The position numbers were made by a program, and so were the translations under genes. A DNA stretch of 45,616 nt from an uncultured Mycoplasmatota bacterium. Lineage in GTDB: Bacteria; Bacillota_I; Bacilli_A; RF39; UBA660. The stretch spans positions 1 through 45,616 of the forward strand of contig CANRVY010000010.1 in the NCBI GenBank assembly GCA_947643405.1, in the 5' to 3' direction. Of the stretch, positions 1-45,616 are shown piece after piece. Below the pieces are notes generated by a model. The model did not search any database. It saw only the letters and a program-made list of their open reading frames with translations, and was not told where the DNA came from. How positions within the stretch are numbered: position 1 is the first letter of the stretch; the number at the start of each line of letters is the position of its first letter.

Positions 1-18
1 TATCGTTTACAACTGTCC

Positions 19-111
19 TTATAAAAATTGTCTAAAAAAATGTTGACAATCCAATCTTATATAAATTCCTGCTCTATAATAATCTGGCATCTGTATTAAA
101 GTGTTATACAA
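19..111 (-). pseudogene. serine recombinase N-terminal fragment
   Basis: A reading frame beginning at TTG (109-111), six bases after a strong GGAAGGAG ribosome site, encodes MPDYYRAGIYIRLD near its start. The motif YRAGIYIRL is the usual N-terminus of large serine recombinases of integrative elements (Resolvase domain). The match stops after RLD; the frame runs on through unrelated residues to TAA at 19-21. The catalytic serine region is absent, so this is a remnant, or the window edge cuts a frameshifted gene. It lies downstream of two mini-ORFs on the same strand. The identification rests on one short motif. Confidence 0.55.
27..50. repeat. short inverted repeat beside recombinase remnant
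   Basis: ATTGTC (27-32) and GACAAT (45-50) form a 6-bp inverted repeat separated by 12 A/T-rich bases, exactly where the recombinase-like translation stops making sense. It could be an attachment-site scar or a weak terminator; the sequence does not decide. Confidence 0.3.
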
Positions 112-114
112 TTT

Positions 115-198
115 TTACTCTCCTTCCGCTTTGTATAACAAATTAAAGCCACTTAAAGTATAACACATTAATTCAATTACATCTATGATGTCAGGCAT
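115..198 (-). CDS. mini-ORF (27 aa) upstream of recombinase remnant
   Basis: A 27-residue reading frame starts with an ATG that overlaps the stop of the preceding mini-ORF (ATGCCTGA) and ends four bases before the TTG start of the recombinase remnant. The overlap suggests translational coupling. The product begins MPDIIDVIEL and resembles nothing I recognise. Small coupled frames ahead of a recombinase are common in integrative elements, but expression is inference. Confidence 0.35.
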   Translation of the reverse strand: MPDIIDVIELMCYTLSGFNLLYKAEGE

Positions 199-283
199 TA
201 TTAATCACACTTTTTATATATTTAGATACCAGTTCTTTGAAATTAGGAGAATCATTTTTAAAAGTTTCAGTTATATTAAACAT
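191..283 (-). CDS. mini-ORF (30 aa) with good ribosome site
   Basis: A 30-residue frame with a GAGGTGA ribosome site four bases before its ATG (281-283). The product begins MFNITETFKND and is mostly polar with no recognisable domain. Its TGA overlaps the ATG of the next mini-ORF, so three frames (30 aa, 27 aa, recombinase start) read as one coupled unit. It may be a small accessory protein of a mobile element. Function unknown. Confidence 0.4.
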   Translation of the reverse strand: MFNITETFKNDSPNFKELVSKYIKSVINNA

Positions 284-343
284 AAGTCACCTCATTTAAA
301 TTTATGACTTGTTTAAACATATTATTTATTCAATCCTCCTTTA

Positions 344-856
344 TTACTTGAAATTTTTTAATAAATCTTCTAATTCTTTTACTTCCTCATCAGTCATTTT
401 TTCTGATTCAATTTTTACGTCATGCCAATATTCATTACCTTCATTATCAACTGAATAAATATCATTTAATATATCTTTTTTATTATTTTTATATTTATTA
501 TAATGGTTAAAATTATTTTGAATACTAGCATTGGTATTTTCTTGAATACTTGTTATTCCTTTCTTTAATACTTTAGATAACCTAATTATCCTCTTTGAAT
601 TGTTTTTTTCACTATTATTGATTTCTATATCAATATAGTTATATTTTGATAAACTACTTATACTCTTTGATATTGTAGGCTTAGTACAATCAAATTTATC
701 CATAAAATATCTATTAGTAGGCCAACAATATCCATTTTTCTTACATAGTGACACTATTTCAATTAATAACACTCTTTCTAAAAATGTTAATCTATTATCT
801 CCTAATACTGCTTCTGGTATTACTAAACTTATAAAAGGTTCTATTTCTTTTTTCAT
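344..856 (-). CDS. helix-turn-helix DNA-binding protein (HTH_36-like, replication/transfer type)
   Basis: About 170 residues. The N-terminal ~100 form a winged helix of the kind found in plasmid and ICE replication-associated proteins: LTFLERVLLIEIVSLC, a GYCWPTNRYF segment, then KPTISKSISSLSKYNYIDI as the recognition helix and wing. The rest is Asn/Lys-rich and likely disordered, with an acidic tail. Two ATG codons are adjacent; the second (854-856) is better spaced from GGAAAG, though that site is weak. A strong GGAGG lies further up, before a small overlapping frame (795-896), so translation may be coupled. The gene sits between the RM gene and the recombinase remnant, consistent with a mobile element. 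The exact role is not determined. Confidence 0.65.
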   Translation of the reverse strand: MKKEIEPFISLVIPEAVLGDNRLTFLERVLLIEIVSLCKKNGYCWPTNRYFMDKFDCTKPTISKSISSLSKYNYIDIEINNSEKNNSKRIIRLSKVLKKGITSIQENTNASIQNNFNHYNKYKNNKKDILNDIYSVDNEGNEYWHDVKIESEKMTDEEVKELEDLLKNFK

Positions 857-896
857 CATCTTTCCAATATAAGATTATCAAATTTAGTAGTTCCAT
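795..896 (-). CDS. small leader ORF (33 aa) overlapping the HTH gene
   Basis: An ATG (894-896) five bases after a near-perfect GGAAGGAGG opens a 33-residue frame that runs about 60 nt into the HTH gene in another frame. The product begins MELLNLIILYWKDD. Because the HTH gene has a poor ribosome site of its own, this frame could deliver ribosomes to it. No homology recognised. Confidence 0.3.
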   Translation of the reverse strand: MELLNLIILYWKDDEKRNRTFYKFSNTRSSIRR

Positions 897-939
897 TATA
901 TCCTCCTTCCTTTACCAGTATTTTTAGGAACACATAAAA

Positions 940-1009
940 AGAACTGGACATTTATCCACAATGAAAACAGGGAATACTGTTTTCATTTGAATAATATGTA
1001 CTCAGTTCT
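940..1009. promoter_or_regulatory. nested inverted repeat with a DnaA-box sequence
   Basis: An inner perfect 10-bp stem (961-970 with 977-986, 6-nt loop) is nested inside an outer 7-bp stem (940-946 with 1003-1009). Between the arms lies TTATCCACA (952-960), an exact match to the classical DnaA box. On the minus strand the outer arm is followed by TTTTT, so it could also act as an attenuator or terminator in the leader of the HTH gene. A plasmid-like origin is the alternative reading. Confidence 0.45.
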
Positions 1010-1125
1010 CTAAATTTTTATTTAAAGACTACAATTTGTGCATCAGCACTATGTTTATATATGTATTAATAACTACCTTCCCTAGTAGCTATTATAAGTA
1101 TAGCATGACAATCAAATAAATGCTA

Positions 1126-4100
1126 CTATCTAAATAAAAATTTCTCTAAATAATTGTCGTTGGATAACATTAAACTATGTAGTTCATTTTGATTTTTGTT
1201 TATTTCTTTTTCTAATTTTTCGATTTTTGATACCACCATCCTTTGTTCTTCAATAGATGGTAAAGGAATTTTAATATTCTTTATAGTATCAATTGCTAAT
1301 TCAATTTGACCACTTTGTCCGGTTGCCATTTGTTCAATTGTCTTAAATCCAATATGTACAAGTGCATATAATGCAAATTTTGGTAAAAGTTTATTTTGAT
1401 TTAATCTTACAATTGTAATGTGGCTATCAACAACATAATTACCTTCTAAATTAAATAAAGTTACTCGACCAGCAGTTCCGACTCCAGTTGAATTTATTAA
1501 TAAATCGCCTTTAACCAAATTTCTTTCATCAGAAACAAAATTATTACTAACATAATACTTGTTAAAAAAATCAAATGTTTCGTACCCTCTAGCCTGACCT
1601 GATTTAATAATTTGAATATCTGATTCTCCATATTTTGCTGATTTGCCTCTTTTAATTAAAATTGAATAATCACCTATTTTTTGCATAATATTTTCATTAA
1701 AATAATGATCAATTATATTATCTGTTTGTAATTCAAGCTCCTTATTTCTTTGTAATAATAAATTACAACTATGCTTATTTTTTTCTATTTCTTTTACAAT
1801 ACTTTCTTGTATTTCAATTGGAGGCAAAAGAACATCAATATTATTAATTTCATTTGATAAATTATTAATGTTAGCACCTGTACAATAATTGCTAACCAAT
1901 GATTGTACTTTTTTAGAAGATAAAAATAAATATAAATATTTCATATTAATTAATTCAGTTTTACTTCTTAATATACACATAAATCCACCGGCGTAATAAT
2001 TCAAATTGTCTTCAATAAAAGCACATTTACCAACATGTCTTTTACTGCCGCTTGAAAAACACATAAATATGTCACCCTTTTGTAATTTTTTTGTATTTTC
2101 TAATTTTAAATTCTCATCTAGGTATATTTTTTTTGTAATATTTAAATTACAATCCAAGGTCACGTTATCAGCAGTCAAAATAATATTATTAGTATTTATA
2201 AATGTCTGTTGTTCTTTATTATAATTAACTCCTTTGATCAAATTAACTAATTCTCCCAATTTTTTTATAGGAAAATTATTATTTAAATTTAGATTAAGTT
2301 TTCCTTTTTTATTTAGATTAAGTTTTTTATCAAACTTACTAGTACCATAATCAATTAAATCACTTAAAAATTTATATTGTACATTTTTTTCAAGAGAATC
2401 ATCTATGTTTAATTTATTATCATTAAAAATGTTATATATATATGTATTTGCTTTCGTAGTATCTAGTTGATCATTTTCATTATATAATTTAGTCCCCGTA
2501 GAAAGCCATTTCAGTCCTTCGTGACCTCTACGTTCACTAAATTCATAACCCAAGAAAATTTTTTCTTCTTGTTTCTTTCCGGTCTTTATAATTACAGACT
2601 CTTGTTGACATGTTAATATAAAATATAAGATTTTTTCTTTTTCTAGTTGCTTAACATTGCTTAAATTTCCACCGAATTCATTGTTATAATCATTATATAA
2701 TTCATGTTCAATCACTTCGCCGTTAATTAATTTAAGATAATCTTTAAAAGATAAATTATCATAAACATTCATTACATATTTAGAAAAAGCATTTTCTATT
2801 CCTAAAACAGTAACATCTAAATTATCATCAAAGAATTTGTTGACCGCTCTTTCTATTTCTTTAAAATCATTGTCAGGTCTACGTTCTAAAAATAGAATTA
2901 TAGTATTTGTTCCTGTTTTCATGAAAGTACCTGAGCCAAGTTCCACTATAGATTTTACTTTAAAATACTTAAAAATTATTTCTCTGGCTTTTGAATGAAT
3001 ACCACTATTTGTTAAAATAGAAATAGGTAAAATTACACCTGCTTTACCACCAACTCTAAGTAATTGTTTCATTCTTTCAACAAATAAACACTCGATTTCA
3101 GAACTATTATCAGTTAAATTATCATATAATTCAAAAGTTTCTTTACCATTCTTTAAAGTTGATTTAAATGCCTCTACACTATATGGTGGATTGGAAATCA
3201 ATATATCAAATTGTCCGTTGTTTTTTTTGTCAAAAGTTTGTGTCTCTTTCAATTTTCCAATATATTCATTTGATTTCTTAAAATTATCTAAACCATTAGC
3301 CCATATAATATTTGCTTCACCATCACCATTAAAAAATGCGGACACTTTAGCAGTTTTTACCAATCTATCATCTAAGTCGATTCCATAAACATAATCTTTG
3401 GCCCAAATAAATTTTTCACTTTCTATCCATGTACGTATTTTATTTTTTATTGTTGGAGTAGCAAAAGAAATATCTAAATTATCGACAATTTTATCAATTT
3501 CTTCTTTAGTTAATGACATTCCAAATTCTTCTAAAATATTTTGGACCTGTTCCATATATTCTGTTAAAAAATGTCCACTTCCCGCAGCATAATCAATTAC
3601 AACAGGTAAAATTTCACCCTCATTATTTTTGATTTTTTCAATAATCATTTCTTTTATTGGCAAAGAACTAATAATGAACCTAGTTATAGGTACAGGTGTA
3701 AAATATTGTCCTGCCTCTTGTTTCATTGATGTATTTAATAACAATTCAAAAAAATCACCTAAAAACTGATGTTTTTGTCTATATCTAAATTTATAACTCT
3801 GTAACAACAGAACAATTTCTTTTACAATTTTTGCATTAGCTTTAAATGATTTTTCATCTAAAACTTCTTTAAATGCAAAATTAGGACTTTTCTTAAGTCT
3901 TGTATCAATAAACATATCTTTTATTGTTTGTTTAAAACTTTCATTTGCATCAATTGACTGTAAAGCATTATTTATCTCGGTTTCAGAATAATCAGTTACA
4001 TTAATATTTAAGAATCTCCACATTCCTTTTTTGTATAAATCATTCAATCTCATTTGTAATGATTCATCTGTATCATCATCTAACCATTGAAAATGTAATT

Positions 4101-4920
4101 CTTCTGTGTCATTTCTATCTTCATCAATAATTTTGCATACAAACAAATTAAGTAATTTATTAAATGCATTTGGCTTGTCAGAAACAACATTGTGACGCAA
4201 TATTTCCATAATTTGATTAAATATTTTTCCACTATCTTCTTCTTTTAAATCATCTAGCATTTCATAAGTTAATGCTTTATGTTTTATATCATAAGGTTCA
4301 GCATGTTTTTCAAATATACCATTGTCTTTAAATGATTTGTTCCAATGTGTATAAATTTCTTTAGAAGTTGATAATGAAATCCACTCATTATCAATAGAAA
4401 TAATACTATTTTTATAATGAATTTTTCCGTTTTCTAACACAGATGTATATAAACACAAATATTTTGCATCCCTATCTAAAGCATAATATGTAAATAGTTG
4501 TCCGCCATCTTTATACATTTTATTAATTTCTTTTTTATATTCAATACCCCATGTTTTGCATTCAATCATTAAATATGCTTTTCTATTTTCATCATAGATT
4601 AAAATATCTAAATTTCCACTATGTCCATGCCCAGATGGATATATTTTTTCTAATTCTATATTTTGTGGTTTATAACCTTTTTCAAGCAACTTATTTACGC
4701 ACTCTAAAACAACAAAATTTTCAGGCTTTGCAAAATTACATGTAGTAGTATTTCCAAGTTTAATTTTATTTCCATAATCTATTCTTTTATCATTAAAATC
4801 CAAAAATATTTCATATAATTCATTACCTATTTTATATTCTTTAAAATAAATATTACTAACTCCATTTTTAGGTAAATAATTCATTGCTTTAATGAGTTTC
4901 TTTATATCATTTTCTAACAT
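1126..4920 (-). CDS. single-chain restriction-methylation-specificity enzyme (Type IIB/IIG, AloI-like layout)
   Basis: A 1264-residue fused enzyme. Residues ~100-145 carry a PD-(D/E)XK nuclease core (GNLDILI with D105, then IECK with E120 and K122). Residues ~380-680 are an N6-adenine methyltransferase of the HsdM type: QYFTPVPITRFI, motif I AAGSGHF (445-451) and motif IV NPPY (577-580). From ~870 to the end lie two target-recognition domains of the HsdS type separated by helical spacers, each ending in a phrase such as LPPIEIQESIVKEIEK or LPSIEEQRMVVSKIEK. No helicase motor is present. Length and order match Type IIB enzymes such as AloI, which methylate and cut around a bipartite site. Its ATG follows the stop of the small HTH gene by two bases. 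No break seen; likely active. Specificity cannot be read from sequence. Confidence 0.9.
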   Translation of the reverse strand: MLENDIKKLIKAMNYLPKNGVSNIYFKEYKIGNELYEIFLDFNDKRIDYGNKIKLGNTTTCNFAKPENFVVLECVNKLLEKGYKPQNIELEKIYPSGHGHSGNLDILIYDENRKAYLMIECKTWGIEYKKEINKMYKDGGQLFTYYALDRDAKYLCLYTSVLENGKIHYKNSIISIDNEWISLSTSKEIYTHWNKSFKDNGIFEKHAEPYDIKHKALTYEMLDDLKEEDSGKIFNQIMEILRHNVVSDKPNAFNKLLNLFVCKIIDEDRNDTEELHFQWLDDDTDESLQMRLNDLYKKGMWRFLNINVTDYSETEINNALQSIDANESFKQTIKDMFIDTRLKKSPNFAFKEVLDEKSFKANAKIVKEIVLLLQSYKFRYRQKHQFLGDFFELLLNTSMKQEAGQYFTPVPITRFIISSLPIKEMIIEKIKNNEGEILPVVIDYAAGSGHFLTEYMEQVQNILEEFGMSLTKEEIDKIVDNLDISFATPTIKNKIRTWIESEKFIWAKDYVYGIDLDDRLVKTAKVSAFFNGDGEANIIWANGLDNFKKSNEYIGKLKETQTFDKKNNGQFDILISNPPYSVEAFKSTLKNGKETFELYDNLTDNSSEIECLFVERMKQLLRVGGKAGVILPISILTNSGIHSKAREIIFKYFKVKSIVELGSGTFMKTGTNTIILFLERRPDNDFKEIERAVNKFFDDNLDVTVLGIENAFSKYVMNVYDNLSFKDYLKLINGEVIEHELYNDYNNEFGGNLSNVKQLEKEKILYFILTCQQESVIIKTGKKQEEKIFLGYEFSERRGHEGLKWLSTGTKLYNENDQLDTTKANTYIYNIFNDNKLNIDDSLEKNVQYKFLSDLIDYGTSKFDKKLNLNKKGKLNLNLNNNFPIKKLGELVNLIKGVNYNKEQQTFINTNNIILTADNVTLDCNLNITKKIYLDENLKLENTKKLQKGDIFMCFSSGSKRHVGKCAFIEDNLNYYAGGFMCILRSKTELINMKYLYLFLSSKKVQSLVSNYCTGANINNLSNEINNIDVLLPPIEIQESIVKEIEKNKHSCNLLLQRNKELELQTDNIIDHYFNENIMQKIGDYSILIKRGKSAKYGESDIQIIKSGQARGYETFDFFNKYYVSNNFVSDERNLVKGDLLINSTGVGTAGRVTLFNLEGNYVVDSHITIVRLNQNKLLPKFALYALVHIGFKTIEQMATGQSGQIELAIDTIKNIKIPLPSIEEQRMVVSKIEKLEKEINKNQNELHSLMLSNDNYLEKFLFR

Positions 4921-4922
4921 AA

Positions 4923-5108
4923 CTAAGCCTCCTTCTTATAATTCGTATAAGATTCAAGATATTTATTAATCTCTTTCTCTAGAATTCTCCATGAACATCC
5001 AACTTTAGAGGCTTTTAACTTTTTATCATGTATCAATCTTATTACTGTTCTATCACTTACTTTTAAATGTTTTGCAACTTGTTTAACCGTATATACATTG
5101 TTTTGCAT
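4923..5108 (-). CDS. small excisionase-type HTH protein, likely regulator of the RM gene
   Basis: A 61-residue protein with one MerR/excisionase-family helix-turn-helix: YTVKQVAKHLKVSDRTVIRL, then a wing (KLKASKVGCSWRI). I chose the ATG at 5106-5108 because AGAGGTG lies eight bases upstream; a longer frame exists but lacks such a site. The stop is two bases from the RM start, so both are probably one mRNA. No integrase is adjacent, so a role as controller of the RM gene, analogous to C proteins, is more likely than excision. That role is inference. Confidence 0.75.
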   Translation of the reverse strand: MQNNVYTVKQVAKHLKVSDRTVIRLIHDKKLKASKVGCSWRILEKEINKYLESYTNYKKEA

Positions 5109-5137
5109 ATCACTACACCTCTTATACAAACTATTAT

Positions 5138-5180
5138 GTCTTATTATAATTATATATTATTTCTTTCATAATCTCAAGAC
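5138..5180 (-). promoter_or_regulatory. promoter and possible operator of the HTH-RM operon
   Basis: On the minus strand TTGAGA (5172-5177), a 17-bp spacer and TATAAT (5149-5154) form a good vegetative promoter. Imperfect inverted arms (GTCTT-gag-ATTAT at 5168-5180 and ATAAT-AAGAC at 5138-5147) flank it, suitable for autoregulation by the 61-aa HTH protein. The promoter is well supported; the operator is inference. Confidence 0.55.
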
Positions 5181-5202
5181 AATTAATGAAAATTACGACA
5201 TT

Positions 5203-6045
5203 TTAGGACAACTCAGACACATAATAATTAACAACAAATGTACCTTTTACTTTTAAATTATTATTTTTACCTAATAACAAATTCTCATAAAACTTAATTA
5301 AATAACTATTATCCTCTTTTATATCTAATTTATCATTACTATAGTTGCTACTAACTAACGCATTTCTAAAATATTTTGAATCGTCTTTAAATAAAGAATA
5401 ATTAATATTATAACCTAATTCCTTTAAATACTTAATCATAAATATTGCTGTTGTACGAGTATTACCTTCCATAAAAGGATGAATTTGCCAAATACAAGAA
5501 GTAAAATTAGATATACTTATTATTTTATCAGATGCACTTAATTTATTGTAATCTTCTTTTCCTTCCTCTGAAAAATCATAAATAAGATAATCTCTAATTC
5601 TATTATAATCGCAATATACTACTGTATCACCATTTAATATTTTTTCGTCTTTTGAAATATTAACTTCTCTAAATTTTCCAGAAAACTTATAGACATCTTT
5701 AAATAAAAAGTAATGAACATATTTATAAAAATCTATCGTTAAATAAAACATATCATTTTGTAATATTTGCATAATTCTTAATGATACAAAATCACATTCA
5801 TACTCATCTCTATTATAACTATCATTAAAATCATCATAATATTTCTTTAGCTTATTATCCAACTCATCAAGCGATATTTCATTCTTAATATTTAATTTTA
5901 CTAAATCTTTCATATATTCAGAAGGAGTTAAATTATCGACTTGCTGTAGTCCAATTGCCATTTTCCATTTTGATTCTAAATCAGATTTATCATTCTTTAT
6001 TTCTATATATTCGTTTACTTCAGAATCTAAATAATGTTCATTCAT
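5203..6045 (-). CDS. Fic domain protein (AMPylase-type toxin or effector)
   Basis: About 280 residues. The Fic core motif HPFMEGNTR lies at residues 189-197; its His is the catalytic residue of the family, which usually transfers AMP onto a target hydroxyl. The normally conserved G after GN is T (HPFxxGNTR). The N-terminal ~70 residues (WKMAIGLQQVDNLTPSEYM, then a helix ending KKYYDDF) resemble the VbhA-type antitoxin segment often fused to these proteins. I chose the ATG at 6043-6045 because AGGTG lies five bases upstream; a longer frame starting at 6096 would translate the structured element at 6061-6126. The gene follows abiEii by 82 bases on the same strand. Target unknown. Confidence 0.85.
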   Translation of the reverse strand: MNEHYLDSEVNEYIEIKNDKSDLESKWKMAIGLQQVDNLTPSEYMKDLVKLNIKNEISLDELDNKLKKYYDDFNDSYNRDEYECDFVSLRIMQILQNDMFYLTIDFYKYVHYFLFKDVYKFSGKFREVNISKDEKILNGDTVVYCDYNRIRDYLIYDFSEEGKEDYNKLSASDKIISISNFTSCIWQIHPFMEGNTRTTAIFMIKYLKELGYNINYSLFKDDSKYFRNALVSSNYSNDKLDIKEDNSYLIKFYENLLLGKNNNLKVKGTFVVNYYVSELS

Positions 6046-6060
6046 TACTTCACCTTCTTT

Positions 6061-6126
6061 ACTTAGCAAGTATTGAAAAGTTCCTCCCACAAGCACTTTT
6101 CGCGTATTATGGGAAGTTTCCCAATC
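6061..6126 (-). repeat. structured two-hairpin element, copy A (between abiEii and fic)
   Basis: Read on the minus strand it has hairpin 1 (TGGGAA-AC-TTCCCA), the linker TAATACGC, hairpin 2 (GAAAAGT, 13-nt G-rich loop containing GGGAG, ACTTTTC), then CAATACTTGCTAAG. A diverged copy in the opposite orientation lies at 7655-7716. The sixth pair of hairpin 2 is G-C here and C-G in the other copy, which supports an RNA or DNA structure. It lies in the abiEii-fic intergenic gap, so it would be transcribed in that mRNA. Function unknown. Confidence 0.6.
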
Positions 6127-6127
6127 C

Positions 6128-6979
6128 CTATACTGTTACTAATTCTAAATTTAATTCTTTTATAAAATCATTTAATAAAAACATTATTTGATTTACTTCT
6201 AGATTATTTGCATAACTATTCTTCTTCGAATAAGATTTCCAGTTTGTTTTTAGTCTATCACTATCAATGATTGATTTAATAATTTCACGATAATCATTTA
6301 AGTATTCAAAAGAATCTCTTTTAGTAAAAGTATTATTAATTGCATCTTTTAATATATTTATATTAATTTCATTTTTTAACTTTGTTAAAAAGAAATATAC
6401 ATCATAATAATCTTTCATCCTACTATTATATTTACCACGTCTTAGAACAGTTTCAATCTTTTCAGCTAGTATAGTTTCAACATTATAACTATTAATTAAA
6501 ATACTTCTATCTTCAAATAATAAAGGATATTTAAACTTTAACTCTTTTGGTGTCACTTTGTCACCAGTTGATATATCAATTTCCAAATTAACCTTAGTAC
6601 TATTTACTCTACCAGTAATATGATATTTATTTCCACCATATTCATCTTCTTCTCTTATATCAGAAATACTTACAATATCAAATTTAACTCCATCATTTAA
6701 ATCAATAGATAGTATCTTATTTAAAACACTTACCATTTTATCCTTTGAAATATCTATCCCAGTAATTGTAGTATCCATATCTTTTGTTGTCCTATTTTCT
6801 ACACCAAACATTGCAGCAAGTAATAATCCGCCTTTTAATATAAAGTTATCTTGATATTCTGAAACAGATATTCTTTCTAATATTCTTTCAAACATAAATC
6901 TTTGTAATGATTCATAGTAATTTAAATTATACTTATCTTCGAGTTCTTTTGCTTTTAATTTAATCTTTTCTTCTACCAT
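6128..6979 (-). CDS. abiEii: AbiEii-type nucleotidyltransferase toxin (Type IV TA)
   Basis: A 283-residue protein of the AbiEii/AbiGii toxin family, a DNA polymerase beta-like nucleotidyltransferase fold. The hallmark is FILKGGLLLAAMFG (GG at 50-51) followed by RTTKDMDTT, where D67 and D69 are the metal-binding pair. A later segment ILAEKIETVLRRGKYNSR has the conserved K and R of the family, with DYYDVYFFLT after it. The toxin is known to block growth by modifying an RNA or nucleotide substrate; the target here cannot be told. It overlaps the antitoxin gene by seven bases, so the two are co-translated. The family gives abortive infection against phage in lactococci and streptococci. Confidence 0.9.
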   Translation of the reverse strand: MVEEKIKLKAKELEDKYNLNYYESLQRFMFERILERISVSEYQDNFILKGGLLLAAMFGVENRTTKDMDTTITGIDISKDKMVSVLNKILSIDLNDGVKFDIVSISDIREEDEYGGNKYHITGRVNSTKVNLEIDISTGDKVTPKELKFKYPLLFEDRSILINSYNVETILAEKIETVLRRGKYNSRMKDYYDVYFFLTKLKNEININILKDAINNTFTKRDSFEYLNDYREIIKSIIDSDRLKTNWKSYSKKNSYANNLEVNQIMFLLNDFIKELNLELVTV

Positions 6980-7560
6980 TTCATCATTACCTCCACAATT
7001 GTATTAATCTTGTCATAAATATTAAAGATCTTCGCATATTCTAATAATTTATCAATATCTTTATCTTTACTATGGAAATAATAATCTAATACTCTATTTT
7101 GAAGTTCTAAATCAAATTCTCCTTCAGTTCTCAACATATCGCAAATACATCTCTCAGCATTATATATTTTTACTGGATTTCCACTTGGACTTGAGGCTTC
7201 GATTATTCCAATATCATAAAACTTCTCTGAAACTCTATGAATATTATAATTTCCTCTTACTTTTTTATCTCTAGGTACAGTTATATCTATTTGTATTGGA
7301 GTTCTATTCGTTAAGTTAAGAATATGTAGTGCAGTATTATAAGAAAATATTGCTAGTGGATATTTTTTTTGTAAAATAAAGTATTCATCTTTTAATATCT
7401 TAGTATCCATATATAAACCATAGCTTACTCTTTCAATTAATCCTTCATCTAAAAATTTTTGAATTAAAGGTTTACTCATACCCAATGTTAAAAATTCTGC
7501 AGTAGTAATATATCCATGATTACTATTTAGAAATTCAATTACTTTTTCTTTATTACTCAT
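6973..7560 (-). CDS. abiEi: AbiEi-type antitoxin and autorepressor
   Basis: A 195-residue protein with an N-terminal winged helix (EFLNSNHGYITTAEFLTLGM, then KPLIQKFLDEGLIERVSYGLY) and a C-terminal domain with the AbiEi phrases FSYNTALHILNLTNRTP and ITVPRDKKVRGNYNIHR. AbiEi proteins counter AbiEii without stable contact (Type IV) and repress their own promoter by binding inverted repeats; a fitting repeat lies at 7572-7617. GGTGAAA precedes the ATG. It is the first gene of the unit abiEi-abiEii and perhaps fic. Confidence 0.88.
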   Translation of the reverse strand: MSNKEKVIEFLNSNHGYITTAEFLTLGMSKPLIQKFLDEGLIERVSYGLYMDTKILKDEYFILQKKYPLAIFSYNTALHILNLTNRTPIQIDITVPRDKKVRGNYNIHRVSEKFYDIGIIEASSPSGNPVKIYNAERCICDMLRTEGEFDLELQNRVLDYYFHSKDKDIDKLLEYAKIFNIYDKINTIVEVMMKW

Positions 7561-7571
7561 ATTTTCACCAC

Positions 7572-7617
7572 TTTACTCTCGTACCTACATTATAGCATTT
7601 TGTGGAACAAGAGTAAA
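7572..7617 (-). promoter_or_regulatory. abiE promoter with inverted-repeat operator
   Basis: On the minus strand TTTACT (7612-7617), a 17-bp spacer and TATAAT (7589-7594) form the promoter. A 7-bp inverted repeat, TTTACTC at 7611-7617 and GAGTAAA at 7572-7578, covers the -35 box with one arm and the start-site region with the other, as expected for AbiEi autorepression. Confidence 0.6.
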
Positions 7618-7654
7618 TGATTATGGATTAATTTGTTAAAAAAATATTTTCTAA

Positions 7655-7716
7655 AGGGTTTGGGAATTTTCCCACAATAGAAAACTTGGCGGGAGTAGGT
7701 TTTCAGTGCTGGCTAG
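7655..7716 (+). repeat. structured two-hairpin element, copy B (upstream of abiEi)
   Basis: On the plus strand it reads GGGTTTGGGAATTTTCCCA, CAATA, hairpin 2 (GAAAAC, 13-nt loop with GGGAG, GTTTTC), CAGTGCTGGCTAGG. It aligns over its full length to copy A at 6061-6126 with a few substitutions and two short gaps. The copies are inverted, one on each side of the abiE pair. No gene lies within 130 bases downstream on this strand, so its expression is uncertain. Confidence 0.6.
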
Positions 7717-7783
7717 GACAATACTTTTAATATTTATTAAATACTAAGAAAATTGAAACTTCATTTTTAAAAATAAATTTAAT

Positions 7784-7822
7784 AAAAAACTCTACTTAAC
7801 TACCTAAAATTAAATAGAGTTT
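7784..7822 (-). terminator. terminator after the 224-aa HTH gene
   Basis: AAACTCTA (7787-7794) pairs with TAGAGTTT (7815-7822) across a 20-nt loop; on the minus strand a T-rich run follows. Confidence 0.7.
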
Positions 7823-7831
7823 AATAAATTT

Positions 7832-8506
7832 TTAACAATATGAATCAATTATTTCATTTAATTTTTTATATGCTTTTATATAATCTTCATCAGTTGTTGG
7901 ATTTCCATCAGGTATCGCTTCAAATCTATATGCGTAAGTCAATTTTCCATCATATATGTCATATAAATCATTATAAATAAAATTACTTAAATCAGTATAA
8001 ATTTGTATTTTTCCAATAATAGGATATTCTTTTTTTAAAGACAACATCACCTTATCATGCTCTTTTTCTGCTACTTCCCATAATTTTTCTTCTCTTAACG
8101 AAGGTTCAAGTTTTTCAAAATCAAACCATAAATCATTAAAACCATTTGTTTTGTAGAAATATTCTAAAAATTCTATTATTGATTCATATACTCTTTTTAT
8201 CGACATCAATTCAACATCTGATATTTTTTTCATTTTTGTATCTCCACCCTTCTTACACAATAGTACATCCTTTTCATACCCAAAATAATTTGCTATATCG
8301 TTAACAAGATTTAAATCATTAGGACTATAAGTTTTATAACGCCAACTATGAACTGCATCTTTCGATACATTAATAGCATTTGCTAACTGTTCTTCTATAT
8401 CTTTAATCATCAATCTATCCCTATTACATTTTCTATTAAACATATCATTAAAAATATCATGATCAAAAAAGTAAAAAGAATCTTTGTATTTATAAGGTTT
8501 ATTCAT
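7832..8506 (-). CDS. XRE-like helix-turn-helix protein with unknown C-terminal domain
   Basis: About 224 residues. The N-terminal ~90 contain a plausible helix-turn-helix (IEEQLANAINVSKDAVHSWR) followed by ANYFGYEKDVLL, as in phage-type regulators. The rest, from KKISDVELMSIKRVYESIIEF, is predicted helical and acidic with several Trp, and matches no family I recognise. I chose the ATG at 8504-8506 because AAAGGAGG stands four bases upstream; a longer frame adds five residues. It has its own terminator and stands alone between the abiE and DUF262 modules. It could regulate a neighbouring defence module, but nothing in the sequence proves that. Confidence 0.6.
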   Translation of the reverse strand: MNKPYKYKDSFYFFDHDIFNDMFNRKCNRDRLMIKDIEEQLANAINVSKDAVHSWRYKTYSPNDLNLVNDIANYFGYEKDVLLCKKGGDTKMKKISDVELMSIKRVYESIIEFLEYFYKTNGFNDLWFDFEKLEPSLREEKLWEVAEKEHDKVMLSLKKEYPIIGKIQIYTDLSNFIYNDLYDIYDGKLTYAYRFEAIPDGNPTTDEDYIKAYKKLNEIIDSYC

Positions 8507-8555
8507 AAATCCTCCTTTCATGCTACCATGATAAAATAAATTATTAAAAAAATAA

Positions 8556-8574
8556 AGTTTGACTAAATCAAACT
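8556..8574 (-). terminator. terminator after the DUF262-HEPN pair
   Basis: A perfect 7-bp stem AGTTTGA/TCAAACT with loop CTAAA; on the minus strand TTTATTTTTTT follows. It lies about 95 bases past the HEPN gene stop. Confidence 0.75.
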
Positions 8575-8670
8575 CTATAGGCTTTAATTGTTATACTTAA
8601 TATTTGTTACACTTTGACCATCGCCTCCTCCCACATTTGTGTAATTAAAAATTGAAAAATACATTCTATA

Positions 8671-9393
8671 TTAAGAATTCGCCACTTCTAACTCTTCATT
8701 TTCTATACGAACTTTTCTGATATAGTCTTCCACAATAACAGAAAGTAAATTAACACTATTTATAAATTCATTCAAATCAGAATATGAAATACTTGACAAA
8801 TTATCCTCATGAATAATCATATTTCTATACTTGACTAATTTATCTATATTCCCTTTATAGTCAAACTTTACTGTCAGGCTGATATCACCCAATAATTCTT
8901 CTTTATTTTTCTTTTCTTCATATTGCTCCATTAGATTGAAAATATCTTCAATTCCAATTTTCTTTAGTAATTTACTTATTTCTGTACTTCCATGAGAATT
9001 CAATGTTATTTTAAACTCTATATCTAACTTGCTTAAAGGATAAAAATCATCTATTAAAATATTAAAATTATTTAGTTTACTCTTATTTTTATTACTTATT
9101 TTTCCGTTTTTTAATTCTTCATACACATCTGAAATAGTGCTCATAATTATTTCTTGTTTTATGGTAGAAGATAAATTATTTGAAGTATTCATTTCATCTT
9201 GTTTTAAATAATTAAACCATTCACTTGTTTTATTTTCTAAAAAAACCTCAAGCTTAGTAACCATTAAAACAATTATAGCCTTCTCCAAAACAGTAATATT
9301 ATTATATTTTTTCTGTATACTATGATTTAATAATGCTACTAAATTGGAAAATTCCCCATCTTTATCAAGATATTCATTTAAAGTTTGAATCAT
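8671..9393 (-). CDS. HEPN-domain protein (MAE_28990/MAE_18760-like), partner of DUF262
   Basis: A 240-residue, mostly helical protein. Near the C-terminus KYRNMIIHED gives R190-x4-H195, the R(x4-6)H motif of HEPN ribonucleases. The N-terminal helix VLEKAIIVLMVTKLEVFLE followed by a W (TSEWFNYL) fits the MAE_28990/MAE_18760-like HEPN group. Its ATG overlaps the stop of the DUF262 gene by four bases (ATGA), so the two are translationally coupled and likely work together. HEPN proteins in defence islands generally cleave RNA, and DUF262 proteins often sense or cut phage DNA. No start problem seen. Which molecule is attacked is unknown. Confidence 0.7.
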   Translation of the reverse strand: MIQTLNEYLDKDGEFSNLVALLNHSIQKKYNNITVLEKAIIVLMVTKLEVFLENKTSEWFNYLKQDEMNTSNNLSSTIKQEIIMSTISDVYEELKNGKISNKNKSKLNNFNILIDDFYPLSKLDIEFKITLNSHGSTEISKLLKKIGIEDIFNLMEQYEEKKNKEELLGDISLTVKFDYKGNIDKLVKYRNMIIHEDNLSSISYSDLNEFINSVNLLSVIVEDYIRKVRIENEELEVANS

Positions 9394-10535
9394 TTCCCAA
9401 CAATTTCCTTTAATAAATCTGAATATAAAAGAAGTCGATTATTTGTCTTTGTTGTATTTCCAGTAGCTGTTGAAATTAAATCATTAAAAGTTTGTCCTTT
9501 CAATAAAATTTCTGTCTCTCTTAAAATTAAGTCTTTTTTTTCACGTAATTCTTCTAACGAATATTTTTCAAAACAAATCATGATAGTTTCATATAATGGT
9601 CTATTGATTCTAGTTTCGTATTTTCCTTGACTATTCATTTTTTTGAACGCTTTTGTTCCAAAAACTACATTGCACTTTTTTATATTTGCATAAAACTTCT
9701 CTTTAAAACGTTCTAATACATCTTCATCTGCATTTTGATACTTTATCATAAACTTATTAATAATATTTTTAATTCTTCCATCATAATTTTCAATTTTATT
9801 ACTCTCTGAATTATAGTTTTCACTGAATGCTAAATAACGTAGTATTATTTCCACATCAATCATTCTTTTATGAAGCGTATTTAAATTAAATAATGCTTTA
9901 AAATCAGAATTATTAATCATCTCATTTTTGATTAAATCATTTAATGTTCCCCTATACAAACAATTTCTTAACTCTTGCTCATTCAATTGTACTGCCCCAG
10001 TATTTAATCTCATAAAAATATCATATTGAATATCTGGAGAAGATGAATCTAAAAGTAATATGATTGATAAATCTCCTCTATCTATTTTACTTTTCAAATT
10101 GTCTGATAATTCAGAATATTTTTTATTATTTAATTCACTTAAAACTTCAAGCCCAGTTAACTTAAATTCATCTTTATAAAATCTGCTTAGCGTATTTAAT
10201 CTTTGTAAACCATCAACAATATTCCACTTTCCATCTTTTTCTTCAGATGCATAAATCACTGGTATTGGAATATTTAGTAATATAGATTCTATCAATTTTG
10301 AAGATTTTTTATTATCCCATAAATAATTTCTTTGATAATCAGGAGTTAAAATAATACTCCCATCTTCAATAGAAGAAATAATATCCTTTATCATCCTATC
10401 ATACTTTTTAATATCTAAATTTCTTTTTAGTTTTGGGCTTCCCTCAAAATCATCTATATATTCCTCTGAATCATCATCAAAATAACTATTCATTTCTAAT
10501 AATTCATCCAAATTTTCATTCTTCACTTCGTTCAT
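9390..10535 (-). CDS. DUF262 (ParB/GmrS-type N-terminal) protein without DUF1524
   Basis: About 381 residues. A DUF262 fold lies at residues ~45-180: ILTPDYQRNYLWDNKKSSKL, then IPIPVIYA and WNIVDGLQRLNTLSRF, the DGxQR signature that in GmrSD-type enzymes belongs to the NTP-dependent part. After FMRLNTGAVQLNEQELRNC the C-terminal half is helical. The HNH-type DUF1524 domain of classic GmrSD/BrxU is absent; instead a HEPN gene overlaps by four bases. The N-terminus is very acidic. I chose the ATG at 10533-10535 because GGAGG stands five bases upstream. The likely role is a phage-DNA-sensing subunit of a two-gene defence system, by analogy only. Confidence 0.75.
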   Translation of the reverse strand: MNEVKNENLDELLEMNSYFDDDSEEYIDDFEGSPKLKRNLDIKKYDRMIKDIISSIEDGSIILTPDYQRNYLWDNKKSSKLIESILLNIPIPVIYASEEKDGKWNIVDGLQRLNTLSRFYKDEFKLTGLEVLSELNNKKYSELSDNLKSKIDRGDLSIILLLDSSSPDIQYDIFMRLNTGAVQLNEQELRNCLYRGTLNDLIKNEMINNSDFKALFNLNTLHKRMIDVEIILRYLAFSENYNSESNKIENYDGRIKNIINKFMIKYQNADEDVLERFKEKFYANIKKCNVVFGTKAFKKMNSQGKYETRINRPLYETIMICFEKYSLEELREKKDLILRETEILLKGQTFNDLISTATGNTTKTNNRLLLYSDLLKEIVGK

Positions 10536-10730
10536 ACTACCCTCCATAAAATAATAACTTTTACATCATTCTCAAAACTTTTCATTATTATAACATACCA
10601 CGAATTATATCCGCAACCTGACTACTAAAAAAACAAATAATACTCAAAAATCTCAGTACAAAAAACATCACTTTTGGCTGATTAAATAAATTATAATAAC
10701 TTTCAAAAAATTTCAGAATAACAGATTCTT

Positions 10731-11390
10731 ATGCTAAACAATAAAAAATATGATAAAAATATTAAGGAAAGAAAATTTAATATCTTTTACTGGAGTATTG
10801 CAACCATATTAACCATATTCTACATTATTTTTCAAAATATTTTAAAATCAAAAGAATTTATACTTTTCAGTGCTTTATTTTTATTCATCATAATTTACTT
10901 TGCTACTGATTATTTTAAAACAATCAAACATACTAACAAAGTAAAAGTGTTTAAGCAACATTTGATTCTTCATGCTGAAGAAGCTAGGAAACAGCAATTA
11001 AATTATCTTATAGTTTCATTAAAGCTCTACAGATTCAGTACTAAAAATGATTTAAAATTAGCAATTGATTACTTCAACAGTCAAAAGCCAATCAAAGTTG
11101 CCTCTAGCTTTTTAGCATGGATTGTATCAGCTTCCTTGACATTAGCATCTTTTGCAGAAATTGCTTATGATAATGAAAGTAAATCAATAGACTACACAAA
11201 AATTTCTGTTATATTAAATTCTACTTTAGGAATTATTATTATATCTTTAATTATTAAAGCAATTGTAAAATTCAGCTATTTTTCTCAAGAAAGTATCCAG
11301 TCTGCACTAGCTGATGATTTAACATATATTTATATGAATTTTGATAAGTATAAAAATCAATTAACAAAAAACAAAAATGAAGATTCATAA
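10731..11390 (+). CDS. four-TM membrane protein, divergent from the DUF262-HEPN pair
   Basis: A 219-residue protein with four hydrophobic spans at about 18-36, 43-60, 124-144 and 158-179; both ends are charged and probably cytoplasmic. A ~60-residue basic helical segment lies between spans 2 and 3. The first ATG lacks a clear ribosome site, so the start is uncertain. It is the only plus-strand gene in the island apart from the next one. It matches no family I recognise. Small membrane proteins beside nuclease-type modules are often effectors, but this is only positional. Confidence 0.55.
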   Translation: MLNNKKYDKNIKERKFNIFYWSIATILTIFYIIFQNILKSKEFILFSALFLFIIIYFATDYFKTIKHTNKVKVFKQHLILHAEEARKQQLNYLIVSLKLYRFSTKNDLKLAIDYFNSQKPIKVASSFLAWIVSASLTLASFAEIAYDNESKSIDYTKISVILNSTLGIIIISLIIKAIVKFSYFSQESIQSALADDLTYIYMNFDKYKNQLTKNKNEDS

Positions 11391-11468
11391 TAAAATACAT
11401 AATTCTCTTTTCAGTTCCTGTTCAGATTAGCTAAAATATTGTATATTTTTATCGAAAGGAGAAAAATT

Positions 11469-12146
11469 ATGAATCAAGAAAAAATAGGTACATTCATTTT
11501 AGAATGTAGAAAGCAAAAAAATCTTACGCAGGAACAACTTGCTAACATCTTAGTAGTCAGTAATAGAACCATATCTAAATGGGAAAATGGGAATTGTATG
11601 CCAGATTATTCTATACTTCCACTTTTATGTGAAACACTTAATATCACAATCAATGAATTATTAAGTGGGGAAAAATTAACAGAAAAAAACTATCAAAAAA
11701 AATTAGAGGAAAACCTAATACTTAATATGGCAGAAGTAAAAAGGAAAATGAAAAAAACATTATCATGGATTATTATAATCATTATTTCAATTATTTTTCT
11801 TATTTTCTTAACTGAAGTTTTAGAACTAATTTCAGAACGTTATAATTACCATAAATCTTATTTATCAAAAGAAGAACTCAATGTAACACTTTGTTTAGGA
11901 AATGATTCCATCAATATTACAATTGAAACAAAGGATCAAAAGCCAATGTTAATGGATATAAAATTAGATCCAAAAACAATGGATTACACTTATAATCCAT
12001 ATCACATCAGAAAAGAATCTTATATAGAAAATTATCCATCAAAATATACATATGATTTTAAAGATTATGATAATGCTCATGCTATTATAATTGCAAATGA
12101 AGTTGTTTATAAAAAAGGACAGACTTTAAAACAATGTCGAAACTAA
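11469..12146 (+). CDS. XRE-family regulator with one TM segment
   Basis: About 225 residues. An N-terminal XRE helix-turn-helix (IGTFILECRKQKNLTQEQLA, then SNRTISKWENG) is followed by a linker, one TM span near 98-118, and a ~105-residue extracytoplasmic tail. I chose the ATG at 11469 because AAAGGAG lies before it; a longer frame opens at a TTG. This layout (DNA-binding head, membrane anchor, outer domain) suggests a sensor. The outer part has no recognisable domain. It is the last gene before the tRNA and may not belong to the mobile part of the island. Confidence 0.7.
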   Translation: MNQEKIGTFILECRKQKNLTQEQLANILVVSNRTISKWENGNCMPDYSILPLLCETLNITINELLSGEKLTEKNYQKKLEENLILNMAEVKRKMKKTLSWIIIIIISIIFLIFLTEVLELISERYNYHKSYLSKEELNVTLCLGNDSINITIETKDQKPMLMDIKLDPKTMDYTYNPYHIRKESYIENYPSKYTYDFKDYDNAHAIIIANEVVYKKGQTLKQCRN

Positions 12147-12201
12147 GATAGTGAATATTCATTATCTTTTTTTAACTTATCAATCTAAAATAAGCATTAA
12201 A

Positions 12202-12229
12202 AAAGCTCATAACTAGCGTTATGAGCTTT
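12202..12229. terminator. strong bidirectional terminator between the HTH gene and tRNA-His
   Basis: A perfect 12-bp stem AAAGCTCATAAC/GTTATGAGCTTT with loop TAGC. On the minus strand it ends in T6 and terminates tRNA-His; on the plus strand TTTGTTTT follows and can stop the 225-aa HTH gene. Confidence 0.85.
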
Positions 12230-12242
12230 GTTTTCCTATATA

Positions 12243-12319
12243 TGGGGCAAGTATAGGGATTCGAACCCTAGCATAATGGAACCACAATCCACCGTGTTAA
12301 CCCCTTCACCATACTTGCC
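12243..12319 (-). tRNA. tRNA-His (GUG)
   Basis: A full cloverleaf on the minus strand: acceptor GCAAGTA/TACTTGC, anticodon loop TTGTGGT with anticodon GTG, T-loop GGTTCGAATCC and encoded CCA (12243-12245). It has the histidine-specific extra base G-1 (12319) facing C73. It is followed by a strong terminator and preceded by its own promoter. Its 3' end faces the accessory island, which makes it a candidate island boundary, though no duplicated 3' end was found in the window. Confidence 0.95.
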
Positions 12320-12348
12320 ATCTATAAGCCATCTGACTTACGGATACT

Positions 12349-12377
12349 ATTTTATCAAGGATTTCTCATTTTGACAA
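12349..12377 (-). promoter_or_regulatory. promoter of tRNA-His
   Basis: On the minus strand TTGTCA (12372-12377), exactly 17 bp, then TAAAAT (12349-12354), about 30 bases before the tRNA. Confidence 0.7.
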
Positions 12378-12475
12378 TACCTTTTCTAACAATTGAATGG
12401 AATTTCCTTAAAATATGGATAAATACCCATCACAAATTGCCCAAATCACATAAAATGAAAGCGAGAGGTGAAAAA

Positions 12476-12946
12476 ATGAATTCTTACAATGAAAGAGAGT
12501 ATCAAGAAAATAGAAATATGACAGCTATGAAAAATACCATAGCAGGCGCAAATAACAATAACTTTAACAAATGCAATTATATACAACAGGTAACTCCAAA
12601 TGATTTATACAGTGCATATGCTGGATTTATTAGAGGTAACATGTATCCAGACTTATACAATCAATATAAAATTTCAAGACCATTTGAAATAGAACCTATG
12701 AATGAACAAGCGCAACTACTCACTTATGTTGACGCTTACTGTTTTGGGGCTCACGATATAAACTTATATCTGGACACTCATCCAAATGATAGAGCCATGA
12801 TAGAACTATATAATCAATATCGTTTAGAATATAAAAATGCTTTAAACCAATACGAAAAGCAATTTGGGCCTATCACAGTTGATAGTGATGCTATTTTAAC
12901 ACTCCCTTGGGCTTGGAATAACTCACCATGGCCTTGGGAAAATTAA
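12476..12946 (+). CDS. cotJB: spore coat protein, CotJA-CotJB fusion
   Basis: A 156-residue protein that joins two normally separate coat proteins. Residues ~38-66 match CotJA (NDLYSAYAGFIRGNMYPDLY); residues ~77-156 match CotJB, with NLYLDTHPND (96-105) and the Trp/Pro end PWPWEN. CotJA and CotJB are usually two short genes before cotJC, building the inner spore coat. I chose the ATG at 12476 because GAGAGGTG lies just upstream. CATAAAAT (12449-12456) is near the SigE -10 consensus, so mother-cell expression is plausible but not proved. The N-terminal ~37 residues are Asn-rich and unmatched. Its stop is 18 bases from the cotJC start. Confidence 0.85.
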   Translation: MNSYNEREYQENRNMTAMKNTIAGANNNNFNKCNYIQQVTPNDLYSAYAGFIRGNMYPDLYNQYKISRPFEIEPMNEQAQLLTYVDAYCFGAHDINLYLDTHPNDRAMIELYNQYRLEYKNALNQYEKQFGPITVDSDAILTLPWAWNNSPWPWEN

Positions 12947-12963
12947 TAAGGAGGAAAAAAGAT

Positions 12964-13533
12964 ATGTGGAAATATGTAAAAAAATTGCAATATCCTGTTA
13001 ATATCAAAAAACGCGATCCAAAATTGGCACAGTACATTGTAACACAATATGGGGGCCCTGCTGGAGAACTCGCTGCTGCTTGGCAATATTTAGATCAACG
13101 TTATCATATGCCAGATGATAGAGGAAAAGCACTACTTACAGATATTGGAACTGAAGAGCTAGCACACGTAGAAATCATTTCTGCAATGATCTACCAACTA
13201 ACAGAAGGATTAACTCCAGAAGAACTAAAAGCAGCTGGCTTAGGTGGAAATTATGCACAATTTGGTCCTGACTTATTCCCATCTGATTGCTTTGGTAACC
13301 CTTTTAATATGGCTTACATCAAAGTAGCTGGAGACTACATCGCTGATATTGAAAGTAATATGGGTGCAGAACAACGTGCTAGAGCAACTTATGAGCACCT
13401 AATGGACTTGACAAACGATCCAGATGTTTTAGCTCCATTAGCTTTCCTAAGAGAAAGAGAAATCGTACATTACCAACGCTTTAAAGAATTAAGAAATTAC
13501 TATTTAGAACAAAAAGAAAAAGCTGGAAAATAA
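12964..13533 (+). CDS. cotJC: spore coat protein CotJC, manganese-catalase-like
   Basis: A 189-residue protein, full length for the family. It is a four-helix, manganese-catalase-like coat protein: GPAGELAAAWQYLDQRY, GTEELAHVEIISAMI, a GAEQRARATYEHLM helix and EREIVHYQRFKELR supply the Glu/His pattern of the di-metal site. AAGGAGG precedes the ATG at 12964; a longer frame inside the upstream gene lacks a ribosome site. CotJC is assembled with CotJA/CotJB in the mother cell. A terminator follows directly. Confidence 0.93.
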   Translation: MWKYVKKLQYPVNIKKRDPKLAQYIVTQYGGPAGELAAAWQYLDQRYHMPDDRGKALLTDIGTEELAHVEIISAMIYQLTEGLTPEELKAAGLGGNYAQFGPDLFPSDCFGNPFNMAYIKVAGDYIADIESNMGAEQRARATYEHLMDLTNDPDVLAPLAFLREREIVHYQRFKELRNYYLEQKEKAGK

Positions 13534-13539
13534 TTAAAA

Positions 13540-13570
13540 AGTTTATAGGAGTCTCTATAAACTCTTTTTT
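13540..13570 (+). terminator. terminator after cotJC
   Basis: AGTTTATAG (13540-13548) pairs with CTATAAACT (13555-13563) across a 6-nt loop, then CTTTTTT. Confidence 0.85.
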
Positions 13571-13741
13571 ATATTATGTGGATAAAAAAATTTTAGATAA
13601 TGAAAATCCACAAAATTGTTTAAAAAAGAAAAGTGTTTATTATATAAAAAAATTTTTTCTGTAGAAAAGTCCAATCATACCAAATGCAATCATGTGGAAA
13701 AGTAGAAAAAGTCTAATAAATTCTATAATTTTATATGAAAA

Positions 13742-13761
13742 AACTTACCAATTGGTAAGTT
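13742..13761 (-). terminator. terminator after the zinc-ribbon gene
   Basis: Perfect 8-bp stem AACTTACC/GGTAAGTT with loop AATT, followed on the minus strand by TTTTTTCATA. The stem begins within the stop codon of the gene. Confidence 0.75.
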
Positions 13762-13942
13762 ATGCTCTGTTATCGTTAGAATTAAAATTTCTTTTTGAAT
13801 CTTTTCTCTTATCACGACAATTTTTACATCTTTTAGGTTCATTTGTAAAACCTTTTTCTTCATAAAACTCTTGGTCTCTTACAGTAAAAGTAAATTCTTC
13901 ACCGCAATCTTGACAAACGATAATCTTATCTTGTTTTTCCAC
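13760..13942 (-). CDS. small zinc-ribbon protein
   Basis: A 60-residue protein with two CxxC pairs, VCQDCGEEF near the start and KRCKNCRDKRK further on, matching the probable zinc-ribbon family (zf-trcl) of small Firmicutes proteins. Between them lies the family phrase FTFTVRDQEFYEEKGFTNEP. The tail is basic, Asn-rich and probably disordered. It likely binds zinc and perhaps nucleic acid or ribosomes; no precise function is known to me. GGAGGGTGCACTGTG stands before the ATG. It is a single-gene unit with its own terminator. Confidence 0.85.
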   Translation of the reverse strand: MEKQDKIIVCQDCGEEFTFTVRDQEFYEEKGFTNEPKRCKNCRDKRKDSKRNFNSNDNRA

Positions 13943-14143
13943 AGTGCACCCTCCTTTTCGATTTGATTTAATACTTATTTAGGACCTCGCAAAATCTTTG
14001 GAAAGTGACAGAAATAATTATTAACCAAACATAATATAACACAAATTCCTCAAATAAACAAGCAATTTATTATAATCTATGACATTCATTTGTCAAATAG
14101 AACAAAAACAAAATAGGCACATATAATAACTTAGAGGTGTAAA

Positions 14144-15130
14144 ATGAAAAAAGTATTATTACTATTTGGGGGAAACTCAAGTGAACATTTAGTATCCTGT
14201 AAATCTGCAAAATCTATTTTAGAACATATTGATTATCAAAAATATCAGGTTACTCCTGTTGGAATATCTAAGGAAAATGAGTGGTTTTTATATCAAGACT
14301 CTATAGAAAGCATAACAGAATGGCAAAATAAGAAAATACAAAAAATTGATTCTATTATTCCTTTCTTAAAAAAATTTGATATCGTTTTTCCAATACTTCA
14401 TGGTACTAATGGAGAAGATGGAAAAATCCAAGCTTTATTAGAACTTTTCCACATTCCATATGTTGGATGCAATTCTAAAATTAGTAGTATTGGTATGGAT
14501 AAGCATTATACAAAGATACTACTATCTCATTTCCATATTCCAGTCGTTCCCTTCTTACTATATGATAAAAAAATACAGATGAAAGAAATTGAAAACAGTA
14601 TCCCCTATCCAATTATTATCAAACCATGTAATGGAGGCTCTTCAATCGGAATCACAATCGCATATAACAGAAAAGAACTAAAAAAAGGAATCAAAAATGC
14701 AAGACATTATGATTCCAAAATATTGTTAGAGCCATTTTTAAAAATGAGAGAACTAGAATGTGCGATTTTAGAAAACAAAAACCATTTCATCATTTCTGAA
14801 CTTGGAGAAATTCACTCAGAGCATACATTTTATGATTATGAGGCAAAATATATAGATAATACCAGCAAAGCAGAACTAGCTACTGATATTCCAGAAGATA
14901 TCCGAAACAAAATCAAAGAAATCGCAAGTCATACTTGTCAATGTTTTGAAATTAAAGGACTATCTAGAATTGACTTTTTCTATCTGCCAGAACAAAATCA
15001 AATCTATTTAAATGAAATTAATACCATTCCTGGTTTTACAACCATTAGCATGTATCCTAAATTACTTACCAATGACAAATTCACATATCAAGACTTAATC
15101 ACAACATTACTTGAAAATGCACATGATTAA
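14144..15130 (+). CDS. ddl: D-alanine--D-alanine ligase
   Basis: A 328-residue ATP-grasp enzyme joining two D-Ala for peptidoglycan precursors in the cytoplasm. It has LLFGGNSSEH at the start, FPILHGTNGEDGKIQALLEL in the D-Ala1 site, YPIIIKPCNGGSSIGI in the ATP-grasp, and C-terminal FYLPEQNQIYLNEINTIPGF with metal-binding N/E. It is near usual length. AGAGGTG precedes the ATG. The end overlaps the convergent ABC-F gene by four bases and no terminator is visible between them. Confidence 0.93.
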   Translation: MKKVLLLFGGNSSEHLVSCKSAKSILEHIDYQKYQVTPVGISKENEWFLYQDSIESITEWQNKKIQKIDSIIPFLKKFDIVFPILHGTNGEDGKIQALLELFHIPYVGCNSKISSIGMDKHYTKILLSHFHIPVVPFLLYDKKIQMKEIENSIPYPIIIKPCNGGSSIGITIAYNRKELKKGIKNARHYDSKILLEPFLKMRELECAILENKNHFIISELGEIHSEHTFYDYEAKYIDNTSKAELATDIPEDIRNKIKEIASHTCQCFEIKGLSRIDFFYLPEQNQIYLNEINTIPGFTTISMYPKLLTNDKFTYQDLITTLLENAHD

Positions 15131-16740
15131 TTTTGTTTATTCAAACGATAATAATATTCTAATGTTTCTTTACTATAATTCATAATCTTTCCGCTTGGTA
15201 ATACAAGCATTCTATCTATCCCAACACTTTCTACAAAAGAAGGATTATGACTAACTAAAATGATAGAACCTTCATAATCTCTAAAATTTTCTCCAATAAT
15301 TTTTTGAGTTTCTGGATCAAGATGATTAGTTGGCTCATCTAATAATAGTAAATTTCCTTTTTGAAGCATTACTTTACAAAGAGCAATACGAGCTCTTTCA
15401 CCAGGAGATAGTACATTCACTTTCTTAAATACTTCATCTCCATAAAAAAGAAAACTACCCAAAAGAGTTCTTAACTCTTTTTCACTATATCCACTTCTAT
15501 CAATATTTTCTAGTACTGTTTTATTCATATCCAATAATTCTTGTTCTTGAGCATAATAAGCAATATCTGTCTTACTTCCAAACCAAATATTTCCTTCCTC
15601 AGATTTTAATTCTCCAACTAATAATTTTAACAAAGTTGACTTTCCTACTCCATTTTCTCCTACAATTAAAAATCGTTCTTTATTATTAATTAGAAAAGAA
15701 AGATTATGATATAAATCATTACTATCTGGATAATGAAAGGAAATATTGTTGACTTTAACAGGAATTCTAGAACCTTCCCGAAGCGGTTTTATTCGGATTC
15801 GAACTTTTTTTCTAACCTCATCACGTTCTACTTTTTCTTTCTGTTTTTTTGCTAATAATTTTTCTCTACTTTGCGCAATTCGCTTTCTTTTTCCAGAAGA
15901 ATTGGAATACTGCAAAATAAACTCTCGAAGTTCTGCTTCTTCTTTTTCCTGTTTTGTAATTAATCTTTCTTTTGCTTCTTTTTCCTTTTCTAACTTTTTC
16001 ATAAAAGTTGTATAGTTACCTTCATAAGTAATTATGTTGTGCTGCATTTTATCAATATACATAATCTTATTTGTTACTGCGTCTAAGAAGTTAACATCAT
16101 GCGAAATCGTTAATACCATTCCATGATAGTTCTTTAAATAATTAATAACAAAGCTTCTTGTATCCACATCTAAGTGATTGGTTGGCTCATCTAATAACAT
16201 AATCTCTGGATTAGAATAAAGAAGATGAGCAAAAGCAATTTTTGATTTTTGTCCTCCCGATAAATCCATTAGCTTCATATCTAATAAGGTACTATCAATA
16301 TTCATATGATTGATTAATTCAAATAAAATATTTTCACAATTATAACAATCATAATACTCCAATAACTCTTGTGTATCTCCAATCTTTCGGAGTATTCTTT
16401 TTTGGTCTTTTTCTGAAGCTGTTGCTACTTCCATATAAAGTTGCTCTAACTCTTGATTTAATCTTGTTATAGGACGAGCACTCATCAAGTAATCAAATAC
16501 AGCTATATTTTTATCTTCTAAAATAATCTCTTGTGGTAAATATCCGATTCGTTTCTTTTTCGGAATCATTATGTTCCCACTATCTAATTCTTGTTCTTTT
16601 AGTATAACTTTAAATAGAGTTGTTTTTCCGGCTCCATTCACTCCAATGACTCCAACTTTATCAGCTTCTCCAAATTGAAAGTTCGCATTCTCATATATTT
16701 TTTCCATATTAAAAGACAGACATAAATTTGTTCCTCTCAT
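15127..16740 (-). CDS. ABC-F family ATPase
   Basis: About 537 residues with two ABC domains and no membrane spans. Domain 1 has GVNGAGKTTLFK, LSGGQKSKIAFA and MLLDEPTNHLD; the inter-domain linker is long and charged (KRKRIAQSREKLL); domain 2 has GENGVGKSTLLK, LSPGERARIALC and LLLDEPTNHLD. ABC-F proteins act on ribosomes, and some protect them from antibiotics; linker type alone does not tell whether this is a housekeeping (YdiF/Uup-like) or resistance member. I chose the ATG at 16738-16740 because GGTGATATCT precedes it; longer frames lack a site. Confidence 0.88.
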   Translation of the reverse strand: MRGTNLCLSFNMEKIYENANFQFGEADKVGVIGVNGAGKTTLFKVILKEQELDSGNIMIPKKKRIGYLPQEIILEDKNIAVFDYLMSARPITRLNQELEQLYMEVATASEKDQKRILRKIGDTQELLEYYDCYNCENILFELINHMNIDSTLLDMKLMDLSGGQKSKIAFAHLLYSNPEIMLLDEPTNHLDVDTRSFVINYLKNYHGMVLTISHDVNFLDAVTNKIMYIDKMQHNIITYEGNYTTFMKKLEKEKEAKERLITKQEKEEAELREFILQYSNSSGKRKRIAQSREKLLAKKQKEKVERDEVRKKVRIRIKPLREGSRIPVKVNNISFHYPDSNDLYHNLSFLINNKERFLIVGENGVGKSTLLKLLVGELKSEEGNIWFGSKTDIAYYAQEQELLDMNKTVLENIDRSGYSEKELRTLLGSFLFYGDEVFKKVNVLSPGERARIALCKVMLQKGNLLLLDEPTNHLDPETQKIIGENFRDYEGSIILVSHNPSFVESVGIDRMLVLPSGKIMNYSKETLEYYYRLNKQN

Positions 16741-16800
16741 AGATATCACCATATCGTATTTTATCATAAAGTAAGAAAAGAGCAAAGAAAAAGAGCATTT

Positions 16801-18369
16801 CTACTCTTCTATAATTTCTTGTAATCTTCTTTTATAATCATCTATTTTGTTTTGATAATCCAAATTAGATGATTTTAGATTTTCCTTTTCTTGCTCCAAT
16901 TCCCTATTTTGATTACGAAGCTCTTCATTTGCCTGTTCCAGGTCATAAATCCTACTTTCATAATTTCCAATCTCGCTAGAATAATAATCATCTTCTGTTT
17001 TCCTGTTGTCGAGTTCTTTTTCATAATTTGCTTTCAGAATTTCAATATTTTGCTCTGTTGCATAAATTCTAATATGGATATCATTTAACATTCCATAATT
17101 ATAAATTTTTCTATGTTTTAAATCTTCTATCATAATAGAAAGCAATTTTGGATTTATTAATACATACGATTTTTCATGATAAACAAAAGTACTATTTATT
17201 TCAAGTGGAAGATGAACTTCAGTATAATCCTTATAATAGTCTACTTCAACCTTTATCTCAATTCCTAATGTATTATCCACAATGTATTCTGTTTCTGGCC
17301 AAAATAGAAAATATGTATCATCTTTCATTTCATATGTTTTTGAAATTGTATCCATAGAGGCTTGCTTTGGTACTTCATCTACAAATGTAAGAGAACTCAT
17401 ATCTAAAAGTAAAATTCCAAAAGAAGAACCTAATCCTACTATAGAAACAAGGAATGTCATCATAAGCCTTTTCTCATTTGCTTTTCCTTTTATAATAAAG
17501 TTAATTAATACTTCTAATATGGTTAGAATTAAAAGAATTGCAAAAGGAACTCCAATTAATATACTAATATAAAAAACTCCTTTAAATAATAAAAATAAAT
17601 AGATAAATAATCCCGCACAAAGGAAAAACAAAATAAATAAGGTTGGTAAAATAATAAAACAAATAAACGCTTTCACAAAAAACATAACTACTTTTTCTAG
17701 AAAACGAAATAATATATCAATATTATTAGTTCTTTTTTTCTGTTCTCTTACAAGCTCTAATTTTTCTTCTACTACAACTTCTGTTTTCTCTATTGCTTCT
17801 TTTTCTATTATTTTTTTTCTTTTATATCTTGGATTATCCAAATATACGATTCTAAAAATATAAATAAAAATGACTAAAAAGAGACTCCAATAGCAACAAT
17901 TAATCACAAATTGAATAATATGACTTCCAATTCGAAATAAATCATTTTGTGTAGATCGGATAGTTAAATAAAACAATCTTTCTACATGATAAAATGGAAT
18001 ACGAAATAGTAACAAAATAAAAGCTGTTATTCCCATTACAACGATACAAGACATCAACTCCTGTCTTGTCATTGATTTTCGTAAATTATTTGTTTCTTCT
18101 ATAAAATCCAGAATACTATCAATAAATGCATAAATATTACTTTTCTTCTTTTCATCAATTTTAATTTCTGAAATTTCATCATTTGTTAAATCATCCAAAC
18201 TACATTTAAATATTTTACACATAGCAAGTAATTTATCCATTTCAGGATAAGTTGTTCCAGACTCCCATTTCGATACAGATTGTCTTGTAACATCTAATAA
18301 ATCCGCTAGTCCTTCTTGCGATAAACCATTTGCCTTTCTTAACTTTTGAAGTTTTTCATTAAAACTCAT
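16801..18369 (-). CDS. XRE-family membrane-anchored regulator with coiled-coil tail
   Basis: About 522 residues. The N-terminal helix-turn-helix is clear (LRKANGLSQEGLADLL, TRQSVSKWESGTTYPEMDKL). Then come several TM spans (from MSCIVVMGITAFILLLF to SIVGLGSSFGILLLDM), a ~130-residue outer domain, and a C-terminal coiled coil (IYDLEQANEELRNQNRELEQ onward). I chose the ATG at 18367-18369 because GAGGTGAG precedes it. Three spaced repeats lie in its promoter region, fitting autoregulation. The terminator uses the last codons. The signal sensed is unknown. Confidence 0.8.
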   Translation of the reverse strand: MSFNEKLQKLRKANGLSQEGLADLLDVTRQSVSKWESGTTYPEMDKLLAMCKIFKCSLDDLTNDEISEIKIDEKKKSNIYAFIDSILDFIEETNNLRKSMTRQELMSCIVVMGITAFILLLFRIPFYHVERLFYLTIRSTQNDLFRIGSHIIQFVINCCYWSLFLVIFIYIFRIVYLDNPRYKRKKIIEKEAIEKTEVVVEEKLELVREQKKRTNNIDILFRFLEKVVMFFVKAFICFIILPTLFILFFLCAGLFIYLFLLFKGVFYISILIGVPFAILLILTILEVLINFIIKGKANEKRLMMTFLVSIVGLGSSFGILLLDMSSLTFVDEVPKQASMDTISKTYEMKDDTYFLFWPETEYIVDNTLGIEIKVEVDYYKDYTEVHLPLEINSTFVYHEKSYVLINPKLLSIMIEDLKHRKIYNYGMLNDIHIRIYATEQNIEILKANYEKELDNRKTEDDYYSSEIGNYESRIYDLEQANEELRNQNRELEQEKENLKSSNLDYQNKIDDYKRRLQEIIEE

Positions 18370-18400
18370 TTTTCTCACCTCTCGCACACATTTTACTATG

Positions 18401-18455
18401 GAACGTTAGTTGCGTTCTACCAAATTTCAGTTGTTTTTATAGTAATTTTCAGTTG
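18401..18455 (-). promoter_or_regulatory. three phased CAACT repeats, candidate operator
   Basis: On the minus strand CAACTGA occurs at 18449-18455 and 18427-18433, and CAACTAA at 18406-18412, at 22- and 21-bp steps, about two helical turns. TATAAT lies upstream near 18464. An inverted repeat GAACG-7 nt-CGTTC (18401-18417) covers the last copy. Confidence 0.5.
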
Positions 18456-18476
18456 CTTTTCATTATTATACAAGAA

Positions 18477-18500
18477 AAGAAGAGTTTTAGCACTCTTCTT
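18477..18500 (-). terminator. terminator after the GlmU-like gene
   Basis: AAGAAGAGT/ACTCTTCTT stem, 6-nt loop, then TTTTC... on the minus strand; the stem starts in the last codons of the gene and its stop lies in the loop. Confidence 0.75.
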
Positions 18501-19092
18501 TATACTTTTTCATAACAATTTTAGCCCTAGCAACAGCTAAAGTATCATTTGGGACATCTCTGGTAATGGTAGATCCTGCTCCAATAATGGCGTTTTGTTC
18601 TATTTTAATTGGAGCAACTAAATTTGTATTACATCCAATAAAAGCTCCATTCTCTATAATTGTTTGAAGCTTCTCTTTCCCATCATAATTAGCAGTGACA
18701 ACACCACAACCAATATTAACATTCTTCCCTACTATAGAATCCCCAATATAAGACAAATGTGGAATTTTCGTTTGCCTACCTATATGGCTATTTTTAAGCT
18801 CTACAAATGAACCGACTTTGATATCATCTTCAATAATACAATTAGGTCGAATATGTGCATAAGGTCCTATATTACAAGAACTTCCAATTTTACTATCTTC
18901 TATCTGTGAATGATAAATAGTTGTGTTATCTCCAACTTCCACATTCTTTAAATAGCATCCCATATGGATGATACAATTTTTTCCTATTTTTGTGTTTCCT
19001 TCTAATATGACATTCGGATAAATGGTTGTTCCTTCTCCTATCACAACACCATCTTCAATATAAGTATGACTTTGATCAATATAATTAACCAT
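18487..19092 (-). CDS. stand-alone GlmU-type acetyltransferase domain (left-handed beta helix)
   Basis: A 201-residue hexapeptide-repeat protein. Phrases match the C-terminal half of GlmU: NIGPYAHIRP, GSFVELKNSHIG, IPHLSYIGDS, GVVTANYDGKEK and APIKIEQNAIIGAGSTIT. That half normally acetylates glucosamine-1-phosphate on the way to UDP-GlcNAc. The uridylyltransferase half is missing and the upstream gene is an SDR, so either another gene supplies it or this protein acetylates another substrate. The ATG (19090-19092) overlaps the SDR stop; GAGGG lies a few bases before it. Confidence 0.8.
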   Translation of the reverse strand: MVNYIDQSHTYIEDGVVIGEGTTIYPNVILEGNTKIGKNCIIHMGCYLKNVEVGDNTTIYHSQIEDSKIGSSCNIGPYAHIRPNCIIEDDIKVGSFVELKNSHIGRQTKIPHLSYIGDSIVGKNVNIGCGVVTANYDGKEKLQTIIENGAFIGCNTNLVAPIKIEQNAIIGAGSTITRDVPNDTLAVARAKIVMKKYKEEC

Positions 19093-19867
19093 TTCTGCCC
19101 TCTTTTTTAGTTTGGAAGTTTCCAGCAATACGAGTAATTCTTTTTCTTGAAAGGAAACGAGTTCCTATTATTGCACACTTCATTTTAAAACCTGGAATAA
19201 TAATGAGTTTTCGTTTTAACATCTTTTCTATCGCATATTCTGCAACATCATAGCTTTCTAGTCCTGGAAGTGCGAATTTTACTCCTGCTACTTTATTAAA
19301 ATTCGTATCCACTGGTCCTGGACACAAAGCCCCAACATAAACATGACTTCCTGCCCTTCTAAGTTCTTCGCTTAACGCCTCTGTAAAATGAAGTACATAC
19401 GCTTTGGTGGCATAATAAGTTGCCATGTAAGGTCCTGGCATAAACCCTGCAGAGCTTGCTACATTTAAAATATATCCTTTATCCTTTTCTTTAAAGTCCT
19501 TTAAAAATTGTTTGGTAAGCGCTTGAACAGACTTGATATTTAAATCAATCATATCTAATTCTTTTTCTAATTTGGTACTTGTAAATTCTCCAAATAACCC
19601 AAACCCTGCATTGTTAATTACAACATCGATATCTTGTTTCTTCACTTTATTATATAATTTCATGCAATTAAACGTACTAGCTAAATCCATGGAAATGATT
19701 TCTGCTTCTATTCCAAAACCCTTTTTTGGATGCTCTAATTCTTTCTTTAATTTTTCTAGTTTTTCTTTCCTTCTTGCAACTAAAATTAGATTATATCCTC
19801 TTCTAGCTAATACTCTTGCCATATCTGCTCCTAATCCAGAACTTGCACCTGTAATTAATGCTAACAT
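19085..19867 (-). CDS. short-chain dehydrogenase/reductase (SDR)
   Basis: About 260 residues, classical SDR: LITGASSGLGADMARVL (nucleotide loop), VINNAGFGLFGEF, the catalytic Ser/Tyr/Lys pattern in ASSAGF and YYATKAY, and CPGPVDTNF. The basic residue after VARR suggests NADP(H). Substrate unknown. I chose the ATG at 19865-19867 because GGAG lies nine bases upstream. Its stop overlaps the start of the GlmU-type gene, so the two are co-translated. Confidence 0.85.
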   Translation of the reverse strand: MLALITGASSGLGADMARVLARRGYNLILVARRKEKLEKLKKELEHPKKGFGIEAEIISMDLASTFNCMKLYNKVKKQDIDVVINNAGFGLFGEFTSTKLEKELDMIDLNIKSVQALTKQFLKDFKEKDKGYILNVASSAGFMPGPYMATYYATKAYVLHFTEALSEELRRAGSHVYVGALCPGPVDTNFNKVAGVKFALPGLESYDVAEYAIEKMLKRKLIIIPGFKMKCAIIGTRFLSRKRITRIAGNFQTKKEGRNG

Positions 19868-19951
19868 TTTTATCATCTCCATTCTTTATTTCATTATAGC
19901 GTATTATTTGATATTTGTAACGAAAAAAAAGAAAATTTCTATAATTTTCCA

Positions 19952-20446
19952 TTATTTTATAAGTTCTTTTATGATTTTATAGCTTTCTATTATCGTTTCT
20001 TCTTTCATACTACAATTTGCAGGACTGGTAGAAGGCAAGCAAATCGAGTTTATTTTTGCATCTTGATAGCAATATTTTTGATATAACATATCTGCTTTCT
20101 TCCCTGTCGTGATAATATATTTTATTTTTGTTTTCTGTAATAAAGCCTTAATATCATTTACTTCAACATTTGAAATAGAACTATCACTAGCACCTTTTAT
20201 TTCACAACTTTTCACAACATCCCAAAGAGCAATATGATACTTTAATACAAATTTTGTTTTTTCTTCATTCGTCTTAGGTATAGATTCCTTAAATATCGTT
20301 GCTAATACTTTCCAGAAACGATTTTGTGGATGCCCATAATAAAATCCTATTTCTCTAGATTTTGGAGATGGAATACTTCCTAATATTAACACTTTTGATT
20401 CATTATCGAAAATTGGTTCAAATGGATGAATAATTTGTTCTTTCAT
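19952..20446 (-). CDS. DNA-deoxyinosine glycosylase (uracil-DNA glycosylase superfamily)
   Basis: A 164-residue protein of the hypoxanthine-DNA glycosylase type: HPFEPIFD, LILGSIPSPKSREIGFYYGHPQNRFW with the family's GHPQNRFW, then LPSTSPAN in the minor-groove loop. These enzymes remove deaminated adenine (hypoxanthine) from DNA. The start overlaps the stop of the AAA ATPase gene by four bases, so the two are translated together, suggesting a linked repair role. Length is normal. Confidence 0.85.
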   Translation of the reverse strand: MKEQIIHPFEPIFDNESKVLILGSIPSPKSREIGFYYGHPQNRFWKVLATIFKESIPKTNEEKTKFVLKYHIALWDVVKSCEIKGASDSSISNVEVNDIKALLQKTKIKYIITTGKKADMLYQKYCYQDAKINSICLPSTSPANCSMKEETIIESYKIIKELIK

Positions 20447-21177
20447 AAGTTTTCCCCTACTAATAATTCTCTTAAAATTCTTTCTTTGTCATTAATAAAT
20501 AATTTATATAATTGATAATATTCTGTATCTTCGTATTTGCACTTTTGAAACTCCTGTTCTACATTATATATTTCCGCGTCTGGATAAGCAAGCAAAATAG
20601 GAGAATGAGTAGCAATAATAAATTGAGAACCTTCATCTATTAATTGTTTCATTAAAATGAGTAAACTCATCTGTCTAGTAGGAGATAAAGCTGCCTCTGG
20701 TTCATCTAAAATATATAATCCATTTTTACCAAAACGGTTTTTCATAACTGCCATAAAACTTTCTCCATGAGATTGTTCATGTAATGATTTACCGCCATAA
20801 TATTCAAGCATTCTACCACTATCTTTTTCAAGTTCATCTACTCTGGTTGCAAAATTATAAAAGCTTTCTGCTCTTAAAAAAAATTTCGTTTGAGGTAAAT
20901 CAGGAGTTTTAATTACTTTTATATACTGATGTAAAGATGAAACTGTATTTTTTGTACTAAAATTAAAATTGTTTGTTCCTCCTTCTCCATTCATCCCCAT
21001 AGAAAGAGCTAGAGCTTCTATTAATGTGCTTTTACCGCTTCCATTTTCTCCTATCAAAAAAGTAACGGGACTATGAAATTCTAATATATCGAGTTCTTTT
21101 AAACAAGGGATATTATAAGGATACTCATTTGGATTTAGAATCTTTTCTTTTTCGTATTCTATTCTTTTGATAAACAT
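20443..21177 (-). CDS. AAA/ABC-type ATPase (predicted ATP-binding, SMC-like fold)
   Basis: About 244 residues with an SMC/AAA_21-type fold: FLIGENGSGKSTLIEALALS (Walker A), SHGESFMAVMKNRF (signature), LYILDEPEAALSP (Walker B) and IIATHSPILLAYP (switch His). There is no transmembrane segment and no TOPRIM or HNH domain. I chose the ATG at 21175-21177 because AAGGTGATATCT precedes it. It overlaps the deoxyinosine glycosylase gene by four bases. A role in DNA transactions is likely; substrate unknown. Confidence 0.8.
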   Translation of the reverse strand: MFIKRIEYEKEKILNPNEYPYNIPCLKELDILEFHSPVTFLIGENGSGKSTLIEALALSMGMNGEGGTNNFNFSTKNTVSSLHQYIKVIKTPDLPQTKFFLRAESFYNFATRVDELEKDSGRMLEYYGGKSLHEQSHGESFMAVMKNRFGKNGLYILDEPEAALSPTRQMSLLILMKQLIDEGSQFIIATHSPILLAYPDAEIYNVEQEFQKCKYEDTEYYQLYKLFINDKERILRELLVGENL

Positions 21178-21258
21178 AGATATCACCTTCTTTTCACTTA
21201 TTATAACATAAAATGACAATACTCTTATTCTAATTCTCAAATATACTTTTTATTGAAA

Positions 21259-21284
21259 AAAGTATTTGAAAATTCAAATACTTT
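21259..21284 (-). terminator. terminator after the second DUF262 gene
   Basis: A 12-bp near-perfect palindrome, AAAGTATTTGAA/TTCAAATACTTT, followed on the minus strand by TTT. It separates the DUF262 gene from the AAA ATPase gene. Confidence 0.8.
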
Positions 21285-21364
21285 CCATATGCTGACATAA
21301 CTTCATTCCATCATAATAAAATTAGTTCCAAATAATTTATCATAAAAAGAATAAAAGAAATATT

Positions 21365-22516
21365 CTAAATATTAATTTGATTTTCGTTAATATATTTTGC
21401 TAATATTTTCATTCTTTCCTCAACACGATACAAAGGATGTCCACCTTTAGTTAATAAAGCAACTAATCTAAGATCTTCAATGACATCAGATGAATAATTT
21501 TCAAAAGTTTTTTCTACTTCATTTTCCTTAGCGGAAAAGAAAGCTGATAATTTGTCATCAATCAATTTAAGTTTCTTCAATTTTACTTCTGCTTCTTCAC
21601 TAAAATTGACATAACCTAATCCTGACAATAAAAGCAAATACTTTAAATAACGTTTTCTAGTGTTTTGAAGTACTTGGTGATCAAGAGCTATTATAGAATT
21701 AATTTGTTCTACCATTCTATTACAATTATCTAGTCCTATGGTAGGATAGGAAGCCTTTGATGCATAATTTTGAATCGCTTTATCTGCCGAACCAAATGAA
21801 ATTTTACCATCAAATAACCCAATAATACTATAAAATATTTTATCAAATTCTAACCTACTGTCTAAAAAGCCAATTTTATCCAAAAATAGATTTTTATGTT
21901 GAATACTATCTAGAAAACATTCTAAATTAGTAGGTGGCATCGAATTGATAATTTCTCCTGCTCTAAGTCTTTCTTGATTTTGCAGAAATCTAAAGTATTC
22001 TCTTATTTGCTGGTCAGAAGCATCTGCAATATATGTCATAGGAATATTATATGCATTAATATTACCTTTAATAATTTCTGGCAAATCTTTATATTTCAGT
22101 TTTATTACCCCTTTGTTTGATAATTTTTTAATAAGTTTTTCAAGCAATTCATCATCTTCATCCGCTTGTTTGAAATATTCTCGAATTAATTCAATTATTT
22201 TTCTAGACCATTCACTTTTTATAGTATACTCATTTGATATAAAATCTTTTATTGTAGTTAAACGTTGCTGGCCATCAACTACCTCCGATCTTGCACCTTT
22301 AGCATTAACATCCTTTAAAACTCTTATGCTAATACTTCCTGTAGGATATGATTTAATAATACTATAAATCAGTTTATCTTTAAAATCATCTTTCCAAATA
22401 TATCCTCTTTGATATGAGGGCTGTAAATCAAGTCCCCCAAATTTTACTGTATTAATGCTATTTAAGACTGAAGCGATTGGAACAGATGCATTAGAGAAAT
22501 TCATTTGATTATTCAT
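21365..22516 (-). CDS. solitary DUF262 protein
   Basis: A 383-residue protein. The DUF262 domain lies at ~25-190: LDLQPSYQRGYIWKDDFKDK, SYPTGSISIRVLKD and EVVDGQQRLTTIKDFI with the DGxQR signature, then YFRFLQNQERLRAGEII. The remainder is helical without a DUF1524 or HEPN motif. GGAGGTG before the ATG gives a confident start. Unlike the DUF262 gene in the island it stands alone, with a terminator after it, inside what looks like core chromosome. Such orphans may be defence or regulation; unknown. Confidence 0.75.
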   Translation of the reverse strand: MNNQMNFSNASVPIASVLNSINTVKFGGLDLQPSYQRGYIWKDDFKDKLIYSIIKSYPTGSISIRVLKDVNAKGARSEVVDGQQRLTTIKDFISNEYTIKSEWSRKIIELIREYFKQADEDDELLEKLIKKLSNKGVIKLKYKDLPEIIKGNINAYNIPMTYIADASDQQIREYFRFLQNQERLRAGEIINSMPPTNLECFLDSIQHKNLFLDKIGFLDSRLEFDKIFYSIIGLFDGKISFGSADKAIQNYASKASYPTIGLDNCNRMVEQINSIIALDHQVLQNTRKRYLKYLLLLSGLGYVNFSEEAEVKLKKLKLIDDKLSAFFSAKENEVEKTFENYSSDVIEDLRLVALLTKGGHPLYRVEERMKILAKYINENQINI

Positions 22517-22671
22517 AAATTAGCACCTCCATTAATAATCTATCATATTATATCACTTTTCATCCGGTTGTCAATTACATTCTAACAAAAAGTAAGCGTT
22601 TTTATAATAAGGAGGCATACATTCATTATGAATCTAATACGCGATATATTTATAAAATAATTATATTCCAT

Positions 22672-22705
22672 AAAAAAAGCATTTAAACTTCTCACAAAGT
22701 TTAAA
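22672..22705 (-). terminator. terminator after rpsI
   Basis: TTTAAACTT (22682-22690) pairs with AAGTTTAAA (22697-22705); on the minus strand TGC and T7 follow. Confidence 0.85.
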
Positions 22706-22729
22706 CACTTCTCTAATCTTATTCCGCTC

Positions 22730-23140
22730 TTAACGTTTTGAGAATTGTGGTGCACGACGTGCAGCTTTTAATCCTGGTTTCTTTCTTTCTTTTGCTCTTG
22801 AATCTCTTGTAATAAATCCAGCTCTTTTTAAGATTTGTCTATAGCTACCTTCATTACCTTCATTTGGAGCATCATACTCTAATAATGCTCTGGCAATTCC
22901 TAAACGGATTGCTCCAGTAGCTCCAGTGAATCCTCCACCGTTTACTTTTACTTCAATATCAAATGTATTTTCATTATTTGTTGCAACTAATGGTTGTTTT
23001 AAATCCATAACATTAGTTTCATATGGGAAGAATTCTCTTACGTCTCTTCCGTTTACAGTAATTTTTCCTTTTCCTGGAACCATCTTAACTTGAGCGATAG
23101 ATGATTTTCTTCTTCCAGTTCCTGTATAAACCTTTGCCAT
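22730..23140 (-). CDS. rpsI: 30S ribosomal protein S9 (uS9)
   Basis: A 136-residue ribosomal protein with [19 protein letters not shown] at the start, [19 protein letters not shown] in the middle, and the [11 protein letters not shown] tail that reaches the decoding centre. Close to the usual ~130 residues. It follows rplM by 12 bases in the conserved pair rplM-rpsI and is the last gene of the unit, with a terminator just after. AGGAGGG precedes the ATG. Confidence 0.97.
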
Positions 23141-23152
23141 TTAAAACCCTCC

Positions 23153-23590
23153 TTAGTTTAATTTCATCTCAACTGGCTTTTGAGCCATATGTGGATGATT
23201 TTCTCCTTCATAAACAAATAATTTTCTATACATTTGACGTCCTAATCTTCCTTTTGGAAGCATTCCTTTTACAGCTCTTTCTACCATTTCAACTGGGTAT
23301 TTTTCTTTCATTTCACGAGCTGTTCTTTCTCTTAATCCTCCAGTATATCCACTGTGATTGTAATACATCTTGTCATCTAACTTATTTCCAGTTAAATTTA
23401 CTTTAGATGCATTTACTACGATTACAAAGTCACCACAGTCAACATGTGGAGTGTAAGTAGTTTTGTGTTTTCCACGAAGAACATGAGCAACTTTAGTTGC
23501 AACTCTACCAAGGTTTTGACCCTCAGCATCGATTACATACCAGTTACGAACGATGTCTTCCTTTTTTTGCATGTATGAATTCTTCATCAT
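23153..23590 (-). CDS. rplM: 50S ribosomal protein L13 (uL13)
   Basis: About 145 residues, full length for L13: [54 protein letters not shown] and [16 protein letters not shown]. Adjacent ATG codons at 23588-23590 and 23585-23587 both follow AAGGAAGGG; either may be used. A strong promoter and a leader hairpin lie upstream, so it is transcribed separately from truA as well as possibly by read-through. L13 is an early-assembly protein and in Bacillus represses its own mRNA through a leader. Confidence 0.97.
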
Positions 23591-23620
23591 AATTATTTTT
23601 CCCTTCCTTATATTTTTCAA

Positions 23621-23660
23621 TACCTAAATGGATTGTCCCAAGATCCATCTGGAAAAGATT
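23621..23660 (-). promoter_or_regulatory. candidate L13 leader hairpin
   Basis: On the minus strand ATGGAT (23643-23648) pairs with ATCCAT (23628-23633) across a 9-nt loop with GGGA, between promoter and rplM. A leader bound by L13 is known in Bacillus (L13_leader); assignment here rests on position and one hairpin. Confidence 0.5.
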
Positions 23661-23678
23661 TAAAATGTACCAGTTAAC

Positions 23679-23707
23679 ATTTTACTAAAGAAACTTGTTT
23701 TTGTCAA
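23679..23707 (-). promoter_or_regulatory. rplM promoter
   Basis: On the minus strand TTGACA (23702-23707), exactly 17 bp, TAAAAT (23679-23684): a consensus vegetative promoter. Confidence 0.85.
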
Positions 23708-23743
23708 TTAAAATATATGTTTTTTAATCATTTTCATGCTTTT

Positions 23744-24487
23744 TTACTTACTATAATCAACATTATTTAAATAAAGACCTGATGAAGGTGCCGTAATACC
23801 AGCTTTTCTTCTATCTTTTGCTTCTAAAATATCTATAATATCAGTACTTTTTTTCTTTCCTTTTCCTATTTCAATTAAAGTACCAACCATATTGCGAACT
23901 TGATACCTTAAAAAACCAGTTCCAACAAAAATAAATGTAATCAAATTTTTATTTTTAGAATCAATTAATAAATTTGTTCTAATAATTGTTCTTTCAAAAT
24001 CCTTTTCTTCATCTACTTTTGTAAAAGAACGAAAATCATGAGTTCCTTCTAAATATTTTAAACCTCTCATCATTTCATTAATATCAAGTTTTTCACAACA
24101 TTGGAAAACATAATCCTTTTCAATTGGATTATATTCTCCCATGTTCAGCTTATAAATGTATTCTTTGCTTATTACATCAAATCTTGCATGAAAATCATTT
24201 TCTACAATTTCTATCTTTTTAATATAAACATCATTTGAAATCATAGAGTTGAGAGAATGCTTTAAACGGTCTACTTCTATTTTGTAATCCAAATCAAAAT
24301 GGGCTTTTTGATTGATTGCATGAACACCAGCATCAGTTCTTCCTGAAGCATGAATTGTTATTGCTGTATTTCCTGCTATTTTAAATAAGGATTTTTCTAT
24401 TTCTTCTTGTATCGTTTTACCATTTGGCTGCTTTTGATAGCCTTGATATTTTGATCCATCATATGAAAAAGTCATTAAATATCTCAT
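23744..24487 (-). CDS. truA: tRNA pseudouridine synthase A
   Basis: A 247-residue TruA making pseudouridine at tRNA positions 38-40. It has FSYDGSKYQGYQKQP near the N-terminus, the catalytic Asp in HASGRTDAGVHAINQKAHF, and FVGTGFLRYQVRNMVGTLIE near the C-terminus. Its ATG overlaps the ecfT stop by four bases, so it is translationally coupled in the ecfA1-ecfA2-ecfT-truA unit. Length is typical. Confidence 0.95.
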   Translation of the reverse strand: MRYLMTFSYDGSKYQGYQKQPNGKTIQEEIEKSLFKIAGNTAITIHASGRTDAGVHAINQKAHFDLDYKIEVDRLKHSLNSMISNDVYIKKIEIVENDFHARFDVISKEYIYKLNMGEYNPIEKDYVFQCCEKLDINEMMRGLKYLEGTHDFRSFTKVDEEKDFERTIIRTNLLIDSKNKNLITFIFVGTGFLRYQVRNMVGTLIEIGKGKKKSTDIIDILEAKDRRKAGITAPSSGLYLNNVDYSK

Positions 24488-25236
24488 CCTAAAATCTCCT
24501 TTTTAATAATAAGCAATAAAACCAATGCATACATCATAATCATATAGCTATCAAAAATCTTCCAACGATTCATTCTAAAATTCGTTCTTTTATTACTGTG
24601 ATAAAGTCTTAAAGCCATTGCCTTTCTTAAATCTTCTGACCTTTTGATCGATAAAGACAAAATCGTTCTACCCATAGATTTTAAGATGATCAATTTCGTG
24701 ATTAAATTAGAATGCTTATAGTCAATCCCTCTACTAGCTGCTGATGTTAAAATACGACTTCCTTCATCCACCATATTTGGAATAAATCGAATCGATTCTG
24801 TAATAGAAAGCGCTATAGCAGATACATTAAGACCAAATAAATTAAAAAAACTTAAAATTTTTTCAAAACCATAAACAATCTCTGTTATTGGAGTTGTTAA
24901 TGTTAACATAGTAAAATAAAATAGAATCAGAGTAATCTTTACCATAAAAAAGAAACTATCTAATAACGGGATATGAAAAATAATTCCAATTATGAATAAA
25001 ATCATATAAATAGGAATCACAATTTTAATGGTTCTGAAATAATGAACAATTGGAATATTTGTTAATAACAAGAATAGAAAAGTAAGCATCAATAAGAAAA
25101 CGTTCAATTGCCAAGTTGTAGATAAAAAGGTCGTAAAAATAAATATAAAAATACATAAAAGTTTTGAGATTGGATTCATTGCGTGAACTTTAGAGCGTAC
25201 TGGATAATACCTTCCTAACATTATATTATGAAACAT
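24484..25236 (-). CDS. ecfT: ECF transporter transmembrane subunit EcfT
   Basis: A 250-residue membrane protein with about five TM spans between residues ~25 and ~240 and the two short Ala-Arg-type coupling motifs of EcfT (AASRGIDY and a later MALRLYHS), which contact the ATPases. It is the shared T component for vitamin and metal S components encoded elsewhere. It overlaps ecfA2 by 11 bases. No S component lies in this window. Confidence 0.93.
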   Translation of the reverse strand: MFHNIMLGRYYPVRSKVHAMNPISKLLCIFIFIFTTFLSTTWQLNVFLLMLTFLFLLLTNIPIVHYFRTIKIVIPIYMILFIIGIIFHIPLLDSFFFMVKITLILFYFTMLTLTTPITEIVYGFEKILSFFNLFGLNVSAIALSITESIRFIPNMVDEGSRILTSAASRGIDYKHSNLITKLIILKSMGRTILSLSIKRSEDLRKAMALRLYHSNKRTNFRMNRWKIFDSYMIMMYALVLLLIIKKEILG

Positions 25237-26074
25237 GACGATAAATATCCTTTATTAAATCATTAACATCATCACGATAGCCAAGCTTGATTCCTTTTCT
25301 TTTTAATACTTGATAAGAAAATTCCATTATAGTTGGTCTAACCACTTCGTACTGTTCTAATAGTTCACTTTCAAATACCTCATATTTTGTTCCTTCTAAA
25401 ACCTTTTTTCCTTCATGAAATACAAATAGATAATCAGCTATTTTATGTATCATATTTACATCATGAGTTACAATAATAATCGTTTTATGATACTTATTCT
25501 TAAGCAACTTCAGCATTTTTAAAAAGCTTTTCTCACTAATACTATCCAATCCTAATGTTGGCTCGTCAAAAATTAAAACATTAGGATTAAATGCTAATAC
25601 AGAAGCAATAGCTACTTTTCTCATTTCGCCATTACTAAGTTTCATTGGATCTCTTTCTAAATAGGAATCATCTAAGCCAACCATTTTTAAAGCATCACTA
25701 ATTCTCGAATCAATCTTATCTAATTTATAAGAAAACTGTTTCATTCCAAAAGCAATTTCTTCTTTTACAGTTGGAAGAAAGAATTGACGTTTTGGATTTC
25801 CAAATACATATCCAAGTTCTACTCTAAGATTATTTACGTTTTTTATTTTACAATTTTTTTCCATTAGATAATCGCCAATTTGAATGCTGCCTAGAGTCGG
25901 CAATAAAAGAGCATTCATTAGTTCTAAAAACGTGGTTTTTCCACTTCCACATTTCCCAATAATGCCATTTATTTTTCCTTCTTTTACTTCTAAATTGACA
26001 TCCTCTAAAATCAACTTTTCTAAAGGCGTATTTTCCTTCTTACTATAATAAACACTATCATACTTTATTTCCAT
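25226..26074 (-). CDS. ecfA2: ECF transporter ATPase EcfA2
   Basis: A 282-residue ABC ATPase: GIIGKCGSGKTTFLELM (Walker A), a Q-loop segment YVFGNPKRQFFL, LSNGEMRKVAIA (signature), VLIFDEPTLGLD (Walker B) and IIVTHDVN (switch His). The long C-terminal part past ~225 is typical of EcfA2. It overlaps ecfA1 by ten bases and ecfT by eleven. It powers vitamin uptake with EcfA1 and EcfT at the membrane. Confidence 0.93.
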   Translation of the reverse strand: MEIKYDSVYYSKKENTPLEKLILEDVNLEVKEGKINGIIGKCGSGKTTFLELMNALLLPTLGSIQIGDYLMEKNCKIKNVNNLRVELGYVFGNPKRQFFLPTVKEEIAFGMKQFSYKLDKIDSRISDALKMVGLDDSYLERDPMKLSNGEMRKVAIASVLAFNPNVLIFDEPTLGLDSISEKSFLKMLKLLKNKYHKTIIIVTHDVNMIHKIADYLFVFHEGKKVLEGTKYEVFESELLEQYEVVRPTIMEFSYQVLKRKGIKLGYRDDVNDLIKDIYRHVS

Positions 26075-26871
26075 ATTGCGTTCACCATCTCATCCATATC
26101 TAAAATCATATGATCTAGTACTCCATAATACATTAATCGAATGCTTAAATCTGCTAAAAAAGGTAATTCTAAACCTGCTCTTTTTAATTTGGATTCCTGT
26201 TTTAATATCTCTTCTTTTCTTCCCTGCAATAATACTTTCCCGCTTTGTAAAAGGACAATATCTTTCCCATATAAACTTTCATTTAAATCGTGTGTGATAT
26301 TTAAAATGGTAACTCCCTTTTCATTGCATTCCTTTAATATCCCCAAAATTTTTCTTTTTGAAATTTCATCTAACATTGATAAAGCTTCATCTAAAATTAA
26401 GATTTGAGGATCTGCAACAAGAGCACTTGCTAAAGATACAAGTATTTTTTCTCCTTCACTTAATGTATGGGGATCACATTCTAATAACGACTTTATTCCA
26501 ACACAATCCGCTATTTCGTCTACTTTTCTCCATATTTCTTTTTTGCTTTTATTTTGATTTTCTAAAGCAAAAGCTATTTCGTCCATCACTGTTTCAGCTA
26601 CAAACACGTCTTCAGGATTTTCAAATACAACTCCTATTTCCATTCTAATTTGTTTCATATTATTAGAACACAAAACCAAATCATCTATTTTAATATAACT
26701 ATCTACTTTTATAAGGCCTAATAAAATTTTTATCAAAGTACTTTTTCCACTTCCAATTGGTCCAACTAAAGTTGTAAAACTACCTTTTTCTAACTTAAAA
26801 GAAAGTTTGTCAAAAATGTAATCAGGACTATTCTTTTCATATTGATAAACTAAATCTTGAATTTCAATCAT
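26065..26871 (-). CDS. ecfA1: ECF transporter ATPase EcfA1
   Basis: About 268 residues, ABC ATPase: LVGPIGSGKSTLIKIL (Walker A), GVVFENPEDVF (Q-loop), LSEGEKILVSLA (signature; the third position is E rather than Q), ILILDEALSML (Walker B, DEA) and LNITHDLNE (switch). I chose the ATG at 26869-26871 because GGTGA lies five bases upstream; a longer frame begins at TTG. First gene of the conserved unit ecfA1-ecfA2-ecfT-truA-rplM-rpsI. Confidence 0.92.
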   Translation of the reverse strand: MIEIQDLVYQYEKNSPDYIFDKLSFKLEKGSFTTLVGPIGSGKSTLIKILLGLIKVDSYIKIDDLVLCSNNMKQIRMEIGVVFENPEDVFVAETVMDEIAFALENQNKSKKEIWRKVDEIADCVGIKSLLECDPHTLSEGEKILVSLASALVADPQILILDEALSMLDEISKRKILGILKECNEKGVTILNITHDLNESLYGKDIVLLQSGKVLLQGRKEEILKQESKLKRAGLELPFLADLSIRLMYYGVLDHMILDMDEMVNAIWK

Positions 26872-26964
26872 AGAATTCACCGCCAAACTTCCACTATTAT
26901 AATATAAAGTACACTTTTTTACAATAAAAAATGATATATCATAATAGTCATATAATATGACTTA

Positions 26965-27819
26965 TCAATACTTTTTTGCATACACTTTTTGATGCTCTTC
27001 CTTTACAATTGGAGACTTCCGTGTATCATCCCAAGGTCGCGTATAAAATATTGTGTTCCTATATTCTCTAATTAGTGAAAAATAATACTTTAAAATTTCT
27101 TCTGACGTAATATTTCTAGTGTATCCTAAATCATCATGACTTAAAAATGTATCATGGCTCTCAGCATATTTTATCATAGCATTTCTATCACTACTATCAT
27201 AATTTCCAAGAATATGCATATAGCGTGCATATTCATTCAATACTTCTATATTTTCTTCAAAAATTACTTCTCCATATAAAAATAATCCATACTTTTTTAA
27301 TCGATAAATAATATTTGGCCATAAACGATAACCTTCACTTGGTAGTCCAATCGATTTTGCTGCATCAAATGGAAATCCACTTACTCCGCAGTCAATCAAT
27401 TCATTTAGAAACGTTACAATCATATCTTCTACATCTGGATGATAAACATTTAATCCTGGTAAATTCATACAATTGTGAATAACATCTTGTCTATCCTTCC
27501 AATTACTTACAATTTGCTTTGGTTTCCGATATTCAGAATGACTCTGTAAATTTTGATTTACGCTTTCATGAGGTTCTAAATCATTACCTACCATTCCAGC
27601 AGTATGATTACAAATAACATCTGCAAAAACACGTATTCCACATTTTGCTGCTTCTAAACATAAATTACACAAGTCCTTTTTGGTTCCATAATAATTTCCA
27701 ATAGAAAAATCTATTGGTTGATAGGACATCCACCATTCCTTTAATCCTTCTTCTTTTAAAGGCTAGATGGGATTGATTTGAATTGCTTCAAAACCTTATT
27801 CTTTTCCCCCTATTATCAT
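26965..27819 (-). pseudogene. broken GH13 alpha-amylase-family gene
   Basis: An open 254-residue stretch (26965-27729) holds the family blocks: ADVICNHTAG (region I), GFPFDAAKSI (region II, nucleophile Asp kept but the usual Arg is Pro), FLYGEVIFE (region III Glu) and ESHDTFL (region IV). Reading upstream in the same frame gives GFEAIQINPI, a TAG (27763-27765), PLKEEGLKEWW, then MSYQPIDF: clear family sequence broken by a nonsense codon. A second stop, TAA (27796-27798), lies just before GFEAIQ. The N-terminal ~60-70 residues and the usual C-terminal domain are missing. TAG ends other genes here, so recoding is unlikely. Confidence 0.85.
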
Positions 27820-27834
27820 TATATCAAAAATTAA

Positions 27835-27864
27835 CAAAAAAAAAGAAGTATATTTTTACTTCTT
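27835..27864 (-). terminator. terminator after typA
   Basis: AAGAAGTA/TACTTCTT stem with a 6-nt A/T loop, followed on the minus strand by T9; the typA stop lies inside the hairpin. Confidence 0.85.
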
Positions 27865-29658
27865 CGCATCATATTTTTTACGTTCATTTGTATTCAATAT
27901 TTTTTTACGAATTCTAAATGAAGCTGGTGTTACTTCTACTAATTCATCACTATTAATATAATCTAAACAGGTCTCAAGAGGCATTAGTCTTGGTCGTTTC
28001 AAAACTACTGTATGGTCACTTCCTGAAGCACGTGTATTGGTTAATTTTTTACCTTTTACAACATTAACTGCTAAATCATTATCATGAGAATGTTCTCCTA
28101 CTACCATTCCTTCGTAAACGTCAGCACCTGGTTCAATAAACATAACTCCACGGTCTTCTAATTGTCCCAATGCATAAGCAGTTGCTTTTCCGTTTTCCAT
28201 AGAAACTAGTACTCCTAGTTTTCTTTCTCCTACTGCACTTCCTGCCATTTTACGATATTCTTTAAAAGTATGGTTTAACATTCCATAACCTTTTGTCATA
28301 GTCATAAATTCTGTCATAAATCCGATTAAGCCGCGAGATGGAACTGTATAATTTAGTCTTACTTGCCCATCACTGCTATTCATATTTTCCATTGTTCCTT
28401 CACGGTTTCCTAAAGCTTCAATTACACTTCCAACATACTCTTCTGGAACATCAACTTGAACATCTTCATATGGTTCACATTTTACACCATCAATTTCTTT
28501 CACAATAACTTCTGGTTTTGAAACTTGAAGTTCAAATCCTTCTCGTCTCATATTTTCAATCAAAATTGATAAATGTAATTCTCCTCTTCCTGATACAATA
28601 AATGATTCACTATCATTAGGAATTACTTTTAAACTAACATCTCTTTCAGTCTCTTTCATTAGACGCTCTTCAATTTTCCGAGCTGTTAATATTTTACCTT
28701 CTCTTCCACAAAATGGAGATGTATTTACACCAAATGTCATTTGTAGTGTTGGCTCATCAATACGAAGCAAAGGTAACGCTTCTTCACTACCAACTGTACA
28801 AACGGTTTCCCCTACCTCAATGTCTGGAAGTCCTGCTATAGCAACAATATCTCCTGCTTTTGCTTCTGTTACTTCAATTCTTTTTAAACCCATATAGCCA
28901 AACATTTTCTGAATTCTAAATTGTTTGATACTTCCATCAATGCGAACGCAGCTAACCATTTCATTAACCTTCATTTTTCCGCGTTTTACACGCCCTATTC
29001 CAATTCTTCCTACAAAATCATTATAGTCAAGTAAAGCTGGCTGAAATTGTAATCCACCTTCTTCATTTACATCTGGAGCAGGAATATAATTTACGATCAT
29101 ATCCAAAATTGGATCCATCGTATGTTCTTGAGTAGAAGGATCTGGATCTAAACTAGAAGTTCCAGCCAAGCCTGATGCATAAACAACAGGGAATTCTAAT
29201 TGTTCTAAATCAGCTCCTAATTCAATAAACAAATCTAATACTTCATCCACTACTTCTTTGGGACGTGCTGATTCTTTATCAATTTTATTCACTACTACTA
29301 CTGGTGTTACTCCTGCTTCTAAAGCTTTTTTTAAGACAAAGCGAGTTTGTGGCATCGTTCCTTCATATGCATCAACAACCAATAATACACCATCTACCAT
29401 ATTCATAATACGCTCTACTTCTCCGCCAAAGTCAGCATGCCCTGGAGTATCTAAAATATTGATACGGCATCCTTTATAATTTAATGCTGTTGTTTTCGCT
29501 AAAATGGTAATTCCTCGTTCTTGTTCAATCGCATTTGAGTCCATTGATGTAACTTCTTCATTATCACGAAATGTTCCTGACATTTTTAATAATTGATCAA
29601 CCAATGTTGTTTTTCCATGGTCAACATGCGCTATGATAGCAATATTTCTTATATTCAT
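27856..29658 (-). CDS. typA: ribosome-associated GTPase TypA/BipA
   Basis: A 600-residue translational GTPase: IIAHVDHGKTTLVDQLL (G1), RGITI (G2), DTPGHADFGGEVERI (G3), VNKIDKESARP (G4), then EF-Tu-like domain 2, EF-G-like domains III and V, and a C-terminal domain rich in basic residues. It acts on ribosome assembly and stress-related translation, especially in the cold. The length is about normal. AAGGGAAGTG precedes the ATG. It is a single-gene unit. Confidence 0.96.
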   Translation of the reverse strand: MNIRNIAIIAHVDHGKTTLVDQLLKMSGTFRDNEEVTSMDSNAIEQERGITILAKTTALNYKGCRINILDTPGHADFGGEVERIMNMVDGVLLVVDAYEGTMPQTRFVLKKALEAGVTPVVVVNKIDKESARPKEVVDEVLDLFIELGADLEQLEFPVVYASGLAGTSSLDPDPSTQEHTMDPILDMIVNYIPAPDVNEEGGLQFQPALLDYNDFVGRIGIGRVKRGKMKVNEMVSCVRIDGSIKQFRIQKMFGYMGLKRIEVTEAKAGDIVAIAGLPDIEVGETVCTVGSEEALPLLRIDEPTLQMTFGVNTSPFCGREGKILTARKIEERLMKETERDVSLKVIPNDSESFIVSGRGELHLSILIENMRREGFELQVSKPEVIVKEIDGVKCEPYEDVQVDVPEEYVGSVIEALGNREGTMENMNSSDGQVRLNYTVPSRGLIGFMTEFMTMTKGYGMLNHTFKEYRKMAGSAVGERKLGVLVSMENGKATAYALGQLEDRGVMFIEPGADVYEGMVVGEHSHDNDLAVNVVKGKKLTNTRASGSDHTVVLKRPRLMPLETCLDYINSDELVEVTPASFRIRKKILNTNERKKYDAKK

Positions 29659-29796
29659 AAATACACTTCCCTTTTTTATAACTGACGTATTATACCATAC
29701 TTTTAATAGATTTGTAAATATTTTTTATATGTAAAAAGACATGCTAAAATAAAATTCATTTAAAAATCCATAATGTTAATAAATTTTTTTTACAAC

Positions 29797-29832
29797 AAAA
29801 AAGGAAGATTTGATAAATATTTTCATTCTTCC
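29797..29832 (-). terminator. terminator after the 59-aa gene
   Basis: GGAAGA (29803-29808) pairs with TCTTCC (29827-29832) across an 18-nt loop; on the minus strand T6 follows. Confidence 0.7.
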
Positions 29833-29834
29833 CT

Positions 29835-30014
29835 TTACCTTTTTTCATTTTCTGGATTACTAGTTACATTATGATTTGTAAAGGTTTCAGTTCCTATTAA
29901 CAATTCGTTCTCATCACTGCTTGTAGATAATAAATCTGTTGATGAAGAGGTTTCGGACTGATTCCCCATTAATTTTGATAAATCAACAATCGTTTCAGCT
30001 GGATCATTACTCAT
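29835..30014 (-). CDS. small acidic hydrophilic protein (59 aa)
   Basis: A 59-residue frame with a perfect AAAGGAGG six bases before its ATG (30012-30014), starting MSNDPAETIVDLSKLMG and then rich in Ser, Thr, Glu and Asn, likely disordered. It is 15 bases after the membrane protein gene on the same strand and ends at a terminator, so it is the second gene of a two-gene unit. No family recognised. It may be an accessory peptide of the membrane protein. Confidence 0.6.
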   Translation of the reverse strand: MSNDPAETIVDLSKLMGNQSETSSSTDLLSTSSDENELLIGTETFTNHNVTSNPENEKR

Positions 30015-30029
30015 AAATATCCTCCTTTC

Positions 30030-30596
30030 TTAAATAACACTTATGTAAATAATAATTGAAACCAATGTAGCAAAAACTCCATAAACAGATTTCCTAAATG
30101 CTTCTGCTTTTTTTTCATTTAATTCCCTATGTTGCATAATAATATCTCTATATGTAAAAATAATTTTAGCAAGAGCTGCCAATCTCATTTGTTTCAATAA
30201 CATTTCATCTATATGTTTCACTTCAAAATTGTTATATTGTTTGACATTGATTACAAGGACAACCATAAACAAAGTAAATCCAAAACAAATATACACTGCT
30301 AAACCGCTAATTACTTTAATAAAGTCTATAAAAGTCAAAGACATGGTCATTTGTGAAATAATATCTTTAATTTGAACTTTTTCAAAAAGAAAAATGCAAA
30401 TCGCCCCTAATAAAGTTATAATTAATCCTGCTCGATCTTCAAAACTCTGCTTTTTATTTCTTTCAATTTCATATTCACTTCGAACCGTTTCTAAATATTC
30501 TACTATAGCAGTTGAATCTAAATCAGTTTTCTTTAAAGTATCATCTGCAAATGACTTCTCCTTCTCTATTTTAAATGATCTTTTGATTTGTAACAT
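30030..30596 (-). CDS. three-TM membrane protein of unknown function
   Basis: About 188 residues. After a charged ~60-residue helical N-terminus (EYLETVRSEYEIERNKKQSF) come three hydrophobic spans: near AGLIITLLGAICIFLFE, near VISGLAVYICFGFTLFMVVL, and the C-terminal FATLVSIIIYISVI. A basic helical loop with KQMRLAALAKII lies between spans 2 and 3. The layout recalls small multi-TM SLATT-like proteins linked to nucleotide signalling, but I cannot confirm that. I chose the ATG at 30594-30596 because AAAGGTGG lies eight bases upstream. It is followed by a 59-residue gene. Confidence 0.6.
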   Translation of the reverse strand: MLQIKRSFKIEKEKSFADDTLKKTDLDSTAIVEYLETVRSEYEIERNKKQSFEDRAGLIITLLGAICIFLFEKVQIKDIISQMTMSLTFIDFIKVISGLAVYICFGFTLFMVVLVINVKQYNNFEVKHIDEMLLKQMRLAALAKIIFTYRDIIMQHRELNEKKAEAFRKSVYGVFATLVSIIIYISVI

Positions 30597-30608
30597 ATAA
30601 TCTCCCAC

Positions 30609-31071
30609 CTTTTGGATTTACAAAATATTATAATCTTCCTTTTTCTTTTTTACAAGTAAAATTCTAAATAAAAAAAATTTGTTGTTAAGCTGAACGTTTT
30701 TTGAACAAATTAGTCGAAAAAAGTACAGTTTTTGTTGCACTTAATCCCGAAAATTACTAATGGCATCCTAAACTATATCAAGTGTCTCACTTACTTTTTC
30801 ATTTCACTAAAAAAAATTATAGTTTAATTATAGCTGATTATTCTAAAATTATTGATAAGAACTATTATAAAATATAAAAAGTTAAGCAAACTATTATTGT
30901 TTTCTAGAAAAAGTATTATAAGAACAAAAATTACATTCTCAAAAATAGCGCATAAATTATTTAACACAATCTATATCTATAAATATAAATCAGATTTTTG
31001 AAATAATTGAGCAATCTTCATATAAAAAATATAAAAAAAATGATAAAATAATATTAGAATGAGGTGCAATC
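30609..31071. other. 463-bp gap with a possible gene remnant
   Basis: Very AT-rich with no intact gene. On the plus strand one frame reads VFVALNPENY, a stop near 30758, then HPKLYQVSHLLFHF and NYSLIIADYSKIIDKNYYKI to a stop near 30876. It has the composition of coding sequence but no ribosome site and no match I recognise. It may be decayed coding sequence or chance. The promoter of the 31072 gene must lie at the right end. Confidence 0.3.
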
Positions 31072-31551
31072 ATGAGAAATGTTATTACAATACATATTGA
31101 AGATAAAGATGACTATACAAGTCCCTATAATGATCAAAAACTAAATTCAGAACTACTCTCTTATATATTAGATGAAAATAAAGGGATTCCTTTAAGTCAT
31201 ACAATAGAAATAGAAGTCAGCAGTCCAAAAACGTTCTCTAAGGAAGAAAGAAATGACTTTGTTGACATTTTACGATCTAACCTTGGCGAAGACATTAAAG
31301 AAAGTTACTTGGAATTGAAATTTACTTATATTAGAGCCATTATTTTATTTTTTATTGGTGTCATCTTCGTTTTATTTTCCCATTTTTCTTCCGCTCATGA
31401 ATTAATCGCCGAAATTGCACTAATTATTGGATGGGTTGGAGTATGGGAAGCTTGTTACATATTCCTATTTGATAATATGCACAACAGAATTAAAATCAGA
31501 AAATTTAAAAAATTAGTAAATGCAAAGGTAAATTTCTATGAAAAAAATTAA
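31072..31551 (+). CDS. two-TM protein of unknown function, partner of the thermonuclease gene
   Basis: A 159-residue protein: a soluble N-terminal ~80 residues (acidic, with a SKEERNDFVDILR helix), then two TM spans at about 85-103 and 109-132, and a basic tail (NRIKIRKFKKLVNAK). GAGGTG stands five bases before the ATG. Its end overlaps the thermonuclease gene by 14 bases, so they are co-expressed. No domain I recognise. Confidence 0.65.
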   Translation: MRNVITIHIEDKDDYTSPYNDQKLNSELLSYILDENKGIPLSHTIEIEVSSPKTFSKEERNDFVDILRSNLGEDIKESYLELKFTYIRAIILFFIGVIFVLFSHFSSAHELIAEIALIIGWVGVWEACYIFLFDNMHNRIKIRKFKKLVNAKVNFYEKN

Positions 31552-32158
31552 ACTTTTATTTCTATTAAGCTTCTTTCTTTTTATTCCAAATGTAACAGCG
31601 AATGAAAAAATTCCAGTTACGCTTTCAAAATGTGTAGATGGTGACACAGCAAAATTTGAATTAAATGGAGAAACGATTACAGCTCGATTTCTTGCAATTG
31701 ATACTCCTGAAACAAAACATCCAACAAAAGGAGAAGAGCCTTGGGGAAAAGAAGCTAGTAATTTTACTTGTGACAGTTTACAAAAAGCCAAAAAAATTGA
31801 ACTAGAGTATGATTCTAATAGTGATAAAACAGATAAATATAATAGACATCTAGTATGGATTTTTATCGATGATGAATTATTGCAAGATAACATTATAAAA
31901 AAAGGATATGCAGAAGTCGCCTACTTATATGGAGATTATAAATATACTCCATTATTACAGGATCATGAAACGATTGCTAAAAAAGAAAAATTAGGAATAT
32001 GGGGAGAACAGCCAAAAGAAAAAATCAATTACTGGTACATTATTTTGGGTATTATTGGACTCCTTGTTATTTATTTCGTTGGTTCCAAAAAAACAAAAAA
32101 GAAAATTAAAAATAAAATAAAAAAAATTTTAAAAAAAGAAATCCAGAGTCGTTTATAA
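31538..32158 (+). CDS. membrane-anchored thermonuclease (SNase family)
   Basis: A 206-residue secreted-type nuclease. Residues 1-21 are a signal peptide or N-terminal anchor (LLFLLSFFLFIPNVTA). The SNase domain at ~27-155 has VDGDT (33-37), R50, IDTPET (54-59) and DKYNRHLVW, matching the calcium and catalytic Arg/Glu residues. A TM span near 174-192 and a Lys-rich tail follow, so it is tethered to the membrane with the nuclease outside the cytoplasm. It overlaps the preceding gene. Likely roles are nucleic acid scavenging or turnover. Confidence 0.88.
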   Translation: MKKIKLLFLLSFFLFIPNVTANEKIPVTLSKCVDGDTAKFELNGETITARFLAIDTPETKHPTKGEEPWGKEASNFTCDSLQKAKKIELEYDSNSDKTDKYNRHLVWIFIDDELLQDNIIKKGYAEVAYLYGDYKYTPLLQDHETIAKKEKLGIWGEQPKEKINYWYIILGIIGLLVIYFVGSKKTKKKIKNKIKKILKKEIQSRL

Positions 32159-32174
32159 AACTCTGGATTTTATG
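32141..32174. terminator. shared terminator between convergent genes
   Basis: ATCCAGAGT (32141-32149) pairs with ACTCTGGAT (32160-32168); TTTT follows on the plus strand and an A-run lies to the left, so it can work both ways. The thermonuclease stop is in the loop. Confidence 0.85.
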
Positions 32175-32850
32175 AATTATAATCTTTATATATTTTCCTT
32201 AATTGTTTTTTATTTTGTCTAATCCATCGCTTATAACTGCTTGATGATGGTTGATAAGCAAAGAAGTCATAAAAACCATTTTGCTTTACATTAATACTGA
32301 TAATAAAATTATATACGTTTTTATTTAAATCTTGATAGACACATAAAATTCTCAAATGTTCTTCTGTTATAATTCCATCTTCTTCTTTTATATGATGAAT
32401 TAGTTTTGTTTGCATCTTTTTCTCCTCACCAGATGCAATATCAAAAGTTGTAAATAATTTTTGGTTTCTTTCTTTGTTGCTTTGTTGAGAACCATGAATC
32501 TGAGTTCCAACTAATAAATTATAAAACTTAATATTCGTTGCGACTCCATAACCTATATTATGAATAATCAAGTTTAAATCAAGTCTATTTTCAGATTCCA
32601 ATTTATCAATTTGTTCTATATCAATATACTCATTTAATTCTCGATAATTTCTTCCTAAAGCAATCAAGTAATAAGCATATAAATCAATTTTTTCTAATGC
32701 TTCTATTTTACTCAATACTAAATATGGTCTATGCTTTTCCATATTTTCATATTTAATACGATTACCTACTGTATAAATTGTCGCAAAAACAGTAATTAAT
32801 AATGATAGTAATGGAAATAAAACATTTAACCAAAATTCTAATAAATTCAT
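32170..32850 (-). CDS. single-TM hypothetical protein
   Basis: A 226-residue protein with one TM span at about 7-27 (VLFPLLSLLITVFATIYTV) and a soluble C-terminal region with alternating charged strands (LNLIIHNIGYGVATNIKFYN, then LCVYQDLNKNVYNFIISI). The pattern resembles small membrane-tethered beta domains. No catalytic motif recognised. It lies eight bases after the NUDIX gene on the same strand, so it is probably co-transcribed. Confidence 0.6.
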   Translation of the reverse strand: MNLLEFWLNVLFPLLSLLITVFATIYTVGNRIKYENMEKHRPYLVLSKIEALEKIDLYAYYLIALGRNYRELNEYIDIEQIDKLESENRLDLNLIIHNIGYGVATNIKFYNLLVGTQIHGSQQSNKERNQKLFTTFDIASGEEKKMQTKLIHHIKEEDGIITEEHLRILCVYQDLNKNVYNFIISINVKQNGFYDFFAYQPSSSSYKRWIRQNKKQLRKIYKDYNS

Positions 32851-32858
32851 ACAATCAC

Positions 32859-33293
32859 CTATTTTATATAGTGCTCTAAAATATAATCCATTGTTATCTT
32901 TATATCAGGAAACACATCTAAAGCCTCTAATTGCTCCCTTGTAAACCAACCAATTCCTAAACTTTCTTCTACATTCAACTTTACCTCATCATCAGTTAAA
33001 GGAACAGCTGCATAAGTAATATCAATATGCATATCACCTTGTAAATTACGATTACACTGAATCCCTAAAGGTCTAATGAAATCATCTTCCCTGGGAAAAC
33101 GTCTTCCTAATAATTTAATTTTTAATCCTGTTTCTTCATATACTTCGCGAGAAGCGGTTTCTTCTGGCGTTTCATTATCTTCGATATGCCCACCTGGCTG
33201 AACCCATTTATGAAACTTTTTATGAAATACCAACAATAACTTTTTTGTCTTAGGATCTACTACAAAAACAGATGCACAGAAATGTCTATTCAT
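32859..33293 (-). CDS. NUDIX hydrolase
   Basis: About 144 residues with a full Nudix box: GGHIEDNETPEETASREVYE then ETGL (pattern GX5EX7REXXEEXGX). It hydrolyses a nucleoside diphosphate linked to another group; the substrate cannot be read from the box. I chose the ATG at 33291-33293 because GGGTGATGAT stands just upstream; a longer frame adds four residues. First gene of a unit with the 226-residue membrane protein. Confidence 0.88.
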   Translation of the reverse strand: MNRHFCASVFVVDPKTKKLLLVFHKKFHKWVQPGGHIEDNETPEETASREVYEETGLKIKLLGRRFPREDDFIRPLGIQCNRNLQGDMHIDITYAAVPLTDDEVKLNVEESLGIGWFTREQLEALDVFPDIKITMDYILEHYIK

Positions 33294-33373
33294 ATCATCA
33301 CCCAATTTTATGGTAACAAAAAAAAAGACAAAAGTCTATTTTTTATCGATTTCATGAAGTCTAATTGTGTCAA

Positions 33374-34108
33374 CTACTCTAATACATCGGTAGGATTTAT
33401 ACTTCTATTTTTTTCATAAATCACTAATTTTTCATTCACATCAACAGTTGCTAACATAATATCATCTAACTTTTTATATCCTTTTATTTTCAACTCTTTT
33501 TCTAACCATTTTTCATCTTTGTGGATATTCTCTAAATTATTTTTCATCATTTTTCCATCTATAATTACATTTGCACATAATCCTTGTTTTGAAGCTTTCA
33601 AATTCATATCTTTCACAGTTACTGGTTTATATTGACCTTTTGGTAAAATGCTGACAGTACCATTTGTTTCCATTATTGCATATTCAATTTCACTAATATC
33701 AAAATACCCATTGATTCTACATTCTTCTAAAAGTTCATTAATATCAAATTTTACCTTTTTCAATCCATCTATCAATAATTCTCCATGCTCAATTAAAATA
33801 GTAGGAACACCCATAAAAAAGCGTCTTAAATGAATACTTTTCATTGATAAAAAAGAAACAATATAAGCTACTACTCCAAATATAATAACAGCTACTGTTC
33901 CATTGATATAATTTGTTTCTAAATTAATAGACATTTCAGCAGCAAAATTACCAATAGAAATTCCAATTACATAATCAAATAAACTAAGTTGAGATACTTG
34001 CTTTTTTCCTAGCATTTTAGTAACCAAAAATAAAGTCACTAATGATAATAAACTTCTTACAACTACATCTAATACTTCTATTGCTTTAAAATCCATATTA
34101 AAGTTCAT
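33374..34108 (-). CDS. YetF-like membrane protein (DUF421)
   Basis: About 244 residues. Three TM spans fill the first ~95 residues (VVVRSLLSLVTLFLVTKMLG, YVIGISIGNFAAEMS, VIIFGVVAYIVSFL), followed by the DUF421 soluble domain: RFFMGVPTILIEHGEL, INELLEECRINGYFDISEIE and VSILPKGQYKPVT. Homologues are sporulation-linked or stress-linked membrane proteins of Bacilli with no settled function. The ATG at 34106-34108 follows GGTGATATC; a longer frame is unlikely. Confidence 0.85.
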   Translation of the reverse strand: MNFNMDFKAIEVLDVVVRSLLSLVTLFLVTKMLGKKQVSQLSLFDYVIGISIGNFAAEMSINLETNYINGTVAVIIFGVVAYIVSFLSMKSIHLRRFFMGVPTILIEHGELLIDGLKKVKFDINELLEECRINGYFDISEIEYAIMETNGTVSILPKGQYKPVTVKDMNLKASKQGLCANVIIDGKMMKNNLENIHKDEKWLEKELKIKGYKKLDDIMLATVDVNEKLVIYEKNRSINPTDVLE

Positions 34109-34206
34109 GATATCACCATTTATAGTATGTAAATTTTTTAAATTTTTATTCAAAAAAAGAAAAACTGGCATTACAATTTTTCTTTTTTTATAAAATAATA
34201 TAAAGT

Positions 34207-35283
34207 TTAAGCTTTTTTACTCTTTTTCTCTTTTCTAAATAATTTCTTTTTTATTTCTTCTCCATCAAATACAACATTAGTTTTTACAACAAACAATACT
34301 ACTATAACAAGCAAAATTCCATAGATAATATATCCTAGCATCTGATCTTTTAATACATATACAATTGATGCTGCTGCAAATAATAAATTAATTGCATAGA
34401 TAGATAATACTGTAGCTCGCTGTGAAAAATTACGATTTAATAATTGATGATGAATATGAAATTTATCTGGCGTTGAAATACTTTCTCCCTTTAAAGCTCT
34501 TCTAATAATGGCAAATATTGTATCTAAAATTGGAATCGCTAAAATAAGAAGCGGAATAATTAAAGATGTCATTGTTACATTTTTAAAGCCCAATAAAGCG
34601 ATTACTGCAATGATAAAACCCAAAAACATAGATCCACTATCACCCATAAAAATACTAGCAGGATTAAAATTATGAACCAAAAATCCCAATGATGAACCTA
34701 ACATTATAAATGTCAATACAAAGTCCAATCCCAATTTTCCTTGCATTGCTGCAATAATACCAACAGTTAAAAAGTAAATAGAACTTATTCCAGAAGCTAG
34801 TCCATCTAATCCATCAATCAAATTCATACAATTAATACAACCTAAAATAAAGAAAATTGAAATTGGATATGCAAGTACCCCAAAATCAAAATATAAACCA
34901 AAAGCACTAATGTCCTTCAATAATATATTCCCATAGAAAACTACTATACAAGCTGCTACTAATTGACCAATGAATTTATGAGAAGCCTTTAAAGGCTTTA
35001 CATCATCTATAACTCCTGTCAATACAATAATAAAACTACCAATAAGTACAGAATTCATAGTTTCACTATGTGTTCCAAATAACATATATCCTAATAAAAA
35101 TCCAAAATATATTCCTAACCCTCCCAAACGAGGCATCGGTTCCTTATGTACTTTTCTAGCATTTGGAATATCCACTGCTCCAATATGAAGCGCCATCTTT
35201 TTAACAAATGGTATAATAAATGTTACAAATAAAAACGTTATAAACACCATTAATAATATTCTTGTCAATAATTCTTGATTCAT
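34207..35283 (-). CDS. tagO: undecaprenyl-phosphate N-acetylglucosamine-1-phosphate transferase (TagO/WecA-like)
   Basis: About 358 residues with roughly ten TM spans. Motifs of the MraY/WecA superfamily are clear: DDVKPLKASHKFIGQLVAA, NCMNLIDGLDGLASGIS, GDSGSMFLGF and DKFHIHHQLLNR. It starts wall polymers such as teichoic acid by moving GlcNAc-1-P onto undecaprenyl phosphate. It is not MraY because it stands away from mur genes and has the WecA-type HIHH loop. GGTGAGAAGC precedes the ATG at 35281-35283. Confidence 0.85.
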   Translation of the reverse strand: MNQELLTRILLMVFITFLFVTFIIPFVKKMALHIGAVDIPNARKVHKEPMPRLGGLGIYFGFLLGYMLFGTHSETMNSVLIGSFIIVLTGVIDDVKPLKASHKFIGQLVAACIVVFYGNILLKDISAFGLYFDFGVLAYPISIFFILGCINCMNLIDGLDGLASGISSIYFLTVGIIAAMQGKLGLDFVLTFIMLGSSLGFLVHNFNPASIFMGDSGSMFLGFIIAVIALLGFKNVTMTSLIIPLLILAIPILDTIFAIIRRALKGESISTPDKFHIHHQLLNRNFSQRATVLSIYAINLLFAAASIVYVLKDQMLGYIIYGILLVIVVLFVVKTNVVFDGEEIKKKLFRKEKKSKKA

Positions 35284-35307
35284 GCTTCTCACCACAATTA
35301 TTTTATC

Positions 35308-35341
35308 AAAAAAACATTAAAAAGTCTATGCTTCTAATGTT
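35308..35341 (-). terminator. terminator after the M29 peptidase gene
   Basis: AACATTA (35313-35319) pairs with TAATGTT (35335-35341); on the minus strand T7 follows. It lies between the peptidase stop and the tagO-like start. Confidence 0.75.
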
Positions 35342-35343
35342 TT

Positions 35344-36564
35344 CTACAATCTAATATTCCCATTTTTCATAACTAAAATCTTTTTACCATCGTTATTGAT
35401 TCCAGTAATATTCAAGTCTTCTGTTCCTACCATAAAATCAACATGAATCGCAGATTGATTTAATCCCATTTTTTTTAGTTCCTCTATTGTTTTTCCTGAA
35501 GTTCCATGTAAACATTTTGGAAATGAAGACCCTAATGCAAAATGACAAGCTGCATTTTCATCATATAAAGTTTCGTAAAAGATTAATCCTGATTTTGAAA
35601 TTGGAGAATCATAATTTACCAATGCAACTTCACCCAATTCACAAGCTCCATCATCTGCCTTTATAATCTGTTTTAATATCTCTGCTCCTTCTTTTGCTTT
35701 TACATCAATTACTTTTCCGTCTTTAAATGTAAGTTCAAAATCTTCAATGAGGGCACCATTATAAACAAGTGGCTTTGAAGCTTTTAAAACACCTTCAGCT
35801 GTTCCCACCAGTGGACAGGTAAAAATTTCTTCACTAGGCATATTCACAATAATATTTCTACCATCTGGCATTTTCTTTCCTACTCCTACCCAAATATGAT
35901 TTTTCGGAAGTTCTATTTGAAAATCAGTTCCAAGTCCATTTTCATAATGAAGACTCTTTAAACCAAGACTATTTAGCCATTCACTATATTCTTTGTTTTT
36001 CTGTATTTTCCGTCTCCACTCCATGATAGGATTTCTTCTATCAACCAAACAGATTTTAAAGATTTCATTCCATAATTTTTCTAATGGATTTTGACTATTT
36101 GGAAACATCTTCTTTGCCCATCCTGTTGTAGCAACCGCCGCGAAACACCATGAAATATCATAATTTCTTTGAAGTTTTTTATAATATGGTCTTGTTGCAA
36201 CATATCGTTTCCCTACATATCCTAATAACTCTGGATGTATTCCACTCAAATCCTCATTTTCAAAATTACATAATGTTAAAAAGGCAGCATTCTTTTTCGC
36301 ATATTCATCAAATATTGCTTTATTCCAAAAAGAGCTTTTATCAATTTCTTCAAAACTCAAATTTTCCAATTGCTGTCTTTTTAATACCTCATCTTCATAA
36401 TCAAAATAAATATCCTTAACTCCCATCATATAGGCTTCTTCTGCTAAAACTCTTAAAAAAGGATAAGCTTCTATTGGTGTTAAAACAAGCAAAGGCTGCC
36501 CTGCTTTTATTCCCAAACATCCCTCTAATAACAGGCGAGCATATTTTCTAAGGCTTTCTTCCAT
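35344..36564 (-). CDS. M29-family aminopeptidase
   Basis: A 406-residue metallopeptidase of the AmpS/PepS (M29) type. Landmarks: ARLLLEGCLGIKAGQPLLVL at the N-terminus, YENGLGTDFQIELP, NMPSEEIFTCPLVGTAEGVL (a metal-binding Glu block), ELGEVALVNYDSPISKSGLI, then CHFALGSSFPKCLHG and SAIHVDFMVGTEDLNITG with the His and Asp ligands. It removes N-terminal residues from peptides in the cytoplasm. Length agrees with the family (~410). AGGAATAATT precedes the ATG. Monocistronic between its own terminator and mbl. Confidence 0.9.
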   Translation of the reverse strand: MEESLRKYARLLLEGCLGIKAGQPLLVLTPIEAYPFLRVLAEEAYMMGVKDIYFDYEDEVLKRQQLENLSFEEIDKSSFWNKAIFDEYAKKNAAFLTLCNFENEDLSGIHPELLGYVGKRYVATRPYYKKLQRNYDISWCFAAVATTGWAKKMFPNSQNPLEKLWNEIFKICLVDRRNPIMEWRRKIQKNKEYSEWLNSLGLKSLHYENGLGTDFQIELPKNHIWVGVGKKMPDGRNIIVNMPSEEIFTCPLVGTAEGVLKASKPLVYNGALIEDFELTFKDGKVIDVKAKEGAEILKQIIKADDGACELGEVALVNYDSPISKSGLIFYETLYDENAACHFALGSSFPKCLHGTSGKTIEELKKMGLNQSAIHVDFMVGTEDLNITGINNDGKKILVMKNGNIRL

Positions 36565-36614
36565 AATTATTCCTCCAAGACTATAGTAACATAAACAGCA
36601 TAATTTTTCAAATA

Positions 36615-37604
36615 TTAGTGATCAATCAAATGAATTTTATCTAATAAAATACCAGTTCCTTCTGCTACACAAGTTAGTGGGCTTTCCGCTATAAAAACAG
36701 GTACTTTTAATTCATGAGATAATAATGCATCAACCCCGTCAATTAAAGCTCCTCCTCCTGTAATAACAATTCCTTTATCAATGATGTCGGCTGCTAATTC
36801 TGGCGGAGTTTGCTCCAATACATTTTTAGCGGTATGCACAATAATATAAGCACTTTCTTTTAATGCTTCTTCTACCTCTTCAGAAGAAATGGTAATAGTA
36901 TGAGGAAGGCCAGTTACCAAGTCTCTTCCTCGTACTTCCATTTTTTCATTTTTATGATTAGGAAATACAGTCCCAACTGTAATTTTTATTTCTTCTGCAG
37001 TACAGTCTCCTATTAACAATTTATATTTATCTTTAATATACTTCATAATATCATTATCAAAAACATTCCCAGCGACTTTAATAGAAGAACTATTTACAAT
37101 ACCACCCAAAGACAAAACTGCAATGTCAGTTGTTCCTCCTCCAATGTCAATGACCATATTGCCACTTGGTCTAGAAATGTCCATGCCAGCTCCTACTGCT
37201 GCCACTTTTGGCTCTTCTTCCAAAAATACTTTTTTAGCTCCCGTTTTCTCAGCTGCTTCCCTGATCGCATTTTTTTCTACTTGCGTAATATTTGAGGGAC
37301 AGCAAATCAAAATTCTAGGTCTAGATAATAAACTTTTTCCATTTATTTTTTTTATAAAATGATCTAACATAATTTCTGTTATTTCAAAATCTGCAATCAC
37401 ACCATCTTTCATTGGACGTATTGCTTTTACTCTTCCAGGGGTTCTACCAAGCATCTCTCTGGCTTCTTTTCCAACAGCAAGAGGCTTTTTGGTTTCAGAA
37501 TCTATGGCTACTACACTAGGTTCATTTAACACTATTCCCTGTCCCTTGATATAAATCAAAACATTTGCTGTTCCTAAATCAATTCCAATATCTTTTGCAA
37601 ACAT
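36615..37604 (-). CDS. mbl: rod-shape protein Mbl (MreB family)
   Basis: A 329-residue actin-like protein: DIGIDLGTANVLIYIKGQGI (phosphate 1), VIDIGGGTTDIAVLSLGG (phosphate 2) and GIVITGGGALIDGVDALLS (adenosine loop). It forms membrane filaments that guide cell-wall synthesis. Called Mbl rather than MreB because it follows spoIIID as in B. subtilis. It starts 14 bases after spoIIID ends, in the unit spoIIQ-spoIIID-mbl or spoIIID-mbl. Confidence 0.93.
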   Translation of the reverse strand: MFAKDIGIDLGTANVLIYIKGQGIVLNEPSVVAIDSETKKPLAVGKEAREMLGRTPGRVKAIRPMKDGVIADFEITEIMLDHFIKKINGKSLLSRPRILICCPSNITQVEKNAIREAAEKTGAKKVFLEEEPKVAAVGAGMDISRPSGNMVIDIGGGTTDIAVLSLGGIVNSSSIKVAGNVFDNDIMKYIKDKYKLLIGDCTAEEIKITVGTVFPNHKNEKMEVRGRDLVTGLPHTITISSEEVEEALKESAYIIVHTAKNVLEQTPPELAADIIDKGIVITGGGALIDGVDALLSHELKVPVFIAESPLTCVAEGTGILLDKIHLIDH

Positions 37605-37618
37605 TGTTACCCTCTTTT

Positions 37619-37873
37619 CTATTTACTTTTTATTTCTTTTAAATATCTCCGTCTAGTTGATTCTCCACCCCTAAGATGTCTAATTTCTTTATGATATTTT
37701 AATATTGCATCTACTTTTTGATATAAATCAAAATCAAGTAATTTTAATCTTTCATGTAAATCTTTATGAACTGTACTTTTTGAAACTTTAAACTTTCTTG
37801 CTATTTCTCTAACTGTCTCCTTCGTTTCTAATATATAAGAAGCTTCTCTTTTAATTCGTTCTTCTTTATACAC
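37619..37873 (-). CDS. spoIIID: sporulation transcriptional regulator SpoIIID
   Basis: An 84-residue DNA-binding protein: ERIKREASYILETKETVREI followed by ARKFKVSKSTVHKDLHERL (helix-turn-helix) and a basic C-terminus with RHLRGGESTRRRYL. SpoIIID tunes SigE and SigK regulons in the mother cell. Full length. GAGGTG precedes the ATG. It lies between spoIIQ and mbl, as in B. subtilis. Confidence 0.96.
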   Translation of the reverse strand: MYKEERIKREASYILETKETVREIARKFKVSKSTVHKDLHERLKLLDFDLYQKVDAILKYHKEIRHLRGGESTRRRYLKEIKSK

Positions 37874-37924
37874 AATCTAACACCTCTTACTTTAAGTATA
37901 TAAAGCAAGTAGGTATTTATACCG

Positions 37925-37944
37925 AAAAAAGAGCTATTGCCCTT
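37925..37944 (-). terminator. terminator after spoIIQ
   Basis: On the minus strand AAGGGC, loop AATA, GCTCTT, then TTTT; one G-T pair. The spoIIQ stop is inside the stem. Confidence 0.7.
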
Positions 37945-38581
37945 ATATTTCACTAACAGATTTATCATAGTAACTTTCAGGGTTTACTGTTTGACCTTTA
38001 ATAATAAGTTCTAAATCTAAATGACTTCCCAACTCTTTTGCAATATTATTTGTACCACTCTTTCCAAGCACGATACCTTGTTTAATCTTATCACCTTTTT
38101 TTACATTTACCTCACCTAAGCTACTATAAATACTAATCATTTCATTACTATGTTCTATTTGTACAATATTTCCAAGTAAAGAATCTTCTTTGATGTCAAT
38201 TATTGTTCCATCTAAAATTGCAACAACATCAAATCCTTCCTTTCCACCATAACTAACTCCACTATTCTGTAAATAAGTATTTTCATGATAAAGAATAGAA
38301 TCAATTTGAGATTCTGCTACTCCTTGATAATCATAATAATTTTTGACAATTTTAATTTCTTTTTCAGTATATGGCCTTATGATTTTAGTTTCTTCTCCTA
38401 CCACTGGAATATCTTCACTAAAAATAGTATCTGATACATAAGTCGGTCTTCCTTCTTTATTATCCTTGAACGAATCTTTGGATAACATCCCTTCTATTAA
38501 AAAAATTGTTCCTAATATAAGAAATACAGATGAAACATAAATCCCATATAAAACAGGCTTTTTCAATCTTCTATTTGTCAT
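37943..38581 (-). CDS. spoIIQ: SpoIIQ-like sporulation protein (degenerate LytM/M23)
   Basis: About 212 residues: a short basic cytoplasmic start, one TM span near 9-29, a linker, and a LytM/M23 domain from ~100. The domain reads SYGGKEGFDVVAILDGTI, then NIVQIEHSNEMISIYSSL and ELGSHLDLEL. In active M23 enzymes the first ligand is a His before xxxD and the last motif is HxH; here they are Y/GGKEGFD and HLD, so two ligands are lost and it is probably inactive, as in B. subtilis SpoIIQ. It works at the forespore side of the engulfment channel with SpoIIIAH. GAGGTGAG precedes the ATG at 38579-38581. Confidence 0.88.
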   Translation of the reverse strand: MTNRRLKKPVLYGIYVSSVFLILGTIFLIEGMLSKDSFKDNKEGRPTYVSDTIFSEDIPVVGEETKIIRPYTEKEIKIVKNYYDYQGVAESQIDSILYHENTYLQNSGVSYGGKEGFDVVAILDGTIIDIKEDSLLGNIVQIEHSNEMISIYSSLGEVNVKKGDKIKQGIVLGKSGTNNIAKELGSHLDLELIIKGQTVNPESYYDKSVSEI

Positions 38582-38628
38582 TTTTCTCACCTCTATTTTA
38601 AGTGTGAACAAAAATGAATTTTTTTATA

Positions 38629-39555
38629 CTATTTTTTTAAATTTTTAATAATTGTTCCTTGATAATAGTGTTTTAATATCTGATCATAACGATATCCCTC
38701 TTTTGCCATTCCATTTGCTCCATATTGACTCATTCCTACTCCATGACCATAACCTTTTGTTACAATATGTACCATCGATCCCACTTGATCTATTGTAAAA
38801 AATGTTGATTTCAATTTCAATTTTGAAAACACAGTTCCTGCATCAAATTCTTTTCCATTAATAGAAAGCTGCTTCACTCTACCAGTGGAAGTAGTATTTA
38901 AAATTTTTACATTTAATTGTTCTTGATATGGTAAATCCAGTTGTTGATAAAATTCTTTTAATTCAAAATTATATTCAACCTGATAAACAGGTGAAACTTT
39001 TTCATCCCATTTTGATTCAACACTTACCAAATAAGGAAGTTGTTTCGAAAAAACCTCACCACTATTTTCAGTAACACCTACTGAAGTAGAGAAAAAAAAT
39101 GCTTCTATCACTTTATCTTGATAAGAAAGATACTCTCCTTTTGTATCATTTACAACTTTTTTAATTTTATTATTTCGCTCTTCAAATTTATCTTTCCATT
39201 TTTCCTTTCTCTCTTCTTCGTTTAAAAAAACTTGATTACTAACCGTATCTACAACATCATATTCCTTTTTTGCTTCCATCTTTTTTAATACATAAGTTCT
39301 TGCCGCTACTGCTTGAGCTTTCAAAGCCTCTTCTTCGAAACTAATAGGCATTTCTCCAGATAATACTCCTACAACATATTCTTCTAGCAGAACTTCTTCT
39401 ATTATATTTTTTTGTTCTCTTTTTACTTTTACATAAGTATTTTCTCCATATTCAAAAAATAAATGATTCTCATTTTCTTTTAAAAATAAAGTTAAAACCA
39501 GATAAGGTAAAAAAAGTAACAAAAGAGTAATTATCACTATTTTTATTAGTCTCAT
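38629..39555 (-). CDS. spoIID: stage II sporulation protein D (SpoIID)
   Basis: A 308-residue lytic transglycosylase for engulfment. An N-terminal TM span (IVIITLLLLFLPYLVLTLFL) is followed by the SpoIID domain: LEEYVVGVLSGEMPISFEEE with the catalytic Glu, ALKAQAVAARTYVLKKM, SVGVTENSGEVF, and GYGHGVGMSQYGANGMAKEG near the end. Full length. It lies 47 bases upstream of spoIIQ, in the order seen in B. subtilis. Confidence 0.95.
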   Translation of the reverse strand: MRLIKIVIITLLLLFLPYLVLTLFLKENENHLFFEYGENTYVKVKREQKNIIEEVLLEEYVVGVLSGEMPISFEEEALKAQAVAARTYVLKKMEAKKEYDVVDTVSNQVFLNEEERKEKWKDKFEERNNKIKKVVNDTKGEYLSYQDKVIEAFFFSTSVGVTENSGEVFSKQLPYLVSVESKWDEKVSPVYQVEYNFELKEFYQQLDLPYQEQLNVKILNTTSTGRVKQLSINGKEFDAGTVFSKLKLKSTFFTIDQVGSMVHIVTKGYGHGVGMSQYGANGMAKEGYRYDQILKHYYQGTIIKNLKK

Positions 39556-39631
39556 AGTACCATTCCTTTGTACTTATTTTATTATCCTTCTATTTCTTTT
39601 AGTATATACAAATTTTTTAAATTTCTTGTCG

Positions 39632-39654
39632 AAAAAAAGAGCTATTTTGCTCTT
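39632..39654 (-). terminator. terminator after the serine hydrolase gene
   Basis: AAGAGC/GCTCTT 6-bp stem with a 6-nt loop, followed on the minus strand by T5-7. The gene's TAG sits in the loop. Confidence 0.8.
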
Positions 39655-40904
39655 CCTACTATTTTAATATCTTCATTTTTATGAATCATTTCATAATATC
39701 TATTAACCAAATAAGCTTTCAAAGTTATTTTAGTTAACATGACTTGATAAATTGTTAAAGCTTCTATATATCCTTCTGGCTTTTTTGATTCTCTTTCTTT
39801 AATCGCATTTACTAGGATAGAATTGTGCATTTTATTTCTAGGATCAAAAACTGCTACAGAACCAGTAAATCCCTGATGCGCAAAACTACCTGTTGCATAT
39901 TCATTCGGAACAAACGTTTTATCTAATCCTAATGGATGTTTTTGATAAATACCTGCATAGCCTTTATGATTCTGTTTCGCTTTTGGGTAAATAATTGTTC
40001 CTGCTAATTTTGCATAATTTACATTTTCTACTCTAAAAAGATTATCTGCTAAATGCTTTAATCCTTCTGAAGTAGCAAACAGTCCAGCTGATCCCACAGC
40101 ACCTCCTAACAAACGAGCTTTTGGATCATGTACTAATCCTTCATGATTCCCATTCCCTGCTATTTGATATTTTGATTTATCTGGATGAAACATTGTTTCC
40201 TCTAACCCCCAAGGTTTTAATAAATAAGCTTTCATAATATCCTCAAACGTCATATTTTTTCCCAACGCTTCACTTACTATCTTTTCTAAAATCTTTGATA
40301 AAACAATAAAACCATAGTCTGTATAACGATTATAAGAAAAGTCTGAATCAGCTACATAAACAGTTTCCAAATTTCTTAAAGCTTCTTCTTTATTTTTCCC
40401 TTCAGATACTTTTTTATCTGTCAAAATTGTTCCTGACATCTTTAATATATGTTCTATTGTATAATCATCGAGAAAAGCAAATCTAGAATCCAAATCTTTT
40501 ACTTTATCTTCTTGTCTTAAAAAACCTTTCTCAATTAATGAAACAGTTAATATAAAAGTATAAAGTTTTGTAATAGACGCTAAATCAAAAATCGTTTTTT
40601 CATTTACTTCTGTTTTGCCATCATAACTAGTTGTTCCTCCAAATACAGTAATTGAATAAGTCCCATCTAAATTCGGTAAATAAATACAACTAGAAATTCC
40701 ACTAACTACTTGATTTGTCAAATGAATAAATTCTTTCGTTTGTTCTTCTAATTCTTTGGTTAGCGTTTCTAGTATTTCATGAATTCCATAATCTTTTTTT
40801 ATCTCATGAGCCATAAAATTTTTCAAATATTTAACTTCTTCCTCTTTCAAAACTGCACCGCTTTTTCTCAGATTTTCTAAAATTATTTCTAATTTTTCAT
40901 TCAT
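39642..40904 (-). CDS. beta-lactamase-fold serine hydrolase
   Basis: A 420-residue class C beta-lactamase-like hydrolase. S110-I-T-K113 in DLASITKLYTFIL is the SxxK nucleophile motif; YNRYTDYGFIVLSKI supplies the Tyr motif, and HQGFTGSVAVFDP the third (HxG-type) motif. There is no signal peptide, so it appears cytoplasmic unless exported otherwise. Homologues include esterases and peptidoglycan-modifying enzymes; substrate unknown. GGGGGAATTCTT precedes the ATG. It sits between the YwzB-like gene and spoIID, where murA stands in B. subtilis. Confidence 0.82.
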   Translation of the reverse strand: MNEKLEIILENLRKSGAVLKEEEVKYLKNFMAHEIKKDYGIHEILETLTKELEEQTKEFIHLTNQVVSGISSCIYLPNLDGTYSITVFGGTTSYDGKTEVNEKTIFDLASITKLYTFILTVSLIEKGFLRQEDKVKDLDSRFAFLDDYTIEHILKMSGTILTDKKVSEGKNKEEALRNLETVYVADSDFSYNRYTDYGFIVLSKILEKIVSEALGKNMTFEDIMKAYLLKPWGLEETMFHPDKSKYQIAGNGNHEGLVHDPKARLLGGAVGSAGLFATSEGLKHLADNLFRVENVNYAKLAGTIIYPKAKQNHKGYAGIYQKHPLGLDKTFVPNEYATGSFAHQGFTGSVAVFDPRNKMHNSILVNAIKERESKKPEGYIEALTIYQVMLTKITLKAYLVNRYYEMIHKNEDIKIVGRAK

Positions 40905-40915
40905 AAGAATTCCCC

Positions 40916-41113
40916 CTAAACAAATCTTGAATATGAAAAAAAGTCATATAAAAAATTAACAACCAAATAAGATAATCCCATACTAAGCATAAAATAGAAT
41001 AATCTTACTTGATAATATCTGTTCTTTTTAAATAATCCATTTATATTCAAACTATCAAGTGCCCAAACAGATAATGGCACGACTACAATATATAATATCG
41101 TTTTAGTTGTCAT
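40916..41113 (-). CDS. small two-TM protein, YwzB family (DUF1146)
   Basis: About 65 residues with two TM spans (TILYIVVVPLSVWALDSL and FYFMLSMGLSYLVVNFLYDF) separated by a basic loop LFKKNRYYQVR, matching the DUF1146/YwzB pattern. I chose the ATG at 41111-41113 because GAGGA precedes it; the frame overlaps the end of rpiB by 11 bases. YwzB lies near spoIID in B. subtilis, which supports the call. Function unknown. Confidence 0.75.
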   Translation of the reverse strand: MTTKTILYIVVVPLSVWALDSLNINGLFKKNRYYQVRLFYFMLSMGLSYLVVNFLYDFFSYSRFV

Positions 41114-41549
41114 AATGTTCCTCATAATCTTTTATTTTATTAATTCTAATTAAGTGTCTCTCTCCTAAAAATTCAGTATTTAAAAATGTTTGGATGATTT
41201 CTTTCATTTCGGAGATTTGCATTTTAGAGCTCAAAGCCAATACATTAGCATTATTATGCTCTCTAGATAATTTTGCTTCTTCTAAAGTACTTACTTTGGC
41301 ACATCTTACTCCTTTTACTTTATTACAAGCAATACTCATTCCAATACCAGTTCCACAAAGTAAAATTCCAAAGTGAACTGTTCCTGCTGTTACTGCCTCT
41401 CCTACTTGAAAAGCAAAATCTGGATAATCTACCATTACCTCATCATTTGTTCCATAATTGAAAACTTCATATCCACTTTGATTTAAATATTCTATTAACT
41501 CCTCTTTTATTTTTACTCCACGATGATCTGTTGCAATCGCTATTTTCAT
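41103..41549 (-). CDS. rpiB: ribose 5-phosphate isomerase B
   Basis: A 148-residue RpiB/LacAB-type isomerase: ATDHRGVKIKEELIEYL at the N-terminus, YPDFAFQVGEAV, the catalytic Cys in LLCGTGIGMSIACNKVKGVR, and EHNNANVLALSSKM. It interconverts ribose 5-phosphate and ribulose 5-phosphate in the pentose phosphate pathway. Full length. It overlaps the YwzB-like gene and follows the alpha/beta hydrolase gene by 12 bases. Confidence 0.93.
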   Translation of the reverse strand: MKIAIATDHRGVKIKEELIEYLNQSGYEVFNYGTNDEVMVDYPDFAFQVGEAVTAGTVHFGILLCGTGIGMSIACNKVKGVRCAKVSTLEEAKLSREHNNANVLALSSKMQISEMKEIIQTFLNTEFLGERHLIRINKIKDYEEHYDN

Positions 41550-41561
41550 TTTTATCCCTTC

Positions 41562-42200
41562 CTATTCTCCGTAATAACGTTTTAGCTGTTTTACAAGCAT
41601 TGGTCCTTTTTCACTAAGAAGTGGATTATGGTAAGACGTTTCTACCATAATTTTTTTTGTTGTAAAATCTCCTATTTTTCGAATTTCCTCACTAGATACA
41701 AAAGGATCCCCTTCAGAATAATAAACTCGCATTGGTATCTCAACGCTTGAAAGCTCTTTTAAAGCCCATCTTCTAGAACGTAAAAATAGACCAACTAATA
41801 ATAACTGTTCTCCTAGGCTTCTTGCTTTCAATGATTCTTTCTGCTCATGTTGATACTTTTGCGAAGCAACCTCCAAAATTGCTTGTCTTTCTAATCTTGT
41901 TGGACTACTAAATTCTGGAGATATAAAAGTTATACTTTCCACATTTGGATGACCACTAGCAATTACTCCAAGATTACATCCCATAGAATGACAGATTAAG
42001 TGTACCACATCATGACGATGACTAATAAAATTTATTCTTTCCATTATGAATTTTTGAATATTATTCTTACTCATCTTAGAAAGAGACAAATATTCATTTG
42101 TTAAAAATTCAACAGGCATTCCTGTATCTCTAAATATTTTTTTTATTTTTCCCTCTTCTTTTCTTGTAACAGACATTCCTGGTATATAAATCTTTTCCAT
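41562..42200 (-). CDS. alpha/beta hydrolase
   Basis: A 212-residue small alpha/beta hydrolase. The nucleophile elbow is HLICHSMGCNLGVIA (C-H-S-M-G, i.e. GxSxG with Cys for the first Gly), the later acid is probably in YYSEGDPFVSSEEIRKIG, and the catalytic His in VETSYHNPLL. Substrate unknown; esterase or thioesterase plausible. GGGGAG precedes the ATG. It is 16 bases from the unknown 253-residue gene on the same strand. Confidence 0.75.
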   Translation of the reverse strand: MEKIYIPGMSVTRKEEGKIKKIFRDTGMPVEFLTNEYLSLSKMSKNNIQKFIMERINFISHRHDVVHLICHSMGCNLGVIASGHPNVESITFISPEFSSPTRLERQAILEVASQKYQHEQKESLKARSLGEQLLLVGLFLRSRRWALKELSSVEIPMRVYYSEGDPFVSSEEIRKIGDFTTKKIMVETSYHNPLLSEKGPMLVKQLKRYYGE

Positions 42201-42216
42201 TTTGTTTTCTCCCCTA

Positions 42217-42978
42217 TCAATTAAATTTCGTTTTAATATATTGTTTTAATGAGTCATCTAATTCAACAGTTCCATAATCATGTATTGCTTCTATTAACAT
42301 ACCATTCGAATCGTAGTAAGTTTCCCATTCTTCTGGCTGTATTGCTACTTTAACAGAAATATCACTATTACACCTTTTTGATACAAATCCATTAATTGCC
42401 ATTGTCGTTTCTACTGGAAATGGTGTTTGATGATCAAATACAAGGCCAAAATAAGATTGATTGTTGATTGCTTTTTTAAAATAACAAATAAATCCATCTA
42501 TCATTAAAAACTGAATTTTTAGTGATTCAATATCTTCTTTTTCTGTTCCTACTAATTCTGAAACATAATATCGCTCATAAAATTGTCTACTTGCTTTTAA
42601 AGCTCTTAATAGTTCCTCATTTGTGAGCATCTCATCATGTTTTTTATTAAAAAACAAATGGTTTATATGGGATAAAAATTTTTCTGGTACTAATATATGA
42701 TCTTCTTCTACTTTTCTCATTATATTTTCTGCTATCGCAAAATCTAAATGATTTCTAGCTGCTATTCCCGCTAATACTTTATCATAATTATCTCTTTTCT
42801 CTTGAATAATTGGCAAACTAAATGATTGCATATAAATAGCCATTGGACTATTTCTATCTAACTTTATCGGATATAAAGACTCTAGATCACGTAAAAGAGC
42901 TTCTCTGTTTTCTCCATTCCTTCCATAAATCCACAAATGTCTACTTTGTTCCATTATTTCTTTTTGTTCTACTTTCAC
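42217..42978 (-). CDS. unknown protein, possibly a degenerate P-loop ATPase
   Basis: A 253-residue protein starting at GTG (42976-42978) after GGGGGAAAGGA. Near the N-terminus LWIYGRNGENREALLRDLES sits where an ATPase would carry a Walker A, but the GxGKS core is replaced, so nucleotide binding is doubtful. The middle is helical with many charged residues, and a C-terminal segment (DISVKVAIQPEEWETYYDS) looks beta. I recognise no family. It leads an operon with the hydrolase and rpiB genes and diverges from the FemABX genes. Confidence 0.5.
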   Translation of the reverse strand: MKVEQKEIMEQSRHLWIYGRNGENREALLRDLESLYPIKLDRNSPMAIYMQSFSLPIIQEKRDNYDKVLAGIAARNHLDFAIAENIMRKVEEDHILVPEKFLSHINHLFFNKKHDEMLTNEELLRALKASRQFYERYYVSELVGTEKEDIESLKIQFLMIDGFICYFKKAINNQSYFGLVFDHQTPFPVETTMAINGFVSKRCNSDISVKVAIQPEEWETYYDSNGMLIEAIHDYGTVELDDSLKQYIKTKFN

Positions 42979-43039
42979 AATCCTTTCCCCCTACTTCTAT
43001 TATAACAATATTTTGTCAAAAAAACTATATGTTTATCAA

Positions 43040-43068
43040 TTGACTATCTATCTATTTCTGTTTATACT
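43040..43068 (+). promoter_or_regulatory. promoter of the FemABX pair
   Basis: TTGACT (43040-43045), exactly 17 bp, TATACT (43063-43068), 23 bases before the first ATG. Confidence 0.75.
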
Positions 43069-43091
43069 AATAATAGAAAGAATGTGAAATA

Positions 43092-44318
43092 ATGAAGCTA
43101 TGTGAATTAACAGAACAAGAATTTAGAAATTTTTTAGATAATCATCCATTAAAAACTTTTTTACAAACTCCTGAAATAGCTAAATTAAGAACACAATTTG
43201 GTTGGAAGACTTATTATGTTGGTCTAAAAAAGGAAGACCAAATTGTAGCAGCCACAATGATGTTATCTGGTGGGAACTTTCTTGGTAAAAAAATATTTTA
43301 TGCTCCTAGAGGTGTTTTAATTGACTATCAAGATGAAGCTCTATTACATTGTTTTTTTATAGAATTAAAAAAATTTATCAAAAACCACCAAGGTTACATA
43401 TTTAAAATGGATCCCTATTACGAATTAGTAGAAAGAGATATCGATGGGAATACTATTACAAACGGTTTTAATCATAACAATACAATTTCTTATTTGCACA
43501 ATATTGGCTTTCGTGAAACGTTTTCTGAACAGGCTAAATGGATGTTCGTTTTAGATATCAATGGGAAATCTTATGAAGAATTGAAAGGAAGTTTCAGATC
43601 AAGTACTAAAAATATACTGAACAAAGTTTTAAAATCAAATATTACAGTTCGTGAATTAGGATATAATGAGTTAGATTTGTTTAAAAAGTTAACTGAAGAA
43701 ACAAGTGAACGTAAACATTTTGAAGACAAATCTTTAACTTACTACCAAACTATGTATCAATTGTTTTCTCCGTTAAATCAAATAAAATTCCTAATTGCTG
43801 AAATAAATGTATTAGAATATATCGATAATTTAAAAGACGAACTCCATAACACTGAAGCAAAACTAAATAAATTAAGTAATGCGAAAGCCAATGATGGAAA
43901 AAGAAAAGAGTTAAACATTATTGTTGATAGCACTACGAGAAAATTAAATAATGCTGAAAAGATTAAGAATGAAGAAGGAAATAACTTAATTTTGTCTGGT
44001 GGAATGTTTATCCTTTATGGTGATGAAGTCATTTATTTATATAGTGGAAATTACAAAAAATACCTGGAATTTAATGCTCAATATAAAATCCAATATGAAA
44101 TGATAAACTATGCTATCCAAAACCATTATAAAAGATACAATTTTTATGGAATTACTGAATTTAAAGATAAAACTCATAAAGATTATGGAGTTTATGATTT
44201 TAAAAAAGGCTTTAACGGAAAAGTCATTGAACTGATTGGTGGTTTTGAACTCCCAATTGCTTTTCATTATAAAATCCATCAAATTTTATCTTTACTCAAA
44301 AATAAAGGAAGGAAATAA
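43092..44318 (+). CDS. FemABX aminoacyltransferase, first of a tandem pair
   Basis: A 408-residue protein of the FemABX family, which adds amino acids from charged tRNA to the peptidoglycan stem peptide. Two GNAT-like halves are visible: PLKTFLQTPEIAKLR and FYAPRGVLIDYQ in the first, SFRSSTKNILNKVLKSNITV then YLYSGNYKKYLEFNAQYKIQ and KGFNGKVIELIGGFELPI in the second. Between them (~245-300) is the helical arm typical of FemA-like enzymes. The ribosome site is weak. The order and pairing suggest sequential addition of residues to an interpeptide bridge; the amino acids are unknown. Confidence 0.9.
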   Translation: MKLCELTEQEFRNFLDNHPLKTFLQTPEIAKLRTQFGWKTYYVGLKKEDQIVAATMMLSGGNFLGKKIFYAPRGVLIDYQDEALLHCFFIELKKFIKNHQGYIFKMDPYYELVERDIDGNTITNGFNHNNTISYLHNIGFRETFSEQAKWMFVLDINGKSYEELKGSFRSSTKNILNKVLKSNITVRELGYNELDLFKKLTEETSERKHFEDKSLTYYQTMYQLFSPLNQIKFLIAEINVLEYIDNLKDELHNTEAKLNKLSNAKANDGKRKELNIIVDSTTRKLNNAEKIKNEEGNNLILSGGMFILYGDEVIYLYSGNYKKYLEFNAQYKIQYEMINYAIQNHYKRYNFYGITEFKDKTHKDYGVYDFKKGFNGKVIELIGGFELPIAFHYKIHQILSLLKNKGRK

Positions 44319-44319
44319 T

Positions 44320-45543
44320 ATGAAAGAATTTTTATTTAAAAAAAATATTGAAGAAAATGAATATCAAGCTTTCATAAAAAAAGCTCAAAATGTATCTTTC
44401 ATGCAAGATTCTAAATGGGCCAATGTAAAAGATAATTGGAAACCTTTAAAATTAGGACTATATCAAAACGAAAAATTAGTTGCAGTTTGCTTGCTACTAA
44501 TCAAAAGTTTAACGAAAAATATCTCTATGGGATATGTTCCAAGAGGATATGTCATTGACTTTTTAGATAAACAAATCCTAGAAGAGTTTACGAAAGGAAT
44601 CAAGAAAATAGCAAAAGAAGAACACTGCTATATGATAAAAATCGATCCTAACTTCTGTTTCTATGAAACAAATATATTGAAATTTGAAAAAAATAGTTCT
44701 ATTGATATTCCAATTCTATTTTCAAAAAATAGTGAAGAGTTTCATAAAAATTTACTTGCATTGCATTACAAACATAAAGGTTTCCCAAAATCAATTAATA
44801 AAACTCTGCAACCTAGATACCATATGATGATACCCCTTATAAATCAAAATATGGAACAGCTCACAAATGAACAAATAAAAAATTCTTTTAAAAAAAGAAT
44901 TCGTAGTTATCTTGGATCTTTTCATGAAAATAGAGGTATTTTTTATGAGCATACAACCGATCCTAATAAACTGGAAGATTTTATAAATGTATTAAATTCT
45001 ACAGAAGAACGTCAAGGAATTCACCTTAGGAACAAAGAATATTTCAAAAAAATAATGGATAGTTATAAAGAACAGGCAGTTTTATTTTTTGGAAGATTGG
45101 ATTTGAAAAAATATTTGAATTTTCTAAAAGAAAATAATGGAAAAGAAGAAGAAATTGAAGAGGTTCAACAGAAAATTAAAAACGGAAATTCCATTTTAAC
45201 TCTATCTGCTGCTTTAGTCATTATGCCAACAAATGAAATGGGAATACGAGTATCAGAATATTTATATGCTGGAAACATTCTATTATTTAATAAATTACAA
45301 GTATCTATAGGCTTGGTATACAATATTTGTAAGTACTCCAATGAACATCACTGTACTTATTGCAACTTAGGTGGAATTGACGGAAACTTAAATGATCACT
45401 TGGCTATATATAAATCAAGATTTAATTCAATTGTAATGGAATTTGCAGGCGAGTATGATTTGCCTATAAAAAAATATCTTTACTACCCAATTGAACTATT
45501 TCTTCCAATTCTCAAAAAAATATATAGAATAATAAAAAAATAG
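44320..45543 (+). CDS. FemABX aminoacyltransferase, second of a tandem pair
   Basis: A 407-residue FemABX protein, diverged from the upstream copy but with the same order: FMQDSKWANVKDNWKPLKLG, YVPRGYVIDFLDKQILEEF, KKRIRSYLGSFHENRG in the second half, a short helical arm (~265-290), then YLYAGNILLFNKLQVSIGLV and HCTYCNLGGIDG. GGAAGG before the ATG at 44320 fixes the start; an in-frame extension into the first gene is spurious. It begins one base after the first gene's stop, so both are one unit. Confidence 0.9.
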   Translation: MKEFLFKKNIEENEYQAFIKKAQNVSFMQDSKWANVKDNWKPLKLGLYQNEKLVAVCLLLIKSLTKNISMGYVPRGYVIDFLDKQILEEFTKGIKKIAKEEHCYMIKIDPNFCFYETNILKFEKNSSIDIPILFSKNSEEFHKNLLALHYKHKGFPKSINKTLQPRYHMMIPLINQNMEQLTNEQIKNSFKKRIRSYLGSFHENRGIFYEHTTDPNKLEDFINVLNSTEERQGIHLRNKEYFKKIMDSYKEQAVLFFGRLDLKKYLNFLKENNGKEEEIEEVQQKIKNGNSILTLSAALVIMPTNEMGIRVSEYLYAGNILLFNKLQVSIGLVYNICKYSNEHHCTYCNLGGIDGNLNDHLAIYKSRFNSIVMEFAGEYDLPIKKYLYYPIELFLPILKKIYRIIKK

Positions 45544-45562
45544 TGCTTAGAATAAGCACTAT
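45540..45562 (+). terminator. terminator after the FemABX pair
   Basis: ATAGTGCTTA/TAAGCACTAT 10-bp stem with a 3-nt loop; the gene's stop lies in the left arm. A second hairpin follows at once. Confidence 0.7.
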
Positions 45563-45564
45563 TC

Positions 45565-45601
45565 AGACTGTTGACAAATAATTTTTTGTGAACAGTCTTT
45601 T
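45565..45601. terminator. second hairpin at the right end, probable terminator
   Basis: AGACTGTT (45565-45572) pairs with AACAGTCT (45591-45598), with inner GACAAA/TTTTGT pairing, followed by TTT. Tandem with the previous hairpin. Confidence 0.55.
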
Positions 45602-45616
45602 AAAATTATAAATGTT

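Follow-up and report, generated by a model that had tools for sequence, protein, structure and literature searches.

A conserved CotJA-CotJB fusion in the cotJ operon of an uncultured Mycoplasmatota bacterium and its relatives

One reading frame for two coat proteins

Is a gene that joins two spore coat proteins into one chain a genuine variant of a known operon or an accident of a single assembly, and what might such a chain do? These questions are raised by a cotJ locus in the window, i.e., the whole stretch of 45,616 nucleotides analysed here. In Bacillus subtilis, CotJA and CotJC are mutually dependent; what CotJA and CotJB do is, to our knowledge, little understood. The available text of PMC8745062 describes the cotJA-cotJB-cotJC operon of B. 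subtilis as one of separate genes, and separate cotJ genes are also reported for Clostridium species (PMC7476324, available text). The window encodes the same three families in the same order and on one strand. Unlike in B. subtilis, however, CotJA and CotJB share one frame and form one chain, the CotJA part is shortened, and the operon consists of two genes instead of three (Table 1). M. thermoacetica, as far as the available text of PMC8745062 covers it, resembles the window in having CotJB and CotJC and no separate CotJA, but in the window the CotJA core is retained inside the CotJB chain. No description of a CotJA-CotJB fusion was found in the literature searched, which included the available text of PMC8745062, PMC3533761, PMC10868615 and PMC9542656 and lay largely outside subscription journals. 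The term "CotJAB" in the available text of PMC7476324 and PMC7352945 stands for CotJABC and denotes no fusion. Protein databases may already display the fused architecture.

Translation of the locus yields one uninterrupted frame that starts with an ATG at 12476, preceded by GAGAGGTG, and ends with TAA, in agreement with the earlier note, which had reported two coat proteins in a single chain of 156 residues. The C half is CotJB, with a match to PF12652 of 82.8 bits (cut-off 29) that spans profile positions 2-76 of 76, and a genome search identified the fused gene as the sole CotJB of the source genome. The same unbroken frame is present in three of five sampled genomes of the source genus (92, 90 and 82% identity); the other two gave no match to the window protein, one of them being only 71% complete. 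Ka/Ks ratios, calculated for three pairs among the window and genomes G005 and G001 and including some Ks values near saturation, were 0.07-0.18 for residues 1-33, 0.04-0.16 for residues 34-78 and 0.03-0.04 for residues 79-156. All parts of the protein are thus under purifying selection, and a slip of the assembly is excluded, because the frame is unbroken in three congeners and Ka/Ks is low (0.03-0.18) for each part.

Table 1. Features of the cotJ locus, in window coordinates
Feature	Position	Strand	Basis
tRNA-His gene, upstream of cotJ, on the opposite strand	12243-12318	-	
Putative mother-cell (SigE/SigK-type) promoter: CCATCAC, 15 bases, CATAAAAT at 12449-12456	12427-12456	+	-10 enrichment; -35 only by likeness to relatives
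Ribosome-binding site GAGAGGTG	12463-12470	+	Sequence reading
cotJA-cotJB fusion gene, 156 aa	12476-12946	+	Open frame; fused frames in 113/140 cotJ loci
Residues 1-35, variable Asn-rich leader, predicted disordered	12476-12580	+	pLDDT <50; Asn content
CotJA core, residues about 43-66 (DLYSAYAGFIRGNMYPDLYNQYKI)	12602-12673	+	Family profile tests; Gly54 in 96/96
CotJB domain, residues 80-155	12713-12940	+	PF12652, 82.8 bits
cotJC, manganese-catalase family, operon gene 2	12964-13533	+	PF05067, 176 bits; similarity to KatB 6j42, E 1e-24

The identity of the N part is less evident from the window protein itself. It fails the PF11007 (CotJA) cut-off with 12.9 bits versus 25 (E 0.24, profile positions 13-35 only), in a search run at E ≤ 10 that also matched 10 of 14 control genomes, and PF11007 is absent from an hmmscan of the protein at E ≤ 1. 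With a profile made from 25 standalone CotJAs, it scored E 0.01 and 8.4 bits, which equals the best of 1120 shuffles. These marginal scores would speak for an N part that is unrelated to CotJA and resembles its motif by chance, a reading that is contradicted by the family-level profile results and that we regard as hardly conceivable. At E ≤ 0.01, the standalone-CotJA profile matched 91 of 112 fused N parts versus 1 of 1120 shuffles. By family, the matches amounted to 57/65 in the source family (f1), 2/2 in f3, 4/12 in f5, 0/1 in f7, 6/6 in f13, 9/9 in f16, 4/5 in f18 and 9/12 in f21; the 21 failures thus include eight of the twelve N parts of f5 and the only one of f7. Aligned with standalone CotJA by hhalign, the fused N parts of the source family reached a probability of 95.7% (E 1e-8, 37 columns), and all 112 together reached 96.6% (E 5.5e-10) in the profile-profile comparison. 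Chance likeness is further contradicted by Pfam, which matches CotJA within 17 of the fused frames, eight of them above cut-off, and by the fused protein of genome G050 (f3), whose match covers nearly the whole CotJA profile (positions 2-35). In a set of 96 fused proteins, Pfam recognized CotJB in all and CotJA in 23 at E ≤ 0.01, the window protein not being among the latter. Taken alone, the window protein would be assigned to CotJA only marginally; judged by the profile comparisons, we consider the assignment firm, through the family only.

Distribution and history of the fusion

A relative of the window protein was found in 39 of 60 near relatives. Among 395 genomes drawn from the class of the source, 118 contained CotJB (116 above cut-off), and it was absent from many genomes of the families listed below. 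A search of the phylum gave matches in 66 of 392 genomes; those listed all belonged to the source's class, and the loci examined are of that class only. The survey comprised 140 cotJ loci, of which 113 were fused by frame and 27 unfused. Here, a locus was scored as "fused" if its CotJB match is preceded by 35 or more residues of open frame and its family is not f8, f11 or f19; the score describes the frame, not the presence of CotJA in each protein. Those three families were assigned as unfused by rule, and their loci were subsequently inspected for a separate CotJA. All loci were fused in f1 (65/65), f5 (12/12), f21 (12/12), f16 (10/10, including L106, which is truncated by a contig end and was reassigned from the unfused group), f18 (5/5), f3 (2/2) and f7 (1/1), six of nine were fused in f13, and none of eight in each of f8, f11 and f19. 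In six of the f21 loci scored as fused, the frame offers no start codon other than TTG or GTG. A separate CotJA lies upstream in all 27 unfused loci, 25 times by the adjacency rule and twice by profile; in f19 loci L062 and L064, which have no neighbour by that rule, it is situated farther upstream. Excluded from the counts were the window record itself, L001 and L002 (same place as L003), L157 (no CotJB by profile), L033-L044 (several being contigs of G genomes), the duplicates L052, L053, L056 and L061, the second matches of G030 and G014, and genomes G530, G544 and G550.

Some loci have additional peculiarities. Genome G030 of the source family has two matches in fused-length frames of 149 and 147 residues (C47:1871-2236; C14:19686-20054). 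The unfused CotJB of L062 and L064 is preceded by an in-frame region of about 180-200 residues that is rich in Cys and Asp. In f11 loci L045, L047, L049 and L054, the standalone CotJA core forms the end of a roughly 280-370-residue open frame, possibly a long N-terminal extension.

The Pfam CotJA search of the 395 class genomes gave 44 matches in 42 genomes. Since all 44 are either separate genes beside an unfused CotJB (27 matches) or lie inside fused frames (the 17 mentioned above), there is no second CotJA at E ≤ 0.01 in the 91 fused genomes of this draw, which leaves aside fused genomes met only among the near relatives. The source genome has no PF11007 match at E ≤ 0.01 and no second CotJA at E ≤ 10. 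A Pfam-based survey would thus score CotJA as missing in many genomes whose core sits within the CotJB chain. The survey of related cotJ loci that the earlier note had proposed revealed that fusion is common in the class, and its sharing across many families had not been foreseen. Together with the family profiles, these counts bear out the claim of a natural fusion. The fusion is a genuine, conserved variation on a known coat operon and no peculiarity of one genome.

How often did it arise? In trees of CotJB and CotJC, calculated with the CotJA part omitted and without an outgroup, the fused loci form one side of a branch with an SH-aLRT support of 97.9 (126 loci), and of 99/97.1 (bootstrap/SH-aLRT) in a careful tree of 60 loci. 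Fourteen of the 140 loci are outside these trees, having no CotJC stretch of more than 120 residues. CotJC alone and CotJB alone each imply one change, with supports of 83 and 86 that are not strong. We consider that a single old fusion probably took place in the ancestor of several families of the class and was followed by loss of most of the N-terminal segment of CotJA; fusion is preferred to fission because B. subtilis and Clostridium species are described as having separate genes (PMC8745062 and PMC7476324, available text). The quick tree search overlooks better trees. In the tree that it produced, G050 sits at the earliest division within the fused group, next to an f21 locus with a long branch (support 72; a better tree exists), and may represent an early state of fused CotJA.

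Family f13 holds six fused and three split loci, and a tree uniting all nine was rejected (p-AU 0.0055, in a test chosen after the tree had been seen), which suggests transfer or old paralogy. The nesting of the fused f13 operons within f1, as seen in the quick tree, was abandoned, as a tree holding f1 together is likelier by 20.2 (p-AU 0.741), and only the separation of the two f13 types is retained. It is tempting to propose that a single ancient fusion marks a large group of small-genome bacteria and that entire cotJ operons later passed from one lineage to another, the fused protein being a minimal, ready-to-use adaptor that loads a catalase onto a spore coat; this wider scenario is possible, but we would sooner bet against it than for it.

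A shortened but conserved CotJA core

The earlier note had described the CotJA part as short, and the family agrees. PF11007 matches begin at profile position 1-2 in all 27 standalone CotJAs versus position 5-14 in 16 of the 17 fused frames, the exception being G050; divergence may also delay the start of a local match. The segment [YFSCT][VI]x(1-2)Q is present in 25/25 standalone CotJAs versus 15/113 fused N parts, and the window protein is among the 15 that keep it, as YIQQ.

That the N-terminal segment lies outside the match in nearly all of these fused frames would suit the chief rival to a working CotJA moiety, namely that the N part is a decayed remnant which serves as a mere linker or tail for CotJB, the job of CotJA having been lost. 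CotJA would appear dispensable, since the available text of PMC8745062 describes M. thermoacetica as having CotJB and CotJC but no CotJA. However, conservation of the core disfavours this reading. Gly54, the only invariant column in the alignment of the 96 fused proteins, is part of the core, as are Tyr64 (92 of 96) and Tyr61 (90 of 96), and the Ka/Ks of 0.04-0.16 over residues 34-78 likewise argues against decay. Asn55 (79 of 96) and Phe or Tyr at position 57 (81 of 96) are further frequent core residues. We therefore judge a decayed remnant to be unlikely, while taking it more seriously than any other rival reading considered here. The leader that precedes the core is variable and contains 21% Asn before column 43 of the same 96 sequences.

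The distance between core and CotJB is nearly fixed; in 79 of the 96 proteins, 40 residues separate the core Gly from the acidic residue, Asp or Glu, in the first helix of CotJB. AlphaFold2, supplied with these 96 sequences (the window and 95 of the other 105 fused frames), gave a model with a mean pLDDT of 76.9 and a pTM of 0.68. Predicted confidence was below 50 for residues 1-35, 91 and 85 for the two blocks of residues 41-60, 65 for residues 61-70, and 86-98 for the blocks of residues 71-140. Both cores were thus modelled confidently, the outcome of the structure prediction that the earlier note had recommended. The predicted helices comprise a short one in the CotJA core (residues 47-53) and two in CotJB (residues 77-99 and 106-130). 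Direct contact between the CotJA and CotJB halves, which the earlier note had taken the fusion to support, is suggested by the fixed spacing and the confident model of both parts, both of which would fit it. Sequence searches of the PDB retrieved no CotJA or CotJB structure, and fold searches gave nothing significant (Foldseek best E 0.88; best Z 6.4, within chance for helical hairpins); ferritin-like and manganese-catalase chains are among the weak rows, within the chance range.

Sporulation setting and proposed function

The second operon gene, cotJC, starts 17 bases after the TAA of the fused gene, and its product matches PF05067 with 176.4 bits (cut-off 27). By sequence, it belongs to the same family as the manganese catalases KatB (6j42) and pseudocatalase 1jku, but is shorter than these, with 189 residues, and is encoded within a cotJ operon. 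CotJC directly follows CotJB in 139 of the 140 loci (112/113 fused, 27/27 unfused). The only fused locus without CotJC just downstream is L089 of genome G038 (f3). The available text of PMC9542656 reports catalase activity of CotJC relatives in C. difficile spores.

Upstream of the fused gene, CATANNNT occurs at -38 to -19 relative to the ATG; of 105 fused loci, 50 have it there and 55 do not. We take this motif to be a putative -10 box of the kind found in mother-cell sigma promoters. In 200 rounds of single-base shuffling, the mean count was 3.1 and the maximum 9, and four other 20-base upstream windows gave counts of 0, 5, 1 and 10. This position-specific test was post hoc, as it was made after sigma-E scoring had shown the position. 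It drew on 105 loci, since among the 113 fused ones seven lacked a suitable ATG and the upstream stretch of one was shorter than 130 bases. Scoring against the sigma-E consensus itself was weakly enriched (29/105 loci at a score of at least 16 versus 11% of shuffles; reverse strand 16/105 and 15%), and the window's best consensus score lies elsewhere, with a -10 starting at -69.

The source genome comprises 57 contigs with 1.55 Mb in total. It encodes a Spo0A C-terminal domain (136 bits) and SpoIVA (723 bits, above cut-off), and a SigE-like sigma factor that remains below the NCBIfam cut-off (310 bits versus 348.6). In the window itself, a cluster of spoIID, a spoIIQ-like gene, spoIIID and mreB/mbl (36615-39555, minus strand) indicates that the small genome retains core sporulation genes. 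SpoIID (319 bits) is above cut-off, the SpoIIQ-like M23 protein is below its NCBIfam cut-off (153 bits versus 250), and SpoIIID is above cut-off for PF12116 (99 bits) and below it for NCBIfam (92.8 versus 111.5). The available text of PMC10868615 predicts that RF39 are able to form spores of a markedly different kind. The window further contains a run of defence-type genes (1126-10547, minus strand), consisting of a methylase with specificity domains, Fic, an AbiEii/AbiEi pair, HEPN and a GmrSD-type protein, which lies roughly 1.7 kb away from the tRNA-His gene that neighbours cotJ, and a second GmrSD-type gene is located at 21365-22516.

An operon built on a catalase could alternatively serve as a general oxygen defence of growing cells and be no coat operon in this organism. 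The small genome of 1.55 Mb would be in keeping with this alternative, as would the repeated loss of sporulation in related orders that the available text of PMC10868615 reports. It is at odds, however, with the sporulation genes in the genome and with the -10 box of mother-cell type that 50 of 105 loci carry at a fixed position, and we consider it improbable.

We instead favour, as the likely though by no means certain reading, a two-gene mother-cell operon cotJAB-cotJC whose fused product is the coat assembly partner of CotJC and which goes back to one fusion followed by loss of the CotJA N-terminus. Briefly, the operon, headed by the fusion gene, would probably become active in sporulating mother cells. 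Its first product would be a single-chain CotJA/CotJB, composed of a floppy Asn-rich leader, the CotJA core, a linker of near-fixed length and the CotJB helical hairpin. Presumably located in the coat, this chain would most likely serve to deliver CotJC, the manganese catalase, to the spore coat in a constant ratio. The ancestral change would have been a fusion and no split, with most of CotJA's N-terminal segment lost afterwards.

As a conserved single chain with fixed spacing, the fused protein offers a stoichiometric construct for structural work on CotJA, CotJB and CotJC and a clear prediction of the key residues. The fusion exemplifies the reshaping of a coat operon in small-genome lineages.
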